Shown here one piece after another: positions 1 through 64,000 of a DNA stretch of 64,000 nt; position 1 is the first letter of the stretch; every line of letters starts with the position of its first letter. The position numbers and the translations under genes are program-made. The stretch is from contig CAIZFE010000029.1 in assembly GCA_903932145.1 (NCBI GenBank), positions 1 through 64,000 of the forward strand, written 5' to 3'. The stretch comes from an uncultured Rhodopila sp. Lineage in GTDB: Bacteria > Pseudomonadota > Alphaproteobacteria > Acetobacterales > Acetobacteraceae. The notes under the pieces are model-generated. The model did no database searches. It worked only from the letters and a program-made list of their open reading frames with translations, and was not told the DNA's origin.

Positions 1-155
1 CGTCATGGCCGGGCTTGGCCCGGCCACCCACGACTTTACTGGCGGCACCCAAGAAAGTCGTGGGTGGCCGGGCCAAGCCCGGCCATGACGAATGGGCAAA
101 TCCTCCCCGCCCATCGTTTGAGTTGACGCCTATGCGGCCAAGCCGAACCATGACG
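1..155. repeat. Dispersed palindromic repeat, copy 1 (possibly cut by window edge)
   Basis: A 90-base near-perfect inverted repeat (1-90) starts with cgtcatggccgggcttgg and ends with its reverse complement ending catgacg; the spacer holds 'ttactggcggcacccaag'. It is followed by a 65-base tail (91-155) beginning aatgggcaaatcctcccc and ending ccatgacg. The same palindrome recurs at 7433-7522, 28655-28744 and 58633-58721, and the same tail at 28745-28810. It lies just past the 3' end of the flavin oxidoreductase gene. The element may begin before the window. Confidence 0.9.
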
Positions 156-190
156 GACGTGGAATGGTAGTACATCAACGTCATCTGGTA

Positions 191-1567
191 TCAAGCCAGC
201 GGCCGGATATTCTGGTTCATGCGAAAAACATTCTCTGGATCGTATGTTGCCTTGACCTTTTGCAGCCGGCGGTAATTCGTTCCGTAGGCGGATGCGACGG
301 AATCGGTTGTTTCGTCGTCGCCCAGATAGTTCACATAGCGGCTGGTTCCCACAAACGGCTGCATGGCACTGTACGCCTTGCGTGCCCACGTGATCGCGGC
401 ATCACTGTCTTTCCGGTGCGTCCATTGTCCCAATATCAGAAAATTATAGCCTTCCGAGCGAAACGGAAACGCGGTGTCGGCGACGCCGATGCGGGTGACG
501 GCGCCATGGAAATGCTCCAGCACGAAATGGCTTTCCGGGGTCTGACATTCCGCAAAACAATCGATCATCGTGTCGATCGCGGCATCGCTGAGGCCGGAGA
601 GGAAGCTGGACTTCCAGTAGTTTAGCGCGCCACGCGGATACGATGCGTCGAGCATCATGTTCAGGTCGGTGTAGGGCATAGCCCCGATGGCATCCATGAC
701 CGGCGTGCCGAACTGTTTGATTGGCTGGACGGCGCGCTCTCCGGCTTCGAGCGATCCGCAGTGACACAGCACGATCGCAATGAGTTTCGTGGCCGGCGCG
801 TCCTCCGCGTGCAGAAATGCCGCGTAGATCATGAATTCGTCGGGCAGCGAGGCGGTGATCTCACGATAAAACCGCATGACATCACGGGCCGCACTGAGCG
901 GCCACGCGATAACGCCGGCGGTCACCAGCGGTCCGACCGGATACAGGCGGAATTCCAGCGACGCCGCCACCCCGAAATTGCCGCCGCCGCCACGCAAACC
1001 CCAGAACAGGTCCGGATTGTCGGCCATACTGGCGGTAACGACCCTGCCATCGGCCAGAACAATTTCAGCCGAAATGAGGTTGTCGAGGGCGAGGCCATGC
1101 TTTGAAGTCAACCAGCCGATGCCACCGCCCAGGGTCAGGCCGCCGACGCCGGTCGTAGAGACGACGCCTCCGGTGGCCGCAAGACCGAAAAGTTGCGTTT
1201 CGCGGTTGAAACCGCCCCAGGTGACACCACCTTGTGCTCTGATCGTCCGGGCCTTGGCATCGACATGCATGCCTGTCATGGCCGAGAGATCGATCATGAT
1301 GCCGCCGTCTGTCGTTGCGCGACCCGCGACGTTATGACCGCCGCCGCGGACGGCGATTTCGAGAGTCCGGTCGCGCGCAACCTTGATGGCGTCGGCGATG
1401 TCCGCAACGCCGCGACAGCGGGCGATGAGCGACGGCCGCTTGTCGATCAAGCCGTTATGAATGGACCGGGCGTCGTCGTAACCGGGATCGGACGGAAGCA
1501 GCAATTGGCCGCTGAAGGTCCGTTGGAGTTGGGATACGACGTCATTCAAGGATGATGCTGAGGTCAT
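191..1567 (-). CDS. FAD-binding oxidoreductase with BBE domain (berberine bridge enzyme-like)
   Basis: This 458-residue protein is a flavin-dependent oxidoreductase of the vanillyl-alcohol-oxidase fold. The FAD_binding_4 domain occupies roughly residues 40-180: RGGGHN around His78 is the usual site of 8-alpha-histidyl FAD attachment, and GVGGLTLGGGIGWL is the second FAD loop. The second flavin-linking cysteine of bicovalent plant enzymes is absent (STTGVGG in its place), so the flavin is probably held by the histidine alone. The C-terminus has the berberine-bridge (BBE) motif, NYLGDDE and DPENVFRMNQNI. There is no signal peptide, so it is probably cytoplasmic. The substrate cannot be read; the family oxidises sugars, alcohols or aromatic compounds. 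It is divergent from the SDR gene at 1836. Confidence 0.9.
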   Translation of the reverse strand: MTSASSLNDVVSQLQRTFSGQLLLPSDPGYDDARSIHNGLIDKRPSLIARCRGVADIADAIKVARDRTLEIAVRGGGHNVAGRATTDGGIMIDLSAMTGMHVDAKARTIRAQGGVTWGGFNRETQLFGLAATGGVVSTTGVGGLTLGGGIGWLTSKHGLALDNLISAEIVLADGRVVTASMADNPDLFWGLRGGGGNFGVAASLEFRLYPVGPLVTAGVIAWPLSAARDVMRFYREITASLPDEFMIYAAFLHAEDAPATKLIAIVLCHCGSLEAGERAVQPIKQFGTPVMDAIGAMPYTDLNMMLDASYPRGALNYWKSSFLSGLSDAAIDTMIDCFAECQTPESHFVLEHFHGAVTRIGVADTAFPFRSEGYNFLILGQWTHRKDSDAAITWARKAYSAMQPFVGTSRYVNYLGDDETTDSVASAYGTNYRRLQKVKATYDPENVFRMNQNIRPLA

Positions 1568-1835
1568 GGCTGCCCTCTTATCCCGATCCGGCCTGTGACT
1601 GACATAGGCAGCCGGGGTTCAGGTTGAATTTTGTATTTGTAAAGCAGGCGCCGACAGTTACCAAAACCATAGAAAATCCGATATGTCTGACGGTAAATGC
1701 GCCATCGTGGCCAGGTCAAACATGGACGCTATATTCACGCCGGTTTGAACGGCCCGACGGCGCCTCCCGGTCGTCGCTTGGAAACCGAACCAAGGAGTGA
1801 GATGATCCGCCCCGCACACACGAACCGAGGAAACG

Positions 1836-2612
1836 ATGGCATTATTGGACGGCAAAGTCGGCATCATCACGGGCGCCGCCTCCGGCATCGGCGCAGCCAC
1901 CGCTCGCACCCTGGCTCGGGAGGGCGCCAAACTGGTGCTGACCGACCTTGACGACGCGGCGGGTTCGGCGCTGGCCGAGGAAATCGGCGGCACCTATGTG
2001 CACCATGACGTCTCCGAGGAAGATGGCTGGCCCGCCGTCATCGCGGCGGCAGAACATTACGGCCGCCTGGACATCATGGTGGCGAACGCCGGCATTGCGA
2101 TCATGGCCACTACCATCGACATGCCGTTGAAGGATTGGCGCCGCCAGATGGCGATCAACGTCGATGGCGTGTTCCTTTCGGTTAAGTATTGTATACCCGC
2201 GATGCGGCGGGCCGGCAATGGCGGTTCCATCATCATGCTGTCGTCCGTCGCCGGGCTGCGCGGATCGGCCGGACTGGCTGGTTACAGCGCCACCAAGGGC
2301 GCGGTGCGGTTGTTCGCCAAGTCGATCGCGCTGGAGTGCGCCCAGGCCGGGGACGGAATCCGGGTCAACTCGGTACATCCGGGTATCATTGCTACACCAA
2401 TATGGAAAAAAATCCCCGCCGGCACCAATCACACCATCGACCCCTATGCGATTGCCGAAATGTCGGTCCCGCTGGGCAAAGCCGGCGAAGCGTCGGAAAT
2501 CGCCGACGGCATCCTGTTCCTCGCCTCCGGCATGTCCAGTCATGTGACGGGGTCGGAGCTTGTCATCGACGGCGGCATGACCGCCGGGCGGATCACGCGA
2601 CTGACGCAGTGA
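1836..2612 (+). CDS. SDR-family NAD(P)-dependent oxidoreductase
   Basis: This is a classical short-chain dehydrogenase of 258 residues, the usual length. It has the cofactor motif TGAASGIG (residues 12-19), NAG in VANAGIA, a serine in LSSVAG, the YSATK Tyr-Lys pair, and the C-terminal GSELVIDGGMTAG. An aspartate after the second beta strand (LVLTDLDD) suggests preference for NAD over NADP. The substrate is unknown; it resembles cyclic-alcohol and hydroxysteroid dehydrogenases. The DUF2442 gene starts inside its stop codon (GTGA overlap), so the two are probably translated together. Confidence 0.9.
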   Translation: MALLDGKVGIITGAASGIGAATARTLAREGAKLVLTDLDDAAGSALAEEIGGTYVHHDVSEEDGWPAVIAAAEHYGRLDIMVANAGIAIMATTIDMPLKDWRRQMAINVDGVFLSVKYCIPAMRRAGNGGSIIMLSSVAGLRGSAGLAGYSATKGAVRLFAKSIALECAQAGDGIRVNSVHPGIIATPIWKKIPAGTNHTIDPYAIAEMSVPLGKAGEASEIADGILFLASGMSSHVTGSELVIDGGMTAGRITRLTQ

Positions 2613-2878
2613 CTCTGTTCGACCTGACCGATGCCGTCGCACACCCCGACCATACCGTAACGATCACATGGTCGGACAGTGTGGTCGGGGTACTGGACTT
2701 CCTACCCATCATCGACCGGGGCGGCTGGTTCACCCCGCTGCGGGATGGCGATTATTTCGCCTCGACCATGATCATGCTGCCCGGCGGGGCTGGACTGACC
2801 TGGCCGGAGGAAATCGATTACACGGCTGATTTCCTCCGCCAACTCGCCTTCCCGCAGGGTCTGACCGGGCGGGATTAA
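2609..2878 (+). CDS. DUF2442-like small protein
   Basis: A GTG start overlapping the SDR stop by four bases opens an 89-residue frame. The pattern of a short beta-rich start, then FLPIIDRGGWFTPLRDGDYF and TWPEEIDYTADFLRQ, matches the DUF2442 layout (dG..dl.pll..g.f..L.D...F..v.....i.Wp..idl). The function of DUF2442 is not settled; members often sit near toxin-antitoxin genes. Here the context is an SDR upstream and a VOC protein downstream, so coupling with the SDR is the only functional hint. Confidence 0.65.
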   Translation: MTLFDLTDAVAHPDHTVTITWSDSVVGVLDFLPIIDRGGWFTPLRDGDYFASTMIMLPGGAGLTWPEEIDYTADFLRQLAFPQGLTGRD

Positions 2879-3024
2879 GCGATTGTGACCCCGGCCGCCG
2901 CTATGCGCGTCCCGCATGACTTAGGCGCGATCCCTGGCCGCATTCCGCTTGCCTGTTGCGCCACATTTGGCCAACGATGACCCCGCCCACCGCAACCGCG
3001 CCGCCACGATTGGGATGATCCCGC

Positions 3025-3870
3025 ATGCCGTTCGACTTTCCCGTGCCCACACTGGACCACGTCGTCGTCAACGTCCGCGACCGCATCGACCAGGCCGCCG
3101 ACACCTACCGCCGCCTTGGCTTCACCCTTACGCCGCGCGGCTATCACACGCTGGGTTCGATGAACCACCTGGCGATGTTCGGCACCGACTACCTGGAACT
3201 GATCGCCGCCAAACCCGGCGACGACAGCCGGCCGGAGATCATGAGCGCTCCGATCGGCCTGAACGGCCTGGTGTTCGGCACCGAGGACGCCGCCACGACC
3301 TATGCCGCGTTGCGGCGCAACGAAATGCCGATCGATCCGCCGCAGCAATTCTCCCGTCCGGTGGAAATCGGGGGAGAGGCGCGCGATGCCATCTTCCGCA
3401 CCACCCGCCTGCCCGTGTCGGTTTCCCCCGCCGGCCGGTTGTATTTCTGCCAGCACCTGACCCGCGATCTGGTCTGGCGGGACGAGTGGCGCCGCCACGC
3501 CAACGGCGCCGTTGGGATTGCCCGAGCAGTGATTGCGTCCGACGAACCGGAAATCCTCGGCGGGTTGTTCGCCCACATGTTCGGCCAGCATGCGGTTCGA
3601 ACGACCGACGAAGGCTGCTCGCTGATCGTCGGGCTGTCCCGGTTCGATGTGGTGACCCCGGCCGCGTTGTGGGAGATGTTCGGCGGCGCGGCACCGGACA
3701 GCCGCGGCCGCCGCGACTACATGGCGGCGCTGACCATCCGCACGCTGTCGCTGGATGCCGTGGAAACGGCACTGGACGCCGGTGGCATCCGCGGTTGGGA
3801 CCGCATCGGCACCAGCGTGTTGGTGCCGGCGGCCGAGGCGTTCGGGGTGACGATCGAATTCAGCGTGTAG
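3025..3870 (+). CDS. VOC-family (glyoxalase-like) protein
   Basis: This 281-residue protein opens with a vicinal-oxygen-chelate module: [26 protein letters not shown], then the metal-ligand-like segment [20 protein letters not shown]. It matches the Glyoxalase_3 / lyase-like VOC proteins, which bind a divalent metal and act on small oxygenated or aromatic substrates. A second half (about 150-281) repeats the fold more weakly. There is no signal peptide. The actual substrate cannot be inferred. It stands in the same direction as, but 146 bases from, the DUF2442 gene, and about 100 bases ahead of acpXL. Confidence 0.8.
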
Positions 3871-3971
3871 GATCGCCCGCGTCCAGGGGGAACTGTGGCC
3901 CGTACCGCTCTTACCCTTGCACCCGGGGGGCGACAATGTTAGTGCCGCCCGACTTTCTAAGGGACTGGCGC

Positions 3972-4250
3972 ATGGCATCAACGTACGAAACCGTTTCGGG
4001 GATTATCTCCGACACCTGCGATATCGAGGCGGACAAGATCACGCCGGACAGTCATGCCATCAACGATCTGGGCATCGACAGCCTGGATTTCCTCGACGTG
4101 GCCTTCGCCATCGACAAGGCGTTCGGCATCAAGATGCCGCTGGAGCAGTGGACCGCCGACGTGAACGCCGGCACCGTGACCACCGACGAATATTTCGTCC
4201 TGAAGAACCTGTGCGCCAACATCGACAAGCTGGTCGCGGCGAAAGCCTGA
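3972..4250 (+). CDS. acpXL: AcpXL-type acyl carrier protein for very-long-chain acyl synthesis
   Basis: This 92-residue acyl carrier protein carries the phosphopantetheine site GIDSLDF with Ser37. Length and wording ([39 protein letters not shown]) closely match rhizobial AcpXL, the dedicated carrier on which the 27-hydroxyoctacosanoyl chain of lipid A is built, rather than the general AcpP of about 78 residues. The ATG at 3972 gives the AcpXL length; an in-frame ATG at 3936 would add 12 residues. The next three genes (FabZ- and two FabF-like) follow in the rhizobial order. From this I infer a very-long-chain hydroxy-fatty acid for the outer membrane. Confidence 0.88.
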
Positions 4251-4293
4251 GCCTTTATCTGAAAGCGCCCGACCTGAAAGCGATGGTGGCCTG

Positions 4294-4767
4294 ATGCGCC
4301 TGGAATACTTCCAGATGGTCGATCGGATCACCTCGCTCGACGTGCCGGGTGGCAAGATCACGACCGCTTGCCTGGTGCCCGAACAGTCCCCGGTGTTCGA
4401 GGGCCACTTCCCCGGCTACCCGATCCTGCCGGGTGTCCTGCTGATCGAAACCATGGCGCAAACCGGCGGCTGGCTGGTGCTGGCCACGCAGCGTTGCGCC
4501 AAAATGCCGTTCCTGATGCAGGTCGAGAAAGCCAAGATGCGGGCCTTCGTCTCCCCCGGCCAACCGCTGGAAGTCGAGGCGACGCTACTGCACGAGGGCT
4601 CCGGCTATGCGGTGGTGAAGGCCAGCATCGTGTCAGGCGGCAAGAAAGTGACCGAGGCGGACATCCGCTACGGCGTGGTCCCCTTCCCCAATGAGACGCT
4701 ACAGGCGGCGATGCTGGAAACGGCGCGGCGCGTTGGATTGCCCGAGGAATTCTGCAATGGCGCATGA
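4294..4767 (+). CDS. fabZ: FabZ-like 3-hydroxyacyl-ACP dehydratase (XL cluster)
   Basis: This 157-residue hot-dog-fold dehydratase has the catalytic histidine in FEGHFPGYPILPGV (His38) and the glutamate in LIETMAQTGG (Glu52). It would remove water from 3-hydroxyacyl intermediates carried on the AcpXL protein encoded 43 bases upstream. It is slightly longer at the C-terminus than housekeeping FabZ. Its last eleven bases overlap the start of the next gene, implying coupled translation in one operon. The symbol denotes family, not the main type-II fatty acid enzyme. Confidence 0.85.
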   Translation: MRLEYFQMVDRITSLDVPGGKITTACLVPEQSPVFEGHFPGYPILPGVLLIETMAQTGGWLVLATQRCAKMPFLMQVEKAKMRAFVSPGQPLEVEATLLHEGSGYAVVKASIVSGGKKVTEADIRYGVVPFPNETLQAAMLETARRVGLPEEFCNGA

Positions 4768-5938
4768 CCGCGACGCCCTGATCACCGGCATTGGCCTTGT
4801 CTCCTGCCTCGGATCGGGGGCGGATGCACATTGGGATGCGTTGAACGCGTTTGCCCCGGTGCTGGATACCGACACTTTTTCTCCATTGGCCGTGCATCCT
4901 TTGGCCCCACTGGCTCTGGACACCCAAATTCCCAAGCGCGGCGACCAGCGGCAGATGGAGGCCTGGCAGCGCATCGGTGTGTTCGCCGCCGGCCAGGCGC
5001 TGGATTCGGCTGGGGTAAAAGGCAACACCGAGTTGCTGTCGCGCATGGGGATGATCGTCGCGGCCGGCGGAGGCGAACGCGATTACGCCGTCGATGCGGC
5101 GATCCTGTCCGGTTACCCGAAGGCGGAAAACCCAGGCGCCTATCTGAACGAGCACCTGCTCGGTGACCTCCGGCCCACCTTGTTCCTGGCGCAGTTGTCC
5201 AACTTGTTGGCCGGCAATATCTCCGTCGTGCATGGCGTCATCGGCTCGTCCCGCACCTTTATGGGCGAGGAAGCCAGCGGCGCCGACGCCGTGCGCATCG
5301 CCTGTGCCCGCATCGCGGCCGGTCAAAGCGACATTATCCTGGTCGGCGGCTCGTATAACGCACAGCGGCCGGACGTGCTGGTCCATTACGAGATGGGCGG
5401 CCTGCTGCGGCGGTCTCCCTTCGACCCGGTTTGGGCGCGGCAGGAATCGGGCGGCGGCATGATGCTGGGGTCGGTCGGCTGCTTCCTGGTGATCGAAAGC
5501 CGGTCGCATGCGGCCGCACGAGGCGTGTCCGCCTATGGCCACATCGCCTCGATCAAGACGGATCGCTGCGGCCGCGCACCCGGTCAGGCGACCGCCAACG
5601 CGCGGGCTCAGTTCGCGGCCATGCAAGCGCATGTCGATCCGGCCGGCGCGGCGGTGATTTCCGGCGCCTCGGGTGTTGCGGCGCCGACGGTCGAGGAAGG
5701 TGAATTCCTGGCGTCGCTCGGTTTGCCGGTGCGGGCCACCGCCACGGCTCTGGGCCATTCGCTGGAGCCGTCCTTCCCCGCCAGCCTCGCTTTGGCGGCC
5801 ATGGCGGTGAAGCGCGGGTCCTTGTTCCCCCCGCTGGAAGCGTCCGAACGCGAGATGACGGCGCCGCTGACACAGGCATTGGTGACGTCGTGGGGCCACT
5901 GGCGCGGCGAGTCGCTGGCGCTGGTCACGGCGGCATAG
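4757..5938 (+). CDS. FabF2-like ketosynthase homologue lacking the active-site cysteine
   Basis: This 393-residue thiolase-fold protein starts at the ATG inside the end of fabZ. It keeps the ketosynthase frame (LITGIGLVSCLG, IAAGQSDIILVGGS, LGHSLEPSFPAS). Where ketosynthases have TACxSG it reads SSRTFMGEEASG (about residues 164-174), with no cysteine, and where they have AHGTGT it reads SGASGV, with no histidine; only the final histidine (GHS) remains. It therefore cannot condense acyl chains in the usual way. By analogy with KS-beta/chain-length-factor subunits, it probably pairs with the full ketosynthase encoded next and helps set chain length. It sits at the position of rhizobial fabF2XL. 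Confidence 0.8.
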   Translation: MAHDRDALITGIGLVSCLGSGADAHWDALNAFAPVLDTDTFSPLAVHPLAPLALDTQIPKRGDQRQMEAWQRIGVFAAGQALDSAGVKGNTELLSRMGMIVAAGGGERDYAVDAAILSGYPKAENPGAYLNEHLLGDLRPTLFLAQLSNLLAGNISVVHGVIGSSRTFMGEEASGADAVRIACARIAAGQSDIILVGGSYNAQRPDVLVHYEMGGLLRRSPFDPVWARQESGGGMMLGSVGCFLVIESRSHAAARGVSAYGHIASIKTDRCGRAPGQATANARAQFAAMQAHVDPAGAAVISGASGVAAPTVEEGEFLASLGLPVRATATALGHSLEPSFPASLALAAMAVKRGSLFPPLEASEREMTAPLTQALVTSWGHWRGESLALVTAA

Positions 5939-5949
5939 AGGAAAAAGCG

Positions 5950-7227
5950 ATGACCAAAGATACTGATCATCTGGGCCGCCCGATCGTCGTGGTCACCGGC
6001 ATGGGCGTGCTGACCTCGCTCGGTCAGGGCCAGGCCGACAACTGGACGGCGCTGACCAACGGCGTGTCCGGCATTCGCCGCATCACCCGTTTCCCGATCG
6101 AGGGCCTGCGCACCACCATCGCCGGCACCGTCGATTTCGTCTCGGTCCCCGAACCCTCCGCCCCCGCCCAGTCGCAGCGTCTGGCCGAACTGGTGATCGA
6201 GGAAGCCCTGGCCGAATCCGGCATCGGGCGCGTCGGCGATTTCCCCGGCCCGCTGTTCCTGGCGCTGCCGCCCGTCGAAATGGAATGGACCCAGCGGTTC
6301 GCGCTGGCCGCCGCCTCGGGCGCCAATGAGAACGTTACGTATGCGGACCTTATTCGAGCGGCTGGGGGCGGTGGGTTCGAGTCGTATTATCGGCGGTTCC
6401 TGTTCGGTTCGGTCGGCGAAAATCTGGCCGCCACATTCGGCACCAAAGGTTCCCCCGTCGCCACATCGACCGCCTGCGCGTCGGGCGGCACCGCGATCCA
6501 GCTTGGCGTCGAGGCGATCCGTCGCGGTGAAACCGACGCCGCCCTGGTGGTCGGCACCGATTCCTCGGTCAATCCGGAAAGCCTGGTGCGGTTTTCGCTG
6601 CTGTCCGCCCTGTCCACCCGCAACGATCCGCCGTCCTCGGCCTCGCGCCCGTTCAGCAAGGACCGTGAGGGCTTCGTCATGGCCGAGGGCGCCGGCGCCC
6701 TTGTCCTCGAAAGCCTCTCCAGCGCTCGGGCGCGCGGCGCCGTGGTGCTGGGTGTGGTCGAAGGGTGCGGCGAGGTGGCCGATGGCTTCCATCGCACGCG
6801 GTCGTCGCCGGACGGCAAGCCGGTGATCGCCTGCATGCGCGCGGCGTTGGCCGATGCCGGGCTGGCGCCGGATGCGGTCGGATACATCAACGCGCACGGC
6901 ACCGGCACGCCGGAGAACGACAAGATGGAGTGGGTCGGGGTGTCCGCCGTGTTCGGCGACCGCGCCGGCTCGATCCCGATGTCGTCGAACAAGTCGATGA
7001 TCGGGCATTCATTAACGGCGGCTGGCGCGGTGGAGGCGATTTTCTCCGTCCTGACGATCCGCCACGGCCTGCTGCCGCCGACGATCAACTACGACATCCC
7101 CGACCCGGCTCTGCCGGTCGATTGCGTGCCGAACGTGGCCAGAGCGGCAAGTGTGAAGCACGCGATCTCAAATTCGTTCGGGTTTGGCGGGCAGAATGTG
7201 TGCGTGGTGCTGGGCGCGGCGCAGTAA
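5950..7227 (+). CDS. fabF: Beta-ketoacyl-ACP synthase II (FabF1-type, XL cluster)
   Basis: This 425-residue condensing enzyme has a complete catalytic triad: Cys176 in TSTACASGG, His316 in INAHGTGTPEND and His353 in SMIGHSLTAAGA. The ATG at 5950 follows a GAGG ribosome site and lies 11 bases after the fabF2-like stop, so it is the last gene of the four-gene operon. It would elongate acyl chains on AcpXL, probably as a heterodimer with the preceding catalytically empty homologue. In rhizobia an alcohol dehydrogenase gene and lpxXL follow; here the operon ends in repeats. Confidence 0.88.
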   Translation: MTKDTDHLGRPIVVVTGMGVLTSLGQGQADNWTALTNGVSGIRRITRFPIEGLRTTIAGTVDFVSVPEPSAPAQSQRLAELVIEEALAESGIGRVGDFPGPLFLALPPVEMEWTQRFALAAASGANENVTYADLIRAAGGGGFESYYRRFLFGSVGENLAATFGTKGSPVATSTACASGGTAIQLGVEAIRRGETDAALVVGTDSSVNPESLVRFSLLSALSTRNDPPSSASRPFSKDREGFVMAEGAGALVLESLSSARARGAVVLGVVEGCGEVADGFHRTRSSPDGKPVIACMRAALADAGLAPDAVGYINAHGTGTPENDKMEWVGVSAVFGDRAGSIPMSSNKSMIGHSLTAAGAVEAIFSVLTIRHGLLPPTINYDIPDPALPVDCVPNVARAASVKHAISNSFGFGGQNVCVVLGAAQ

Positions 7228-7307
7228 CGCGGCGCTGTCTTTTCGCTCTCCGTCATCGCAATTTTGGGATAACTTGCCCATTTGGCATGGCAAGGCATTA
7301 TTCTCTC

Positions 7308-7432
7308 CGTCAGGGCTAGGCTTCATTCTCTTCCTCATGACCGGGCTTTATTCTCTTCGTCATGGCCTGGCTTTATTCTCTTCGTCATGGCCGGGCTTTA
7401 TTCTCTCCGTCATGACCGGGCTTTATGCTCTT
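7308..7432. repeat. 25-bp direct tandem repeat, five units
   Basis: Five adjoining 25-base units (7308, 7333, 7358, 7383, 7408) share the form cgtcatgrccgggctttattctctt; the first unit is the most diverged. Each begins with the first bases of the palindromic repeat that directly follows at 7433. There are no spacers. The 7228-7557 stretch between fabF and the next gene holds only this array and the palindrome. Confidence 0.9.
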
Positions 7433-7522
7433 CGTCATGACCGGGCTTGGCCCGGTCACCCACGACTTTGCTTGGCGCTGCACAGGAAGTCGTGGGTGGC
7501 CGGGCCAAGCCCGGCCATGACG
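7433..7522. repeat. Dispersed palindromic repeat, copy 2
   Basis: This 90-base inverted repeat matches copy 1 base for base in its arms apart from a few changes (gaccggg for gccgggc). A shortened tail with aaatcctccccacc follows at about 7530-7545. It lies between the convergent ends of fabF and the minus-strand gene at 7558 and could form a strong hairpin in either transcript. Confidence 0.9.
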
Positions 7523-7557
7523 CGTAGGTAAATCCTCCCCACCAAACGCGCGCCCCC

Positions 7558-8172
7558 CTACGCCGCGCTACGCCCCGCCCGCGCCTCCCCGCCGGCCGCC
7601 GCCATCACACCCGCGCCCGACATCGCGGCAATCCGGGCCTCAGCCCGTTTCAAACTCGCGGCGATCCGCAGATCCGTCTGCCGCTGGTCGTAAGCGGCGC
7701 TCCAGCTCACCCCGCTGGCCTTCGCGACGGCCGCGACCTTGCCGGTATCCTCGATCACCTCGACCGCTTTCACGATCGCCGGCTCAACCCGGGCGGGTTC
7801 CGGCTCCGCCACAACGGGCTGCGCCACCACACCCTGCCGCCGCGCCTTCCGCAATAGGTCCAGCCGCCGCTCGGCTTTCTCCGACGCGCGGCTCAGGCTG
7901 ACGGCCCCGCCGCGCAGGCGGAGCACCCGTGTGACCGGCAGGTCCGGCATCGCGGCCTGACCGAGCGCCTGGATCGCCTGGAAACTGAAGCCGACGATCT
8001 TGGCGGCGAGGCGGAATTCATCCTCGGTTTCCGGATGATACACGTTCAGCATCCGGATCGCGGCGTCGCGCGCTGCGTCCTTGTCGTCGCCGGCCCCCGC
8101 CAGGAACAGCGACGCGAGATGGCCGAGGATGGTTTCCAGGACAGCAGCGGGAACGATGGTTGCGAGCGACAT
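7558..8172 (-). CDS. Hypothetical protein, paralogue of the 20226 gene
   Basis: This 204-residue protein is not recognised. The first 105 residues are predicted helical and align with the N-terminal half of the protein encoded at 20226-20924: both have an AAR....L..Y segment, then AAKIVGFSFQAIQAL (SAKIIAFSLCSLATL in the other), an AMPDLP/AMAPDM turn and a basic LRLR stretch ending LSRASEKAE / LDRSSQQDE. The C-terminal half here is rich in Ala and Arg with a short helix-turn-helix-like piece (VAAVAKASGVSWSAAYDQR), which differs from the proline-rich tail of the paralogue. There is no signal peptide or membrane segment. A DNA- or protein-binding role is possible but unproven. Confidence 0.6.
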   Translation of the reverse strand: MSLATIVPAAVLETILGHLASLFLAGAGDDKDAARDAAIRMLNVYHPETEDEFRLAAKIVGFSFQAIQALGQAAMPDLPVTRVLRLRGGAVSLSRASEKAERRLDLLRKARRQGVVAQPVVAEPEPARVEPAIVKAVEVIEDTGKVAAVAKASGVSWSAAYDQRQTDLRIAASLKRAEARIAAMSGAGVMAAAGGEARAGRSAA

Positions 8173-8523
8173 GGGATTGGCCTCGGGTGCGTGTTCAGCC
8201 TTTGTTCATAAGCGCACCATAGGGGTATGTTCCTGGCAATGCAAGATTAATTTCCATAACGGGCGACGGATCGCAGCGCCTTCGATGTCGCACAGTCATT
8301 CGCAGGTAGTCATGATCTGCCCTGGATCAGCGGAGGAACTAATGCCTCCCCCGGCACCACGGGCGAAACAGGCTGTGCGAATGGATCGTCTCCGGCCACT
8401 CCCCATCGTCATGGCGGGCGAAGGCCCGCCATCCACGCCTGTTGCCGTCACGAACGAGCAAAAGCACATCCCCTGCCCGTCCGCCGCCATGAACGAAAAT
8501 CCCGGCCGGCGTGTCGCAGCCCG
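8173..8523. other. Intergenic stretch with a short palindromic element
   Basis: The only structure seen in these 351 bases is an imperfect relative of the dispersed repeat at 8407-8437 (cgtcatggcgggcgaaggcc then gccatccacg), with nine-base arms and a four-base loop. Upstream of the gene at 8172 the sequence turns AT-richer (8210-8260), where its promoter probably lies. No further gene is supported. Confidence 0.6.
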
Positions 8524-10650
8524 CTACGTCACGCGCGCCCGCCGTGGGCTTGTCGTCGCCGCCCGTTCGCTCCGCTCACGAGGCTTGCTCCTGGCGGCCC
8601 GCCGCTCGGCTTCGCTGTCACTCTGAACTCGGACACAGCGAAAACCGAGGAAGTTACTACGGAGCGTTGGGTCGAATGGCGCGCGGAACGCGGCACGCAC
8701 AAAGCGCGCGACGTCGTTCCAGGACCCACCCCTAATGACGTGGTACGCTGCACCCTTCTTGTCCAACCACGCCGAACCATCGGGCGGCAACCCATCATAG
8801 CTGTCGCGCCAGTGATCGACGCACCATTCCGACACGTTCCCGAGCATGTCGTGAAGACCCCACATGTTAGAAACCTTCAGGCGAACCGGCCATGTTCCCG
8901 CCTTGGCGGAGCCTTCCGGCCTGCCCAACCTTCTGGCCAGATCGACGCCATTGTCCAGGTCGAACCCCTCGCTGCTATTGCCTGCGTACCACGCGATCTT
9001 ATCCAGCACCGGATCGATGGCCGTTTCACGATTCAGTAGGTTCCCGGCGTAAATGGTTTCCGCCTTGCCCTCGCGGCAGGCATATTCCCACTCCGCCTCA
9101 GACGGAAGCGACAGGCGCAAGCCCGGGATGTGAGCATTTAGTTTGTCGATAAACGCGGTCGCTTCGGCGAAATTCACGGTTTCGACCGGGCGGGTTGGGG
9201 ATTTGAATCCGCTCGGGTTGTTGCCCATGACGGCTTCCCACAAGACCTGGGTCACAGGCGTTTCAAACAGCCAGTAGCCGTCAGCAAACGTCACATCCTG
9301 TTGCGGTCCTTCTTCATCGAAGCGTCCCATTTCGTCCGGTGGCGAGCCGATGCGGAACGAACCGCGCGGTATCCAGCGCAGACGTTGGGTGACACCGGTC
9401 CCGGGCACCTGGATCGTTGCGTAGCGGCCGAATTTGTCGCGGCCGGCCGTGATGGCCCACTCCGGTTTTGCCGCGGGTACCGTGCCGGCTCCGCGGCGCG
9501 CGACGGTGTCGCCCGCTGCCCCTTGCGGCCGGCGCTCCGCGCTTCGGCTCGCCGGGTCAGCCGGCGCCACCGCACGCGCAGCTTCGCTGTCCGCCTGAAC
9601 TCGGGCGCAGCGAAAGCCGAGATTTTCGTTGCTATCGGTGGGGCCAAACCATTGGCGAGACGAAGCCCGGAGGTGGCGCCCGCCAATCGAATAGGAGCCG
9701 CCGCGGATGACGCGTTCCGCGGCCCCCCCCGAGTCGAGCCATGCCGATCCATCCTCGGGGGCGCCATTATAGCCGACGAACCAATAATCCAGACACCACT
9801 CATCGACGTTGCCCTGCATTTCGAAGAGGCCCCACGGGTTCGCGGGCAAGGTTCCCACTTTCACCGGGCTCTCGCTGCCATAGCAGACCCGCTTCTTGCT
9901 AGGGCGTTTCCCAAAACTGTAGGCAGTATCAGTGCCGGCGCGGCAGGCATATTCCCATTGCGCCTCGTTCGGAAGGTCGATCGCCAAGCCGGGCAACGCG
10001 GCATTGAGGCGTTGGACAAATACCCGCGCATCGTCCCAGCTCACCCCAGTGACAGGAAATTGCATCCCAAGCAGGAATCGTGGCGCGCCCTTTTTATTCA
10101 TCACAGCAAACCAAAGAGCCTCGGAACAGGCGGTGTCGAACATCCAGAATCCCTGCTTCAGGACGACGCGATGTCGCGGACCTTCGGCGGCGAACCTGCC
10201 CGCCTCGCTGTCCGGCGACCCCATCATGAATTCGCCCGCCGGGCACCAACGCATACGCTGCGTCACGTCAGTGTTGGGAACGCGAAAGGTGACCCAGGGA
10301 CCGTAGGAATCGCGCCCCCAGTCCTCGGCCCAGGTCGGCGGTTTGCCCGTGGCCCAGAAATACGCGCGCGGCAGAATCGTGGTCTCGTCTGTGATCGCAG
10401 TCGCCCGCATCTCGGGCGTCACGCCCGCAGCCCCGGACAAGTCGGCGCCTGTCAGGTCGCAGCCGCGGAACTCGGCCCCGGTGAAGTCGAAGCCCTCCAG
10501 GTCTTGGTTTCGCAGATCACCACGCAAAATCGCACCCTTGAACGCCTTCGCCGGGTTGAGTTTGGCCAGTGCGACCAGTTCCACGAAACCCAGATCCCGC
10601 GCGTGGGCGACCTTGGCGATGCGACGGAGATCGTTAGCGTTGAGGATCAC
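8524..10650 (-). CDS. Pentapeptide-repeat protein with two FGE-sulfatase (SUMF1-like) domains
   Basis: The 708-residue protein begins with a short helical region, then pentapeptide repeats (about 38-74: LRGDLRNQDLEGFDFTG, FRGCDLTGADLSG), and two formylglycine-generating-enzyme-like domains (about 132-352 and 422-676). Each has the fold's signatures: GEFMMGSP / GSFRIGSP, LPNEAQWEYACR / LPSEAEWEYACR, MQGNVDEWC / MLGNVSEWC, RGGSY / RGGSW and GFRC.RVQ. The cysteine pair that binds copper in true sulfatase-activating enzymes after RGGS is missing in both (SIGGRHLRAS and NDVARFVRAA), so these are probably binding modules rather than oxidases. The two halves arose by duplication and share RVQxDSEA tails. 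The basic C-terminal tail is low complexity. It overlaps the HTH gene upstream by four bases. Confidence 0.85.
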   Translation of the reverse strand: MILNANDLRRIAKVAHARDLGFVELVALAKLNPAKAFKGAILRGDLRNQDLEGFDFTGAEFRGCDLTGADLSGAAGVTPEMRATAITDETTILPRAYFWATGKPPTWAEDWGRDSYGPWVTFRVPNTDVTQRMRWCPAGEFMMGSPDSEAGRFAAEGPRHRVVLKQGFWMFDTACSEALWFAVMNKKGAPRFLLGMQFPVTGVSWDDARVFVQRLNAALPGLAIDLPNEAQWEYACRAGTDTAYSFGKRPSKKRVCYGSESPVKVGTLPANPWGLFEMQGNVDEWCLDYWFVGYNGAPEDGSAWLDSGGAAERVIRGGSYSIGGRHLRASSRQWFGPTDSNENLGFRCARVQADSEAARAVAPADPASRSAERRPQGAAGDTVARRGAGTVPAAKPEWAITAGRDKFGRYATIQVPGTGVTQRLRWIPRGSFRIGSPPDEMGRFDEEGPQQDVTFADGYWLFETPVTQVLWEAVMGNNPSGFKSPTRPVETVNFAEATAFIDKLNAHIPGLRLSLPSEAEWEYACREGKAETIYAGNLLNRETAIDPVLDKIAWYAGNSSEGFDLDNGVDLARRLGRPEGSAKAGTWPVRLKVSNMWGLHDMLGNVSEWCVDHWRDSYDGLPPDGSAWLDKKGAAYHVIRGGSWNDVARFVRAAFRAPFDPTLRSNFLGFRCVRVQSDSEAERRAARSKPRERSERAATTSPRRARVT

Positions 10651-11582
10651 CTTTCGTCCTTTTGCATACCTGGGATCAACGCACCGGTGGCAACCACGAT
10701 TCGTTTTCTCTTGCCGCGAGGAATCGTTTTCGATGCAACGATTGCGTTGATGACATCCTGTTGTCTTGGCGAGACTTGGTCGCCATGAACGGCCACACGC
10801 AAGCCCTCGGGCGGCACTTCGACGGTAAACCTGATTTGTCCGTTGGCGCCGGGGCCACGCGATTCCATGGTGACGGTTAACACCCCTTCGAACGGATCGC
10901 CAACGATCCGCCCCTCAACCTCAGGACCGGCGATCTCCACACAGTCTTCTTCGTCATCGGAGAGACGATAATATGGAAGGCCGCGTTCGGCGCCGTTGTT
11001 CGCTTTGCGAAAAAATGACGTCTGAATTGGCTGCCAGTGATCTGACGACACCATAAACAGCGGTTTTTCCAACCACAAATCCACCATTCGTGCGACCATT
11101 CTCCCATTGTATTTGAACCGGACTTCAACGTTTTTGGTCCGGAGAAACCGGAGAGTAAATGGTACATCTATCGTGCCGTATTTATTGTTGACTTCCTCGC
11201 GGTTGATCAACAGCGATACGACTTTAGCGATATCGCTGAATTGCGCCGCCAAGGGAATGTGCCCAGGTTCGGGCGGATCGATGTCGTCGCATCTGGCATC
11301 GATCAACGCCTGATAAAGGGCTGCCCTTTGCTCAGTGAAAGCGTGGTTGGTGCCATAAAAAGCTTCAAGTATCCTGCCGGTCCTGGTGGTTGGTCTGCTG
11401 ACGCCGGTTCGCCAGTCCTTTACGGCTTCCGGCGAAACACCGCAGGCCAGACCGAATTTCTCGTCCGTCCAAAGCTTCGTGGTTCCGTCGGCGTGTTGGC
11501 AGGCATCAAGAGCCGCGGCGATCATAGCCGCGAGCTTCACCATCGGCTCGCGATACAGGGTCGTTTCCTTCTTGCGGGCCAT
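10647..11582 (-). CDS. Uncharacterised protein with N-terminal helix-turn-helix
   Basis: In this 311-residue protein, residues 30-75 (TKLWTDEKFGLACGVSPEAVKDWRTGVSRPTTRTGRILEAF) look like a Cro/XRE-type helix-turn-helix that recognises DNA. The remainder is beta-rich, without membrane segments, and I do not recognise it; it ends in a basic segment (TIPRGKRKRIVV). ATGA overlap with the pentapeptide/FGE gene shows translational coupling. The two form a self-contained minus-strand unit. It could be an autoregulator or the sensor of a two-protein system; the sequence alone does not decide. Confidence 0.7.
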   Translation of the reverse strand: MARKKETTLYREPMVKLAAMIAAALDACQHADGTTKLWTDEKFGLACGVSPEAVKDWRTGVSRPTTRTGRILEAFYGTNHAFTEQRAALYQALIDARCDDIDPPEPGHIPLAAQFSDIAKVVSLLINREEVNNKYGTIDVPFTLRFLRTKNVEVRFKYNGRMVARMVDLWLEKPLFMVSSDHWQPIQTSFFRKANNGAERGLPYYRLSDDEEDCVEIAGPEVEGRIVGDPFEGVLTVTMESRGPGANGQIRFTVEVPPEGLRVAVHGDQVSPRQQDVINAIVASKTIPRGKRKRIVVATGALIPGMQKDER

Positions 11583-11684
11583 CGGCGTTTCTCCCCTGGT
11601 TTCGTCCCCCCATTTCCACCCTTAAATGCCCCTGCCTGATCGGGTGTAGTTGGACGGCCTCACCAACGATCCAACGAGGTAATA

Positions 11685-11840
11685 ATGTCAATCGATTTTC
11701 AGCAACTCACCATCGCCGTCGATACCGGAATCGAGGTATTTGCCGTTTGGGCACATTTGACGGTGGCTACCGTCCACCGCCTGGACCCCGCCTGTGCCGG
11801 CTATGCCGTAGTGGCCGCCGTGTGGCTCTGGCGCGCATGA
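11685..11840 (+). CDS. Possible small protein (51 aa)
   Basis: An ATG preceded by a well-placed GAGG (5 bases away) opens a 51-codon frame, MSIDFQQLTIAVDTGIEV... rich in Ala, Val and Trp. The frame ends at TGA (11838-11840), but the reading continues without a break for 30 more codons to TAG at 11931-11933. It may thus be a truncated 82-residue gene. No family is recognised. It lies in the 567-base gap between the HTH gene and the DUF433 gene, which otherwise holds only the toxin stub at its end. Confidence 0.35.
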   Translation: MSIDFQQLTIAVDTGIEVFAVWAHLTVATVHRLDPACAGYAVVAAVWLWRA

Positions 11841-12114
11841 CATTTCCACAACGCCGGCAAACCCGAGCACTCGGCAGATTGCGCGATTCACGGCGGACTG
11901 GCAGCCTTTATCGCCGTCATGCACGGACTGTAGTGGCGACGGAACGATGGTCTCCGCCCACGCCGGTGACCATCGTTCCCCTCGTTGCCAATCCGGCGAG
12001 ATGTGACATGCACACCCTCAGAAGGCATGATCGGCCCAAGACAGACGATGTGGAGACCATGGGCAAACCGATCTTGCGTCCATCGGAATACCTGGCCTCA
12101 AGCTGATACGACGG

Positions 12115-12168
12115 TCGATCCGCCAGCATCGGCGGCAGCTTCTCATCGATCACGAACCGTGGCGCCAC
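12115..12168 (-). pseudogene. Truncated DUF5615 (PIN-like) toxin remnant
   Basis: Downstream of the DUF433 antitoxin and overlapping its end by 19 bases, an ATG opens MAPRFVIDEKLPPMLADR. This is the typical start of DUF5615 PIN-like toxins (F.iDE.LPp.LA..L), including the first catalytic acidic residue. Beyond residue 18 the frame (open to 11917) no longer resembles a nuclease, so only the first strand and helix survive. The overlap arrangement is the normal one for DUF433/DUF5615 pairs. Confidence 0.6.
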
Positions 12169-12719
12169 GGTTTTCCCGCCGGACGTCCCCGCACTGGATT
12201 GGCCTTGGCATAAACCGCCGCCGCCTCGACGGTCTCGCGATCGAGATACGGATAATCGTCCAGGACACTGTCGATCGTGTCTCCCGCCTCGATCCGGTCG
12301 AGTATCGCCTGCGCGGTGATCCGGGTTCCGCGAATGGTCGGGGCGCCGCCCATGATATCCGGATCGCTGACGATCCGTTCCCGCGCCCGCTCATAAAGTG
12401 CCATCAGGCGGCGCACATCCCCGAGCGCTTTGCTGGCATCAATCCGCACCAGATCGCCGATCGACACCGTCGCGTGCTCGCCGGACTCCTCGGATTGTTT
12501 CAGCAACCGGTAAGCATCGTTCGCCGAAAGGTGTAGTTCCTCCGGCAACGACCGCACCAAGGCCAGCGCCAGCAGCGCCGTTGCGTCCAACCGCCGCCGG
12601 TTTGTCCCTCGCTCCGTTCGGGCAGGAATTTTGCCCCCGGTAATGGCTTTTTGCACCACCGACAGCTTCACGCCGGACAGGACCGCCACTTCCTGTGGGG
12701 TGTAGCCGAGCACCGGCAT
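12150..12719 (-). CDS. DUF433-domain antitoxin with N-terminal HTH
   Basis: This 189-residue protein starts with a MerR/excisionase-like helix-turn-helix (GYTPQEVAVLSGVKLSVVQKAI). It ends with a DUF433 domain (about 118-175: VSDPDIMGGAPTIRGTRIT, IEAGDTIDSVLDDYPYLD). DUF433 proteins are antitoxins of DUF5615 PIN-like ribonucleases and usually repress their own operon. The partner toxin, expected directly after it, survives only as an 18-codon stub, so this antitoxin appears orphaned. Its last codons lie in a 35-base sequence repeated at 13569. Confidence 0.8.
   Translation of the reverse strand: MPVLGYTPQEVAVLSGVKLSVVQKAITGGKIPARTERGTNRRRLDATALLALALVRSLPEELHLSANDAYRLLKQSEESGEHATVSIGDLVRIDASKALGDVRRLMALYERARERIVSDPDIMGGAPTIRGTRITAQAILDRIEAGDTIDSVLDDYPYLDRETVEAAAVYAKANPVRGRPAGKPWRHGS
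12168..12202. repeat. 35-bp repeat, copy A
   Basis: The 35 bases beginning cggttttcccgccggacgtc are identical to 13569-13603. On the minus strand they encode NPVRGRPAGKP, the end of the DUF433 antitoxin. Confidence 0.85.
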
Positions 12720-12931
12720 AAATCATGGCCTCCCGGACATTGATTTAGGCCATCCAACGGGGTGATGCACACCGAATCACAAGCGGCGGCTCCCGGTGGC
12801 CCTCGCCAGTCGCGTCGTGATAGTCTTCGCCTTGCCCAGTCATCCCAAACGGCACGAAGATTTGGACGGAGGGTAAGATCGATTCTGTCAGGACCGAACA
12901 CCCCAATCCCGCGCCGCCATCTCGCCCCTGG

Positions 12932-13210
12932 TTCGGAGACTATCGCCGCCTGTCCCTCACAGCCGCGATCAACCGTGAAGGCGTCGCGCTGCCGGCCGGC
13001 AGCGAAGGGGTGATCGTGCACGACCACGGCGATGGGTCCTACAGCGTCGAATTCGACAAACCCACCTTCGAGGTGGTTACCATCCATGCGACCTCTTTAA
13101 CCGCTGCCACCGGGGGCAATCGCACGCCAACGCCGATACACGATCGGTCTGATACCGCGAGCGACGGAAAGAATTTGGAACCACGGATGCACACAGATTC
13201 GCACAGATAA
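12932..13210 (+). pseudogene. DUF4926-like remnant without a clear start
   Basis: A plus-strand frame reads FGDYRRLSLTAAINREGVAL, then PAGSEGVIVHDHGDGSYSVE and FDKPTFEVVTIHATSL. This follows the DUF4926 pattern (small SH3-like proteins, often toxin-antitoxin-associated, with G..GtVV......yeVEF). No ATG, GTG or TTG lies at a sensible position upstream; the first is a GTG at 13010 in mid-domain. The 3' end runs into the hairpin repeat at 13177, which supplies the stop codon. I read it as a decayed gene rather than a functional one. Confidence 0.45.
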
Positions 13211-13258
13211 GGCCAAAATCCTGTTGATCTGTGTGAATCTGTGTGCATCTGTGGTTCC
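13177..13258. repeat. Hairpin repeat with 32-base arms
   Basis: The left arm 13177-13208 (starting ggaaccacggatgcacacag) and right arm 13227-13258 are reverse complements with two mismatches, around an 18-base loop. Each arm contains internal short direct repeats of cacaga. Elements with this wording occur between genes in many unrelated bacteria. It could act as a bidirectional terminator or a REP-like mobile unit. Confidence 0.85.
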
Positions 13259-13368
13259 ATTCTTCTGTTTGGTCGAAGCGATCCGTCAGCCCCGGAACAC
13301 AGCCATGCTGGAGATTTCCAAATGCAATCGCCCTGGCTATCCACCCGCGACCAGGCCACGCGAACATC

Positions 13369-13554
13369 GTGACGATCGACGTCACATTCCCCCTGGACGA
13401 CGCGGCTGCACGTGCGCTCCAGGCCGATCCGATCAAACGTCAGGCGCTGGGGCGGCTGATCAGCCATTGGCTACAGTCGGGGAGTCAGGTCGCCGCGTTG
13501 CTCGAGGCGATGGATCGCCTGTCCAGCCCGCTTCATCAATGCCGCAGGGCGTAA
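13369..13554 (+). CDS. Possible small protein (61 aa)
   Basis: A GTG start gives VTIDVTFPLDDAAARALQADPIKRQALGRLISHW and on to a short basic end. A beta strand followed by two helices is typical of small antitoxin-like proteins, but no family is certain and no toxin follows. The 13555-13865 stretch after it contains copy B of the 35-base repeat and nothing else I can support. Confidence 0.35.
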   Translation: MTIDVTFPLDDAAARALQADPIKRQALGRLISHWLQSGSQVAALLEAMDRLSSPLHQCRRA

Positions 13555-13568
13555 CGACAAACAGGCCT

Positions 13569-13603
13569 CGGTTTTCCCGCCGGACGTCCCCGCACTGGAT
13601 TGG
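13569..13603. repeat. 35-bp repeat, copy B
   Basis: This stretch is identical over 35 bases to 12168-12202, which is the 3' end of the DUF433 antitoxin gene. Here no antitoxin sequence flanks it, so it is either a gene scrap or a small mobile sequence. Confidence 0.85.
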
Positions 13604-13865
13604 GCGCAGCCGGCGGCGACGCCTGTCCGACCCAGTCCACGACCTTCGCCAGCGTGACGGTGCCGTCCAACCACACGGAAGCGATTTGGGCCAATTCCCC
13701 CGTCAGTTTATCCCGATCCGCGTCCATCGCTCGCCTTGCCGTCGTCCGATCTTGCCCTGTCAACCGGGGCGGGCAATCATCCGTGCAACTAATCCCGGTG
13801 TACGAACCAACAGGCGCATATCGTTACTGCCGCTCCGCTGCACCGGAAACAATCTGGAGGAAACC

Positions 13866-14699
13866 ATGATCAAATTCGGCATCTCGCTGTTTTTCACCGA
13901 TTATTCCATGCACCCCGGCGACCTCGCCCGCGAGCTTGAACAGCGCGGGTTTGAATCCGTCTGGTCGGGGGAACACTCCCACATGCCGGAGGTGATGAAG
14001 GCTCCCTTTCAGGGCGAAGGCGGCGTGAAAAAGCACTATTACGACGTGATGGACCCGTTCGTGACGCTGACCGCGGCGGCGATGGCGACGACGACGCTGA
14101 AGATCGGCACTGGCGTTTGCCTGATTCCGCAGCGCGATCCGATCCAGACCGCCAAGCTGGTGGCCTCGATCGATCAGGTCTCCGGCGGACGCTTCCTGTT
14201 CGGTGTCGGTGACGGCTGGAACCAGTCGGAGATGGAAAACCACGGCGTCGATTTCAAAACCCGGCACAAACGGGCTCGGGAAAGCATCGAGGCGATGAAG
14301 CAGATCTGGACGCAGTCGAAAGCCGAGTATCACGGCGACATCGTCCGCTTCGACCCGATGATGGCGTGGCCGAAACCGGTGCAAAAACCTAATCCGCTGA
14401 TCTTTGTAGGCGGCAAATTCCCGTATTCGGCGCGCCGGGCGATCGCTTACGGCGACGGCTGGCTACCAAGTGGCAACGTGGTCGAAGCGATCCCGGTTTT
14501 TCAGAAGATGGTGGCCGACGCGGGCCGTGATCCGATGCCAATCACCGTCTGGTATCCGCCTCGGGACCTGGCGCTGATCCGGCAGTACGCCGATCTCGGG
14601 GTGGAGCGCGCGGTGTTCACCGTGCCCTCGGCGACTGCGGATGTGGTGCTGCCGGCGCTCGATGAGATCGGCGCGATCATGGCGCAAGTGAACGGGTGA
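13866..14699 (+). CDS. LLM-class flavin-dependent oxidoreductase
   Basis: This 277-residue luciferase-like TIM-barrel protein is related to the F420-type TIGR03619 group. Visible marks are the start IKFGISLFFTDYSM, ARELEQRGFESVWSGEHSHMP, KIGTGVCLIPQRDPIQTAKLVASID, SGGRFLFGVGDGWN and RRAIAYGDGWLP. Members use reduced FMN or F420 to oxidise small organic molecules; the substrate is unknown. The ATG at 13866 has a GGAGG ribosome site seven bases ahead. It is followed by an inverted repeat and the ribosomal protein operon. Confidence 0.85.
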   Translation: MIKFGISLFFTDYSMHPGDLARELEQRGFESVWSGEHSHMPEVMKAPFQGEGGVKKHYYDVMDPFVTLTAAAMATTTLKIGTGVCLIPQRDPIQTAKLVASIDQVSGGRFLFGVGDGWNQSEMENHGVDFKTRHKRARESIEAMKQIWTQSKAEYHGDIVRFDPMMAWPKPVQKPNPLIFVGGKFPYSARRAIAYGDGWLPSGNVVEAIPVFQKMVADAGRDPMPITVWYPPRDLALIRQYADLGVERAVFTVPSATADVVLPALDEIGAIMAQVNG

Positions 14700-14711
14700 A
14701 AGCTTCTCCGG

Positions 14712-14737
14712 TCGTGTGGTATCATATTACCACACGA
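14712..14737. promoter_or_regulatory. Perfect inverted repeat upstream of rplM
   Basis: The arms tcgtgtggta and taccacacga are perfect 10-base reverse complements around the loop tcatat, in the 110-base gap between the oxidoreductase and rplM. There is no T-run on either side, so it is a weak terminator candidate. The symmetric GTGGTA-N6-TACCAC core would suit a dimeric (for example GntR-type) repressor site. Its role is inferred only. Confidence 0.45.
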
Positions 14738-14810
14738 TAAAACCGCTTGACCGCCTAGGGTCGCAACCGCATAACCCGCGCCTCTAAACCATCGGACGCT
14801 TATAAAAACC

Positions 14811-15278
14811 ATGCTCAAAAGCACACCCTCCCTGAAGCCGTCGGAGGTGACTAAAGGCTGGATACTGATCGATGCAGAAGGCATCGTCCTCGGTCGTCTC
14901 GCCGTTGTCATCGCCAACCGCCTGCGCGGCAAGCACAAGCCGCAGTTCACCCCGCACGTCGATTGCGGTGACAATGTCATCGTGGTGAACGCGGACAAGA
15001 TCCATGTGACCGGCAACAAGGCCGAACAGTCGATCCTGTACTACCACACCGGCTATCCCGGCGGCATCAAGGGCCGTTCGATCCAGCAGCGCCTCGACTC
15101 CAAGCACCCCGAGCGGGTTCTGGAAAAGGCCGTGGAGCGCATGATCACGCGCGGCCCGCTGCAGCGCAAGCAGATGAAGCATCTGTATCTATATGCCGGC
15201 ACCGAACATCCGCATGATGGTCAGAAGCCGACGACGCTGGACGTCGCGGCGATGAACCCGAAGAATAAGAGGGTCTGA
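14811..15278 (+). CDS. rplM: 50S ribosomal protein L13
   Basis: This 155-residue protein has the L13 signatures [42 protein letters not shown] and [19 protein letters not shown]. It is an early-assembling 23S rRNA-binding protein of the large subunit. rpsI begins five bases after the stop, the usual rplM-rpsI operon. Confidence 0.98.
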
Positions 15279-15282
15279 GACG

Positions 15283-15819
15283 ATGTCAGGAAATCAAACC
15301 GGCACCCTCGCCGACCTGAAAGAGGCGCTCACCGCGCGTCAGGTTTCTGCCGAGGCCGATGGCGAAGGTACGGGCGCGCCCGTTTCTCTGCTGGCTTCCA
15401 CCCAGCCGCACCGCGACCCGAAGCGCGACGAACTCGGCCGCTCCTACGCGACCGGACGCCGCAAGGAATCCACCGCGCGTGTTTGGATCAAGCCGGGTAA
15501 GGGCGAGATCATCGTGAACGGCAAGAAGGTCGTGCAGTATTTCGCGCGTCCGGTTCTGCGCATGCTGCTGACGCAGCCGTTCCTGGTGACCGATCGTTAC
15601 AACCAGTTCGACGTGTTCTGCACCGTCGCCGGTGGTGGCTTGTCCGGCCAGGCCGGTGCGGTTCGTCACGGCATCAGCCGGGCGCTGCAATACTACGAGC
15701 CGGAACTGCGGAGCATCCTGAAGGTTGCCGGGTTCCTGACGCGTGACTCGCGCGCTGTCGAACGTAAGAAGTATGGTAAGGCGAAGGCCCGCCGGAGCTT
15801 CCAGTTCAGCAAGCGCTGA
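15283..15819 (+). CDS. rpsI: 30S ribosomal protein S9
   Basis: This 178-residue S9 has the conserved core starting at [18 protein letters not shown] and ending with the basic tail [16 protein letters not shown], whose last Lys-Arg contacts P-site tRNA. The roughly 48-residue N-terminal extension is alphaproteobacterial in style. A hairpin terminator follows at 15842. Confidence 0.98.
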
Positions 15820-15841
15820 TCTGCAAGTCGATTACGATCAG

Positions 15842-15873
15842 TATGGCCGGGCATGTCCCGGCCATATTTGTTT
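15842..15873 (+). terminator. Hairpin terminator after rpsI
   Basis: The perfect 10-base stem tatggccggg / cccggccata with loop catgt is followed by tttgttt, 22 bases after the rpsI stop. Its stem shares the atggccggg wording of the dispersed palindrome. No other structure is seen up to 15995. Confidence 0.75.
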
Positions 15874-15995
15874 CTGGCGATTGTCCTGACGGGTCTGGAA
15901 ATAGGCGATCTTCGATGCGAGGAAGCCGGGGCGACGCGGGGTGCATAGGATTGCCGCGTTACTGCGCCGTTCGTCTGGCGATTTGCACCGGTCAG

Positions 15996-17063
15996 TCATG
16001 AGCTGACTGGCGGCGATCCGCCAGAAGATGCGGCGGCATCCCGGTTTTGCGTGAACCGATCCGCGGCCTGTGACACCTGAAAATGCTCACGATACTGCCG
16101 CGGCGCCACCCCGACGCGCCGCAAGAACGCCCGCCGCAACGCGGCCACTGACACTAACCCGCATTTTCGAGCCACCTCCTTCAGTGACAGTCCGGTCTCG
16201 GTCAACAGACGGCAGGCCATTTCCAGACGCATCGTGGCGACATACTCACCCGGGGTCTGACCGGTCTCCTGACGGAATTTGCGTATGAAACTGCGCTCGC
16301 TCATGCCGGCGATCTGGCACAACAAGCCGGCCGGCAAATCGCGATCCAGGTTTCCCTCACACCAGTGCTGGACCCGCTCGATCGCCGGCACATCGGAAAA
16401 CTGTGCCTGCAGCCGAACCGAAAATTGTGCCTGCCCGCCCGCCCGTTTCAAGTACAACACCAGATATCGCGCGATGTTCAGTGCGAAATCCCTCCCGTGG
16501 TCTTCCTCGACCAGCGACAAAGCGAGGTCGATCCCTGCCGTGATCCCGGCCGAGCTGAAGAAACGGCCTTCACGGATGAAGATCGGATCGACCTCTACCA
16601 GGGCGGCCGGATGGAACCGGGCGAGGTCCGCGCAGGACGCCCAATGTGTCGTCACACGGCGACCGTCGAGCAGGCCAGCGGCGCCAAGCAGGAAGGCACC
16701 GGTGCAGATCGAGCCGAAGCGCCGGGCCTGCGTCGCCGCGCTTCGAAGCCAGTCGATCATCTCCGCGGTGATCCAGGTGCGCGGCTTACCGCCGCCAGCC
16801 ACCATGAGCGTGTCAACCGGCAGCGCCAGTTCGGTCATCGCGCAACCGGGCAGGAAGGCGATGCCGGCCTTGGTCGTCACTGGCTCAGCGGTTGGACCCA
16901 CAGTGACAACATCATAAATGGTCTGCTTGCGCAAAATATTAGCAAAACTGAAAACCTCCAATGGCCCGGCGACATCCAGCGGCGTCACGCCCGGATAGAT
17001 CAGCATCGCGACGCGGCGCGGCTTCGGAGGAGTTGGCATCATGTACCGGATTGCTGTGGTCAT
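15996..17063 (-). CDS. GlxA-family transcriptional regulator (DJ-1/PfpI plus AraC domains)
   Basis: From the ATG at 17063 the protein has 355 residues. The first half is a class-I amidotransferase-like DJ-1/PfpI domain (VAMLIYPGVTPLDVAGPLEVF, FGSICTGAFLLGAAGLLDGRRVTTHW). The C-terminal 90 residues form an AraC double helix-turn-helix (ERSFIRKFRQETGQTPGEYV, SLKEVARKCGLVSVAALRRAF). An upstream frame extension of 76 residues looks non-coding. GlxA-type regulators sense amine or small-metabolite signals. The divergent MFS gene at 17209 is the likely target, with the shared 145-base gap as control region. Confidence 0.88.
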   Translation of the reverse strand: MTTAIRYMMPTPPKPRRVAMLIYPGVTPLDVAGPLEVFSFANILRKQTIYDVVTVGPTAEPVTTKAGIAFLPGCAMTELALPVDTLMVAGGGKPRTWITAEMIDWLRSAATQARRFGSICTGAFLLGAAGLLDGRRVTTHWASCADLARFHPAALVEVDPIFIREGRFFSSAGITAGIDLALSLVEEDHGRDFALNIARYLVLYLKRAGGQAQFSVRLQAQFSDVPAIERVQHWCEGNLDRDLPAGLLCQIAGMSERSFIRKFRQETGQTPGEYVATMRLEMACRLLTETGLSLKEVARKCGLVSVAALRRAFLRRVGVAPRQYREHFQVSQAADRFTQNRDAAASSGGSPPVSS

Positions 17064-17208
17064 GCTCCCTCTCGCGTTCGGCCGCGCACCCGCGGTCGCC
17101 CATTGGTTGGAGCATAAAACACTCAAGTCCTGCCAAAAATAGCGCAAGCTCCGCCAAACGTGTTCCGCGCACTTGGCCGGTAGTCGCATTTCAGCACTAT
17201 GCGCCGTT

Positions 17209-18444
17209 ATGACCATCTCGTCAGGAGGATCACCACCCCGGCTTGGATTTCGCGGCTGGCGCGTCGTCCTGGGTGCATTCATCACCAGCATGGTCGGTTT
17301 CGGTGCGATCTATTCTTATGGAGCCTTCTCGACCACCCTGGCTTCCACGTTTGATGCTTCATTGACCTCTACCAGTATTATTTTGTCTTTATCGACCGGC
17401 ACGACGTTCGCTATCAGTGCCGCCAGCGGAATTTTGACTAAACGTTTTGGTTGCCGCTTACTGGCGATCGCGGGCATGGTCACGATCAGTGTTGGACTTA
17501 TGCTCGCGGCGACCTCGACGAACCTTCACGAGATCTACTGTTACTATGGTGCCCTCGTCGGCGTCGGAACGGGCCTGGCTTACGTTCCCGCATTTGCCGC
17601 TGTGCAACGATGGTTCGTTACCTGGCGCGGTCTTGCCTCGGGCATTGCCGCGTCGGGCATTGGAGTGGGCACATTTCTCATCAGCCCGATGACCGACATG
17701 CTCTCGCCCTTGGGGGATTGGCGAGTGACCTTCAATATTTGTGCCTGCCTGGTGATCCTTGTCGGATTGCCAGGAGCACTGATGCTTTCGGATTCACCGG
17801 ATGAAAACAGGGGCGAGTCACCTGACGACATCCTCCATCCCGGGTTGCCCAAGACCGAAGCGCCGGGCGTTTCATTGCGGTATGCCATGCTATCGCAAAC
17901 CTTCGGCTGGATGTATTTTGGTATCTTGCTGGTTTCGTTGCCCGTCGTGCTTCCCTATGCCTATCTGGCCTCCACCGCGCGATCTGGTGGCTTCGACGGC
18001 AAACATGCATTGCAATTGATCAGTATTCTTGGCGTCGGCTCCGTCATCGGTCGTGGCCTCATCGCGGCAATCGCGGATCGTCTTGGCCGCCGCGAAGTCT
18101 TCCTTGTCTGCTGCATCGGGATCAGTGTCTCCACTGTCGTCTGGGCGGTAGGCAACGGCCTCCTCTTTTATGGTTTCGCCCTCTCGTTTGGTATCTTCTA
18201 CGGTGGTTTCGTTGCGTTGATGCCGGCATTCATCGTGGACAATTTTGGCCGGCACAACGCGGCCGGCGTGATGGGCCTGATTTATAGTGGGCGGGCCTTT
18301 GCCGGATTGCTCGGACCGCCGATCGTGTCGTTCCTGATAGCGCGATGGCATGGTCATACGTTTCCATTGGAAATGATCGCCATTGTCGCGGCGATCGGGT
18401 GCTTCCAACTGATGCGCGTCCGGCCATTGGTGATCGAAGCCTGA
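17209..18444 (+). CDS. MFS transporter (monocarboxylate/oxalate-formate type)
   Basis: This is a 411-residue, 12-helix major facilitator protein of the inner membrane. The start FRGWRVVLGAFITSMVGFG, the AVQRWFVTWRGLASGIAASGIGVG segment after helix 4 and the ADRLGRREVF loop between helices 8 and 9 are typical of the monocarboxylate porter / OxlT-like branch. The substrate is probably an organic acid. It is divergent from the GlxA-type regulator, which probably controls it. The ATG at 17209 is preferred over an upstream one because the latter adds a non-family extension. Confidence 0.8.
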   Translation: MTISSGGSPPRLGFRGWRVVLGAFITSMVGFGAIYSYGAFSTTLASTFDASLTSTSIILSLSTGTTFAISAASGILTKRFGCRLLAIAGMVTISVGLMLAATSTNLHEIYCYYGALVGVGTGLAYVPAFAAVQRWFVTWRGLASGIAASGIGVGTFLISPMTDMLSPLGDWRVTFNICACLVILVGLPGALMLSDSPDENRGESPDDILHPGLPKTEAPGVSLRYAMLSQTFGWMYFGILLVSLPVVLPYAYLASTARSGGFDGKHALQLISILGVGSVIGRGLIAAIADRLGRREVFLVCCIGISVSTVVWAVGNGLLFYGFALSFGIFYGGFVALMPAFIVDNFGRHNAAGVMGLIYSGRAFAGLLGPPIVSFLIARWHGHTFPLEMIAIVAAIGCFQLMRVRPLVIEA

Positions 18445-18511
18445 ATGGCATGGGTTCAGCAAGACTCAGCACGCTTGACACCGGCGCGCCCGATCGCCAC
18501 GACTCAACCGC

Positions 18512-18931
18512 ATGGACCATCCGGGCGGGTGCCACTGCGGCAATATTCATGTGCGTCTGCGACTTTCGGCGCGGCCGGAGGACAATGCGCTGCGGGCATG
18601 CACGTGCTCGTTCTGCCGCAGCCACAATCCGCGCATGCTGTCTGATCCACAAGGCCTGGTCGAGGTCTGGGCGGATGACTGATCGCTGGTAGAGAATTAC
18701 CGGTTCGGAACCCGCACGTGCGATTTTCTCATCTGTCGCCGTTGCGGTGTCTTTGTCGCGGCCGTCTCGGAGACCGCGATGGGAGCACGCGCCGTCGTTA
18801 ATGTGAACTGCCTGACCGATCGTGAGCGGTTCACGTCCGCCCCCGTGTTTCACACTTTTGACGGCGAGACGACCGCGACGCGATCATCGCGCCGTTCGGC
18901 CAACTGGATGCCGGCGATGATCCTCCGCTAG
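18512..18931 (+). pseudogene. CENP-V/GFA-family protein broken by an in-frame TGA
   Basis: The frame from ATG 18512 gives MDHPGGCHCGNIHVRLRL, ACTCSFCRSH, then after codon 56 a TGA (18680-18682), and continues in the same frame with NYRFGTRTCDFLICRRCGVF up to TAG 18929-18931. Together these 138 codons make a complete glutathione-dependent formaldehyde-activating (GFA/CENP-V) fold with its zinc ligands (CHC, C.C..C and C..C). The stop falls in the usual ADPxxLxxYRFGT stretch. No other lesion is seen, so the mutation is recent. The 3' end overlaps the convergent VOC gene by four bases. Confidence 0.8.
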
Positions 18932-19407
18932 CGCTGCCGAGCCGACGACGCCTGTGTCGCCGCGAGGGCCGCCTGGATCTTATCGGGACGGGTGAAGTTG
19001 AGGTATTCGCGCGCATACTCGGGTGGCAGAATTTCGACCATCGTTTCATTCTCAACCCATACCTCGATCACATGAAACGGACCGCGATTGCAGTCAAAGC
19101 ATTGCCACCCGGCGCGTTCGGCGATCGCCTTGACGGTGCCGGAATCGGTGGCGACGCTGAGTGCGAAATGCGTGGGGCCATAACCGCGGGGGGCTGTCTT
19201 CACGAAGCTGCCACCGGTGATGCCGCCGGGCTGCAACTCGGAACCCGCCGGATAAACTTCCACTCCCGAACCGTGATCGTCGAGCTGTAGCGCGAAGAAG
19301 CTTCCGGGATTGGGGGGAAACGGCACCGCGGTACCGCCCATCAGTTCGGCGAGCACGCCAGCGGCGTGTTTTGGATTTTGCGCGGCAATGGAGAGATGAT
19401 GGATCAT
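18928..19407 (-). CDS. VOC-family protein
   Basis: This 159-residue single-module glyoxalase/bleomycin-resistance fold opens with MIHHLSIAAQNPKHAAGVLAEL and has TGGSF, GPTHFALSV and FHVIEVWVENETMVEILPPE. The ATG at 19407 gives the ordinary domain length. Its metal ligands and substrate cannot be assigned with confidence. It is convergent with the broken GFA gene. Confidence 0.75.
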   Translation of the reverse strand: MIHHLSIAAQNPKHAAGVLAELMGGTAVPFPPNPGSFFALQLDDHGSGVEVYPAGSELQPGGITGGSFVKTAPRGYGPTHFALSVATDSGTVKAIAERAGWQCFDCNRGPFHVIEVWVENETMVEILPPEYAREYLNFTRPDKIQAALAATQASSARQR

Positions 19408-19624
19408 GGGTTCCTCACCAACTTTAGATACTGGTGAGAATAGCACGAACACACCGCCGGGACCAGTAAGCGAGACCAGACTTGGTGCAGCGACAATCCG
19501 GCAAAGATGGAAACTGTCGGCCCGCGCCAGCCTATGGCCCCTACCGAAACATTGCGGCAAATCGGCTTTGGCGCGGCAATAACAGGCGTGATAGTTTGCC
19601 AAACGAAAAGTGGGAACATGGACG

Positions 19625-19984
19625 ATGATCCAGCCGAATCAGCAGACCTCGCATACTCGGATCCGGAACTTCCTGACCATCCTGCTATGGGTGTTGCTGG
19701 CCTCAGCCGTGGTGCCCACCGTATGCCTGTTTATGCTCTATATGGCGGTCATCATATGGTTCCGCGGCGCCTCGCTACCAGTAAGTAGCGCAGCGGAGGT
19801 CTTCGCCATTACGGCCATACCGAGCCTCGTCGTCGCCGGCGCGGTGGGTTTCGCGGCGCTATCTATCTGGCTGTGGGACCTGGCAAAATGGCGCGCCCTC
19901 TCGTTCCCTATTGCTCTCGCGCTCGACGCAGCCGCGCTCGTAGCCGCTGTGATTTTGATGCTGGTATTAAAGGCGGGTGGCTAA
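19625..19984 (+). CDS. Small membrane protein, unknown function
   Basis: This 119-residue protein has three hydrophobic segments: about 17-45 (NFLTILLWVLLASAVVPTV), 58-80 and 93-115. It is probably an inner-membrane protein. An in-frame GTG at 19610 would add five residues. It matches no family I recognise and is separated by more than 200 bases from both neighbours. Confidence 0.55.
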   Translation: MIQPNQQTSHTRIRNFLTILLWVLLASAVVPTVCLFMLYMAVIIWFRGASLPVSSAAEVFAITAIPSLVVAGAVGFAALSIWLWDLAKWRALSFPIALALDAAALVAAVILMLVLKAGG

Positions 19985-20225
19985 ATCCGCGCTAACTGAG
20001 GATAGTTTAGTTATGTCTATGGCATGCATCAAAAGCCGTACAACGCGAGATTACGGAAGTCGCGCACCGGATCGGGAGTCCGGCGATGACGACTTTCCTC
20101 CACGCCAGTGCTTCGCTGGTTTGCAGCGCGACTCTGACCTTCTGGGCACGATCCCTTTTCTATTGATTTGTTTCCTAAATTAAGATATTGAACAAACCAT
20201 AAACATTTATGCCGGACGCCCCGCC

Positions 20226-20924
20226 ATGTCAGCCGCAATGTCAACCACCACCTCACCGTTCCTGGCCACCATGATCGCCTTCCTGGAACCATACTTTGTC
20301 GCCGCCGGGGTCGATCTCGCGGCGGCGCGGACGGAAATCGTCAATACACTGGCGACCTACGGCACGCGATCCCGAGCGGAGATCATCCAGTCCGCGAAGA
20401 TCATCGCATTCAGCCTATGCTCGCTGGCAACGTTGAAAGATGGCATGGCCCCCGACATGTCGGACTCCATGCGCTTGCGCTACCGGAGCTGCGCGAACGG
20501 ATTGGATCGCTCCAGCCAGCAGGACGAGAAAGCGCTGGCGGCGCGGCTTGCGGGCGATGTTCCGGGCGCGCTGGAGCCCGTGAACGATGTGCCGGATGCC
20601 GCCGCACGCGAAGCGGTGCGGGACGCGCGGGCCGCCGTTGACGGTTTCCGAAATCGATTGTCTGGACGCTCGCCGCAGCCGGCGGGGGTGCATGCGGAGC
20701 CGGACTCCAACGGGATGGCTTCGAAGGAGGCAGGGTTGAACCTTCCCGGACCAGCTATCCCCGGCTCACCAACGCCGGAGCCGCCGATGCCGGATTTTCC
20801 GTGGCCGCCGGTAAAGGCTTCACCGGAACAGGCGGAGCGGACCAAAACGATGTGGCGAGACGCGATGATTAAAGTACTGGGTGACATGGGCAGGCCGGTG
20901 CAACCGGTCATCGCACCGGCCTGA
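20226..20924 (+). CDS. Hypothetical protein, paralogue of the 7558 gene
   Basis: The N-terminal half of this 232-residue protein matches the gene product at 7558-8172 (SAKIIAFSLCSLATL against AAKIVGFSFQAIQAL; MRLRYRSCANGLDRS against LRLRGGAVSLSRA). The C-terminal half is proline-rich and ends with a short amphipathic helix (EQAERTKTMWRDAMIKVLGDMG). No enzyme motif or membrane segment is visible. The AT-rich 20150-20210 stretch ahead of it probably holds its promoter; the 19985-20225 gap shows nothing else. Confidence 0.55.
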   Translation: MSAAMSTTTSPFLATMIAFLEPYFVAAGVDLAAARTEIVNTLATYGTRSRAEIIQSAKIIAFSLCSLATLKDGMAPDMSDSMRLRYRSCANGLDRSSQQDEKALAARLAGDVPGALEPVNDVPDAAAREAVRDARAAVDGFRNRLSGRSPQPAGVHAEPDSNGMASKEAGLNLPGPAIPGSPTPEPPMPDFPWPPVKASPEQAERTKTMWRDAMIKVLGDMGRPVQPVIAPA

Positions 20925-20977
20925 TACGCCTTCGTTGATGCCGCGCGAGGTCCGGGTGCTCGACGTCGCGCTTTTCT

Positions 20978-22189
20978 TCACTCCGCGGCGGTCATGGCCG
21001 CTCTGGCTGCCTGCTGCCGCTCCGCCGGTCTGAAGCACAGCATAATCGCCGCGGCCCCCAGGCCCATCCCGAAGGAACCGATATACAGCCAGCCATAATT
21101 TCCGTAACGATCGAAAATGAGACCTCCCGCCAATGGTCCGAACGCCATGCCCAGGCTTGAGGCCATGGCCGCCGCGCCAATCATCGTTCCCATGATCGGC
21201 AACGGGAAACTTTCGCGTGCCAACACAGCATACAATGGCATCACGCCGGCATACGCGAGACCGAAAACGGCGGCGACTGCGTAGAACTCAGATTGTTGGC
21301 GGACGAAATAATAGCACCCCACCGCCAGCGCCTGAACGAGCAGGCCGGAAACCAGTACCCGCTTTGCCCCGAACCGGTCACCGAGCAGGCCGAATAACAA
21401 GCGTCCGAATAGTCCCGCCAGGCCTTCCACGCTGTAGATCGACACCGCCGCCATGACCGGCAGACCGCATGCAATTGCGTAGCTCACAGTGTGGAACAGC
21501 GGACCGGAATGGGTCGCGCAGCAGGTGAAATAGGTGAGCGCCAACACCACAAATTGCGGCGAGCGTAATGCCGTTGCGGCGCCCCCCGATGAGTCCGCCA
21601 CGCGCCGTGCCGCACCATTCTGTAGCGCCGGGGACCGCCGGATCAGAAGAGCCGCCGGCAACAGCAGCATCCAGACGATAATGCCAATCAACAACTGCGA
21701 GGTTCGCCAATCATAGATCGACACAAGTTTGGCCGCGAACGGCGCGACGGTCAGCGGTGCCACGCCCATCCCGGCGGAAACCAGCGATACGGCAAGGCTG
21801 CGTTGTGTCTCAAACCAGCCCGTGACGGTTGCCATCAACGGGGCAAAAATCGCGCCGCCGCCAACGCCAACCAGACATCCGAACAGTATTTGGAACTCAA
21901 GTACGCCGGACGCTTGGCTGGCCATAACGAGACCAAGGCCCAGAAGCGTGCCGCCGGACAGCAAGACGATCCGGGGACCAAAGCGATCCATCGCCATACC
22001 CCAGCCGAAGCTGGCGAGCCCCATCGCTACGAAGTTGATGGTCATCGCACTGGAAATCCCGGTGCGCGACCAGCCGGTCGCCTGCGACATAGGCGCCAGG
22101 AACACCGGCAGCGAGAAAATCGAACCGATCGCCACGCAGCCCATGAACGCACCCGCCGCGACGATCACCCATCGGTAATTCGAATTCAT
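20978..22189 (-). CDS. MFS transporter
   Basis: This is a 403-residue, 12-helix major facilitator carrier. It starts YRWVIVAAGAFMGCVAIGSIFSLPVF, has MDRFGPRIVLLSGG after helix 2 and LLGDRFGAKRVLVSG after helix 8, and belongs to the OxlT/monocarboxylate-like branch. The substrate is unknown. It is divergent from the periplasmic binding protein gene at 22306 across 116 bases, which may mean shared control. Confidence 0.8.
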   Translation of the reverse strand: MNSNYRWVIVAAGAFMGCVAIGSIFSLPVFLAPMSQATGWSRTGISSAMTINFVAMGLASFGWGMAMDRFGPRIVLLSGGTLLGLGLVMASQASGVLEFQILFGCLVGVGGGAIFAPLMATVTGWFETQRSLAVSLVSAGMGVAPLTVAPFAAKLVSIYDWRTSQLLIGIIVWMLLLPAALLIRRSPALQNGAARRVADSSGGAATALRSPQFVVLALTYFTCCATHSGPLFHTVSYAIACGLPVMAAVSIYSVEGLAGLFGRLLFGLLGDRFGAKRVLVSGLLVQALAVGCYYFVRQQSEFYAVAAVFGLAYAGVMPLYAVLARESFPLPIMGTMIGAAAMASSLGMAFGPLAGGLIFDRYGNYGWLYIGSFGMGLGAAAIMLCFRPAERQQAARAAMTAAE

Positions 22190-22305
22190 GGCTGCTCCAA
22201 TTCAACCGCACTCTCGCGCGCGATGCCTCGGGTCCGGGCAGCCCTTCCGCTGCGTACCGAAACGGTGCAGGCTGCCATCCAATAAACGTCTCAGGGGGAA
22301 TATCC

Positions 22306-23556
22306 ATGTCTTGGCTCGCGCGTCTCGCCTGCCGTGTCCTACCGCTCGCGGTTTTGATCGCCGGCCCTGCCCGGGCGGCCGAACCTTTCACCATCGGGCT
22401 GAACCTGGGCCAGACCGGAGCGCTCGCCCCCAATGGCAAAGCCGCCCTGCTCGCCATGCAAATCTGGGTCGAGGACACCAACGCCAAAGGCGGACTACTC
22501 GGTCGCCCCGTCAAACTACTGACCTACGATGACCAGTCGAACCCGGCGCTGGTGCCGGGCATTCTGTCCAAACTGCTGGACGTGGATCATGTCGATCTGC
22601 TGATTGCCGGCAACGGCACCAACATGGTGGCCCCCGCCCTGCCCTTCGCCATGCAACGCAAGCTAACCCTGATGGGTCTGTTCGGGCTGGATGTGAACAG
22701 CGAGTTCCACTACCCGAACTACTTCTCGATCATCCCGGCCGGCGGCGAACATCCGAAGGAAGCGTTCTCGGCCGGCTTCTTCGCGATGGCCGCTGCCGCG
22801 AATCCCAGACCCAAGACGATCGCCCTGGTCGGCGCCGATGCCGAGTTCGCCAAGAACGCCGTCGATGGCGCTCGGGCGCAAGCGAAACGCGACGGCTACA
22901 AGATTGTCTATGACAACACCTATCCCCCGACAACGGCGGATTACTCGCCGATCATCCGAGCGATCCAGGCGACCAATCCGGATATGGTGTTCGTGGGATC
23001 GTATCCACCCGATACGGTTGGGATGGTGCGCGCCGCGAATGAGGTCGGGCTGAACGTCAAAATGTTCGGCGGTGGCATGGTCGGGCTGCAGGCGACGTCG
23101 ATCAAGACGCAGTTGGGTCCGTTGCTGAACGGCATTGTGAACTACGATTTCTGGCTTCCGGTTGGCCCTTACGCGACGCCCGAGGCCAAGGCTTTCCTGA
23201 CCAAATACCAGTCCCGCGTCGGCGAATCAGGCGTGGATGCGCTGGGTTACTACCTGCCGCCCTTCGCCTATGCCGACCTCCAGGTGATTGGAGAGGCTGT
23301 CGAGGCAACGCACGGAACCGATCAGGCCAAGCTGGCGGACTACCTACGCTCGCACACGTTCCACACACTGGTCGGCGACATTAAGTTCGGACCGGGCGGA
23401 GAGTGGGTTCAGCCGCGCGTGCTGGAAGTTCAGTTCCATGACATCAAAGGCCACGATGTCGAGCAGTTCCGGACATTGGACACCCAAGCTGTCCTGTTTC
23501 CGCCTGAGCTGAAGACCGGGGAGTTACGCTATCCCTATACCTCCGCCCGCAATTGA
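22306..23556 (+). CDS. Periplasmic binding protein of a branched-chain amino acid-type ABC transporter
   Basis: This 416-residue type-I periplasmic binding protein (LivJ/Peripla_BP_6) has a signal peptide cut near ARAAEP (about residue 25). The mature start EPFTIGLNLGQTGALAPNGK is followed by LWVEDTNAKGGLLGRPVKLL, TYDDQSNPALVPGILSKLL and ADYSPIIRAIQATNPDMVFVG. It would bind an amino acid, amide or aromatic acid. No membrane or ATPase component lies nearby, so it works with a transporter encoded elsewhere or acts as a sensor. Confidence 0.85.
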   Translation: MSWLARLACRVLPLAVLIAGPARAAEPFTIGLNLGQTGALAPNGKAALLAMQIWVEDTNAKGGLLGRPVKLLTYDDQSNPALVPGILSKLLDVDHVDLLIAGNGTNMVAPALPFAMQRKLTLMGLFGLDVNSEFHYPNYFSIIPAGGEHPKEAFSAGFFAMAAAANPRPKTIALVGADAEFAKNAVDGARAQAKRDGYKIVYDNTYPPTTADYSPIIRAIQATNPDMVFVGSYPPDTVGMVRAANEVGLNVKMFGGGMVGLQATSIKTQLGPLLNGIVNYDFWLPVGPYATPEAKAFLTKYQSRVGESGVDALGYYLPPFAYADLQVIGEAVEATHGTDQAKLADYLRSHTFHTLVGDIKFGPGGEWVQPRVLEVQFHDIKGHDVEQFRTLDTQAVLFPPELKTGELRYPYTSARN

Positions 23557-23593
23557 AAACGGCCGAGAGGTGTCCTGACCGGTGAGGCCATCT

Positions 23594-24415
23594 CTAAAGC
23601 GGCAACTGGGCCGGGTAGTCTACGCCCGCCCGATCCGACTGATCCCGATCATCCGATCGCTGCGTCTTGATCAACACGGTCAGCGCTGCAATCTGCCGCT
23701 CCAGACGGTCAAATCGGGCGCGTTCTTCCTGGATCGTGTCCTTTTCCAGTTCTTCGCGGAGGGCCGCCACCAATACCGCGATGAACATGTTCATCAGGCC
23801 GAAGCTGGCGACAACAATGAAGGCGCCATAAATCGGGAGCACCCACGGCCGGTCTTCGAACACGATCTCATTATCGAGACCGGACCCGAGGGTGACCATG
23901 ACTGTGTAAAGATGCGCCGCGGAACGGGCGAGCGTCCCGTAATGCGCCGGATCGATGGTGTGGAACAGGCTCGTCACGATCACGACGAAACTGTAAAAGA
24001 CCACCGCCAGAACCACGAACGCGGCCGCCATGTTGCGAAGCGCCCCCAGCATCGCATCGACCATCGCCCGGCTGTTGGGAACGAAGGAGATCAGGCGCAA
24101 CACCCGCACCGTCCGCAGAACCCTAAAGGTCGAGAAGGTGCCGAAACTCGGTACGATCGAGATCAGCGTGACTCCGATGTCGAACATGTCCCAGCCGCTG
24201 CGCCAAACCGCACGTCCTCTGGCCAGAATGCACATCACGGCATCCGCGACCAGCAAAGCCAGCAATCCATGATCCGCCAGTTCCAGGTGGTATTCGGTCA
24301 TTATAGCGGGGCGGCCCTCGGCGATGAGTCCGAGAACGATCGCATTCGCCAGCACCGCCATGCCGATACTGGTTTGCCAGAACGTTGACCTGTAGATCGT
24401 TCGCAAATGCTTCAT
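23594..24415 (-). CDS. Voltage-gated cation channel, single-domain Nav-like
   Basis: This 273-residue protein has the six-helix Ion_trans layout. Four regularly spaced arginines mark S4 (R98, R101, R104, R107 in STFRVLRTVRVLRLI). There is a pore loop (HLYTVMVTLGSGLDNEI, 169-184), S6 (FGLMNMFIAVLVAAL), and a C-terminal heptad coiled coil (ELEKDTIQEERARFDRLERQIAAL) that would hold a tetramer. It resembles NaChBac, but the filter reads TLGSGLD rather than TLESWS, so ion selectivity is uncertain. It is convergent with the binding protein gene, 37 bases between stops. Confidence 0.82.
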   Translation of the reverse strand: MKHLRTIYRSTFWQTSIGMAVLANAIVLGLIAEGRPAIMTEYHLELADHGLLALLVADAVMCILARGRAVWRSGWDMFDIGVTLISIVPSFGTFSTFRVLRTVRVLRLISFVPNSRAMVDAMLGALRNMAAAFVVLAVVFYSFVVIVTSLFHTIDPAHYGTLARSAAHLYTVMVTLGSGLDNEIVFEDRPWVLPIYGAFIVVASFGLMNMFIAVLVAALREELEKDTIQEERARFDRLERQIAALTVLIKTQRSDDRDQSDRAGVDYPAQLPL

Positions 24416-24511
24416 GCAGGCGTCCCGATGATCCGATGCTGCCTCCCATAGTGGAATCTAACAGCATTCGAAACAGAAGCTTGTGCGCGGAGGCCCCGCC
24501 GATCCTGACGG

Positions 24512-25006
24512 TCAGCGCCAAAGTCTCCCCAGCGACCCGGCAACGCCCTGGACCGGATCGGCCGAGGGCAAAGGGACAGCATCAACCGCCCGCTCCGCGG
24601 CGTCATGTTCGGCGGCCTTGCCGCGCCGCAAATCCGGTCCCGGACCATTATCGGGATAGGCACCGACAATCAGCAGATCATCCGACTGGCCTTGATTGCA
24701 GTGCGCCACACCTGCCGGCACGACGACGACATCCCCGGCCTGCACCGTCAGCACCGTTCCACCCGGACCGCCGAACAGCACCGATGCGGTCCCCCGCGCA
24801 ACACCGAGCGCCTCGTGCGCGGTGCTGTGGAAATGATGGAACGGATGCACCCCGTCCCGCCATGCCGGAGGCCAATGATTGGCGGCAAATACCCGCTCGA
24901 TCCCGGCGGCATCCGCCGGGACGGCGCCGCGATACACCAGCAGCGGCAGACGCGAGTTCGGAATCGTGCCGTCGTCGGCGAATGTGAAGGTCAAGGGTTC
25001 GGTCAT
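24512..25006 (-). CDS. Cupin-domain protein
   Basis: This 164-residue single cupin has a first motif, HPFHHFHSTAHEALGVARGTASVLFG, that gives the metal-binding histidines and glutamate; the second motif is GDVVVVPAGVAHCN. It is probably cytoplasmic, with an enzymatic or sugar-binding role that cannot be specified. The ATG at 25006 lies one base after the stop of the exonuclease gene, so the two share a transcript. A longer in-frame start would add a basic 14-residue stretch and is less likely. Confidence 0.78.
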   Translation of the reverse strand: MTEPLTFTFADDGTIPNSRLPLLVYRGAVPADAAGIERVFAANHWPPAWRDGVHPFHHFHSTAHEALGVARGTASVLFGGPGGTVLTVQAGDVVVVPAGVAHCNQGQSDDLLIVGAYPDNGPGPDLRRGKAAEHDAAERAVDAVPLPSADPVQGVAGSLGRLWR

Positions 25007-25007
25007 T

Positions 25008-26039
25008 CTATGCCACCTCCGTCGTTTCAGTTTCATCTTCGTCGCCATACCCCAGAAGCCGCAGCGCCCGCCCGCGAATACCGCGACCGGCGGCCGCGTG
25101 GATCAGTGCCTCTTCCCGCCCATGGGTAACCCAGACTTCGGGCGCACCGACGTCATCCAGCGTGGTGTTCAGCTCGTTCCAGTCGGCGTGGTCGGAGATC
25201 ACCAGCGGCAGTTCAACACCCCTCGATTTGGCGCGTTGCCGCACCCGCATCCAACCGGAGGCCAGCGCCACCACCGGATCCTCCAGCCGCCGCGCCCATC
25301 GGTCGGCGATGGCGCCGGGAGGGGCGAGGACGATCGCACCCACAAGATCCGCCTTCGCCGCGACGGTCGCCGGACGCAGGTCGCCCAGTTCGATCCCAAG
25401 CGTCTGGTAGAGATCGCACATCGAGGCCAGCGCGCCATGCAACCAGATCGGGCGATCCCAGCCCGCTTGCCGCAACAGTGCGATGACCCGTTGGCATTTT
25501 CCCAGTGCGTAGCAGCCCACCACATGCGTCCGGCCGGGAAACAGCGCTACGCTGTCGAGCAGGCGCTGGATTTCATGCGCCGGCGGCGGATGCACGAACA
25601 CCGGCAGGGCGAAGGTCGCCTCCGTGACGAACACGTCGCATGGCACCGGTTCAAATGCCGCACAGGTCGGGTCTGCAACACGCTTGTAGTCGCCGCTGAC
25701 GACGGCCCGCGAGCCTTGATAGTCCATCGCCACCTGGGCGCTGCCGAGCACATGGCCCGCTGGGCTCAGCCACACGCGGACGTCTCCCAGCGTTATCGGT
25801 TCATGCCATCCGAGCGGCTGCTGGCTGCTACCGGCGTTGGCTTCGCCCATCCTGGCTCGCATGATCGCCAGCGTCTCGGCGGTCGCCAGCACCGCGCGGT
25901 GGCCGGGCCGGGCATGGTCGGAGTGACCGTGTGTGATGACGGCCCGGTCCACGGCGTGCAGCGGGTCGATATAGAACCCGCCCGGCTCGCAGTACAAACC
26001 GTTGGGGAGGACTTTTAGCCATGTCTCGGGGTGCGGCAT
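25008..26039 (-). CDS. Ligase-associated DNA exonuclease (metallo-beta-lactamase fold)
   Basis: This 343-residue protein has the metal site HGHSDHARPGH near the N-terminus, AGHVLGSAQV, SGDYKR, the beta-CASP-type motif and VISDHADWNEL. This is the TIGR04122 family of SNM1/Artemis-like nucleases that normally accompany an ATP-dependent DNA ligase and a DEXH helicase in DNA repair. Neither partner is in this window; only a cupin gene follows. The ATG at 26039 matches the family start (MPHPETWLKVLPNGLYCEPG); an earlier one at 26057 is possible. It is divergent from the TPR/glycosyltransferase operon. Confidence 0.85.
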   Translation of the reverse strand: MPHPETWLKVLPNGLYCEPGGFYIDPLHAVDRAVITHGHSDHARPGHRAVLATAETLAIMRARMGEANAGSSQQPLGWHEPITLGDVRVWLSPAGHVLGSAQVAMDYQGSRAVVSGDYKRVADPTCAAFEPVPCDVFVTEATFALPVFVHPPPAHEIQRLLDSVALFPGRTHVVGCYALGKCQRVIALLRQAGWDRPIWLHGALASMCDLYQTLGIELGDLRPATVAAKADLVGAIVLAPPGAIADRWARRLEDPVVALASGWMRVRQRAKSRGVELPLVISDHADWNELNTTLDDVGAPEVWVTHGREEALIHAAAGRGIRGRALRLLGYGDEDETETTEVA

Positions 26040-26116
26040 TGCCGTCCATGTTGGCATGCGCCGGGGATTTGACCAGCCTGTTGAACCACTCGATGCGACA
26101 CTGGTAAGACCGTGCG

Positions 26117-27553
26117 GTGGATATCAATCTTGACACCGTCATGGCGCTCGGACTGGCGGCCTTTACCCGGGGCGATCATCCGGCAGCCGAGGCGCATTTT
26201 CGCGACGCGCTTGGTGCCGGGCACGACGACGCGGACTTGCATCATCATCTCGGCTACCTCGCCCGGACCCGCGGCGATCTGGACGAAGCCGCCGCCCGCT
26301 ATGTCGATGCGCTGCGGCATGCGCCGCTGGATGTGCATCTGCACAACAATCTGGGCGAAACCCGACGGGCACAGGGCCACGCGGCGGAAGCCATGGCACT
26401 GTTCCGGCGCGCCCTGGCATTGTCGCCGGACGAGGCCCCGATCGCCGCCAATCTGGGGTCTCTGCTGTTGGCGATGCAACGCCCCGACCTGGCGCTGCCG
26501 CATCTGGAGCACGCCGTCGCGCTGGAACCCGGCGCGTCGCAGGTGCATTCGGACATCGCGGTGTGCTTGTGCAGCATGAACCGTTACAGCGAATCACTGG
26601 CGGTTTACCGTCGGATGGTTGAAATCCAACCGGCCGACAACGATGCCCGCTATCTGGAGGCATTGGCTCTTCTGGCGCTGGGTGACTTCGACAACGGCTG
26701 GCGCCAGCACGAGGTTCGCTGGCAGGCCGCCCTCGGTCAGTCGATGCGGCATGTCGTGCCGGGTCCGGCGTGGCTGGGTGACGAAGACCTGAGCGGCCGC
26801 ACCATCCTGGTGCATGCGGAACAGGGCCACGGCGACACCGTCATGTTCATGCGCTACGTGCCGTTGCTGCGTGCGATGGGTGCCCGGGTGATCCTGGAAG
26901 TCCAACCCGCGTTGAAGCCGCTGCTGACTGACATGTCCGACGTGTGTGCGCGTGGCGAGGACCTTCCCGCTTACGATGTCCAGTGCTCGCTGATGAGCCT
27001 GCCACGGGCGTTTCGAACGACGTGTGAAACGATCCCGTCCGAGCTTCCTTACCTGACCGTGCCGGCCGCCAGCCTGGACAAATGGCGCGCTCGGTTGGGC
27101 CCGTCCGACGGGCGGCGGCGCATTGCGATTGCCTGGACCGGCGCCAGCGCGGTGTGGAACCGCTCGATCCCGCTGCCGCTGCTGAAGCCGCTGTTTGAAC
27201 GGTCCGACTGCGTATTCCACATCGTGCAGACGACGATGGAGCCGGATGACCGTTCGACCCTGGAACGGCTTCCTACATTGATCGATCACAGCGCCGATCT
27301 GGCCGATTTCGCCGACACCGCCGGGATCGTGGCACTGATGGATCTGGTGATCAGCGTTGATACCGTGCTGGCTCACCTGGGCGGGGCGCTGGGCAAGCCG
27401 ACCTGGACGATGCTGCCGTTCGGTGCGGAATACCGCTGGCTGACGCGGGGCACGACCTCGGCGTGGTATCCCGGCATGCGCCTGTTCCGGCAACCTGAGC
27501 TGTTCGGCTGGCCTCAGGTGGTTGCGGCGATCGATGCGGCACTGTCGGCATGA
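26117..27553 (+). CDS. TPR protein with GT9-like glycosyltransferase domain, paralogue 1
   Basis: The N-terminal half (about 5-190) of this 478-residue protein is a run of tetratricopeptide repeats (ALGLAAFTRGDHPAAEAHFRDAL, NLGETRRAQGHAAEAMALFRRAL). The C-terminal half is a GT-B-like domain of the GT9/heptosyltransferase type (GRTILVHAEQGHGDTVMFMRYVPLL, IAIAWTGASAVWNRSIPLPLL, DLVISVDTVLAHLGGALGKPTW). It probably transfers or helps transfer sugars to surface polysaccharide or protein. The GTG start at 26117 lies 77 bases from the divergent exonuclease gene. Its stop overlaps the next gene's ATG by four bases. Confidence 0.85.
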   Translation: MDINLDTVMALGLAAFTRGDHPAAEAHFRDALGAGHDDADLHHHLGYLARTRGDLDEAAARYVDALRHAPLDVHLHNNLGETRRAQGHAAEAMALFRRALALSPDEAPIAANLGSLLLAMQRPDLALPHLEHAVALEPGASQVHSDIAVCLCSMNRYSESLAVYRRMVEIQPADNDARYLEALALLALGDFDNGWRQHEVRWQAALGQSMRHVVPGPAWLGDEDLSGRTILVHAEQGHGDTVMFMRYVPLLRAMGARVILEVQPALKPLLTDMSDVCARGEDLPAYDVQCSLMSLPRAFRTTCETIPSELPYLTVPAASLDKWRARLGPSDGRRRIAIAWTGASAVWNRSIPLPLLKPLFERSDCVFHIVQTTMEPDDRSTLERLPTLIDHSADLADFADTAGIVALMDLVISVDTVLAHLGGALGKPTWTMLPFGAEYRWLTRGTTSAWYPGMRLFRQPELFGWPQVVAAIDAALSA

Positions 27554-29373
27554 ATGCCTATGCCGAGCTGCTGTTGGGGGCGGCATTCGAGGCTTTCGCG
27601 GCGGGCCGCCGCGATCAGGCCGAGATCGCTTTGCGCCTGGCGGTCGGAGGCGGCGACCGCGACGCCCACGTCTTGTATTTCCTGGGCCATCTGTATCATC
27701 TCGCGGGACGCTATGACGACGCCGCCTGGTTCCTGACCGCCGCGCTGACAATCGATCCGAACCACGCGCGGGCGCACAACGATCTGGGGGAAACGTTGCG
27801 TGGTCAGGGCTTCCTGGAGGAGGCCGTCCCGCACCTGCAACGGGCGATTGCGCTGGAACCCTCGCTGGCGCACCCGTATGGCAATCTGGCCGCCGCCCTG
27901 GTTGCGTTAGACCGGCCGCGTGAGGCCCTGCGCTGGGCTCAGGAATCGTTGCACCGCTCGACCGACAAAGCGGTTGCCCATTGCGATATGGGGAGTGTCT
28001 TTGGACGGTTAAATCGAACGAAGGAAGCAATCCGGCAATACGATCTGGCCCTGGAGCTGTCTCCCGGCAACCCGCGCGCCTATTACTTCCGCGGACTGAT
28101 GCGGCTGACGTTGGGACAGATGCCGGACGGCTGGGCCGACCACGAGGCACGGCTGGTGTTGCAGGGCCTGCGCTATCCCGAAGCGACACACTGGACCGGC
28201 CGGCAGGATCTGACCGGACGCACGATCCTGCTTTACGACGAACAAGGGCTGGGCGACACCATCCAGTTCATTCGTTACGTCCCTCTGGTCGCGGCGCTTG
28301 GCGCCACCGTTCTGATCGAAGTGCAGCGCGGCCTTGGTTCGTTACTTGCGACCAGTTTCAGTCAGGTTTTCGAGGTCGGAGACACTTTGCCCGCATTCGA
28401 CCTGCATTGTCCGATGATGAGCCTGCCGGCCGTTCTTGGCATCAATTCCGCCGTCTCGGCGGGCAAAGGGCCGCCATCTGAGGCGATGCCCAATAATGAG
28501 CAAATCCAATCCCATCGTCATGGGCCGGACAAGCTGGATAGGCGACTTGGCGAGGAGGATGTTCCAATTCGTCATGGCCGGGCTTGGCCCCATAGGCATC
28601 AGGATAAGCGCTGGGCGGAGAAAGGTTGTGCCACGGACGTGGTTTTTCCCTCTCCGTCATGGCCGGGCTTGGCCCGGCCACCCACGACTGTCTGTGCCGC
28701 GCCAACCAAAGTCCCGGGTGACCGGGCCAAGCCCGGTCATGACGAATGGGCAAATCCTCCCCACCCAACGGCTTATCCTGATGCCTATGGCGCCAAGCCG
28801 AGCCATGACGATAAGAGCAATGGCAACATACCCGCCAACGTGTCGTATTTGGCGGCCGATCCGCTGATCCAGGCTGCATGGTCGAACCGCCTCGGACCAT
28901 GGCGGAAACCGCGCGTCGGTCTGGCATGGTCCGGCAACACCTTGCACGCCGCCGACCGGGCGCGGTCCATCCCTCTGGCAATGCTGGCACCATTGCTAAG
29001 CCGGACGGATATCGCGTGCCATGTCGTGCAACGGGATATCCGCGACAGCGACCGTGCGGCGATGGTCGATGTTCCTGAATTGACTGACCATAGCGCCGGA
29101 TTGACGGATTTCAGCCAGACTGCCGGACTGATCGCATCGATGGATTTGGTTATCGCGGTCGATACGGCCGTGCTGCACCTTGCCGGCGCCATGAATGTCC
29201 CGGCCCGGGCGATGCTGTCGCACAGCGCGGACTGGCGATGGATGCGGGACCGTGACGACTCGCCCTGGTATCCCGGGATGCGGCTGTTCCGCCAGACGCG
29301 GCAGGGCGACTGGACTTCGGTCATTGAACGGATCGGTGCCGACCTCGACCAGCGGGCGCTCGATCGCCGATGA
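27550..29373 (+). CDS. TPR/GT9-like paralogue 2 with an in-frame repeat insertion
   Basis: At 607 residues this has the same plan as its neighbours: TPRs to about residue 195, then the GT domain (GRTILLYDEQGLGDTIQFIRYVPLV ... VGLAWSGNTLHAADRARSIPL ... DLVIAVDTAVLHLAGAMNVP). Between MMSLPAVLGI (near residue 298) and NIPANVSYLAADP (near 424) lie about 127 residues with no counterpart in the paralogues. Their DNA contains the dispersed palindromic repeat. Removing them leaves about 480 residues, matching 478 for paralogue 1. The insertion sits in a loop just before the domain's second half; whether the protein still works is open. Confidence 0.82.
   Translation: MNAYAELLLGAAFEAFAAGRRDQAEIALRLAVGGGDRDAHVLYFLGHLYHLAGRYDDAAWFLTAALTIDPNHARAHNDLGETLRGQGFLEEAVPHLQRAIALEPSLAHPYGNLAAALVALDRPREALRWAQESLHRSTDKAVAHCDMGSVFGRLNRTKEAIRQYDLALELSPGNPRAYYFRGLMRLTLGQMPDGWADHEARLVLQGLRYPEATHWTGRQDLTGRTILLYDEQGLGDTIQFIRYVPLVAALGATVLIEVQRGLGSLLATSFSQVFEVGDTLPAFDLHCPMMSLPAVLGINSAVSAGKGPPSEAMPNNEQIQSHRHGPDKLDRRLGEEDVPIRHGRAWPHRHQDKRWAEKGCATDVVFPSPSWPGLARPPTTVCAAPTKVPGDRAKPGHDEWANPPHPTAYPDAYGAKPSHDDKSNGNIPANVSYLAADPLIQAAWSNRLGPWRKPRVGLAWSGNTLHAADRARSIPLAMLAPLLSRTDIACHVVQRDIRDSDRAAMVDVPELTDHSAGLTDFSQTAGLIASMDLVIAVDTAVLHLAGAMNVPARAMLSHSADWRWMRDRDDSPWYPGMRLFRQTRQGDWTSVIERIGADLDQRALDRR
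28570..28810. repeat. Dispersed palindromic repeat, copy 3, inside a coding region
   Basis: The 90-base palindrome at 28655-28744 is followed by the same 66-base tail as copy 1 (aatgggcaaatcctcccc to ccatgacg at 28810). It is preceded from 28570 by an inverted version of that tail (cgtcatggccgggcttggcc, then ataggcatcaggataagc), making a 241-base nested inverted repeat. A more diverged piece begins at 28527. All lie within the insertion in the second TPR/GT gene and stay open in its frame. Confidence 0.9.
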
Positions 29374-30626
29374 ATCCCTATACACAGGCGCTTCATGATC
29401 TGCTGCAAGCACCGTTGGAAGCCAGGCGTATCGGCGAAGCGGTGCCATTGCTGAAATGGGCCATCCAATCAGGCGCGGACGAGCCGTATTTTCTCTACGC
29501 GCTGGGAAACTGCCAGTTCCTGGCAGGTGACTACCCCGAAGCAGCCATCGCGCTGACACAGGCGACGCGGATGGACCCGGGGCGCGCGGAGGCCTTCAAC
29601 GACCTTGCCGCCGCGCTTTTCGTGCTGGGCCGTGACGCCGAGGCTTTGGCTTGTCTGCAACGGTCCCTGGCCCTGCGACCCGATCTGGCGGAAGCGCAGG
29701 AAACCGACGCCATCTGGCTGTTGCGGTACGGCCGTTTCCACGAGGGGTGGCGCAAATACGAATCCCGCTTTCGCACCAGGGCCAACCAGAACCTGTGGCG
29801 CGCCTTCCCCCAGCCGGTCTGGACCGGAGAGCCGTTGCTTGGACGGACCATTCTGCTTCATGCGGAACAAGGTCTTGGCGACGCGTTGCAGTTCGTCCGG
29901 TACGCTCCGTTGGTGGCCGCGCGCGGCGGGCGGGTCATTGTCGAGGTTTATGCCGAGGTCAGCCCGTTGCTGCTGCATTTGCCGGCCGGCATTCGGGTTG
30001 TGCATACCGGCTCGCCGTTGCCGCATTTCGACCTACATTGTTCGTTGCTGAGCCTGCCGATGGTGTTCGATACGGATCTGGACAGTATCCCCGCCACGAT
30101 CCCCTATCTGACCGTGCCCGACGTGCGGTTGGCGAAATGGCGGGACAAGCTGGGGCCGCGACGAGGCTTGCGAGTGGGCGTCGCGTGGTCCGGCAATCCG
30201 AACCATCGCGACGATGCGCGCCGAAGCATCCCGTTAGAACTTTTTTCAACGCTGCTGATCGACCGGCCGGAGGTTGAGTTTCACGTCGTGCAGGCTGACA
30301 TGCGAGCGGCCGACCGCGCGGCGTTGCGGCGTATGCCGCATGTTTGCAACCATGCGGCGGAGCTGCACGATTTCGGCGACACCGGCGCTTTGGTGTCATT
30401 GATGGATGTTGTGATATCCGTCGACACATCGGTCATTCATCTGGCGGGTGCTCTGAACCGGCCCGTCTGGCTGCTGTTGGCGCATTTGGCCGACTGGCGG
30501 TGGTTGCTGGAGCGTGATGACAGCCCCTGGTATCCGTCGTTGCTGCTGTTGCGTCAGCGGGAACGCGGCGACTGGTCCAGTATTTTGGCGGATGTCGAGG
30601 CGCGATTACAGGCGATAGTTGCTTGA
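29370..30626 (+). CDS. TPR/GT9-like glycosyltransferase paralogue 3
   Basis: This 418-residue third member of the coupled trio has fewer TPRs (about 1-125). Its GT domain has GRTILLHAEQGLGDALQFVRYAPLV, VGVAWSGNPNHRDDARRSIPLE and DVVISVDTSVIHLAGALNRPVW. Its ATG overlaps the preceding stop (ATGA). Co-translation of three homologues suggests a complex or consecutive sugar transfers, for example in surface glycan or flagellin modification; no acceptor gene is adjacent. Confidence 0.85.
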   Translation: MNPYTQALHDLLQAPLEARRIGEAVPLLKWAIQSGADEPYFLYALGNCQFLAGDYPEAAIALTQATRMDPGRAEAFNDLAAALFVLGRDAEALACLQRSLALRPDLAEAQETDAIWLLRYGRFHEGWRKYESRFRTRANQNLWRAFPQPVWTGEPLLGRTILLHAEQGLGDALQFVRYAPLVAARGGRVIVEVYAEVSPLLLHLPAGIRVVHTGSPLPHFDLHCSLLSLPMVFDTDLDSIPATIPYLTVPDVRLAKWRDKLGPRRGLRVGVAWSGNPNHRDDARRSIPLELFSTLLIDRPEVEFHVVQADMRAADRAALRRMPHVCNHAAELHDFGDTGALVSLMDVVISVDTSVIHLAGALNRPVWLLLAHLADWRWLLERDDSPWYPSLLLLRQRERGDWSSILADVEARLQAIVA

Positions 30627-30687
30627 TCCCTCGCCCATTTCGTCGACGTGTGGTTGCCTGTTGGCTGCGAGAGGTTTGGAGACGCAG

Positions 30688-31731
30688 ATGAACGCCACTG
30701 TTTGTGCTGAATCTCTGGATAGCGATTTGACGACGTTGCACATCCGTTGCGGCTCTGACATCCGCGATCGGCTGCAACAAGCGGGCGTGACCGGCGATTT
30801 TCTGGAATACTCCGACCCGATCTGCGAAGGGCCGGTTCCGGATACCCCCGATCTTGTGGCGATACGTGGCCGGTATCTCGCGAAATCCTTCGGGTCGTCG
30901 CTGGACTTCACCGAAGCAGAAGCAATCGTTCGCCTTGCGGAGGCGGAACAACGTCTGTCAACCGCGCACGAATACCAACGGGTTGTTTTCTGGTTCGAAC
31001 ATGACAGCTACGACCAACTCCTGCTCGCCCGCTGCCTGTCGCATTTCGCGGATGCCCCCAGGCCGGAGCATTTAGAGCTGATTTGCATCGATCATCATCC
31101 GTCGGTGCCACGCTTTATTGGCCTGGGTCAGTTAGAAGCCGCGGATTTGGCTGCCCTGTGGCGGGAACGAAAAACCGTCACGCCGCCTCAGGTCGCATTG
31201 GGACGCGCAATTTGGACCGCTCTGCGCAGGCCCGATCCGTCCGGCCTCGCAGCGATTGCCGCCACCGGAACGCCCGCGCTGCCGATCGCCGCACCCGCCC
31301 TTCGGCGACATTTGCAAGAACTGCCCGGAGCCGCGGACGGTCTTTCGTTAACGCAACGTCAGGTGCTGCGTATTCTGTCTGACCAACCAACCCGGATCGG
31401 CCGGATATTCGGCGCGTTCCAGCACAGCGTCGAGCCACTGCCGTTCCTGGGAGACCTGGGGGTTCTGGGTGCTGTGGAACGGCTGGCACTGTCCGACCCT
31501 CCGGTGCTTACGATCGAGCCCGGCGAAAAGCCGTTTCCCCGCGTGGCGTCAATCACTGAAACCGGACGCCAGGTGCTGGCGGGCAATATCGACTATCTGA
31601 CGCTACACCCGCCTGAACGTTGGGTGGGCGGCGTTATCGCCGATGGGGCATGGCGCTGGGGAGAAAACGGGCTGGTTCGCATCACGGCAGCGCCAGACCA
31701 CCCCCATCGATCGGCAGAGCATGGCCGGTAA
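30688..31731 (+). CDS. DUF1835-domain protein
   Basis: This 347-residue protein has an N-terminal domain that reads TTLHIRCGSDIRDRLQQAGVTGDFLEYSDPICEGPVP, then VVFWFEHDSYDQLLLARCLSHF, the hallmark of DUF1835. Its function is unknown; related proteins are sometimes near sigma factors. The C-terminal part has a winged-helix-like stretch (LSLTQRQVLRILSDQPTRIGRIFGAF). The ATG at 30688 is preferred over an upstream TTG. The last 50 bases overlap the convergent SDR gene. Confidence 0.7.
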   Translation: MNATVCAESLDSDLTTLHIRCGSDIRDRLQQAGVTGDFLEYSDPICEGPVPDTPDLVAIRGRYLAKSFGSSLDFTEAEAIVRLAEAEQRLSTAHEYQRVVFWFEHDSYDQLLLARCLSHFADAPRPEHLELICIDHHPSVPRFIGLGQLEAADLAALWRERKTVTPPQVALGRAIWTALRRPDPSGLAAIAATGTPALPIAAPALRRHLQELPGAADGLSLTQRQVLRILSDQPTRIGRIFGAFQHSVEPLPFLGDLGVLGAVERLALSDPPVLTIEPGEKPFPRVASITETGRQVLAGNIDYLTLHPPERWVGGVIADGAWRWGENGLVRITAAPDHPHRSAEHGR

Positions 31732-32371
31732 TTCCCCGCGCCTCGGGACGCAGCAGCCAAACCACCGCGTCGGCGACCTCGTGCGGAGACGCTACACGCC
31801 CGGTCGGCACGCCCGCCGCCGCCTGTTCCGGCGTAATGCCAAGCTCGGCATATCGTTGCGTTGCCATGTCCGTTTCGACCCATCCCGGACACAGCGCGTT
31901 GACCGTGATCCCGCGCGGCGCGAGGGCCAAAGCCAAGGCGCGGGTAAAGCCCACCACCGCGTGTTTCGCCGCACAATAGGCGGTCTGGTCGGGAACGCCG
32001 CGCAATCCCAGCACCGAGGCGATATTTACAATCCGCCCGGTCGCGTCCGGCAACAACGCCAGCGCCGCTTTGCAACAATGATACGTGCCATGCAGGTTGG
32101 AATCGATAATCGCGTGCCACAGCCCGTCGTCACCATCCAGGGTGTTCGCGCCGGCAATACCGGCACAGTTCACCAACGCATCGACCCGCTGCAAACCCGC
32201 GAACGCCGCTCGGACGGCAACCGCGTCGGCGACGTCACAAACGACAACCTGATGCGGAGATGCCACGACGTGCCGCGCCAAAACCACCACATCCCAGCCC
32301 TCCGACGCCAGCCGATCCGCCACTGCCCGGCCGATCCCTCGCGTGCCACCGGTCACCACCGCCTGCTTCAT
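31682..32371 (-). CDS. SDR-family oxidoreductase
   Basis: This 229-residue short-chain dehydrogenase has TGGTRGIG at the N-terminus, VNCAGIAG, the serine in NIASVLGLRG, YCAAKHA and the tail GHALPIDGGGLAL. It resembles FabG-like 3-ketoacyl reductases, but the substrate is not evident. ATG overlaps the stop of the upstream SDR gene by four bases, so the two are translated together. Confidence 0.85.
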   Translation of the reverse strand: MKQAVVTGGTRGIGRAVADRLASEGWDVVVLARHVVASPHQVVVCDVADAVAVRAAFAGLQRVDALVNCAGIAGANTLDGDDGLWHAIIDSNLHGTYHCCKAALALLPDATGRIVNIASVLGLRGVPDQTAYCAAKHAVVGFTRALALALAPRGITVNALCPGWVETDMATQRYAELGITPEQAAAGVPTGRVASPHEVADAVVWLLRPEARGITGHALPIDGGGLALP

Positions 32372-33099
32372 TGCGCGGTTCCGCCGCCATCCACTGGCAG
32401 CACCACACCTGTAATGAACGAGGCCGCGTCCGACGCCAGAAACGCCACCGCGGCAGCGATCTCCGACGGGGCGGCGAAGCGTCCCAGCGGCACGCCCGCC
32501 TGATACGCATCGGCCGACGAAACCGGGAACCGGTCGGGATACTTCGCCGACAGATCGCCAATCACCGTCGCCAGCATCGCGGTATCCGTGGACCCGGGGG
32601 CGACACAATTGACCCGAATGCCAAACCGAGCCCAATCGAGGGCGGCGGACCGGGAAAGCTGCGCGATGGCGCCTTTGGACGCGCCGTAGGCCGCGCTGAC
32701 CTGCTTGCCGATCAATGCCTGATCCGACGCGATGTTGACGATCGAACCCCGGCGGCGTTCGGCCATCCCCGGCAGCACCGCCCGCATCACGGCGTACGCC
32801 GCGAGGAAATTGACACGAAAGACCCGCTCGACTTCCAGCAAGGATGTTTCCGTCACGCTGCCCAGGACGGTGACCCCGGCGTTATTGACCAGTATATCGA
32901 TCGGGCGGCCGTCGATCAGGGCGGCCAGCCTGTCCTCCAGGGTCGCGGTGTCGGACAGGTCGAAATCCGGCAGATCGAGGCCGATGACCTCCACGCCGTC
33001 GCGTGTCAGGACATCGTGAATGGCGCCGCCGATGCCGCCGCGATGTCCCGTGACGATGGCGCGACGGCCCGCCAATCCGTAGCTCAGTTCCGACCCCAT
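32368..33099 (-). CDS. SDR-family oxidoreductase
   Basis: This 243-residue classical SDR has TGHRGGIGG as a variant cofactor loop (GxxGGIG), NNAGVTV, NIASDQALIG, YGASKGA and ITGVVLPVDGGG. The aspartate in IGLDLPDFDLSD suggests NAD use. It is the first gene of a coupled two-SDR unit, divergent from the ABC transporter operon across 60 bases. Paired SDRs could form a heteromeric enzyme or act in sequence. Confidence 0.85.
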   Translation of the reverse strand: MGSELSYGLAGRRAIVTGHRGGIGGAIHDVLTRDGVEVIGLDLPDFDLSDTATLEDRLAALIDGRPIDILVNNAGVTVLGSVTETSLLEVERVFRVNFLAAYAVMRAVLPGMAERRRGSIVNIASDQALIGKQVSAAYGASKGAIAQLSRSAALDWARFGIRVNCVAPGSTDTAMLATVIGDLSAKYPDRFPVSSADAYQAGVPLGRFAAPSEIAAAVAFLASDAASFITGVVLPVDGGGTAQ

Positions 33100-33159
33100 C
33101 TTGCCTCTCTGTGTTTCAATGCCATGCTCCGCCCCGAACCCTCGGGAAGGAACCAATCG

Positions 33160-34146
33160 ATGCGCCGTCTCGTCGCGATTCTGTGCCTGTTGCTTGCTGC
33201 TGGCGCTGCGCGCGCCAATGACAAGATCACCTTCGGCCTGGATTGGAAGGCCGAGGCGGAATACGGCGGCTATTATCAGGCCGTCGCCACCGGAATCTAC
33301 GCCAGGCACGGCCTTGACGTAACGATCCAGCAGGGCGGGCCGCAGGTCAACCACACCCAGTTGCTGTTGGCCGGGCGGTTGGATTTCAATATTTCGTCCA
33401 ACGCCTTCCTGGCGCTGAATTTCGTCAAGGAAAACATCCCGTTTCGAGCGGTCGCGGGGATGTTCCAGAAGGACCCGGTGGTGCTGATCGCGCATCCGGG
33501 TCAGGGGAACGACAGTTTTCCGGCGCTGAAAGGCAAACCGATCATGATCAGCGCGGATTCGCGGGTCGGTTGGTGGACCTATCTGAAGGCGAAGTATGGC
33601 TACACCGACAGCCAGATCCGGCCGTACACCTTCAATCTGGCGCCTTTCCTGGCGGACAGGACGGCGATCCAACAGGGTTACCTTGGGTCCGAACCCTTCT
33701 CCATCAAGGAAGCGGCCCATATCGAACCGGTCGTCCTGCTGTTGGGTGACACCGGCTTCAAGGGCTACGCCAGCATGATCGCCACCTCCGACAAGACCAT
33801 CGCGGAACAGCCGGATCTGGTGAAGCGGTTCGTCGATGCCTCGATCGAGGGTTGGTATTCCTATCTCTACAGCGATCCGTCCCCCGGCAACGCATTGATC
33901 AAGCAAGCCAATCCGGAGATGAACGACGCGCTGATCGCCTACGGGATCAGTTCAATGAAGGCGCATGGAATCCTTGATTCCGGCGATGCGCTGACGCTGG
34001 GCATTGGTGCGATGAGCGCGGCACGATGGGCCGACTTCTATCAGACCGTTTCCGACGCGGGCGTCTATCCGAAGGGGCTGGATGTCACCAAGGCTTACAC
34101 GTTACAGTTCGTGAATCGAAAAGTTGGAATGGATATGAAGCGTTGA
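33160..34146 (+). CDS. NMT1/THI5-type ABC transporter substrate-binding protein
   Basis: This 328-residue periplasmic protein has a signal peptide (RRLVAILCLLLAAGAARAN, cut near residue 20). The mature start KITFGLDWKAEAEYGGYYQAVATGIYARHGLDV is the NMT1 pattern, seen in pyrimidine-precursor, nitrate/taurine and riboflavin uptake. The ATG follows a GGAAGG ribosome site. The ATPase, permease and an epimerase-like gene follow on the same strand. No thiamine riboswitch sequence is visible in the short leader, so the ligand remains open. Confidence 0.88.
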   Translation: MRRLVAILCLLLAAGAARANDKITFGLDWKAEAEYGGYYQAVATGIYARHGLDVTIQQGGPQVNHTQLLLAGRLDFNISSNAFLALNFVKENIPFRAVAGMFQKDPVVLIAHPGQGNDSFPALKGKPIMISADSRVGWWTYLKAKYGYTDSQIRPYTFNLAPFLADRTAIQQGYLGSEPFSIKEAAHIEPVVLLLGDTGFKGYASMIATSDKTIAEQPDLVKRFVDASIEGWYSYLYSDPSPGNALIKQANPEMNDALIAYGISSMKAHGILDSGDALTLGIGAMSAARWADFYQTVSDAGVYPKGLDVTKAYTLQFVNRKVGMDMKR

Positions 34147-34172
34147 CGGCGATCGTGACTTTTTCCGTTCTC

Positions 34173-34260
34173 CGTCATGGTGGGCGAAGGCCCACCATCC
34201 ACGTCTTCCCGCCGATTCACGCCGTGAGACGTGGATGGTGGGCCTTAGCCCACCGTGACG
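34173..34260. repeat. Diverged palindromic repeat, copy 4
   Basis: This 88-base inverted repeat has the arms cgtcatggtgggcgaaggcc ... and ... ggtgggccttagcccaccgt, ending gacg. It keeps the cgtcatgg start and the atccacg element but uses tgggc in place of ccggg, like the short element at 8407. The following gttgacgcctcaag recalls the tail of copy 1. It fills the gap between the binding protein and ATPase genes of one transport operon. Confidence 0.85.
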
Positions 34261-34351
34261 GTCTCGAGTTGACGCCTCAAGACCCAACCGCGCCCCGGGA
34301 CAAAACCCTTTGGCACGCGCTGAAAATGGGCGTTGCTGGTATCGACCGCGC

Positions 34352-35086
34352 GTGCTGAGCGTCACCAATGTCGGCCGCCGGTTTCCCGGCGGGGTCCAGG
34401 CCCTGCACGACGTCTCGTTAAGCCTGCGAGAATCCGATTTCGTCGCCCTGCTGGGTCCGTCCGGCTGCGGCAAATCGACGCTGTTGCGCCTGATCGCCGG
34501 ATTGGACCAACCCGACAGCGGCCGGTTGGAATGGAACGACGGACCACCCCGGTCCGGTGACATCGGCTACGTGTTTCAGGACGCCACCCTGCTGCCATGG
34601 GCGACGGCCGAGGACAACGTGTTCCTGCCTCTCCGCCTGCGGGGCGAATCCCGCGAAACCGCCATGCCCCGGGTCCATGCCGCCCTGCTCGGTGTGGGTC
34701 TGGCCGGTTTCGAAAAGGCGCGGCCCCGACAACTCTCCGGCGGCATGCGGATGCGCGTGTCGATCGCCCGCGCCCTGGTCACCCAGCCACGCCTGCTGCT
34801 GATGGACGAACCGTTCGCCGCACTGGACGAGTTCACCCGCCACAAGCTGCAAGCCGATCTGCTGGATGTGTGGCGCCAGGCCGGCTGCACCGTCGTGTTC
34901 GTCACTCACTCTGTCTATGAGGCGGCGTTCCTGGCGCACCGGATCGTGCTGATGACCCCCCGCCCCGGCCGCATCGACCGGGAAATCGCATCGTCGCTGA
35001 TCACCGGCCCCGACACCCGCCTGGACCCGGCTTATGCCGCCCTGGTCGCGGACGTTTCGCGGGCCATGGGGGAGGCGCTGCGATGA
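34352..35086 (+). CDS. ABC transporter ATPase (nitrate/taurine/thiamine-precursor type)
   Basis: This 244-residue cytoplasmic ATPase has Walker A GPSGCGKST, the Q-loop in YVFQDATLLPW, signature LSGGMRMR, Walker B LLLMDEPFAALDE and switch histidine VTHS. The GTG at 34352 begins at the normal family start (VLSVTNVGRRFPGG); a TTG at 34310 is a poorer option. It overlaps the permease by four bases and would power uptake of the ligand bound by the protein at 33160. Confidence 0.9.
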   Translation: MLSVTNVGRRFPGGVQALHDVSLSLRESDFVALLGPSGCGKSTLLRLIAGLDQPDSGRLEWNDGPPRSGDIGYVFQDATLLPWATAEDNVFLPLRLRGESRETAMPRVHAALLGVGLAGFEKARPRQLSGGMRMRVSIARALVTQPRLLLMDEPFAALDEFTRHKLQADLLDVWRQAGCTVVFVTHSVYEAAFLAHRIVLMTPRPGRIDREIASSLITGPDTRLDPAYAALVADVSRAMGEALR

Positions 35087-35835
35087 TGAAATGGGCACCC
35101 GTTCTGTTCGGCCTGCTGGCGTTGGGACTATGGGAGGCAACGGTGCGGATCGGCGAGGTGCCGGTCTATCTGTTACCCGGCCCGATCGCGATCGTCGGTG
35201 CCTTCATCGCGGACCCGATCGGGTTGCTACAGGCGCTGGCGTCCACTCTGTTCGTCACATTCGCAGCCCTTTTCGTCGCCGCCGTGCTCGGTGCGACGAT
35301 GGCCATCGCCATGTCGGCCAGCCGGCTGGCGCAGGCGGCGATCCAGCCGTGGGCAGTGGCGCTGCAGGTGACGCCGTTACCCGCCATCGCGCCGTTGATC
35401 ATCATTTGGGTGGGAGAGCCGTTCGTCGCCCTGGTCGTCTGCGCCACCATCGTCGCGTTCTTCCCGCTGTTCGCCAACACCTCGACAGGCCTCGCGTCCG
35501 CCCCGCCGGAACTGAACGATCTGTTCCGGCTGTACGGCGCCAACCGCTGGAGGACCATGGCCCTGCTACGCCTGCCCGCCGCCCTGCCCTTCTTCCTGTC
35601 CGGCCTGCGGATATCCGGCGGCCTGGCCCTGGTCGGCGCTGTCGTCGCCGAATTGGTCGCCGGATCGGGCGGGTTCGCCTCAGGGCTGGCATACCGCATT
35701 CTGGAATCCAGTTTTCGCCTCGAGATGCCGCGCATGTTTGCCGCTCTGGTCTTGCTGGCCCTGGCCGGCATCCTGATCAACTTCGGCCTGGGCGCGTTAG
35801 GGCAAATCATCCTGAAATGGCGAGGTGGGACATGA
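35083..35835 (+). CDS. ABC transporter permease
   Basis: This 250-residue inner-membrane protein of the SsuC/TauC-type binding-protein-dependent family has about six helices. The EAA-like loop reads APPELNDLFRLYGANRWRTMALLRLPAALPFFLSGLR. It overlaps both neighbours by ATGA junctions, fixing its place in the operon. Confidence 0.9.
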   Translation: MMKWAPVLFGLLALGLWEATVRIGEVPVYLLPGPIAIVGAFIADPIGLLQALASTLFVTFAALFVAAVLGATMAIAMSASRLAQAAIQPWAVALQVTPLPAIAPLIIIWVGEPFVALVVCATIVAFFPLFANTSTGLASAPPELNDLFRLYGANRWRTMALLRLPAALPFFLSGLRISGGLALVGAVVAELVAGSGGFASGLAYRILESSFRLEMPRMFAALVLLALAGILINFGLGALGQIILKWRGGT

Positions 35836-36677
35836 GCCGACTGCTGATTTTTGGCCTCGGCTACAGCGGTTCAGCCATCGCCGATGCGGCCCGCATAGCC
35901 GGTTTCGATGTCACAGGAACAACGCGAGCAGGAACCGCCGGCAGCATTCCGTTCGACACGGCGAAACCCGCGATCCATGGTGCGACGCACGTTCTGTGCA
36001 CCGCCGGCCCGGACCAGTCCGGCGACCCGGTGCTGGCCCGGTATGCCGCCGCCATAGACGCTGCGCCCGACCTACACTGGATCGGCTACCTGTCCAGCAC
36101 AGTCGTTTATGGCGACCGGGGCGGTGCTTGGGTCGATGAGGACACGCCAGTCGCAGCCTCCCAGCCCCGCGGCCAGCGCCGCGTGGACGCCGAGGACGCC
36201 TGGAGCCGTTTCGCCGGCCGATGCGCCGTGGACATATTTCGCCTGGCCGGCATCTACGGGCCAGGACGATCGGCGTTCGACGATGTTCGAAATGGTCAAG
36301 CGCGCCGGATGATCAAACCCGACCATCAGTTCGGCCGAATCCACCGCGACGACATCGCGAGAGCGGTTACTAAAGCCATGTCGCAGGACCGCTCGGCCGG
36401 CCTCCGGGTCCTGAACCTCGCCGACGACGAACCATCGGAAAGCGCCGCCGTGGTCACCGAGGCGGCGGCTTTGCTGGGCGTTGCCCCGCCGACGCCGGTC
36501 GCCTTTGAAGACGCGCTGCCAACCATGAGCCCAATGGCGCGCAGCTTCTGGGCCGAGAACCGCAAAGTTGGCAACGCCAAAACCAAGGCAGCGCTAGGCA
36601 TCGAGTGGCTGTATCCGACCTACCGCGAGGGCCTACGCGCCATCCTGAACCAGGAGCGCGGCAACGGTCTGCCGTAG
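35832..36677 (+). CDS. NAD(P)-binding epimerase-like protein (YeeZ-type SDR)
   Basis: This 281-residue extended-SDR protein starts with LLIFGLGYSGSAIADAAR (glycine-rich dinucleotide loop). It has LSSTVVYGDRGGAWVDEDTP and DIFRLAGIYGPGRSAFDD and lacks a clear YxxxK pair, as in YeeZ-like members. Its role is unknown, possibly acting on the imported compound, because its ATG overlaps the permease stop. Its last 45 bases overlap the convergent hydrolase gene. Confidence 0.8.
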   Translation: MSRLLIFGLGYSGSAIADAARIAGFDVTGTTRAGTAGSIPFDTAKPAIHGATHVLCTAGPDQSGDPVLARYAAAIDAAPDLHWIGYLSSTVVYGDRGGAWVDEDTPVAASQPRGQRRVDAEDAWSRFAGRCAVDIFRLAGIYGPGRSAFDDVRNGQARRMIKPDHQFGRIHRDDIARAVTKAMSQDRSAGLRVLNLADDEPSESAAVVTEAAALLGVAPPTPVAFEDALPTMSPMARSFWAENRKVGNAKTKAALGIEWLYPTYREGLRAILNQERGNGLP

Positions 36678-37391
36678 CAGCGTCAGGTCAGACGGCCGCG
36701 ACAAACGGTGGTCGCCGTCCTTCACCAGGGTCACGCGAACGTCGGGCGTCTCGACGTTTTCGGCAATGCGCAACGCCAGTTCCCAGGGCACATCCGGATC
36801 GGCCTGACCATGCAGCAACCGCACAGGACAGCGGATCGGCATGGGGCCGTTCAGCACGAGATGGTTCGCACCATCCTGGATCAACCGCAGGGTAATCGGC
36901 GTCGGCGCCCCGTATTGGCTTGGGACATACAGCACCCCGTCCCGCTCCAGCACCGCACGTTCGGATGGCGCCATCGAGTCCCACATCAGCCGCTGAGTGA
37001 AATCCGGTGCGGCGGCAATGCCGACGAGCGCGGCGACTCGATTCGACCGAGCAATGGCGGTCAGAAGGGCGATCCAGCCGCCCATGGAGGAGCCGACGAG
37101 GATCAACGGCCCGCTCGTCAGCGCGTCGATCGCCGCCAACGCATCCGCCGCCCAGGCGCCAATCGTGCCATCCAGGAAATCGCCACTGCTGGCACCATGT
37201 CCGGAATAATCGAAGCGCAGCATACCGACCCCGCGTTCCGCACAAAATGCCGAGAGCGCGGTCGCCTTGTCGCCGGTCATGTCAGAGCGAAAGCCGGGCA
37301 GGAACACCACCGTCGGGCCAACGCCGTCCAGACGCACCCAGGCGAGTTCGATACCGTTGCCTCGATCCAGCCGGCCAGTGGTCTCAGTCAT
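36633..37391 (-). CDS. Alpha/beta hydrolase
   Basis: This 252-residue serine hydrolase has VVFLPGFRSDMTGDKA (oxyanion loop), the nucleophile elbow VGSSMGGW, the aspartate in HGQADPDVP and the histidine in DGDHRLSRPSD. It is close to ABHD10-type acyl-thioesterases; the substrate is unknown. The ATG at 37391 is chosen by family start; one at 37406 would add five residues. Confidence 0.82.
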   Translation of the reverse strand: MTETTGRLDRGNGIELAWVRLDGVGPTVVFLPGFRSDMTGDKATALSAFCAERGVGMLRFDYSGHGASSGDFLDGTIGAWAADALAAIDALTSGPLILVGSSMGGWIALLTAIARSNRVAALVGIAAAPDFTQRLMWDSMAPSERAVLERDGVLYVPSQYGAPTPITLRLIQDGANHLVLNGPMPIRCPVRLLHGQADPDVPWELALRIAENVETPDVRVTLVKDGDHRLSRPSDLTLLRQTVAALLVQDGA

Positions 37392-37597
37392 GTCGATCAA
37401 TTCCATAAAACGAGCAGTCCAATGCTGATCCAACGGGGTGGAATGAACCGGTTTTCCCACTCTGTCATGGCACTTCTGAGCCCTCGCCGCTCAGCCGTGC
37501 CATAACGGCGTCAGGCTCTAGTCGATTCGTGTATCATGAAGCGTCGCATCGATCTGCCCATGGTTCCCCGAAACAGCATGCATGATACGGTGACACA

Positions 37598-38746
37598 ATG
37601 TCGCCTCCTCCCGATTCGCCTGTCGTGCTGCAAGTTCTGCCCTCCCTCGTCACCGGCGGAGTGGAACGCGGCACCGTCGAAATCGCCCGGGCGATCACCG
37701 AGGCCGAGGCCACCGCGTTGGTCGCCAGCGCCGGCGGTCCCCTGGTGCACCAGATTGAGCGGTGTGGCGGCATCCACATCACCCTGCCGCTGACCACCAA
37801 ATCCCCGCGCGGGATCTGGCGCAACGCCGCCGCGCTGGAAACCCTGATCCGCGAGCGCAAAGTCTCGCTGGTACATGCCAGATCCCGGGCACCGGCGTGG
37901 TCGGCGTGGATTGCGTGCCAGCGCACCGGCGTGCCCTTCGTCACCACCTATCACGGCACCTACAGCGAATCATTCCCGCTCAAGCGCCACTACAACGCCG
38001 TCATGGCACGCGGCAGGATCGTCATTGCCGCCAGCCACTTCATCGCGGACCTCATCACCGCCCGGCATCACCTCGACCCCGCCCGCATCCGCGTCATTCC
38101 CCGTGGCGTCGATCCGGCGGTGTTCGATCCCGCCCTGGTCACCGGCAAACGCGTCGCCAAACTGGCCGCAGAGTGGCGCCTGCCCGACGGCGTGCGGACC
38201 GTCGTGCTGCCGGGCCGGCTGACGTCCTGGAAGGGCCATTCCGTCCTGCTCGACGCCATTGCTCGATTGAACCGGCCGGATGTCATGTGCGTGTTCGTCG
38301 GCTCCCACCAAGGCCGTCACGCCTACGCCACAAAGTTGGAAAACCAGGCCCGAGCCTTGGGGATCGCCGACCGGGTGCGGTTGGTTGGCCAGTGCGAGGA
38401 CATGCCGGCCGCATTGGCGTTGTCCGACGTGGTCGTGCACGCCTCCATCCAGGCCGAGGCCTTCGGCCGCGTGGTGATTGAGGCGCAGGCCATGGGCCGG
38501 CCGGTGATTGCCGCCGACCTCGGCGGGCCGGTTGAAACCGTGCGCCATGGCGAAACCGGCTGGCGGGTGAAACCGAACGATCCCGATGCCCTGGCGGCGG
38601 CGATCGCGGTGGCGCTGGACCTTGATCCAGAGGAACGTATGGCTTTGGGTGAAAGGGCGCGCGCATCGGTGCCGACCGTGCGCGCCATGCAAGACGCCAC
38701 ATTGGACGTGTACGAGGCCGTGCTGACGCCGTCCGCCGAAGCGTAA
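37598..38746 (+). CDS. Family 4 glycosyltransferase
   Basis: This 382-residue GT-B enzyme has VLQVLPSLVTGGVERGTVEIA at the N-terminus (as in LPS-type transferases), TTYHGTYSE, PGRLTSWKGHSVLLDAI and the retaining-enzyme motif EAFGRVVIEAQAMGRPVIA with its paired glutamates. It probably uses a nucleotide sugar to build lipopolysaccharide or another surface glycan at the inner membrane. It stands alone, convergent with an MFS gene 31 bases away. Confidence 0.87.
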   Translation: MSPPPDSPVVLQVLPSLVTGGVERGTVEIARAITEAEATALVASAGGPLVHQIERCGGIHITLPLTTKSPRGIWRNAAALETLIRERKVSLVHARSRAPAWSAWIACQRTGVPFVTTYHGTYSESFPLKRHYNAVMARGRIVIAASHFIADLITARHHLDPARIRVIPRGVDPAVFDPALVTGKRVAKLAAEWRLPDGVRTVVLPGRLTSWKGHSVLLDAIARLNRPDVMCVFVGSHQGRHAYATKLENQARALGIADRVRLVGQCEDMPAALALSDVVVHASIQAEAFGRVVIEAQAMGRPVIAADLGGPVETVRHGETGWRVKPNDPDALAAAIAVALDLDPEERMALGERARASVPTVRAMQDATLDVYEAVLTPSAEA

Positions 38747-38777
38747 AAGCGGACGGCGCGCCCCCCAAACGCAAGCG

Positions 38778-40076
38778 TCAGGCGACCACCAGATCGGCCA
38801 CCAGTTCCTTGCCCTTCGTCTCCGGCCCGACCACCAGGGCGGCGATGTAGCTGGACGCGAACACCATGGTCCCGACCATCATCGGGATCGCGTAACCAAG
38901 CCCCCAGGTGGTGGCAAAGTAGGCAATGATCGGTGCCACGAGGCCGCCCCAGATCGCCCCCTGATGATAGCAGAACCCGCTCGCGGTGGCGCGCACCTCG
39001 GTCGGGAACCGCTCGTTCATAAACGTCGCCAACTGGCCTTGCATCCCGCCGGCCGCCGCCGCGCCTTGCAGCACGAACCCCCACCAGATCAGATTGAAAT
39101 CAGTGCTCAGCAGATAGACCGGCGCCAGCGGGATCGCGATGATTGCCGGAATGATCATCGCGGCTCGGCGTCCGTATTTATCCGCCACCCATCCCCACCC
39201 GACGCTGGCCAGGAAGGTCACGAGGTTGGCAGCCACTCCGACCTCACCGATCGCTCCCGGCGACATCTTCAGATCGACCTGAAGATGCGTCGCGAACAGG
39301 ACGGTGACCGAATAGTAAGTAATGAACGCACTCGCCATCCACCAGCACGCATTCAACGTATTACCGATCATGCCACGCTTGAAAATGCTGAACAGTGGCG
39401 CCTTGACTTCGCGTTTCTCGACTTTCTGCCGCCGCCTGTTTTCCACCCAGAGTTCGGGTTCCTTCACGAAATACCGCACATAGACAACAGCCAAAGCAGG
39501 CAACACGCCAACCACCAACAGGCCCCGCCAGCCGATTGCATTATAGAACAGGCCATAGATGGCGAACGACATCATGAAACCAATGCCCCACGACCCTTGC
39601 AGAATGCCGCCGATCAGCCCGCGCGAACGCTGCGGCCATGTCTCCATCGCCAGTGCCGATCCGGCCGGCCACTCCGCGCCCATGAAGAAGCCGAGGATAG
39701 CACGCGCGACAAACAGGAACGTGAACGTCGGTGCGAGACCGGCAGCCAGATTGCAAAGTGAATAGCCAAGGATGGCGATCATCAACGGCGTCTTGCGTCC
39801 GATCCGATCGCACAGCCAGCCCGAGGCGGTGGCTCCGGCCAGACGCATCCACAGGGTGATCGTGAAGACGAACGTGACCGATATGAACGGCACATGAAAC
39901 GCCTCGGCGATCGGGTGCATGATCAGCAGGAACACGGTGAAGTCGAACGCATCCAGCGTCCATCCCAACCATGCGGCGACAAACGCGTACCACTGATCTT
40001 TGGACGGTTCCCTCCACCAGGGCATTGGCTTGGACAGTTCGGGGCCTGCCGCGTATTTTTCTTCGAATGTTGGCAT
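38778..40076 (-). CDS. MFS transporter (metabolite:H+ symporter type)
   Basis: This 432-residue, 12-helix carrier has the start MPTFEEKYAAG, the first-helix segment WLGWTLDAFDFTVFLL typical of aromatic-acid, lactate or sialate symporters, WLCDRIGRKTPLM after helix 2 and ADKYGRRAAM after helix 8. The ATG at 40076 has a GGGAG ribosome site. The substrate is probably an organic anion. The 269-base gap upstream of it (40077-40345) shows no further gene or clear structure. Confidence 0.85.
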   Translation of the reverse strand: MPTFEEKYAAGPELSKPMPWWREPSKDQWYAFVAAWLGWTLDAFDFTVFLLIMHPIAEAFHVPFISVTFVFTITLWMRLAGATASGWLCDRIGRKTPLMIAILGYSLCNLAAGLAPTFTFLFVARAILGFFMGAEWPAGSALAMETWPQRSRGLIGGILQGSWGIGFMMSFAIYGLFYNAIGWRGLLVVGVLPALAVVYVRYFVKEPELWVENRRRQKVEKREVKAPLFSIFKRGMIGNTLNACWWMASAFITYYSVTVLFATHLQVDLKMSPGAIGEVGVAANLVTFLASVGWGWVADKYGRRAAMIIPAIIAIPLAPVYLLSTDFNLIWWGFVLQGAAAAGGMQGQLATFMNERFPTEVRATASGFCYHQGAIWGGLVAPIIAYFATTWGLGYAIPMMVGTMVFASSYIAALVVGPETKGKELVADLVVA

Positions 40077-40345
40077 AAAACTCTCCCTGTTCGCGTCCGG
40101 ACCGAAACCGGACGTCGTTGTCCCAGACAGACATGGGAATTTCCCCGTATTGGCAAAGGACTCGGGACCAACACCCAAAAAGCCGTCGGGGTCTGACCCG
40201 CGAGGCTTGCTTGCAAATTGTAGCGCGTTGCGACGAAATAATCCGAAGCGAAATTGCGTGGCGACCGCGAGGTCACAAGGATGTGTACGCGCCGGCACCG
40301 AAGATCTGTCCGCCTTCCGGATGCAGCATCACCGGTGAAAACGCG

Positions 40346-41290
40346 TCATCGTCTCAGCGCCAATTCCCATGTTTCGCCCACCAGATCCTTGCCGAACGAC
40401 CGATGCGGCTTGCTGTCCACGCAGGAAAACCCGGCTTGCTGGTAGATACGCCGAGCCGGGATAAGGACATCGTTTGTCCATAGTGTCAGTCTACGATAAT
40501 CCGCGTCGCGGGCAAACGCGATGCAGGCGTCCACCAGTTGGCGACCGACGCCAAGCCCGCGTGCGGCAGGCTCGACATACAGCAATCGCAACTTCGCCAT
40601 CGTCTCCGATGCACGCATCACGAATACCGACCCCAGAACCTGGCCGTCGCGTTCGGCGATCCAGCCTCTTTCCCGTTTCGGATCATGGCTTTTCACAAAC
40701 CCCGCCAGAATTTCGGCGGCGAGCGCCTCATAAGTTTCATCCCAGTCATACTCCAGGGCATACAGAATGGATTGCCGATGCGCGATCCAACCCAGGTCGC
40801 CCAGCCGGTACGGCCGCAGCGTGACAGGCGCGGGACCGGCACCCGACGATCCCATGATCGTTTCAATTGTCCGCATGGCTTGCACCAGATCGGCCATTTT
40901 GTCCTGCCGCAAAGCCCCGATGATTCCCCTTACCTCTTCTTGTAACGTGCGGTCCAAAGACTCGAATGCCGCCTGGCCGGCCGGTGTCAGGTCCAACAGC
41001 AAGTGACGGTTATCGTGTGGAGCGGGGGTGCGGGCGATCAGTCCGCGTTGTTCGAATGCCTTTAAAATCCGGCTGAGATAACCGGCATCCATACGAAGAT
41101 CGCTACACAGCTCCGTCGCCGTCGGAACCTCGCGGTGCGCCAGTTCGTACAAAACGCGGGCCTCTGTCAGCGAAAAAGCGCTCTTGAGCAGGCCTCCGCC
41201 ATGCAGACCCAGTTGGTTCGTGTAGAAGCGGCTGAAGCGCCGAACGGCGGCGATGGCATCGGTTTGCGTCACGGTCGGTCTGTTGGCCAT
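40346..41290 (-). CDS. MarR regulator fused to a GNAT acetyltransferase
   Basis: In this 314-residue protein, residues 1-150 form a MarR winged helix (FSLTEARVLYELAHREVPTATELCSDLRMDAGYLSRILKAFEQRGL). Residues 160-314 form a GNAT domain with the acetyl-CoA loop LLYVEPAARGLGVGRQLVDACIAFAR. This fusion is a known family. It would bind DNA and acetylate a small molecule or protein. It is divergent from the MFS gene at 41440, which it may control. Confidence 0.9.
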   Translation of the reverse strand: MANRPTVTQTDAIAAVRRFSRFYTNQLGLHGGGLLKSAFSLTEARVLYELAHREVPTATELCSDLRMDAGYLSRILKAFEQRGLIARTPAPHDNRHLLLDLTPAGQAAFESLDRTLQEEVRGIIGALRQDKMADLVQAMRTIETIMGSSGAGPAPVTLRPYRLGDLGWIAHRQSILYALEYDWDETYEALAAEILAGFVKSHDPKRERGWIAERDGQVLGSVFVMRASETMAKLRLLYVEPAARGLGVGRQLVDACIAFARDADYRRLTLWTNDVLIPARRIYQQAGFSCVDSKPHRSFGKDLVGETWELALRR

Positions 41291-41439
41291 AAGTGTCCCC
41301 CGCCGCAAAGATCGACGCTATGCTTCGCCGGGTCAAATGGTACACACGCGTCTGGCCGTCGACACCCAACCGTGCCACGCTGTGCCGATCAAAATGAGGG
41401 CGGGCCACCTGAGCCACGCCCCGAAGGGGAGGACTGACC

Positions 41440-42825
41440 ATGTCCAACAACCAAACCGCAACGATCGCGGCTCGGATCGATCGCCTGCCGGCAACCCGCT
41501 ACACGCGCCGTCTGGTTATTCTGCTGTCTATGGGCGCATTTTTCGAAGTCTATGATAATGCGCTCACGGCCTACATCGCACCCGGCCTGTTCAAGGCAGG
41601 CATTCTGACGCCAACGACGCAGGACTTTTTTGACATCCACGGCTACGCGGCCCTGGTCGCCTCAACGTTCATCGGCATGTTCATCGGCACCATGGTGTTC
41701 AGTTGGTTGTCCGATCTGTACGGCCGAAGAACCATTTTTACTTTCGCGTTGCTGTGGTATTCCCTCGCGACCCTCGCCATGGCCTGCCAATCCTCTCCGC
41801 TCGGTCTTGATCTTTGTCGCTTCATCGCCGGCCTGGGGATCGGCGTGGAGTTCGTTACGATCGATACCTATCTGTCGGAGCTGACCCCGAAAGACCGTCG
41901 CGGATCGGCCTTCGCGTTCAGCCAGTTCATCCAGTTCCTGTCCTACCCGACCGTCGCCTTCCTGGCCTGGCTGTTCGTGCCCACCACGACATTCGGCTAT
42001 GACGGCTGGCGCGTTGTCACCTTCGTTGGCGGCATCGGCGCCATTGTCGTCTGGTTCGTGCGTCTCGGCCTGCCCGAATCGCCGCGTTGGCTGGCCCAGC
42101 ACGGCCGGCACGAGGAAGCCGACCGCATCACCTCCGAAATGGAACGCCAGGTGATGGCGGAAACCGGCCGCCCCCTTCCCCCCGCCATCGTGCTACCGGA
42201 CGAGGTCGAGGAACGCCAAGGCTCCATCATGGAGATTTTCCAACCGCCGTATCGGTCCCGCACGGTGATGATGATCATCTTCAACCTGTTGCAAACCATG
42301 GGATACTACGGGTTCGCAAGTTGGGTACCAACATTGCTGCTGGCCCAGGGCATCACGGTGACGAAGTCGTTGCAATACACATTTATCGTGGCGCTGGCCG
42401 CCCCCGTCGGGCCGCTGCTGGCACGGTTGATCGCCGACCGGGTGGACCGCAAATGGCAAGTCGTGTGCTCCGGCTTTGGGATCGGTGCGTTTGGGCTGCT
42501 GTTCTCCCAGCAATCCGCCGGGGCGTTGATCATCGCGATCGGAATCCTCATCCAGATCAGCAATTCGACATTGTCTTATTCCTTCCACGCCTATCAGGCC
42601 GAACTGTATCCGACGCGCATTCGGGCACGCGCGGTCGGGTTCGTCTATTCCTGGAGCCGCTTCAGCACGATCTTCGTCGGTTTCATTATTGCGTTCTTTC
42701 TGCGCAACTTCGGCACCACCGGCGTCTTCCTGTTTATCGCCAGCGCCATGACGGTTGCCATCGGTGTGATCGCGCTGTTCGGCCCACGCACCACACGCCG
42801 GCGGCTGGAGGATATTTCGCGCTAG
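41440..42825 (+). CDS. MFS transporter (sugar-porter-like)
   Basis: This is a 461-residue, 12-helix carrier: [24 protein letters not shown] (helix 1), [15 protein letters not shown], the [29 protein letters not shown] segment and [17 protein letters not shown] before the long central loop, as in sugar porters and related carriers. It may export the compound sensed by the divergent MarR-GNAT protein. Its stop overlaps the convergent acyl-CoA dehydrogenase stop. Confidence 0.85.
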
Positions 42826-44558
42826 TCACCCAACAACCCCGCAATGTCCTCCACGCGCGAAGGCTTGTCGGCCAACAGCGCGTCCGTAGCGGGCCGTTCC
42901 CAGTCAGCTTCCTCGGGCGCCAGCGGGTCGGCGGGGGAAAGCCGGTGCGCCAGCACAAAGCGCGACACCAGTGCCCGCCGAGCGTCCGCGCCGGGGCGGG
43001 ATCCCTCCCAGGCTAGCAGTATTGCGCTGGATACGTCGTACAACACGGTAGCCGCCTGTCGGGCTAATGTTTCCTGCCCCTGCCCGGCGACCCGTTCCGC
43101 CAACGCCATGGCGCGATCCAGCGCATCGCCCAGCGCATTGCGGAACGGCGCCGGCAGCGCGGCCGCTTCCGCCAACCGGCCCCGCAGCATCGACCCCAAA
43201 GCCAAATGCGCCGCCGCCTTCCCCACCGCTCGGTTGATCACATCCAGCGCGTTGATGTTGCTGGTGCCTTCCCACAACAGCCCCACCTGAGCGTCGCGGA
43301 TCAGGCGCGGATTGACCCAGTCCTCAATGTAGCCGTTGCCGCCGCGCGCCTCCATCGCGGCGGTCGCGACAGTCACGTTGTCGCGGCAGGCCCGCAGTTT
43401 CAGCAACCCGGTCAGAATGCGCAGCTCCTCGCGCGCGCCGCGCCCCAGTGCATCGGCGGTGCAGAGCGCCATGGACAGCGCCTGTTCGGCCGGCACCAGC
43501 ATTTTCATCAGTTGCCGGCGCATTAACGGGAAATCCGATACGGTCTGGCCGAACGCGGTGCGTCCTCTGGCCGCGGCCAAAGCCTCATTCACGCAACGGC
43601 GCATCATCGCGGCGGCGCGCACGCCGTGCGACAAACGGGACAGGTTCACCTGCTCCATCATCTGCTTCAGGCCCTGGTCCTGCTGGCCGACAAGATACGC
43701 CTCAGCCCCCTCCAGCCTGATCTCGCCGCTGGCCATCGATTTAGTGCCGAGTTTGTCTTTCAGGCGAACGATCCGGTAGGCGTTACGGGCACCGTCGCGC
43801 GTGTGACGCGGCAAGGCAAACAGCGCGAGGCCCTTGGTGCCGGAGGGCGCGCCTTCCGGCCGAGCCAGCATCAGCGCAACATCGGCATCGGTGTGCGAAC
43901 AAAACCACTTTTCGCCATACAGACGCCAGACGCCGTCCTGCTGACGGGCGACAGTTTCAATCGCGCCGACATCCGATCCGCCGGCTTTTTCAGTCATAAA
44001 CTGAGTGCCCTTCCACAGGGTGGACAGGTCAAAAGCCAGCATCTTCGGCAGCAGATAATCCTGTAACGAATTACTGCCGAACTTCCGGATCAAATGAATG
44101 GACGTGTCGGTGACGCTGATCGGGCACATCAGCCCGAACTCGCCCTGCACGAACAAATATTGAAAAGCGTATTTGGCGACCGGCGGCAACGGCCGGTCCA
44201 TGCCCATCACGCCGCCACGGTGCGACATGGCGTGGAACTGGAAATCGCCGAACGCGATCTGTTCCATGTCCCGATAGGCCGGATGGTATTCGATCCAGTC
44301 CTGATCGCGGCCGAACCGGTCACGCGCATGCAGCACCGGCGGATGCCGGTCGGCGGTGCGCGCCAGATCATCCAGACGGCCGCCCGCCAATTGACCGAGG
44401 CGCTGGTAGTGCGGCGTCAGATGCTCCAGCACCTCGACCGGAAGATAGATCGCCAGCAGATCTCGCAACCCCTGGTCGGCGGCAAAGAAATCCATGCCGG
44501 CGCAATCGGGAGCAATCCAGTCGGAACCTGTGCGGGGGTCAACGGGGGGCATGGACAT
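42822..44558 (-). CDS. AidB-like acyl-CoA dehydrogenase
   Basis: This 578-residue flavoprotein has the acyl-CoA dehydrogenase core: [58 protein letters not shown]. It carries the AidB-specific features [19 protein letters not shown] near the N-terminus and [20 protein letters not shown]. AidB-type proteins bind FAD and may protect DNA or oxidise isovaleryl-type substrates. The start could be either of two close ATGs (44558 or 44552). It is the last gene of the cysE run, 104 bases after the molybdoenzyme gene. Confidence 0.85.
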
Positions 44559-44662
44559 TCCTACGCGCGGTCTAACGGTGCCGCTTCCTTCGTGGCAGTC
44601 ATACCGTGCGACCCGGCGTTCGGCCAGATCCCGGACACACCGCAACCGCCCTCAGCGCAACA

Positions 44663-46963
44663 TCAATCGACCGGAGGGTCGAACGCTCGGATCGGCGGCA
44701 ACTCACCCTGGTAGCGTTCAATCTGCACGATGGTCAGTTGCCCCGTGCAGGCCTGCGCCAAACGTGATGTCCCGGCATCGCGGGTCAGCACGTTCGGATT
44801 GCCATGCACGCAGAGTGGATTATCCGCCGACGGATCGATCGGGTCGTACCACGCGCCGGTGGCAAGCTGCACCACGCCCGGACGAACAGCGTCACTGATG
44901 ACCGCCCCGGCCAGACAGGCGCCGCGATGGTTGAACAGCCGCACGACGTCGCCATCGGCGATCCCTCTTGCTGCCGCATCCAATGGATGGATCCGCACAG
45001 GCTCCCGCCCCTGCACCTTTGATGCAAGGCTGGCCGCGCCGAAATCGAGCTGACTGTGCAGGCGTGTGGCTGGCTGGTTCGAGACCAGATGGAGCGGGTA
45101 CTCGCGCATCAACGGACTACCGGCGCCTTCAACCGGAGGCATCCACACCGGATGTCCCGCGCAATCGTCGTAACCGAAGCTGGCGATGGTCGCGGACGCG
45201 ATCTCGACCATCCCTGTCGGTGTGGGTAGTTTTCGGTTGTCGGGATCGTTCCGAAACGCCCGCACAACCCCGCCGTCCCAGGGCAGCGTCGGCAACTCCA
45301 GTTCCCCAGCGGCCCAGAATTCCGCAAAATCAGGTGCTTGGCGGCCTTGCTTCAACAGCGCCATGCGCGTCGGTTCGTAGAGATGCCGCAGCCAGTCGTC
45401 CACCGACCGGCCTTCGGTGAACCGGTCACTGACATCGAGCCGCAGTGCGATGTCGGCAAATATCGAATAATCGTCACGCGCCTGACCATACGGCGCCCCC
45501 ACCGGATGCATCGCCACCAGCAGCGGATCGTTGGCCGAGGCGCCGATATCCGACCGCTCCATCGTCACCGTCGCGGGAAAGACGATGTCGGCGTGGCGCG
45601 CGGTGGCGGTCCAGACGGACTCATGGACGATGATGGTGTCGGGGCGGAAAAACGCCTCTCGCAGCCGGTTGATATCCTGGTGGTGATGAAACGGGTTGCC
45701 GCCCGCCCAATAGACCAGCCGAATATCGGGATAGGTCAAACGGCGGCCGTTGAAATCGTATTCCTGCCCGGGGTTCAGCAGCAGATCAGAAATCCGCGCG
45801 ACCGGGATCAAATCCGGCACTTTATTGATGCCCTGCGGCAGGGTCGGCAACGGCACGGCCAGAGCCGGTTTGCCGATATTCGACAGCGAGCCCATCGCAT
45901 AGACAAATCCGCCGCCCGGCAGACCGATCTGCCCCAGCATCGCGGCCAGGACAACGCCCATCCAAACGGGTTGTTCGCCGTGTTCGGCGCGCTGCAAGGA
46001 CTGCGCGCAGGTGATCAGGGTGCGCTTGCCGGCGGCCTGCCGAGCGATGGTTCGGATGGTGTCCGCCGGGATCTCGCAGATGGCGGCAGCCCAGTCGGCA
46101 TCCTTGGGGTCTGGACCGTTGAGATAGGCTTCGAACGCGGGCCAACCCACGCAATAGCATTCCAGGAACGCGACGTCGTGCAGGCCTTCGGCAACCAGTG
46201 TGTGGGCAATCCCCAGCATCAGGGGGACATCGGTGCCGGGACGGATCGGGTGCCAGTCGGCTTCAACCATATCCGGAAGATCATCTCGTAATGGACTGAT
46301 CAGATGGAATTGTGTGCCCCGCCGGCGCGCCGCGATCAGATGCTCACGTGCGATGTGCTGGCTGGTGCCTCCGCTGCTGACGCTGGTGTTTTTCAACGGC
46401 AGGCCGCCAAACGCCAGCACGACATCCGTCTGCGTGGCCAGTTCGTGCCAGCTTACGTTCTCCCGCCCTGCGGATTCCTGGCTACCGATCACATGCGGCA
46501 AAATGACCGCGGCGGCGGCGGAACTGTACGTGTTGACCGACTTCACGTAGCCGCCGAGCACATTCAGGAACCGGTGAACCTGGCTTTGCGCGTGATGAAA
46601 CCGGCCGGCACTGGACCATCCATACGATCCGCCGAACACGCCTTTGCCGCCATATTCCGCATAGACCCGCCGCAGTTCGGCCGCCGCGAGGTCCAATCCT
46701 TCCGACCACGACACCGCGACAAAATCGTCCCGGCCGCGCAGCCGGTCAGGTCCCGGCCCCCGTTCCAACCAACCGCGCCGCACCATCGGCGACGCGATCC
46801 GGGCACGATGGTTCAGCACCGCCGGCAGATTGCCCAGCAACACAGCCGGGTCCGCATCGCGCGGATGTGGGGTTATGGAAATACTATCGCCGCGGCGAAG
46901 CACGGAGAACGCGCCCCAATGCGAACTGTGCGGGATCGGCGATCCCGCCGGGTCGTTATCCAT
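44663..46963 (-). CDS. Molybdopterin oxidoreductase, biotin/methionine/TMAO sulfoxide reductase type
   Basis: This 766-residue member of the DMSO-reductase family has no N-terminal iron-sulfur cysteines. It has HWGAFSV at the start, a serine-rich Mo-ligand region (SVNTYSSAAAAV), GGLPLKNTSVSSGG, YWAGGNPFHHHQDINRL and the C-terminal cofactor domain (LHLVSNQPATRLHSQLDFG, NHRGACLAGAVISDAVRPGVVQLATGAWYDP). No Tat signal is visible, so a cytoplasmic BisC-like enzyme reducing biotin or methionine sulfoxide is most likely; the electron donor is not encoded here. It starts 17 bases after cysE. Confidence 0.82.
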   Translation of the reverse strand: MDNDPAGSPIPHSSHWGAFSVLRRGDSISITPHPRDADPAVLLGNLPAVLNHRARIASPMVRRGWLERGPGPDRLRGRDDFVAVSWSEGLDLAAAELRRVYAEYGGKGVFGGSYGWSSAGRFHHAQSQVHRFLNVLGGYVKSVNTYSSAAAAVILPHVIGSQESAGRENVSWHELATQTDVVLAFGGLPLKNTSVSSGGTSQHIAREHLIAARRRGTQFHLISPLRDDLPDMVEADWHPIRPGTDVPLMLGIAHTLVAEGLHDVAFLECYCVGWPAFEAYLNGPDPKDADWAAAICEIPADTIRTIARQAAGKRTLITCAQSLQRAEHGEQPVWMGVVLAAMLGQIGLPGGGFVYAMGSLSNIGKPALAVPLPTLPQGINKVPDLIPVARISDLLLNPGQEYDFNGRRLTYPDIRLVYWAGGNPFHHHQDINRLREAFFRPDTIIVHESVWTATARHADIVFPATVTMERSDIGASANDPLLVAMHPVGAPYGQARDDYSIFADIALRLDVSDRFTEGRSVDDWLRHLYEPTRMALLKQGRQAPDFAEFWAAGELELPTLPWDGGVVRAFRNDPDNRKLPTPTGMVEIASATIASFGYDDCAGHPVWMPPVEGAGSPLMREYPLHLVSNQPATRLHSQLDFGAASLASKVQGREPVRIHPLDAAARGIADGDVVRLFNHRGACLAGAVISDAVRPGVVQLATGAWYDPIDPSADNPLCVHGNPNVLTRDAGTSRLAQACTGQLTIVQIERYQGELPPIRAFDPPVD

Positions 46964-46980
46964 GGGGCGTGCTGCTTCGC

Positions 46981-47841
46981 TTAGATCGTGTAATCGAATG
47001 CCCTGTAAGCCAGATCGCTGAGCGTCTGATCCATCGACCGGGACGGTTCGTCGCTTTCGACGATCCGCACCACCTTCGCGGGAACCCCGGCGACGGTGGC
47101 GTGCGGAGGCACTGCATGCAGCACCACCGAACCGGACGCAACACGCGCGTGCTCTCCCACCACGATGTTGCCGAGGATGGCCGCCCCCGCCCCGATCAGC
47201 ACACCCTTGCGAATCTTGGGATGCCGGTCACCGGTTTGCTTGCCGCTGCCGCCCAGGGTGACGTGGTGCAGCATGGAGACATCGTCGCCGACCTCCGCGG
47301 TTTCACCCACGACCAACCCGGTGGCGTGATCCAGGAAGATCCCGTGGCCAAACTTCGCGGCCGGATGGATATCGGTCTGGAACACCTCGGACGAGCGGCT
47401 TTGCAGGTACAAGGCGAAGTCGCGTTCCCCATTTTTCCACAGCCAGTGCGCTAACCGGTGCGCCTGAATCGCGTGGAAGCCCTTGAAGTACAGAAACGGC
47501 TCGATCAGGCGGTTGCAGGCTGGATCGCGATCCAGCACAGCGGCGATATCCGCCTTCGCGGCTTCGACAATGCACCCGTCATCCGCGGCCGCCTTGCCGA
47601 ACGCCTGCACGATCAGCGGCAGGGAAATCACGTCATTTTTCAGCCGCACGGCGACGCGATGGAACACCGCCGCCTCAAAACTCGGCTGGTTCAGAATGGA
47701 GTCGAAAAACAGCGTCGCCAGTTTGGGTTCGCGTTCGTAGGCTTCGTCGGCCTCCTGCCTCAGCCGCACCCATAGGGCATCGGTGATCAGAGCAGCCTCG
47801 TCAGGGGGAACAAGCATCAGGTGGCACGGGCTTGGGCGCAT
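46981..47841 (-). CDS. cysE: Serine O-acetyltransferase
   Basis: This 286-residue enzyme makes O-acetylserine from serine and acetyl-CoA, the first step of cysteine synthesis. After a helical N-terminal domain come FKGFHAIQAHRLAHWLW and the left-handed beta-helix (DIHPAAKFGHGIFLDHATGLVVGE, SMLHHVTLGGSGK, VLIGAGAAILGNIVVGEHA). An alternative ATG lies eight codons in. It heads a run with a sulfoxide-reductase-like molybdoenzyme, a sulfur-metabolism pairing. Confidence 0.92.
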   Translation of the reverse strand: MRPSPCHLMLVPPDEAALITDALWVRLRQEADEAYEREPKLATLFFDSILNQPSFEAAVFHRVAVRLKNDVISLPLIVQAFGKAAADDGCIVEAAKADIAAVLDRDPACNRLIEPFLYFKGFHAIQAHRLAHWLWKNGERDFALYLQSRSSEVFQTDIHPAAKFGHGIFLDHATGLVVGETAEVGDDVSMLHHVTLGGSGKQTGDRHPKIRKGVLIGAGAAILGNIVVGEHARVASGSVVLHAVPPHATVAGVPAKVVRIVESDEPSRSMDQTLSDLAYRAFDYTI

Positions 47842-48309
47842 GTCGGTGAATCCCGCGATGTGGCAGCGTCCGCCAGGGACGTTTGGGGATACATGTTCGG
47901 ATGAAGGGGGGCTTCGTCAACTCCCCATCGAATATATGTCCCGGGATCTTCACCGTGGCGTAAGCGCCAGCCCCTGATTATGAGATTATCTCTTTGTTTT
48001 CGCTGATAAATTTATCAATGAGTATGCTGGACTGGTATGCCGGTTCGACATCCAACAGGGCCTCTGCACAGCGGCTTTTCACGATTTGCCCGGATCCATC
48101 CGACGTCCCGGCGACGGCCTCGCTCGGTTGCGGAGAGGTTCGTCAGCTTCGCATTGACCCTCACAAGGGTGAGACGAGCCGGTTCGCCCGGCTCACTTTC
48201 GTGTCAGACCGTTGGCAAAGAGAACCTTTCAGCTGCTCGCGCGACGCTGGCGCGGACGCCGTCTCGGCCAAGGCAACCTCGGATGCTGCTCGCGCACCGC
48301 TCGGATCCG
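47842..48309. other. Intergenic stretch without supported gene
   Basis: These 468 bases lie between cysE and the BrkB-like gene. 47975-48025 is AT-rich and may contain the cysE promoter on the minus strand or an unrelated one. A short GC hairpin (gagccgg, loop ttcg, cccggctc) is at about 48176-48194. Open frames here look like chance. Confidence 0.5.
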
Positions 48310-49341
48310 TCACCGCGTCGACTCCCCAATCGTATCGGCTGCGTAGGCGCGGCGATCTCCTAACGGCTTGGGTTGCCCGACGGTCGAATCAGCGCGCGTT
48401 TGCCGTTCGGATTGCGCGTTGACCACTGCTCCGAACAACGCAACGAAAGCCGAAAGATACAGCCAGGTCAACATGACGACGACGCCCCCCAGGGACCCAT
48501 AGGTTTTGTCGTAGCTGTTGAAATGGGCGACGTAGACGGTGAAGCCGAGCGAACCCAGCAGCCACAGGAACGTCGCCGCTATGGCGCCGGGGGAAACCCA
48601 TCGCCAGCGGGGTGGATGCCGGTCGGGAGCGTAACGGTACAACACCGCCAGACCCAGCATGACAACCGCGATCAAGATCGGCCATTCCAATATGAGAACC
48701 AACCACTGCGTCACGCCGCCTAACCCGACGAACTGGATGGCCGCCGGCAGGACGCCCACCAGGGCGATGATCACCGTGCCGCCAATCAGCATCGCCATGG
48801 TCAAGCCGATGGCTATGAAGTTCAGCTTGAAGAAACCGCGCGTCTCTTTTTCATCGTAGGCGATGTCCAAAGCCGTGATCAGGCCACTCATGCCGCGCGA
48901 TGCGCTCCACAGCGCCAGAACCAGCGCGACGCCGGCGCTGATGCTGAGCGATCCACTCGAAGCGGAGACAAGTTTGTGGAGCTCGTCCGCGATCATCTGG
49001 GTGCTCTCTTGCGGCAGAATGCGCGATAGCGCGGCGACCTGTTGTTCGACCTGTTCCGGATTCAGCAGCAGTCCGTAGATCGACACCAGCGCCGCGAGTG
49101 CCGGAAACAACGCGAGCAACACCGCATATGTTACCCCGCCTGCGACCAGGAAAATATTGTTGGCCGATACGTCCTTCCAGGAACGAACCAGAATATCCTT
49201 CCAGCCGGGCATCGGTATTTGATGTGGCGATGTGGCGGATCGGCCCCGGTTTTGTTGAGGCGGCAACGGCTGGCCGGCCCGGCGCGGCACAATGGCGTCC
49301 AGGTCACGCTGCAACTGTTTCAGGCGCGGCATCAGGCTCAT
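48310..49341 (-). CDS. YihY/BrkB-family membrane protein
   Basis: This 343-residue inner-membrane protein has about six helices. It opens with WKDVSANNIFLVAGGVTYAVLLALFPALAALVSIYG, then LWSASRGMSGLITALDIAYDEKETRGFF, RYAPDRHPPRWRWVSPGAIAATFLWLLGS and YGSLGGVVVMLTWLYLSAFVALFGA, all typical of the family. Its function is unsettled, possibly export or envelope maintenance. The ATG at 49341 has an AGGA ribosome site. Confidence 0.88.
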   Translation of the reverse strand: MSLMPRLKQLQRDLDAIVPRRAGQPLPPQQNRGRSATSPHQIPMPGWKDILVRSWKDVSANNIFLVAGGVTYAVLLALFPALAALVSIYGLLLNPEQVEQQVAALSRILPQESTQMIADELHKLVSASSGSLSISAGVALVLALWSASRGMSGLITALDIAYDEKETRGFFKLNFIAIGLTMAMLIGGTVIIALVGVLPAAIQFVGLGGVTQWLVLILEWPILIAVVMLGLAVLYRYAPDRHPPRWRWVSPGAIAATFLWLLGSLGFTVYVAHFNSYDKTYGSLGGVVVMLTWLYLSAFVALFGAVVNAQSERQTRADSTVGQPKPLGDRRAYAADTIGESTR

Positions 49342-49427
49342 GCGGCAATTCCTTCTAGCTGAAGGAACCAACGACCACCGAGGCGCTATGGTTTCGCTTT
49401 TCCGACCAGACAGGATCTTTTCGCTGC

Positions 49428-50135
49428 CTACAAAAGCGTCGGAGTTCCTTGGGCGCTGTCGGGCACGTCGGACGACGCGGGTTCCAGCAAGTCCGGCCCG
49501 TCGTTCCGCACATTGCCGACGCGCTTGTCCACCGGCCACAAGCGCAACACGCCCTCCGCCGACGGCCTTAGCAACGTCACCGGGTCGGCCTCGGTCTCTC
49601 CCAGCCATGCGGCCCAGTCGGACTTCTCAAGGATAACGGGCATACGATTGTGCAACACGCTCATCTGGGCGTTCGCGGCGGTCGTCAGGATGGCGAAGGT
49701 TCGGAAAACATCACCTTCCGGGGAGCGCCATCCCTCCCAAATCCCGGCGAACGCCAGCGGGTCCCCGTCGGCCCGGGCGATGGCGTAGGGAATTTTGCCC
49801 GACGCCTCGGTATGCCACTCGTAAAACGCCGCCGCCGGGACGATGCAGCGGCGTTTGGCGAAAGCGTTGCGAAACATGCCGGATGTCGCGACCGTCTCAG
49901 CCCGCGCGTTGGCCGGACGGCGTGCCTCTTTCAGGACTTTGGTGAAGGCCGGCACGAACCCCCAGGTCAACAGGTCGAGGTGGCGGTCACCGCTGTCCGG
50001 GTGCCGCCGCACCACCGGAGCGTCCATAGTCGGCGCCATATTCCAGGTCGGCCTTAGGTTCGGCAGCGGGTTTTTGGTGCCGAACAGACGCGCGATCAGA
50101 TCGGGTGGCAGGAAACTGGCGTAACGTCCACACAT
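49428..50135 (-). CDS. SOS response-associated peptidase (SRAP, YedK/HMCES-like)
   Basis: The 235-residue SRAP protein begins MCGRYASF, with the catalytic Cys2 that forms a DNA-protein crosslink to abasic sites. It also has WNMAPT (asparagine), NARAETV (glutamate) and SVLHNRMPVIL (histidine), the complete active site. It would shield abasic sites in single-stranded DNA during replication. It is a single gene, divergent from the small lipoprotein gene. Confidence 0.93.
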   Translation of the reverse strand: MCGRYASFLPPDLIARLFGTKNPLPNLRPTWNMAPTMDAPVVRRHPDSGDRHLDLLTWGFVPAFTKVLKEARRPANARAETVATSGMFRNAFAKRRCIVPAAAFYEWHTEASGKIPYAIARADGDPLAFAGIWEGWRSPEGDVFRTFAILTTAANAQMSVLHNRMPVILEKSDWAAWLGETEADPVTLLRPSAEGVLRLWPVDKRVGNVRNDGPDLLEPASSDVPDSAQGTPTLL

Positions 50136-50240
50136 CTGCGGGAGAATGGGCGAAACCCCGTGATTTGGAAAGACCCTGCCACATTTCGTAACGCCGCCGG
50201 ATGTAGCGTCGCAGTGTCAGATCATGAAAGGACTGCGTTC

Positions 50241-50372
50241 ATGCGCCGCTTCGTTGCCCTGGTGCTGTTGCTCGGCATCGCGTTTACCTCGACGGCCTGT
50301 ATCATTGAGGAACCCGGTCCCGGCCCCGGTCACGAACGCTGGTGCTACTGGCATCCCGGCCGCTGCCGCTGA
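50241..50372 (+). CDS. Tiny lipoprotein-like protein (43 aa)
   Basis: The ATG at 50241 gives a 43-residue protein: a basic start (MRRF), a hydrophobic stretch (VALVLLLGIAFTSTAC) with a lipobox-like STAC, then IIEEPGPGPGHERWCYWHPGRCR. The mature part is only about 25 residues with two more cysteines. It resembles the small entericidin/Gly-Pro-type lipoproteins common in alphaproteobacteria. An acidic II-EE after the cysteine leaves the membrane destination open. Confidence 0.6.
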   Translation: MRRFVALVLLLGIAFTSTACIIEEPGPGPGHERWCYWHPGRCR

Positions 50373-50377
50373 TCGGG

Positions 50378-51223
50378 TTAGCCCGGCAGGCTTAGCGCGA
50401 GGTCCGGACGATCCGAGATCAGGCCGTCCACGCCCCAGTCGATCAACCGTCGCATGTCCGCCGGACGATTGACCGTCCAGGGCAGGACCAGCAGTCCCAG
50501 CGCGTGCGCCTCCTTGACCAGGGTTTCGGTCAGCTCGGTGTGGTCGGGGGCCCAAATGGGACCGCCCTCGGCCGCGACGGCTTCCGGAACCGTTCCGGCC
50601 GGCACGGTTCCATTCCACCAGACAGCCGCGTTACGGACCGTTTCGGCACTGGTAAGCCACGCCAGCGTGATGTCAGGCCGCACCTGGCGAACGTGACGCT
50701 GCACGCGCCAATCGAACGATTCCACAATAACCCGGCCGGCGGCGCCGGTGGCTGCGATCACCGCCAGTGTCGCGTCAGTCAGAATGTTAGCCGATGCGGT
50801 ACGTTCCGGACGTGTCGGGTCGGTCTTCACCTCGATCGTGAAGCGGGCATTCGGCAGCGCCGCCAACACTGCCGCGAGGGTCGGAATGCGGTCACCGTCG
50901 TGCGGCTTCTGGTCCGGAAACAGCAACGACGTGCGTGATCCCGGCCGAACACGGCCAACATCGTAGCTGCTCAGGTCCGCGTAGGAAAGCGATCGGATCG
51001 CCGGCCCCTCGTCCCGAAGCCATGCGCCCGAAGCGTCGCGCGTTATGTCGGGATTCAATGCCGGGTCGTGCGCAACAACGACCAACCCGTCGGCGGTCAA
51101 CCCGACGTCCAACTCGAAGGTCGTCACCCCCAGCGCATAAGCCGCCTGGAAGCCTGCAAGCGTGTTCTCGGGAAACAAAGCCCGAGCACCGCGGTGGCCC
51201 TGAATGTCGAAAGGTCGCGTCAT
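50378..51223 (-). CDS. Glycerophosphodiester phosphodiesterase
   Basis: This 281-residue GDPD-family TIM barrel has QGHRGARALFPENTLAGF (catalytic histidine, arginine, glutamate), FELDVGLTADGLVVVAHDP (metal glutamate and aspartate, second catalytic histidine), ARFTIEVK and a C-terminal VNRPADMRRLIDWGVDGLISDRPD. There is no signal peptide, so it is cytoplasmic; it releases glycerol-3-phosphate from phospholipid head groups. ATG 51223 is preferred over one two codons upstream. Confidence 0.92.
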   Translation of the reverse strand: MTRPFDIQGHRGARALFPENTLAGFQAAYALGVTTFELDVGLTADGLVVVAHDPALNPDITRDASGAWLRDEGPAIRSLSYADLSSYDVGRVRPGSRTSLLFPDQKPHDGDRIPTLAAVLAALPNARFTIEVKTDPTRPERTASANILTDATLAVIAATGAAGRVIVESFDWRVQRHVRQVRPDITLAWLTSAETVRNAAVWWNGTVPAGTVPEAVAAEGGPIWAPDHTELTETLVKEAHALGLLVLPWTVNRPADMRRLIDWGVDGLISDRPDLALSLPG

Positions 51224-51272
51224 GCGCATCGCCCTGCTAACGTCACTGCAACCCCATTCTAGGACGTTTCCC

Positions 51273-51989
51273 ATGCAATACACCACGCTCGGTCGCACCG
51301 GCCTTCAGGTGAGCGTCGCCGGTCTCGGCTGCGGCGGTTTCAGCAAGCTGGGCCTGGATTATGTCGATGTCTTTCAACTGCACGCGGTGCCTGCGTCTGC
51401 GTACGACCATGTCCGCGACGTGATCGCGCCCGCGATGCTGCGCGAGAAGGAGAAAGGAAAGTTTCGTTTCCTGGGCATTACCGAGACCGCGCCTAACGAT
51501 CCCGAACAGCACATGCTGAACCGGGCGAAGCGAGACGATCCCTGGGATACCGCGATGGTGGCGTTTCACCTGATGGACCAAGTGGCGCGGACGCAGGTGT
51601 TTCCGCACACGTTGGCGAACCGGATCGGCACCTTGATCATGTTCGCGGTGCGCAGCATTTTCGCGAAACCAGCTCAACTGGCAGCGACCATGCGCGAACT
51701 GGCGGCGGCCGGACAGGTCCCGGCGTGGCTGGCCGAAAGCGATCGCCCGCTGTCGTTTCTTATTCATCCAGACGGAGCCAGCAGCCTGACCGATGCGGCC
51801 TATCGTTACGTGCGTCACGAGCCGGGCGTGGACGTGGTGCTGTTTGGCACCGGCGATGCGGGGCACCTGCGGACCAACATCGACTCGATTCTGAAGCCGC
51901 CGCTGCCGGCGGAGGATCGTGCAAGATTGCAAGAGCTGTTTAGTCATCTTCGCGGCGTGGGGTTGGAGGCGCCGCCCCGCATGGGTTGA
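51273..51989 (+). pseudogene. Aldo-keto reductase with internal deletion
   Basis: The frame starts like an intact aldo-keto reductase (MQYTTLGRTGLQVSVAGLGCGGFSKLG) but jumps at about 51345-51356 to LDYVDVFQLHAV, which normally lies some 90-100 residues further on. The strand and helix containing the catalytic Asp-Tyr and Lys are therefore missing, and the 238-residue product falls well short of the usual 320-340. The rest, through RGVGLEAPPRMG, is in frame. The repeated ctgggc at the join suggests deletion through short homology. The product cannot be a normal reductase. Confidence 0.82.
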
Positions 51990-51993
51990 GGCG

Positions 51994-54261
51994 CTAGAAT
52001 CTCCCTGTGAGCCGCAGCATCCCTTGATGCGCCGAGTAGTTCTCGGAACTGCGGTAGTAGTCGTAAACGGCTTCCAGCGACCATGTCCGGGCGGTGCAGC
52101 CGCATGACAGGATCGCAACACCGGCGCCGATGTTCAACATGTCATCCGCGGCTTTGAATCCGGTTGTGGCAAACGACGGCGAACCCGGGACCGCGAACGC
52201 CGCGTTTTGCATCATGGTCGGATTGCCAAGTTCATGCAGCCATTTCACATGCACATCAGGAACGAATGTTCCTGTGTCATACTTGAAGTCGTGCGCTATT
52301 TTGACGCCGAGCGCGGACTCGATGAAATCGTAGCCGCGCGAACCAACGGCCAGATCGATTGCGCCTCCGCCTGTTTCGGTATAATTGCCGGTGTTGACGC
52401 GAGTGTATTGCAGCGACGCGAGGGGCGTCACGGTGAAGCCATACGCGGGAATATGATAGCCGGTGTCAACGAAGGCCGTGTAATCCTGACCGCTGTAGTG
52501 AGCCTTCGCCGATTGGCCAAATCCCAGAAATGATACGTTCCGCTGACCGGAATAATCGTTCCACCCGTAAGACAGATTGCCGTTGATGTACCACGGTCCC
52601 TGCTGGTGACCGATATAGGCGGTCACATTGTAGGTGTCGAAGTCGGTGCTGTCGCTGAAGCCCTTGGCACCTATCGTGCTGCGTGCGTAACCAAGACCCA
52701 GGCCCACCCGGGTCGCGGGGTCGATCGGCGCGTCGTAGCCGATCATCGTTCCGATGACGCTGGAGGTGTATCCGGCGAAACCGCCCTGAGACCCTTGATC
52801 CCCGGCCAATCCGAACGCTTTCAGCCACATGCCGCTGCGCTGGTCGGTGCCTTTGCAGACCGCGGCATCATCGGTCGGATCGAGTGCCTGATTGCACAGG
52901 ACGTTATCTAACCGCGACAAGACCAGATTTTGAAATTGGGACGTGGTTTGAAAGGCAACGAGAGGCGCCACCAGGCCGGACGCCGCCGGGGCGAGTTGCG
53001 CGATCGCACTAACCACCGCGACAGGATCCGAAAGCGCGTTGATCGGGGTCAGCACAGAGATCAGAGCATTGGTCAGTGGTGTTGTCGATCCGTTTGCGGC
53101 GGGGGAAAGAGCAACCAAAACCGGAACAATGGCCACCGCGATCGGTAGCGTCGGCGGTAAGACCACCCCGGGAGGAGGAGTCAATGGACTCAGCAGCGGC
53201 GTTGCGGTTGCCTGGATCGTCACAAGTCCGGCGATCGTGCCCGCGCCTGGCACCGGGGCGAATACATAAAGTGGATTGGTGGGGTCTTGGATCGTTACCG
53301 TGACGATCGATCCGTTCGTTCCGCTCTGCACCGTTCCCGGCCGGGTTTGGATGATGCCAAACTGGGTTCCAACCGGAATGAGGGCAGTCGAGGGGACAGT
53401 AACATTGACCTATAATGTCGGCCCAAGATTGGTCGCACCCACCGGAGCGATGTTGCCGAAGACTGTCGGACTGGCCAGCGTTGTATTGATCACGCCGCCG
53501 GTTCCGCCATTGGCGATCGTCAGGGCGCCGCCGACATTCAAGGTATTGGTTCCGAGTGAGAACGAATAGGCGTTGGTCGCGCCGCTGATCGAGGCACTAA
53601 CACCGGCGGTTGCGCTGCCTCCGGTGACGCTGATGGACCGCAACCCGACGGCACCACCCACCGCGCCGTTCAGGACGCTGCCGCCACCAAGCGCCAGATT
53701 GCCCGTTTGGGCGCCGGCCGTGGTGGTGAGCGCGCCGATCACCGTGGTGTTCGGGGCCAGGCTGATCGTGCCATCCCCCGCGAAATTCGTCGCGGTAATG
53801 TTAGTGGAGCCGCTGTTGAAATTGACCGCGCCTGTCCCTGTCACGTTCAGTGTGGTCGCATAGACCGGCCCCATGAAGTTGACCGTTGTTCCGGTTGGGC
53901 CGGCCGCGATAGCGAGCAGAAACGGCCCGCCCGGCTGGGTTATGCCGACCGCGCCGTACACGTTGGAACTACTGTTGAAGACGACATTGCCCTGGCTGGA
54001 GGCCGCGGTCGATATAGCGACAAGGCCGGCGACCGGGGGATTATTCAGCGTATAGATATCCATCTCCGGACCACCGGGAACGCCGACGCTCAAGGTCCCT
54101 GTCGTCCCCGACGACGCCATATCGACGCCGCCCAGCATACCGGTTGTGTTCAAGGGAATGGTTCCGGGACCGACGGCTGTCTGCCTCTGGGCGAAACCCA
54201 TGGAACTGCCCGCCCCGGCCATGGCGAGAAGTGACACTGTGAATAACAGGTGTTTTTTCAT
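51994..54261 (-). pseudogene. Autotransporter-type outer membrane protein broken by an amber codon
   Basis: From ATG 54261 the frame gives a signal peptide (MKKHLLFTVSLLAMAGAGSS), a Gly/Thr/Asn-rich passenger (NFNSGSTNITATNFAGDGTI, VGALTTTAGAQTGNLALGGG) and stops at TAG (53410-53412). The same frame resumes at once (VNVTVPSTALIPVGTQFGII) through a linker to a C-terminal beta-barrel (SGMWLKAFGLAGDQGSQGGF ... GMLRLTGRF ending in phenylalanine, as barrels do). Joined, the frame has 755 sense codons and reads as one autotransporter. The lone nonsense codon separates passenger from barrel, so export would fail unless it is suppressed. Confidence 0.85.
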
Positions 54262-54512
54262 AACCGCACGTTCCCGAGTTATCCTGTCGGAACTAATACG
54301 ATGTCCAAAAATTCCGCACAAGTTCGGAATGTACCTACGGGTGGGCTGTCGCGTGCTCTGCCCGGGACTGACAGGTCTGATGGCTCCTCATCACCCGGGA
54401 TCGATGGTGTCAAATATGACAACGCCGCGCATCATTCAATGCGGTGCCGATTTTCGGAATCCGTTAACCATTTGTTAACCATTTTGCGCCAGGCTGTCCG
54501 AACACCCATCGG

Positions 54513-54921
54513 ATGGATGCCATGCACACTGACTCGAACCCAGACCTTGCCAACCACATCCTCGCCCTGGCGAGTATCGTCCACGAAACGGTCGGCCCCG
54601 GCCTGGATGCCGGCATCTACCAGCAGTGCCTGTGCATTGATCTGTCGAAAGCCGGCATTCCGTTCGCCGAACACGTCCCGGTGCCGGTCCAGTACAATGA
54701 CGCGACGTTCGACCTCGGCTATGTCGCCGACCTCGTGGTGCAAAATGAGGTGCTTGTGCAGATCAAGGCGGTGGAAGAATTCCAGCCCGAGGACGATCAG
54801 CCCCTGCCAAACCGGCCTCATGTTGAACTTCAACACGGTGTCGTTCGCTGACGACGTTCGCCGGAAGGACAAGCCAAAACCCGGCCAGTTCCGGCCCGTT
54901 ATCGGGACAGCGTTCGACTGA
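54513..54921 (+). pseudogene. Frameshifted GxxExxY-family protein
   Basis: The frame from ATG 54513 follows the GxxExxY (PD-(D/E)XK-like) pattern: ILALASIVHETVGPGLDAGIYQQCLCIDL, HVPVPVQYNDATFDLGYVADLVV, VLVQIKAVEEFQPEDDQ. Then it leaves the pattern, while another frame takes over with TGLMLNFNTVSFADDVRRKD to 54921. The LLTYLRL piece expected between is missing, so a deletion of about 20 bases near 54800-54815 has shifted the frame. The usual glycine, glutamate and tyrosine are GPG, D and Y here. It precedes the toxin-antitoxin pair. Confidence 0.72.
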
Positions 54922-54976
54922 CACACCGGACGATGTCTGTGTGCCAGGGATCGGGTATTGACCAACGTTGTCAAAT

Positions 54977-55354
54977 ATGACTACATCGTCCCACGAACGG
55001 CGACCGGTCAAATGGATCAAGGCGGCGCGGCGGGATTTTTCTGACTTCACTCCGCTCGCCCAGCTTGAGTTGAGGCGGTCTGTCACGATCCTGACTGAAG
55101 GGCGGATGCCTCCAATCGCGAAGCCCTTGGCTGGCCTTGGCTCAGGCGTGATGGAACTGGCACTGAAACATCGTGGGGATGCGTTTCGATTAGTTTATGC
55201 GTTGCAGATTGGAGACGCCATTTGGGTGGTCCACGCATTCAAGAAGAAATCGAAAACCGGTATCAAAACGCCACGTGAAGAGATCGATGTAATTCGCGGA
55301 CGCCTGAAACGACTGCGGGAAGAGCTGAAATGGACGACGACGATTTTGAACTGA
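54977..55354 (+). CDS. RelE/HigB-type toxin (phage Gp49-like)
   Basis: This 125-residue RelE-superfamily protein has VKWIKAARRDFSDF, KPLAGLGSGVMELALKHRGDAFRLVYALQIGDAIWVVHAFKKKSKTGIKTPREEID, the sheet and basic patch of ribosome-dependent mRNA interferases of the HigB/Gp49 group. The XRE-type antitoxin gene overlaps its 3' end by 25 bases, the toxin-first order of higBA. ATG 54977 is preferred over a TTG three codons upstream. Confidence 0.85.
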   Translation: MTTSSHERRPVKWIKAARRDFSDFTPLAQLELRRSVTILTEGRMPPIAKPLAGLGSGVMELALKHRGDAFRLVYALQIGDAIWVVHAFKKKSKTGIKTPREEIDVIRGRLKRLREELKWTTTILN

Positions 55355-55665
55355 TCCAGGGCAGTGGCAACATCTTCCGGGATTTCGGTGACCCGAATGC
55401 GGATCGTGAACACTTACGGGCTGTCCTCGCCGCGCGGATCATCGGCGTTCTGGAAGACCAAAAGCTCACGGTGCGCGCGGCACATGAAATAACCGGAATC
55501 GCGGCGGCGGATTTTTCGCGCATCCGCCGCGTTAAACTCGGCCGCTTTACGATCGACCGGCTGATGGCAATTCTGGACGCCTTGGGGCAGGACGTCGATG
55601 TGACGGTTGAAGTCCGCCCTCGCCAACCCAGACCCGCTACCGAACGTCCGTCGGCACCACGCTGA
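55330..55665 (+). CDS. XRE-family antitoxin (HigA-like)
   Basis: This 111-residue protein contains a Cro/C1 helix-turn-helix (LEDQKLTVRAAHEITGIAAADFSRIRRVKLGRFTIDRLMAILDAL), the form found with Gp49/HigB toxins. It should neutralise the toxin encoded just upstream and repress the shared promoter. Its basic, proline-rich tail overlaps the convergent creA gene by 29 bases. Confidence 0.87.
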   Translation: MDDDDFELIQGSGNIFRDFGDPNADREHLRAVLAARIIGVLEDQKLTVRAAHEITGIAAADFSRIRRVKLGRFTIDRLMAILDALGQDVDVTVEVRPRQPRPATERPSAPR

Positions 55666-56092
55666 TACTGTTGAACGGAGAGCCGTTGATCAGCTTCGTA
55701 CTGACAACCGTATAAACCAGGACATGCTTCTCAGGGTCCAGCGACCGGTGGATCTGAAACGTCTTGAAGAACAGCGACGCCTGCGCGAACGCGATGATCT
55801 CCGACCGGGGCATTGAAGGCGGCATCGTCACCGGTCCAACCGCCCGGCACGCGATCGAAAACCGGCTGGGGTCTTCCGCAAATCCCAGGCCGCCCTTGAT
55901 CCCGCCGGTTTCGGCTCGGGACATATAGCAGGACACATTGCCGACCCGCGGATCGTCATACCGCTCCACGATGACCTTATCGTCCGGACCCAATAAGCGA
56001 AAATTCGTATTGATTGAATCGATCGGCGTTTGCCCGAAGGCGGCCCCCGACGCCAAACCCAGCACCGCCGCGAACACCAAACCCCGCATCAA
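55637..56092 (-). CDS. creA: CreA-family periplasmic protein
   Basis: This 151-residue protein has a signal peptide (MMRGLVFAAVLGLASGAAFGQ). The mature part has the CreA wording FRLLGPDDKVIVERYDDPRVGNVSCYMSRAETGGIKGGLGFAEDPSRFSIACRAVGP with two conserved cysteines. Its function is unknown. It is the last gene of a coupled minus-strand run; its ATG overlaps the NUDIX stop. Confidence 0.88.
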   Translation of the reverse strand: MMRGLVFAAVLGLASGAAFGQTPIDSINTNFRLLGPDDKVIVERYDDPRVGNVSCYMSRAETGGIKGGLGFAEDPSRFSIACRAVGPVTMPPSMPRSEIIAFAQASLFFKTFQIHRSLDPEKHVLVYTVVSTKLINGSPFNSISVVPTDVR

Positions 56093-56691
56093 CCCGATCC
56101 CTCTCGCAGCCGTTTCGCCAATTGCACCAGGATGGCGGCCGTCGCACCCCAGATAAAATGATCAGGATGCGGCCATACCCAGTATTCCCGCCAAACCCCG
56201 CGCACATGCTGGCGTTGCCGCCGCGGCGCATCCGGGTCCAGCACCACTCGCATCGGCAATTCGAAAATCGCCTCCACCTCATGCGCCGATAGCTGATACG
56301 TCAGCGCGGCAGGCAGCACCGCCAAAACCGGCGTGATCCGATAGCCGGTGCCGGTCACATGATCGGTCAGCCGCCCCAGAACCTCGACAAACCGCGGCTC
56401 CAGTCCGATCTCCTCATGCGCCTCACGCAGCGCGGCGGCTTCCGGCCCGCTGTCCTCGGGATCGATCCGGCCACCGGGGAAACTGATTTGTCCCGCATGT
56501 TTGGCCAGATGCGACGTGCGTTTGGTCAGCAAAATCGAGGGTTCGGCACCCATCACAACCGGCACCAGCACGGCGGCCGGAACCGCCGGCTTATCCAGAC
56601 CGGCCAGGATTTCGTCGCCAAAAATGGGTTCGTCGATCGGCGGTTCGGCGGCTATTTCAGCCAGCCGCATCCGCAAGGTCGCCGGCGTCAC
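56089..56691 (-). CDS. CoA pyrophosphatase (NUDIX hydrolase)
   Basis: This 200-residue NUDIX enzyme has the CoA-specific UPF0035 motif (LLTKRTSHLAKHAGQISFPGG) just before the NUDIX box (GGRIDPEDSGPEAAALREAH, then EEIGL). It would cleave CoA and its derivatives to 3',5'-ADP and 4'-phosphopantetheine. It is coupled by ATGA overlaps to DUF1285 upstream and creA downstream. Confidence 0.92.
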   Translation of the reverse strand: MTPATLRMRLAEIAAEPPIDEPIFGDEILAGLDKPAVPAAVLVPVVMGAEPSILLTKRTSHLAKHAGQISFPGGRIDPEDSGPEAAALREAHEEIGLEPRFVEVLGRLTDHVTGTGYRITPVLAVLPAALTYQLSAHEVEAIFELPMRVVLDPDAPRRQRQHVRGVWREYWVWPHPDHFIWGATAAILVQLAKRLREGSG

Positions 56692-57314
56692 GCCTCACCG
56701 GGCGGCATCTCGCCCAGGGAAAAGAATTTTCCCATGCTCCAGACGCCCAAATGCCGCTTGGCACCCACCCACTCGGGAACCGACAGGGCGACCAATTCGT
56801 AATAGGTAGGGCGATTGATCCGAGCCTCAATGCCAAAATGGCCAGCACCCGAACGGATCATGAGGTACGGGGTTGGCTCACAGGTGAACAAATCATGCGA
56901 AATTCGAATGGGATGGTCAGGTCCGGCCGTGATCACTTGGTCGGTGTTCGTCCGGAAAGACAGCACCTGCTGCCGGCCATCGCCGGTCCAATCCAGTTCG
57001 ACCGCTATGAATGGTGCGTCCTCGACCTCGATTCGTCCGCGTTCGGCTGGGGTTTGCAGCCACCAGCTTCCGTCCGCTTCGCGCTGCAAAACACTGGCGA
57101 ACAAACAGACCAGTTCCTTCCGGTTGATCGGCGTGCCTTGGTACAACCATGTCCCATCGCGTTTGATCAGGAACGGCAGATCGCCGCATTCAGTGGGAAT
57201 CCGGACGGGTCGTGCCGAACGAACGCGCGCCGAACATCCGGCCAGCGCCTCCTCGGTTGGAGGCATGGCAAATGGCGCCTCGACCAAACCCGGGGGCGCG
57301 CCAATTTCGTTCAC
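56688..57314 (-). CDS. DUF1285-domain protein
   Basis: The 208-residue protein carries the DUF1285 core: CGDLPFLIKRDGTWLYQGTPINRKELVCLFASVL, EVEDAPFIAVELDW and RINRPTYYELVAL. Its biochemical role is unknown. Linkage to a NUDIX hydrolase gene is common in alphaproteobacteria. It heads the three-gene operon and is divergent from moxR across 137 bases. Confidence 0.9.
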   Translation of the reverse strand: MNEIGAPPGLVEAPFAMPPTEEALAGCSARVRSARPVRIPTECGDLPFLIKRDGTWLYQGTPINRKELVCLFASVLQREADGSWWLQTPAERGRIEVEDAPFIAVELDWTGDGRQQVLSFRTNTDQVITAGPDHPIRISHDLFTCEPTPYLMIRSGAGHFGIEARINRPTYYELVALSVPEWVGAKRHLGVWSMGKFFSLGEMPPGEA

Positions 57315-57451
57315 GTCCCAATCGCTTTCACGTCAACATCTCCAAACCGGAAGTCAGACCTTCCTAACCCTACCGCGATATAGGTAGCATCCCCCCGTCG
57401 GTGAAAGAGCCTATGTGCTTCACGGACGCAAACTCGGAGGATGAAACCCGT

Positions 57452-58492
<1,041 letters not shown>

Positions 58493-58567
58493 GGTTTTGC
58501 GGAGCAATCCAGGTAATCGCCGTGCCGCTGCCATCTCTTCACGAGGGGGACGCGTCCTGCCTCAACC

Positions 58568-58853
58568 CGTCATGGCCCGGCTCGTCCACATAGGCGTCAA
58601 CTTAAGCGGTGGACCGGGAGAATTTGCCCATTCGTCATGGCCGGGCCTGGCCCGGCCACCCACGACTTCTTATGCCGCCAAAGCAAAGTCCCGGGTGACC
58701 GGGCCAAGCCCTGTCATGACGGAGAGTGAAAAGCCACCTCCGGGGAAAGATATTCTCTGCCGTCCAATGAAGTTGACGCGTATGCGGCTGCTCTGGCCCA
58801 CCCATGCCAAGGTGGTGCCGCAACGGGTGGCCCGGACAAGCCGGGCCATGACG
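58568..58853. repeat. Dispersed palindromic repeat, copy 5, between moxR and DUF58 genes
   Basis: This 286-base composite holds the palindrome at 58633-58721, an inverted tail on its left (cgtcatggcccggctcgtcc, ataggcgtcaactt, aatttgcccatt) and a diverged tail on its right (gttgacgcgtatgcgg) ending ccgggccatgacg at 58853. It takes up most of the 368-base gap 58493-58860. Its end lies eight bases before the DUF58 start, so that gene's ribosome site overlaps repeat DNA. Confidence 0.9.
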
Positions 58854-58860
58854 GTCGGGT

Positions 58861-59745
58861 ATGGACACCGCCATGCCCACTGACGCCCTCACCGCCGAGG
58901 CGCTTGGCGCCCGCCTACCGCCATTGCTGGTCGCGGCCGACCGGGTCGCCTCGACCGTCGCACAGGGCGTGCACGGACGGCGGCGCGTCGGGCAAGGCGA
59001 TAGTTTTTGGCAATTCCGCAGGTTTGTCTCCGGCGATCCGCTGAGCCGAATCGACTGGCGGCAATCCGCGAAATCGGGCCGAAGACCGCCCGACGGCTGG
59101 TTTATCCGCGAGACAGAGTGGGAAGCCGCCCAAACCGTCTGTTTGTGGCGTGACACCTCCGCCTCGATGCGCTGGCGGTCTCGTCAGGTCTCGGTCGATA
59201 AGCGCGACCGCGCCAATCTTCTGTTGCTTTCGCTGGCCTCCCTGCTGCTTCGTGGTGGCGAGAGAGTGATGATGATGCAACAAGATACGCGGCCGATCGC
59301 CAGCCGATCCGGCCTTGACCGGCTGGTGGCCGATCTTCAGGCAGCGAATGACGAGGCGGGCCTGCCGCCCGACATCCCGCTGCCGCGCCACGGTTCCGTC
59401 GTCCTGTTCAGCGACTTTCTGTCTCCCTTGGAGGACATACAAACGCTGATCGCGCGTTTCGCCGCCGTTCCGGTGACTGGCTATCTGATGCAGATCCTCG
59501 ATCCGGCCGAAACCGCCCTGCCGTATCAGGGCCGCATCCGTTTCCGGGGCACCGAGAGCGACGGTGAGGCCTTGATCCCACGTGCGGAGTCGGTTCGTGA
59601 TGCCTATGCCGAACGGCTGAAGGCGCAGCAGGACGGTCTCGCCCGCATCTGTTCCACGGCCGGTTTCGGTTTCGGCGTCCATCGTACCGATCACGCCCCC
59701 GAGTTGGCGCTGCTAACGCTCTATCAGGCCCTGGCCGCGAAATGA
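58861..59745 (+). CDS. DUF58-domain protein
   Basis: This 294-residue protein has the DUF58 signature: GRRRVGQGDSFWQFRRFVSGDPLSRIDWRQSAKSG, with LWRDTSASMRWRS as a degenerate MIDAS-type von Willebrand motif (DxSxS). It is thought to be a MoxR client with a role at the cell envelope. ATG 58861 or, four codons later, 58873 may be the start; no good ribosome site is seen for either. ATGA overlap with the DUF4159 gene. Confidence 0.88.
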   Translation: MDTAMPTDALTAEALGARLPPLLVAADRVASTVAQGVHGRRRVGQGDSFWQFRRFVSGDPLSRIDWRQSAKSGRRPPDGWFIRETEWEAAQTVCLWRDTSASMRWRSRQVSVDKRDRANLLLLSLASLLLRGGERVMMMQQDTRPIASRSGLDRLVADLQAANDEAGLPPDIPLPRHGSVVLFSDFLSPLEDIQTLIARFAAVPVTGYLMQILDPAETALPYQGRIRFRGTESDGEALIPRAESVRDAYAERLKAQQDGLARICSTAGFGFGVHRTDHAPELALLTLYQALAAK

Positions 59746-62429
59746 TCTTTGTTACCCCGTGGGTCCTGACCGGCCTGCTAGCCCTCCCGGTATTGTGGTG
59801 GCTGCTGCGTGTCACCCCACCCGCCCCACGCTCCGAAATCTTCCCCGCCATCCGTTTCCTGCTCGGTTTGAACGCCACCGAGGAAACCCCTTCCCGCACC
59901 CCGTGGTGGTTGCTCGCGCTACGGGTCGGCGCGGCCGGTCTGATCATCGTGGCGCTGGCGCGTCCGGTGCTGGACGCCGGCACCGCGCTGGCGGGCAAAG
60001 GTCCGGTGCTGTTGGTGATGGACAACGGATGGGCATCGGCCGAAGACTGGGCGCGCCGCAAAGAGGCCGCCAACGCACTTTTGGACCGTGCGGAACGGGC
60101 CGGCCGCAAGGCGGCTTTGTTGACCACAGCGGAAGACGCAAGCGGCGCACCGATCGCGATCACGGCGACGATGCCGGTTGCCGACCTGCGCGCGAGACTC
60201 GCCGCCATGCAGCCGCAACCGTGGGCCTCTGATCGCGCGGGTGCGGCTGACGCGATGGAGCATTGGTCCGACAACGCCAATGCCGCGGTGATCTACGCGC
60301 CGGACGGCCTGACCGACGGCGCCGATTTCGACCGCTTCGCCACGGCGATGCGCGCGACAGGTCCGGTGACCGAAATCTGCTGCGACATGCCAACGTCACC
60401 CTTGCTGCTGCCTCCCGGCAGCGAGGCGGATCGTCTGATCGTCCATCTGGCAATGACACCACGCGCGACCGCCACGGAAGCGAGTGTCCTCGCCCAAAGC
60501 GGTGACGGCCGCACTTTGGCGCGCGCCGTTGTCTCCATCCCGGCCGGTGCCTCTGTGGCCTCTGCCCCGCTTCCGCTGCCGCCCGAGCTGCGGAATCGGT
60601 TGACCCGCCTGGTGCTGGAAGGGCCACCGAGTGCGGGGTCGGTCGTCCTGCTGGATGAACGCTGGCGCAGACGGCCGGTTGGCTTGCTGTCCGGCGATCT
60701 TTCAACCGCCGATACGCCGTTCACGGGGTCTATCTATTTTCTGAAACGGGCGCTGGACCCGTTCACCGAGTTGCGTGAAGGGACCGCCGCAACGCTGCTC
60801 AAGCGCGATATATCCGTGCTCGTTCTGGCCGACCGGCCGTTACCGGCCGGCGAAGAGCGAGACGCGCTGGAGGCATGGGTTCGCAAGGGCGGCCTGCTGA
60901 TCCGCTTCGCCGGCCCTCGTACCGCCGAGGCCGCGACCAACGATACCGACACGCTGCTGCCGGTGCGATTGCTGGCGGGCGACCGGCAACTTGGCGGCGC
61001 GATGTCCTGGAGCCAGCCGGCCGGTCTGGCGCCGTTTCCCACCACCTCACCCTTCGCGGGATTGAGTGTGTCCGAAGAAATCAAGGTGACACGGCAGGTG
61101 CTGGCGGAACCGAGTGCCGATCTGTCCGGCCGCACCTGGGCCGCGCTGGAAGACGGCACGCCGCTGGTCACCGAATCGGCTTTGGGTGCCGGGCGCGTCG
61201 TCTTGTTCCATGTCACCGCCAATGCCGATTGGTCGGATCTGCCACTGTCCGGCCTGTTCGTGGACATGCTGCGCCGGATGGTCGAGTTGTCCGTCGGTGT
61301 CGCGAATACTCAGGGAACCGCAATGCTCGCGCCGGCCGAGACACTGGATGGATTCGGCCTACTATCGCCGCCACCGCCCGCCGCGATCGGTCTGCAAGCG
61401 GACAAATTTGCTTCCACGCCGGTGTCGCCGCGTCATCCGCCCGGGCTGTACGGGCCGGAGAGCGGCCGTCAGGTGCTGAATCTGGGCACCAGCATCGCGT
61501 CCCCTGAAGCGGCACCGCCCATTACCGGCGCGACACTGGAAACCGTCCGCGGTTCCGCTCGGGAACGGGCGCTCGGGCCGCCATTGCTGGCTTTGGCGAT
61601 CGTGCTGCTATGCGCCGATATGCTGATCTCACTGGCACTGCGCGGCCTGCTGCGGCCGAGGATTGCAGCAACCGCTGCCGTGATGCTGCTGCTGGCGATC
61701 CCCGGCGCTCACGCCCTGGATGCCAGCCCCAACCCGGCCACTGACACCCGGCTTGGCTACATCGTCTCGGGCGACTCCCGGGTGGATGACATCGCCAAGG
61801 CCGGGTTGGAGGGACTGTCGGAATACGTCAACGCCCGCACCGCCGCGACGCTGTATGAGCCTGATGCCGTGCAGCCCGGCCAGACCGACCTCAGTCTGTA
61901 TCCGCTGCTGTATTGGCCGATTACCGCCGATGCGCCCGAACCAACCGCCTCGCAGGTCGCCGCGCTGAACGACTATACAAGCCACGGCGGCATTATCCTG
62001 ATCGACACGCGCGATTCCGGATCGGGAGCGGGGTTCGCGCCGGGGACAGAGGACGCCCTGAAACGCATCGCCCGGGGACTGATGGTGCCGCCTCTGGCCC
62101 CGCTGACCAGTGAGCATGTGCTGTCGCACGCCTTCTATCTGCTGTCGGATTTCCCCGGTCGATTCACCGGAGACACAGTGTGGGTGCAGCGCGATCAGGA
62201 CCGCACCAACGACAGCGTCAGTCCGGTGATCATCGGCGGCAACGATTGGGCGGCGGCCTGGGCCATGACTCCGGATGGCAACAACCCCTACGCCGTCATT
62301 CCGGGAGGGCAGCACCAGCGCATCCTGGCATATCGTTTCGGCGTAAATATGGTGATGTATGCGCTGACCGGTAACTACAAGGGCGATCAGGTGCACGTGC
62401 CGGCGATCCTGCAGCGGCTGGGCCAGTAG
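59742..62429 (+). CDS. Large membrane protein with BatA-like N-terminus and DUF4159 C-terminus
   Basis: In this 895-residue protein the first 80 residues are the BatA type (IFVTPWVLTGLLALPVLWWLLR, SRTPWWLLALRVGAAGLIIVALARPVL), giving two membrane spans around a charged loop. A vWA-like and class-I amidotransferase-like middle follows, then two more spans near 610-660. DUF4159 (about 660-895) has RLGYIVSGDSRVDDIAKAGLEGLSEYVN, GGIILIDTRDSG, LSHAFYLLSDFPGRF and QRILAYRFGVNMVMYALTGNYKGDQVHV. It is the standard third gene of the alphaproteobacterial MoxR cluster and is thought to work at the envelope; its precise role is unknown. Confidence 0.88.
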   Translation: MIFVTPWVLTGLLALPVLWWLLRVTPPAPRSEIFPAIRFLLGLNATEETPSRTPWWLLALRVGAAGLIIVALARPVLDAGTALAGKGPVLLVMDNGWASAEDWARRKEAANALLDRAERAGRKAALLTTAEDASGAPIAITATMPVADLRARLAAMQPQPWASDRAGAADAMEHWSDNANAAVIYAPDGLTDGADFDRFATAMRATGPVTEICCDMPTSPLLLPPGSEADRLIVHLAMTPRATATEASVLAQSGDGRTLARAVVSIPAGASVASAPLPLPPELRNRLTRLVLEGPPSAGSVVLLDERWRRRPVGLLSGDLSTADTPFTGSIYFLKRALDPFTELREGTAATLLKRDISVLVLADRPLPAGEERDALEAWVRKGGLLIRFAGPRTAEAATNDTDTLLPVRLLAGDRQLGGAMSWSQPAGLAPFPTTSPFAGLSVSEEIKVTRQVLAEPSADLSGRTWAALEDGTPLVTESALGAGRVVLFHVTANADWSDLPLSGLFVDMLRRMVELSVGVANTQGTAMLAPAETLDGFGLLSPPPPAAIGLQADKFASTPVSPRHPPGLYGPESGRQVLNLGTSIASPEAAPPITGATLETVRGSARERALGPPLLALAIVLLCADMLISLALRGLLRPRIAATAAVMLLLAIPGAHALDASPNPATDTRLGYIVSGDSRVDDIAKAGLEGLSEYVNARTAATLYEPDAVQPGQTDLSLYPLLYWPITADAPEPTASQVAALNDYTSHGGIILIDTRDSGSGAGFAPGTEDALKRIARGLMVPPLAPLTSEHVLSHAFYLLSDFPGRFTGDTVWVQRDQDRTNDSVSPVIIGGNDWAAAWAMTPDGNNPYAVIPGGQHQRILAYRFGVNMVMYALTGNYKGDQVHVPAILQRLGQ

Positions 62430-64000
62430 ATGCATCCCGAACAGGTTATCGCCGCCATCCGCTTCGATCCGTTGCTGCCGGTCTGGCTGCTGGCTCTGCT
62501 GGGCGTTGTCTCGCTGGCCGTCGTGGCTTTGGGGCTTTGGCGCCGAGGCAAAGGCACATTGCTGCGGCTGGCTGCCTTCTCCGTGTTGCTGCTCTGGCTG
62601 ACCGGCCCTCGGCTGGTGCAGGAGACACGGCAATCGCTGCGCGACATCGGACTGCTGGTGGTCGATCAATCCGCGTCGATGCAGGTCGGCGATCGAGCCC
62701 GGTTGGCGGACGTCGCGCGGCAGTCGATCGAGGCTCAGGCAGCGCATCTGACTGACCTGGAACTGCGCACCGTCACCGTGCCGGAATCCGGCAATGCCGG
62801 CACGCAACTGTTCGCCGAGATCGATCGCGCGCTGGCCGATATCCCGCGCTCCCGGTTGGCCGGCACCATCGCGATCACCGATGGGCAAATCCACGACGTC
62901 CCGAAGGCAACCCCCGGCGGTGCGCCGCTGAACCTGCTGCTCACCGGCCACGGCGAGGAAACCGACCGCCGGCTGCGCGTCATAGAAGCACCCGGCTACG
63001 GCATCGTCGGCAAATCCGTCATCCTGCGCCTGTCCGTCGATGATCTCGGCGTCACCGGACGCACCGGCCCCGCCACCCTGACGGTGCGCCGTGACGGCCA
63101 GCCGTTCCGCGTGGAGAGCGTCCCGGTCGGAGTCGAACAGCGGATCGAGGTGCCGATCACCCGCGCCGGTCCCACCGTTATCGAAATGTCCGCCAGTCCG
63201 CTGCCGGGCGAAATCTCCCAGTTGAACAACCGCGCCGTGGTGGAAATCAACGGCGTGCGCGACCGGCTGCGTGTGCTGTTGATCTCCGGCGAACCGCACC
63301 AGGGGGAGCGCACCTGGAGGCGGCTGCTGAAAGCCGATCCGTCCGTCGATCTGGTGCATTTCACCATTCTGCGGCCGCCCGAAAAGGACGACCGCACGCC
63401 CCTGAACGAACTGGCGCTGATCGCCTTCCCGGTGCGCGAGTTGTTCGTGGACAAGATCGGCGAATTCGACCTGATCATCCTCGACCGGTTCCAAAATCGC
63501 GGCCTGCTGCCCCTGCCCTATCTCGCCAACATCGCCAATCGCGTGCGCCAGGGCGGCGCCTTGTTGATGAGTGTCGGCCCCGAATTCTCCGGCGCCACCA
63601 GCCTCGCCTCCACCCCGCTTGGTTTGGTGCTGCCGGGCGGGCCGGCGCGAACCGGCGCCGTGGTCGATGGGCCGTTCAAGCCTTGGGTAACCGATCTGGG
63701 GCAGCGCCATCCGGTGACCGAGGGCCTGCCCGGCGCCAACCCGGCCGACGCTGACCCGAAGCCACCGTCCTGGGGTCCGTGGTATCGCCGGATCGAACCT
63801 GGCTCCATCAACGGCGAAGTCCTGATGCGGACACCTGACGGGCAGCCGCTGCTGGCGCTGGACCGTGTCGGCCAGGGACGCACCGCGCTACTGCTGTCCG
63901 ACCAGATATGGCTTTGGTCACGTGGCCACGAAGGCGGCGGCCCCCAGGCCGAACTGCTGCGCCGGATCGCCCACTGGCTGATGCAGGAACCGGAGCTTGA
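62430..64000 (+). CDS. Membrane-anchored amidotransferase-like protein of the MoxR cluster (partial, runs off window)
   Basis: The ATG directly abuts the DUF4159 stop (TAGATG), and the frame is open for 523 codons to the window end. Two N-terminal spans (LLPVWLLALLGVVSLAVVALGLW, GTLLRLAAFSVLLLWLTGP) precede a vWA-like strand (GLLVVDQSASMQVGD). A beta-sandwich middle follows, then a class-I glutamine-amidotransferase-like fold (RVLLISGEPHQGERTWRRLLK, FDLIILDRFQNRGLLPL, RVGQGRTALLLSDQIWLW). It matches the final, largest protein of the MoxR/DUF58/DUF4159 cluster. The C-terminus is outside. Confidence 0.85.
   Translation, partial: MHPEQVIAAIRFDPLLPVWLLALLGVVSLAVVALGLWRRGKGTLLRLAAFSVLLLWLTGPRLVQETRQSLRDIGLLVVDQSASMQVGDRARLADVARQSIEAQAAHLTDLELRTVTVPESGNAGTQLFAEIDRALADIPRSRLAGTIAITDGQIHDVPKATPGGAPLNLLLTGHGEETDRRLRVIEAPGYGIVGKSVILRLSVDDLGVTGRTGPATLTVRRDGQPFRVESVPVGVEQRIEVPITRAGPTVIEMSASPLPGEISQLNNRAVVEINGVRDRLRVLLISGEPHQGERTWRRLLKADPSVDLVHFTILRPPEKDDRTPLNELALIAFPVRELFVDKIGEFDLIILDRFQNRGLLPLPYLANIANRVRQGGALLMSVGPEFSGATSLASTPLGLVLPGGPARTGAVVDGPFKPWVTDLGQRHPVTEGLPGANPADADPKPPSWGPWYRRIEPGSINGEVLMRTPDGQPLLALDRVGQGRTALLLSDQIWLWSRGHEGGGPQAELLRRIAHWLMQEPEL

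Follow-up and report, generated by a model that had tools for sequence, protein, structure and literature searches.

The window analyzed here is a 64,000-nt stretch of DNA from an uncultured Rhodopila sp., located on contig 29 of a draft genome (6.66 Mb, 115 contigs). Three tandem paralogous genes for TPR-glycosyltransferases lie on its plus strand, at 26117–27553, 27550–29373 and 29370–30626. The middle gene encodes a TPR and GT9-like protein of 607 residues, its frame open throughout, with Pfam matches to TPR_1 (2.4e-18) and Glyco_transf_9 (3.9e-6, residues 516–552). Its closest copy among named relatives is that of Acidisphaera sp. S103 (locus L031), a member of the Acetobacteraceae. The upstream and downstream paralogues encode proteins of 478 and 418 residues. 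As the original prediction had it, the middle protein alone carries a block of about 127 residues, flanked by MMSLP and IPANVSYLAADP; both paralogues are short at this place, and the ORF of the middle gene is unbroken.

In the middle protein the loop from P293 to Y433 spans 139 residues, compared to 14–16 in all 59 other sequences aligned (57 homologues and the two paralogues). A smaller alignment (A1), made of 44 of the 57 two-part homologues plus the window's three proteins (the middle one and its two neighboring paralogues), gives 14 or 15 residues in all 46 other sequences. These counts rule out a loop typical of the family. Relative to the closest orthologue, in G025, the excess is 127 residues or 381 bp, which places the insertion at 28444–28824 (+), with junctions uncertain by up to ∼15 bp. 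The empty site that the original prediction proposed to look for is present in all four orthologues (G025, G031, G032 and G021). A copy of the upstream paralogue adjoins the orthologue in each of the four and a copy of the downstream paralogue in three, none being found beside the G032 orthologue. The original prediction would have been rejected by a similar loop in other family members or by these residues in a genome free of the repeat; such a loop occurs in 0 of the 59 homologues, and the site is empty in G021, a genome with no repeat matches at E ≤ 0.001. G025 does contain the repeat family (41 matches), yet its site is empty as well. No match spanning the block was seen among those listed for 59 genomes. 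A codon score, home-made like our gene caller and trained on this window, is positive upstream of the block, negative in the 90-bp windows spanning 28540–28809, and positive again downstream. Judged by these sequence comparisons, the block is an insertion into the middle gene.

The block's DNA had been described as one dispersed palindrome with two tails. The dispersed repeat was borne out (340 core sites versus none for a control pattern), but the block is a mosaic of several pieces, consisting for the most part of CGTC-tagged REP palindromes joined in a composite. A 31-bp piece at its left end (28448–28478) has a single other match in the genome, at 90% identity (L227:499–529). This piece is followed by the leader and head of a second REP type (28478–28528, +), which is 79–89% identical over 47–52 bp to five other places and 76% identical to a sixth (E 0.014), and by a tail-like piece (∼28536–28568) common to the flanks of other REP dimers; here, 28536–28590 matches 28724–28778 in inverted orientation at 80% (inverted repeats I9 and I12). 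Most of the remainder is a 243-bp REP composite (28569–28811), in which an outer inverted pair surrounds an inner head-to-head dimer (inverted repeats I10 and I11). The arms of the outer pair (28569–28609 and 28771–28811) are 93% complementary, and the inner CGTC-REP dimer (28655–28744) has its cores at 28655–28677 (+) and 28722–28744 (–). The best long copies of the composite elsewhere in the genome are 91–92% identical. A few bases (28444–28447, 28529–28535 and 28812–28824) match none of these pieces. The block has no match in the plasmid collection, and its Rfam microRNA matches (best mir-5882, 43.7 bits, E 2.3e-6) fall below the gathering scores (95 and 99) and were taken as chance hairpin similarity.

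Used as a query, the 380-bp block matches 115 pieces in its own genome, self included. The REP core, CGTCATGRCCGGGCTTGGCCCGG, occurs at 340 genome sites with ≤3 mismatches (171 forward, 169 reverse), and the reversed control pattern occurs at none. This core bears an unpaired CGTC tag at the end of the palindrome, as CGTC-tagged REPs do. Units of that super-family have a stem of 8–9 bp opening with A–T pairs, a loop of 4–5 bases and a CCA-like tail. Read by eye, the unit has an 8-bp stem (TGGCCGGG/CCCGGCCA) and a 5-base loop, CTTGG; the A preceding the stem lies opposite C, so that one of the two family-typical A–T pairs is present. Many of the core pairs listed, including the dimer in the middle gene, are head-to-head, a plus core being followed by a minus core with starts 67 bp apart.

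Several contigs, including this one, start or finish in REPs, and with a draft in 115 contigs one might suspect that assembly misjoined a repeat into the gene. We regard such an artefact as very improbable. The sequences on either side are parts of a single gene, with their order conserved and the frame shared, the excess is divisible by three, and the separate assemblies of G008 and G022 show like insertions at the same places in other genes (see below). One caveat is that, given the contig ends in REPs, the assembly may contain errors inside the block.

Elsewhere, the repeat was thought to occur only between genes. This is true of the window's three other REP clusters, at 1–155 (the contig end; same family), 7415–7548 and 58567–58854, but not of the genome, where seven other genes contain the repeat in frame. 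The second of these clusters lies beside a tandem array with 25-bp spacing (7281–7455), whose units resemble degenerate REP heads and which the REP dimer directly adjoins. Across 763 kb (all of C4 plus 400 kb of C86), a census counted 34 REP clusters, 26 of them intergenic, three on a gene edge and five inside called genes; three of these five belong to one repeated gene family. Since the coding fraction of the two stretches is 0.86 and 0.87 by our home-made caller, random placement would be mostly intragenic.

To find other genes that carry the repeat, we analyzed 98 REP clusters (201 core sites), chosen by similarity and from among the core sites listed, and hence biased towards good matches rather than a random sample. 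Sixteen ORF matches run through a cluster and have a coding signature both before and after it. Six of them are copies of one gene family (L103, L114, L135, L137, L139 and L148), and two (L120 and the second L141 match) were taken as shadow ORFs, since the best scores of their flanks lie on the other strand; with these set aside, eight genes are left. These are the middle glycosyltransferase gene and genes for a GT4 glycosyltransferase (L086), a SNF2-type helicase (L087), DnaE2 (L102), CobW (L141), an alpha/beta hydrolase (L142), an acyl-CoA synthetase-like AMP-binding enzyme (L143) and a probable membrane protein (L074, so named by reading the sequence, with no Pfam or NCBIfam match). That all eight are in frame is partly built in, as the search looked for open ORFs and decayed genes would escape it. 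A second screen, for same-strand, stop-free flanks, in which 15 of the 98 clusters were too close to a locus end, gave one extra candidate, L106 (C4:15529). This reads as intergenic, between CoA-transferase-like and ABC-ATPase-like ORFs (names from translations), and was discarded as a case of a broken gene. Counted apart from the eight is C86:341035–342021, a TIGR04282-like gene (132.5 bits, slightly short of the 134 cut-off) whose 3′ region holds the repeat in frame, past the matched domain.

The family set aside above encodes proteins of ∼280 residues (e.g. L137:2631–3494, +, and L103, L114, L135 and L148). It has 53 matches in this genome, self included, of which 34 are nearly full length, and it is matched in 13 of the genus's 32 genomes, many times over in several of them (G009, G015, G028); the one member tested has no Pfam or NCBIfam match. 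Several copies contain a stretch resembling a translated REP (GGRAKPGHDE), which lies within a variable linker between the two conserved halves. Another copy, L078:1891–3100, is truncated and frameshifted, with a REP composite at its end, and counts against any rule that frames always survive.

For four of the other genes the site could be examined in relatives, from the coordinates of the two halves (GT4, CobW) or from alignments (DnaE2, acyl-CoA synthetase). The halves of the GT4 gene are adjacent, i.e. the site is empty, in all five other genomes with a match out of 11 searched (G011, G014, G025, G012 and G022); the G025 copy has two TGA codons within its first half. CobW halves are adjacent in eight of 11 other genomes (G011, G012, G022, G025, G030, G031, G032 and G021), and the other three give the first half alone at the cut-off used. 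In DnaE2, the site is empty in seven of the eight other aligned sequences (G012, two from G025, G021, G032, G030 and G031), the weakly matching G022 sequence having been left out of the alignment. In G008, DnaE2 has a REP dimer where this genome has one, the two having diverged since. For the acyl-CoA synthetase, G025, G021, G030 and G031 have a short loop and G008, G012 and G032 one of intermediate length; G022 carries a shorter REP remnant in the loop that holds this genome's insert. Where inserts share a place across species, common descent is one explanation and repeated insertion into a hot spot another. A different repeat-like stretch occurs elsewhere in DnaE2 of G030 (DnaE2 loci L102:1585–5001, L191 and L196).

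The original prediction suggested modelling whether the insertion lies in a surface loop, and the model places it in a loop or linker between folded parts. An AlphaFold model of the middle protein, built from 47 sequences, has a mean pLDDT of 81.9, with 429 of the 607 residues at ≥90 and residues 305–421 below 50. The insert lies between helix 289–295 and helix 438–448, and is probably a disordered segment linking two confidently modelled parts of the transferase. Given the fold known for GT9 enzymes, these two parts are probably the two lobes of a GT-B transferase. Fold comparison returned TPR proteins, SPINDLY and O-GlcNAc transferase, with low overall TM-scores (at most 0.41 by query length among the 50 matches listed), and a profile search returned TPR proteins and O-GlcNAc transferases, matched over the TPR part. 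Inserts in three of the other proteins also fall between Pfam domains. In GT4 the N-part ends at 279 and the C-part starts at 440, with the repeat at 289–437; the CobW insert lies between domains 4–164 and 301–395, and the DnaE2 insert lies between the finger domain (ending at 689) and the helix-hairpin-helix (starting at 852). Those of the acyl-CoA synthetase and the alpha/beta hydrolase fall inside one Pfam domain.

This positioning between domains could reflect domestication: the enzyme would then owe a new trait to the long mRNA hairpin or to the disordered linker, for example pausing of translation between domains or a different partner. The block does fold very stably as RNA (–218 kcal/mol, z –10.4 versus 100 shuffles), and DnaE2 genes are named among REP-tagged targets in an earlier survey (PMC3733652). 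However, the fold energy belongs to the palindrome wherever it is placed, and neutral insertions would also survive best in linkers. The middle gene's insert, moreover, is in 0 of the 4 orthologues and is spanned by no match listed for the 59 genomes. We therefore consider domestication unlikely.

Is the gene instead decaying? The original prediction left two options: either the repeat moves as a unit whose in-frame arrival a gene can tolerate, or the gene is dying and its frame is open by accident. Under the second, the insertion would have destroyed function recently, and the frame would be open only because the repeat is stop-poor. The repeat is indeed stop-poor: in 32 near-complete copies lying outside the genes named above, stops are absent from 59 of 192 frames (31%), compared to 13% for shuffled sequence. 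With one third of insertions preserving the frame, about one in 10 would leave a gene open by chance, and hence we dropped the open frame alone as proof of selection. Relative-rate tests of the middle gene against G025 gave private differences of 43:39, 47:41 and 44:32 with outgroups G031, G032 and G021, respectively (P = 0.74, 0.59 and 0.21). For the part after the insert, the counts were 20:13, 19:14 and 20:10 (P = 0.30, 0.49 and 0.10, the lowest being 0.099), so that the downstream half leans toward faster change in all three tests, none of them significant. The middle gene has a longer branch than its G025 counterpart (0.34 versus 0.24), while the upstream neighbor does not (0.16 versus 0.20). 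For the downstream paralogue the branches are 0.22 and 0.18, from a tree that contained a wrong G032 sequence, that of the middle gene; this voids comparisons of this paralogue with G032 and leaves the results for the middle and upstream genes as they stand. Between the middle gene and G025, dN is ∼0.24 and dS ∼1.03, values that speak against decay, although they mostly reflect time before the insertion. The coding signature continues downstream of the insert, and the DnaE2 and acyl-CoA synthetase inserts have open-frame counterparts in another species. The evidence on a dying gene is weak and, as far as sequence comparison goes, does not tip toward decay, with no significant acceleration; the insertion may be too recent to have left a mark on rates. 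A recent pseudogene strikes us as a minority possibility, more credible than domestication. The tolerated-unit option is favored because composites of the same kind lie in frame in other genes whose sites are empty in relatives, and because the codon signature is lost inside the insert with coding on both sides.

The reading we prefer, and hold to be quite probable from the sequence evidence, is that a selfish REP composite entered the gene and that in-frame insertions of this kind survive selection where they fall in linkers or loops. A non-autonomous CGTC-tagged REP composite would have inserted in the segment linking the two parts of the transferase domain. The repeat presumably lands widely, with selection removing most genic insertions. 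The survivors would be those with a length divisible by three, no stop and a position in a linker or surface loop, and translation of the surviving insert would yield a disordered stretch tolerated by the protein. The odds we give to this and the rival readings overlap, as an origin by REP insertion is common to all but the assembly artefact.

A search for Y1_Tnp (PF01797), the domain of RAYT-type transposases, gave no match in this genome, compared to matches in five of 14 control genomes; among the 32 genomes of the genus, this one included, five have matches. The family therefore resembles CGTC-REPs in having no dedicated transposase of the Y1_Tnp class, the one class tested. Di Nocera, De Gregorio and Rocco (2013) found no associated transposase for CGTC-REPs (PMC3733652). 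Their survey describes these repeats as mostly intergenic, with some in frame inside genes and DnaE2 genes among the tagged targets. Our family is alike in its CGTC head, probable stem-loop core, head-to-head dimers, mostly intergenic location, occasional in-frame insertion and DnaE2 target. It differs in the length of its inserts, 127 residues here and ∼150 in the GT4 gene. In the survey, dimers or grouped repeats of 20–30 residues make up over half of the inserts, and cluster inserts in Thauera and R. conorii reach 43–82 residues. It also differs in its host, the closest named relative being in the Acetobacteraceae, which the survey gives among the families without CGTC repeats (PMC3733652).

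A second known system is that of the Rickettsia palindromic elements (RPEs), two types of which, RPE-4 and RPE-6, correspond to CGTC repeats according to that survey (PMC3733652). RPEs lie in frame within unrelated genes, including that for DNA polymerase III alpha (PMC3767692, PMC10969869). The present inserts share with RPEs the in-frame palindromes in unrelated genes and the retention at orthologous loci. RPEs are elements of 100–150 bp in the small genomes of intracellular bacteria, whereas here we have a composite of at least four REP units in a 6.7-Mb genome. The empty site in orthologues, a further RPE-like trait, is present for the middle gene. The original papers on RPEs are reportedly those of Ogata et al. 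No report of in-frame REPs in Acetobacteraceae was found among the titles and abstract openings listed. In-frame REPs and RPEs as such are already established; what appears to be new is the length of the insert, the Acetobacteraceae setting and a genome without a Y1 transposase match.

A bolder extension would make REP composites a recurrent donor of long disordered interdomain linkers in this lineage. They would have supplied multi-domain enzymes (two glycosyltransferases, CobW and DnaE2) with spacers of ∼60–150 residues plus a strong mRNA hairpin separating the regions that code for two domains, some of them kept across species, and would have spread without a RAYT-type transposase of their own. 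Such linkers may alter co-translational folding or DnaE2 mutagenesis. We consider this improbable, though slightly less so than domestication of the middle gene's insert.

The middle gene offers a clean natural case, complete with empty sites, in which mobile non-coding DNA is predicted to have become protein sequence, in a host other than the intracellular bacteria from which such cases are best known. It would extend CGTC-REP protein insertions to the Acetobacteraceae, with inserts longer than those given in PMC3733652. A genome without a Y1 transposase match sharpens the question of how CGTC-REPs move. Finally, the presence of a DnaE2 insert in two species makes it testable whether such an insertion is neutral or alters a mutagenic polymerase.
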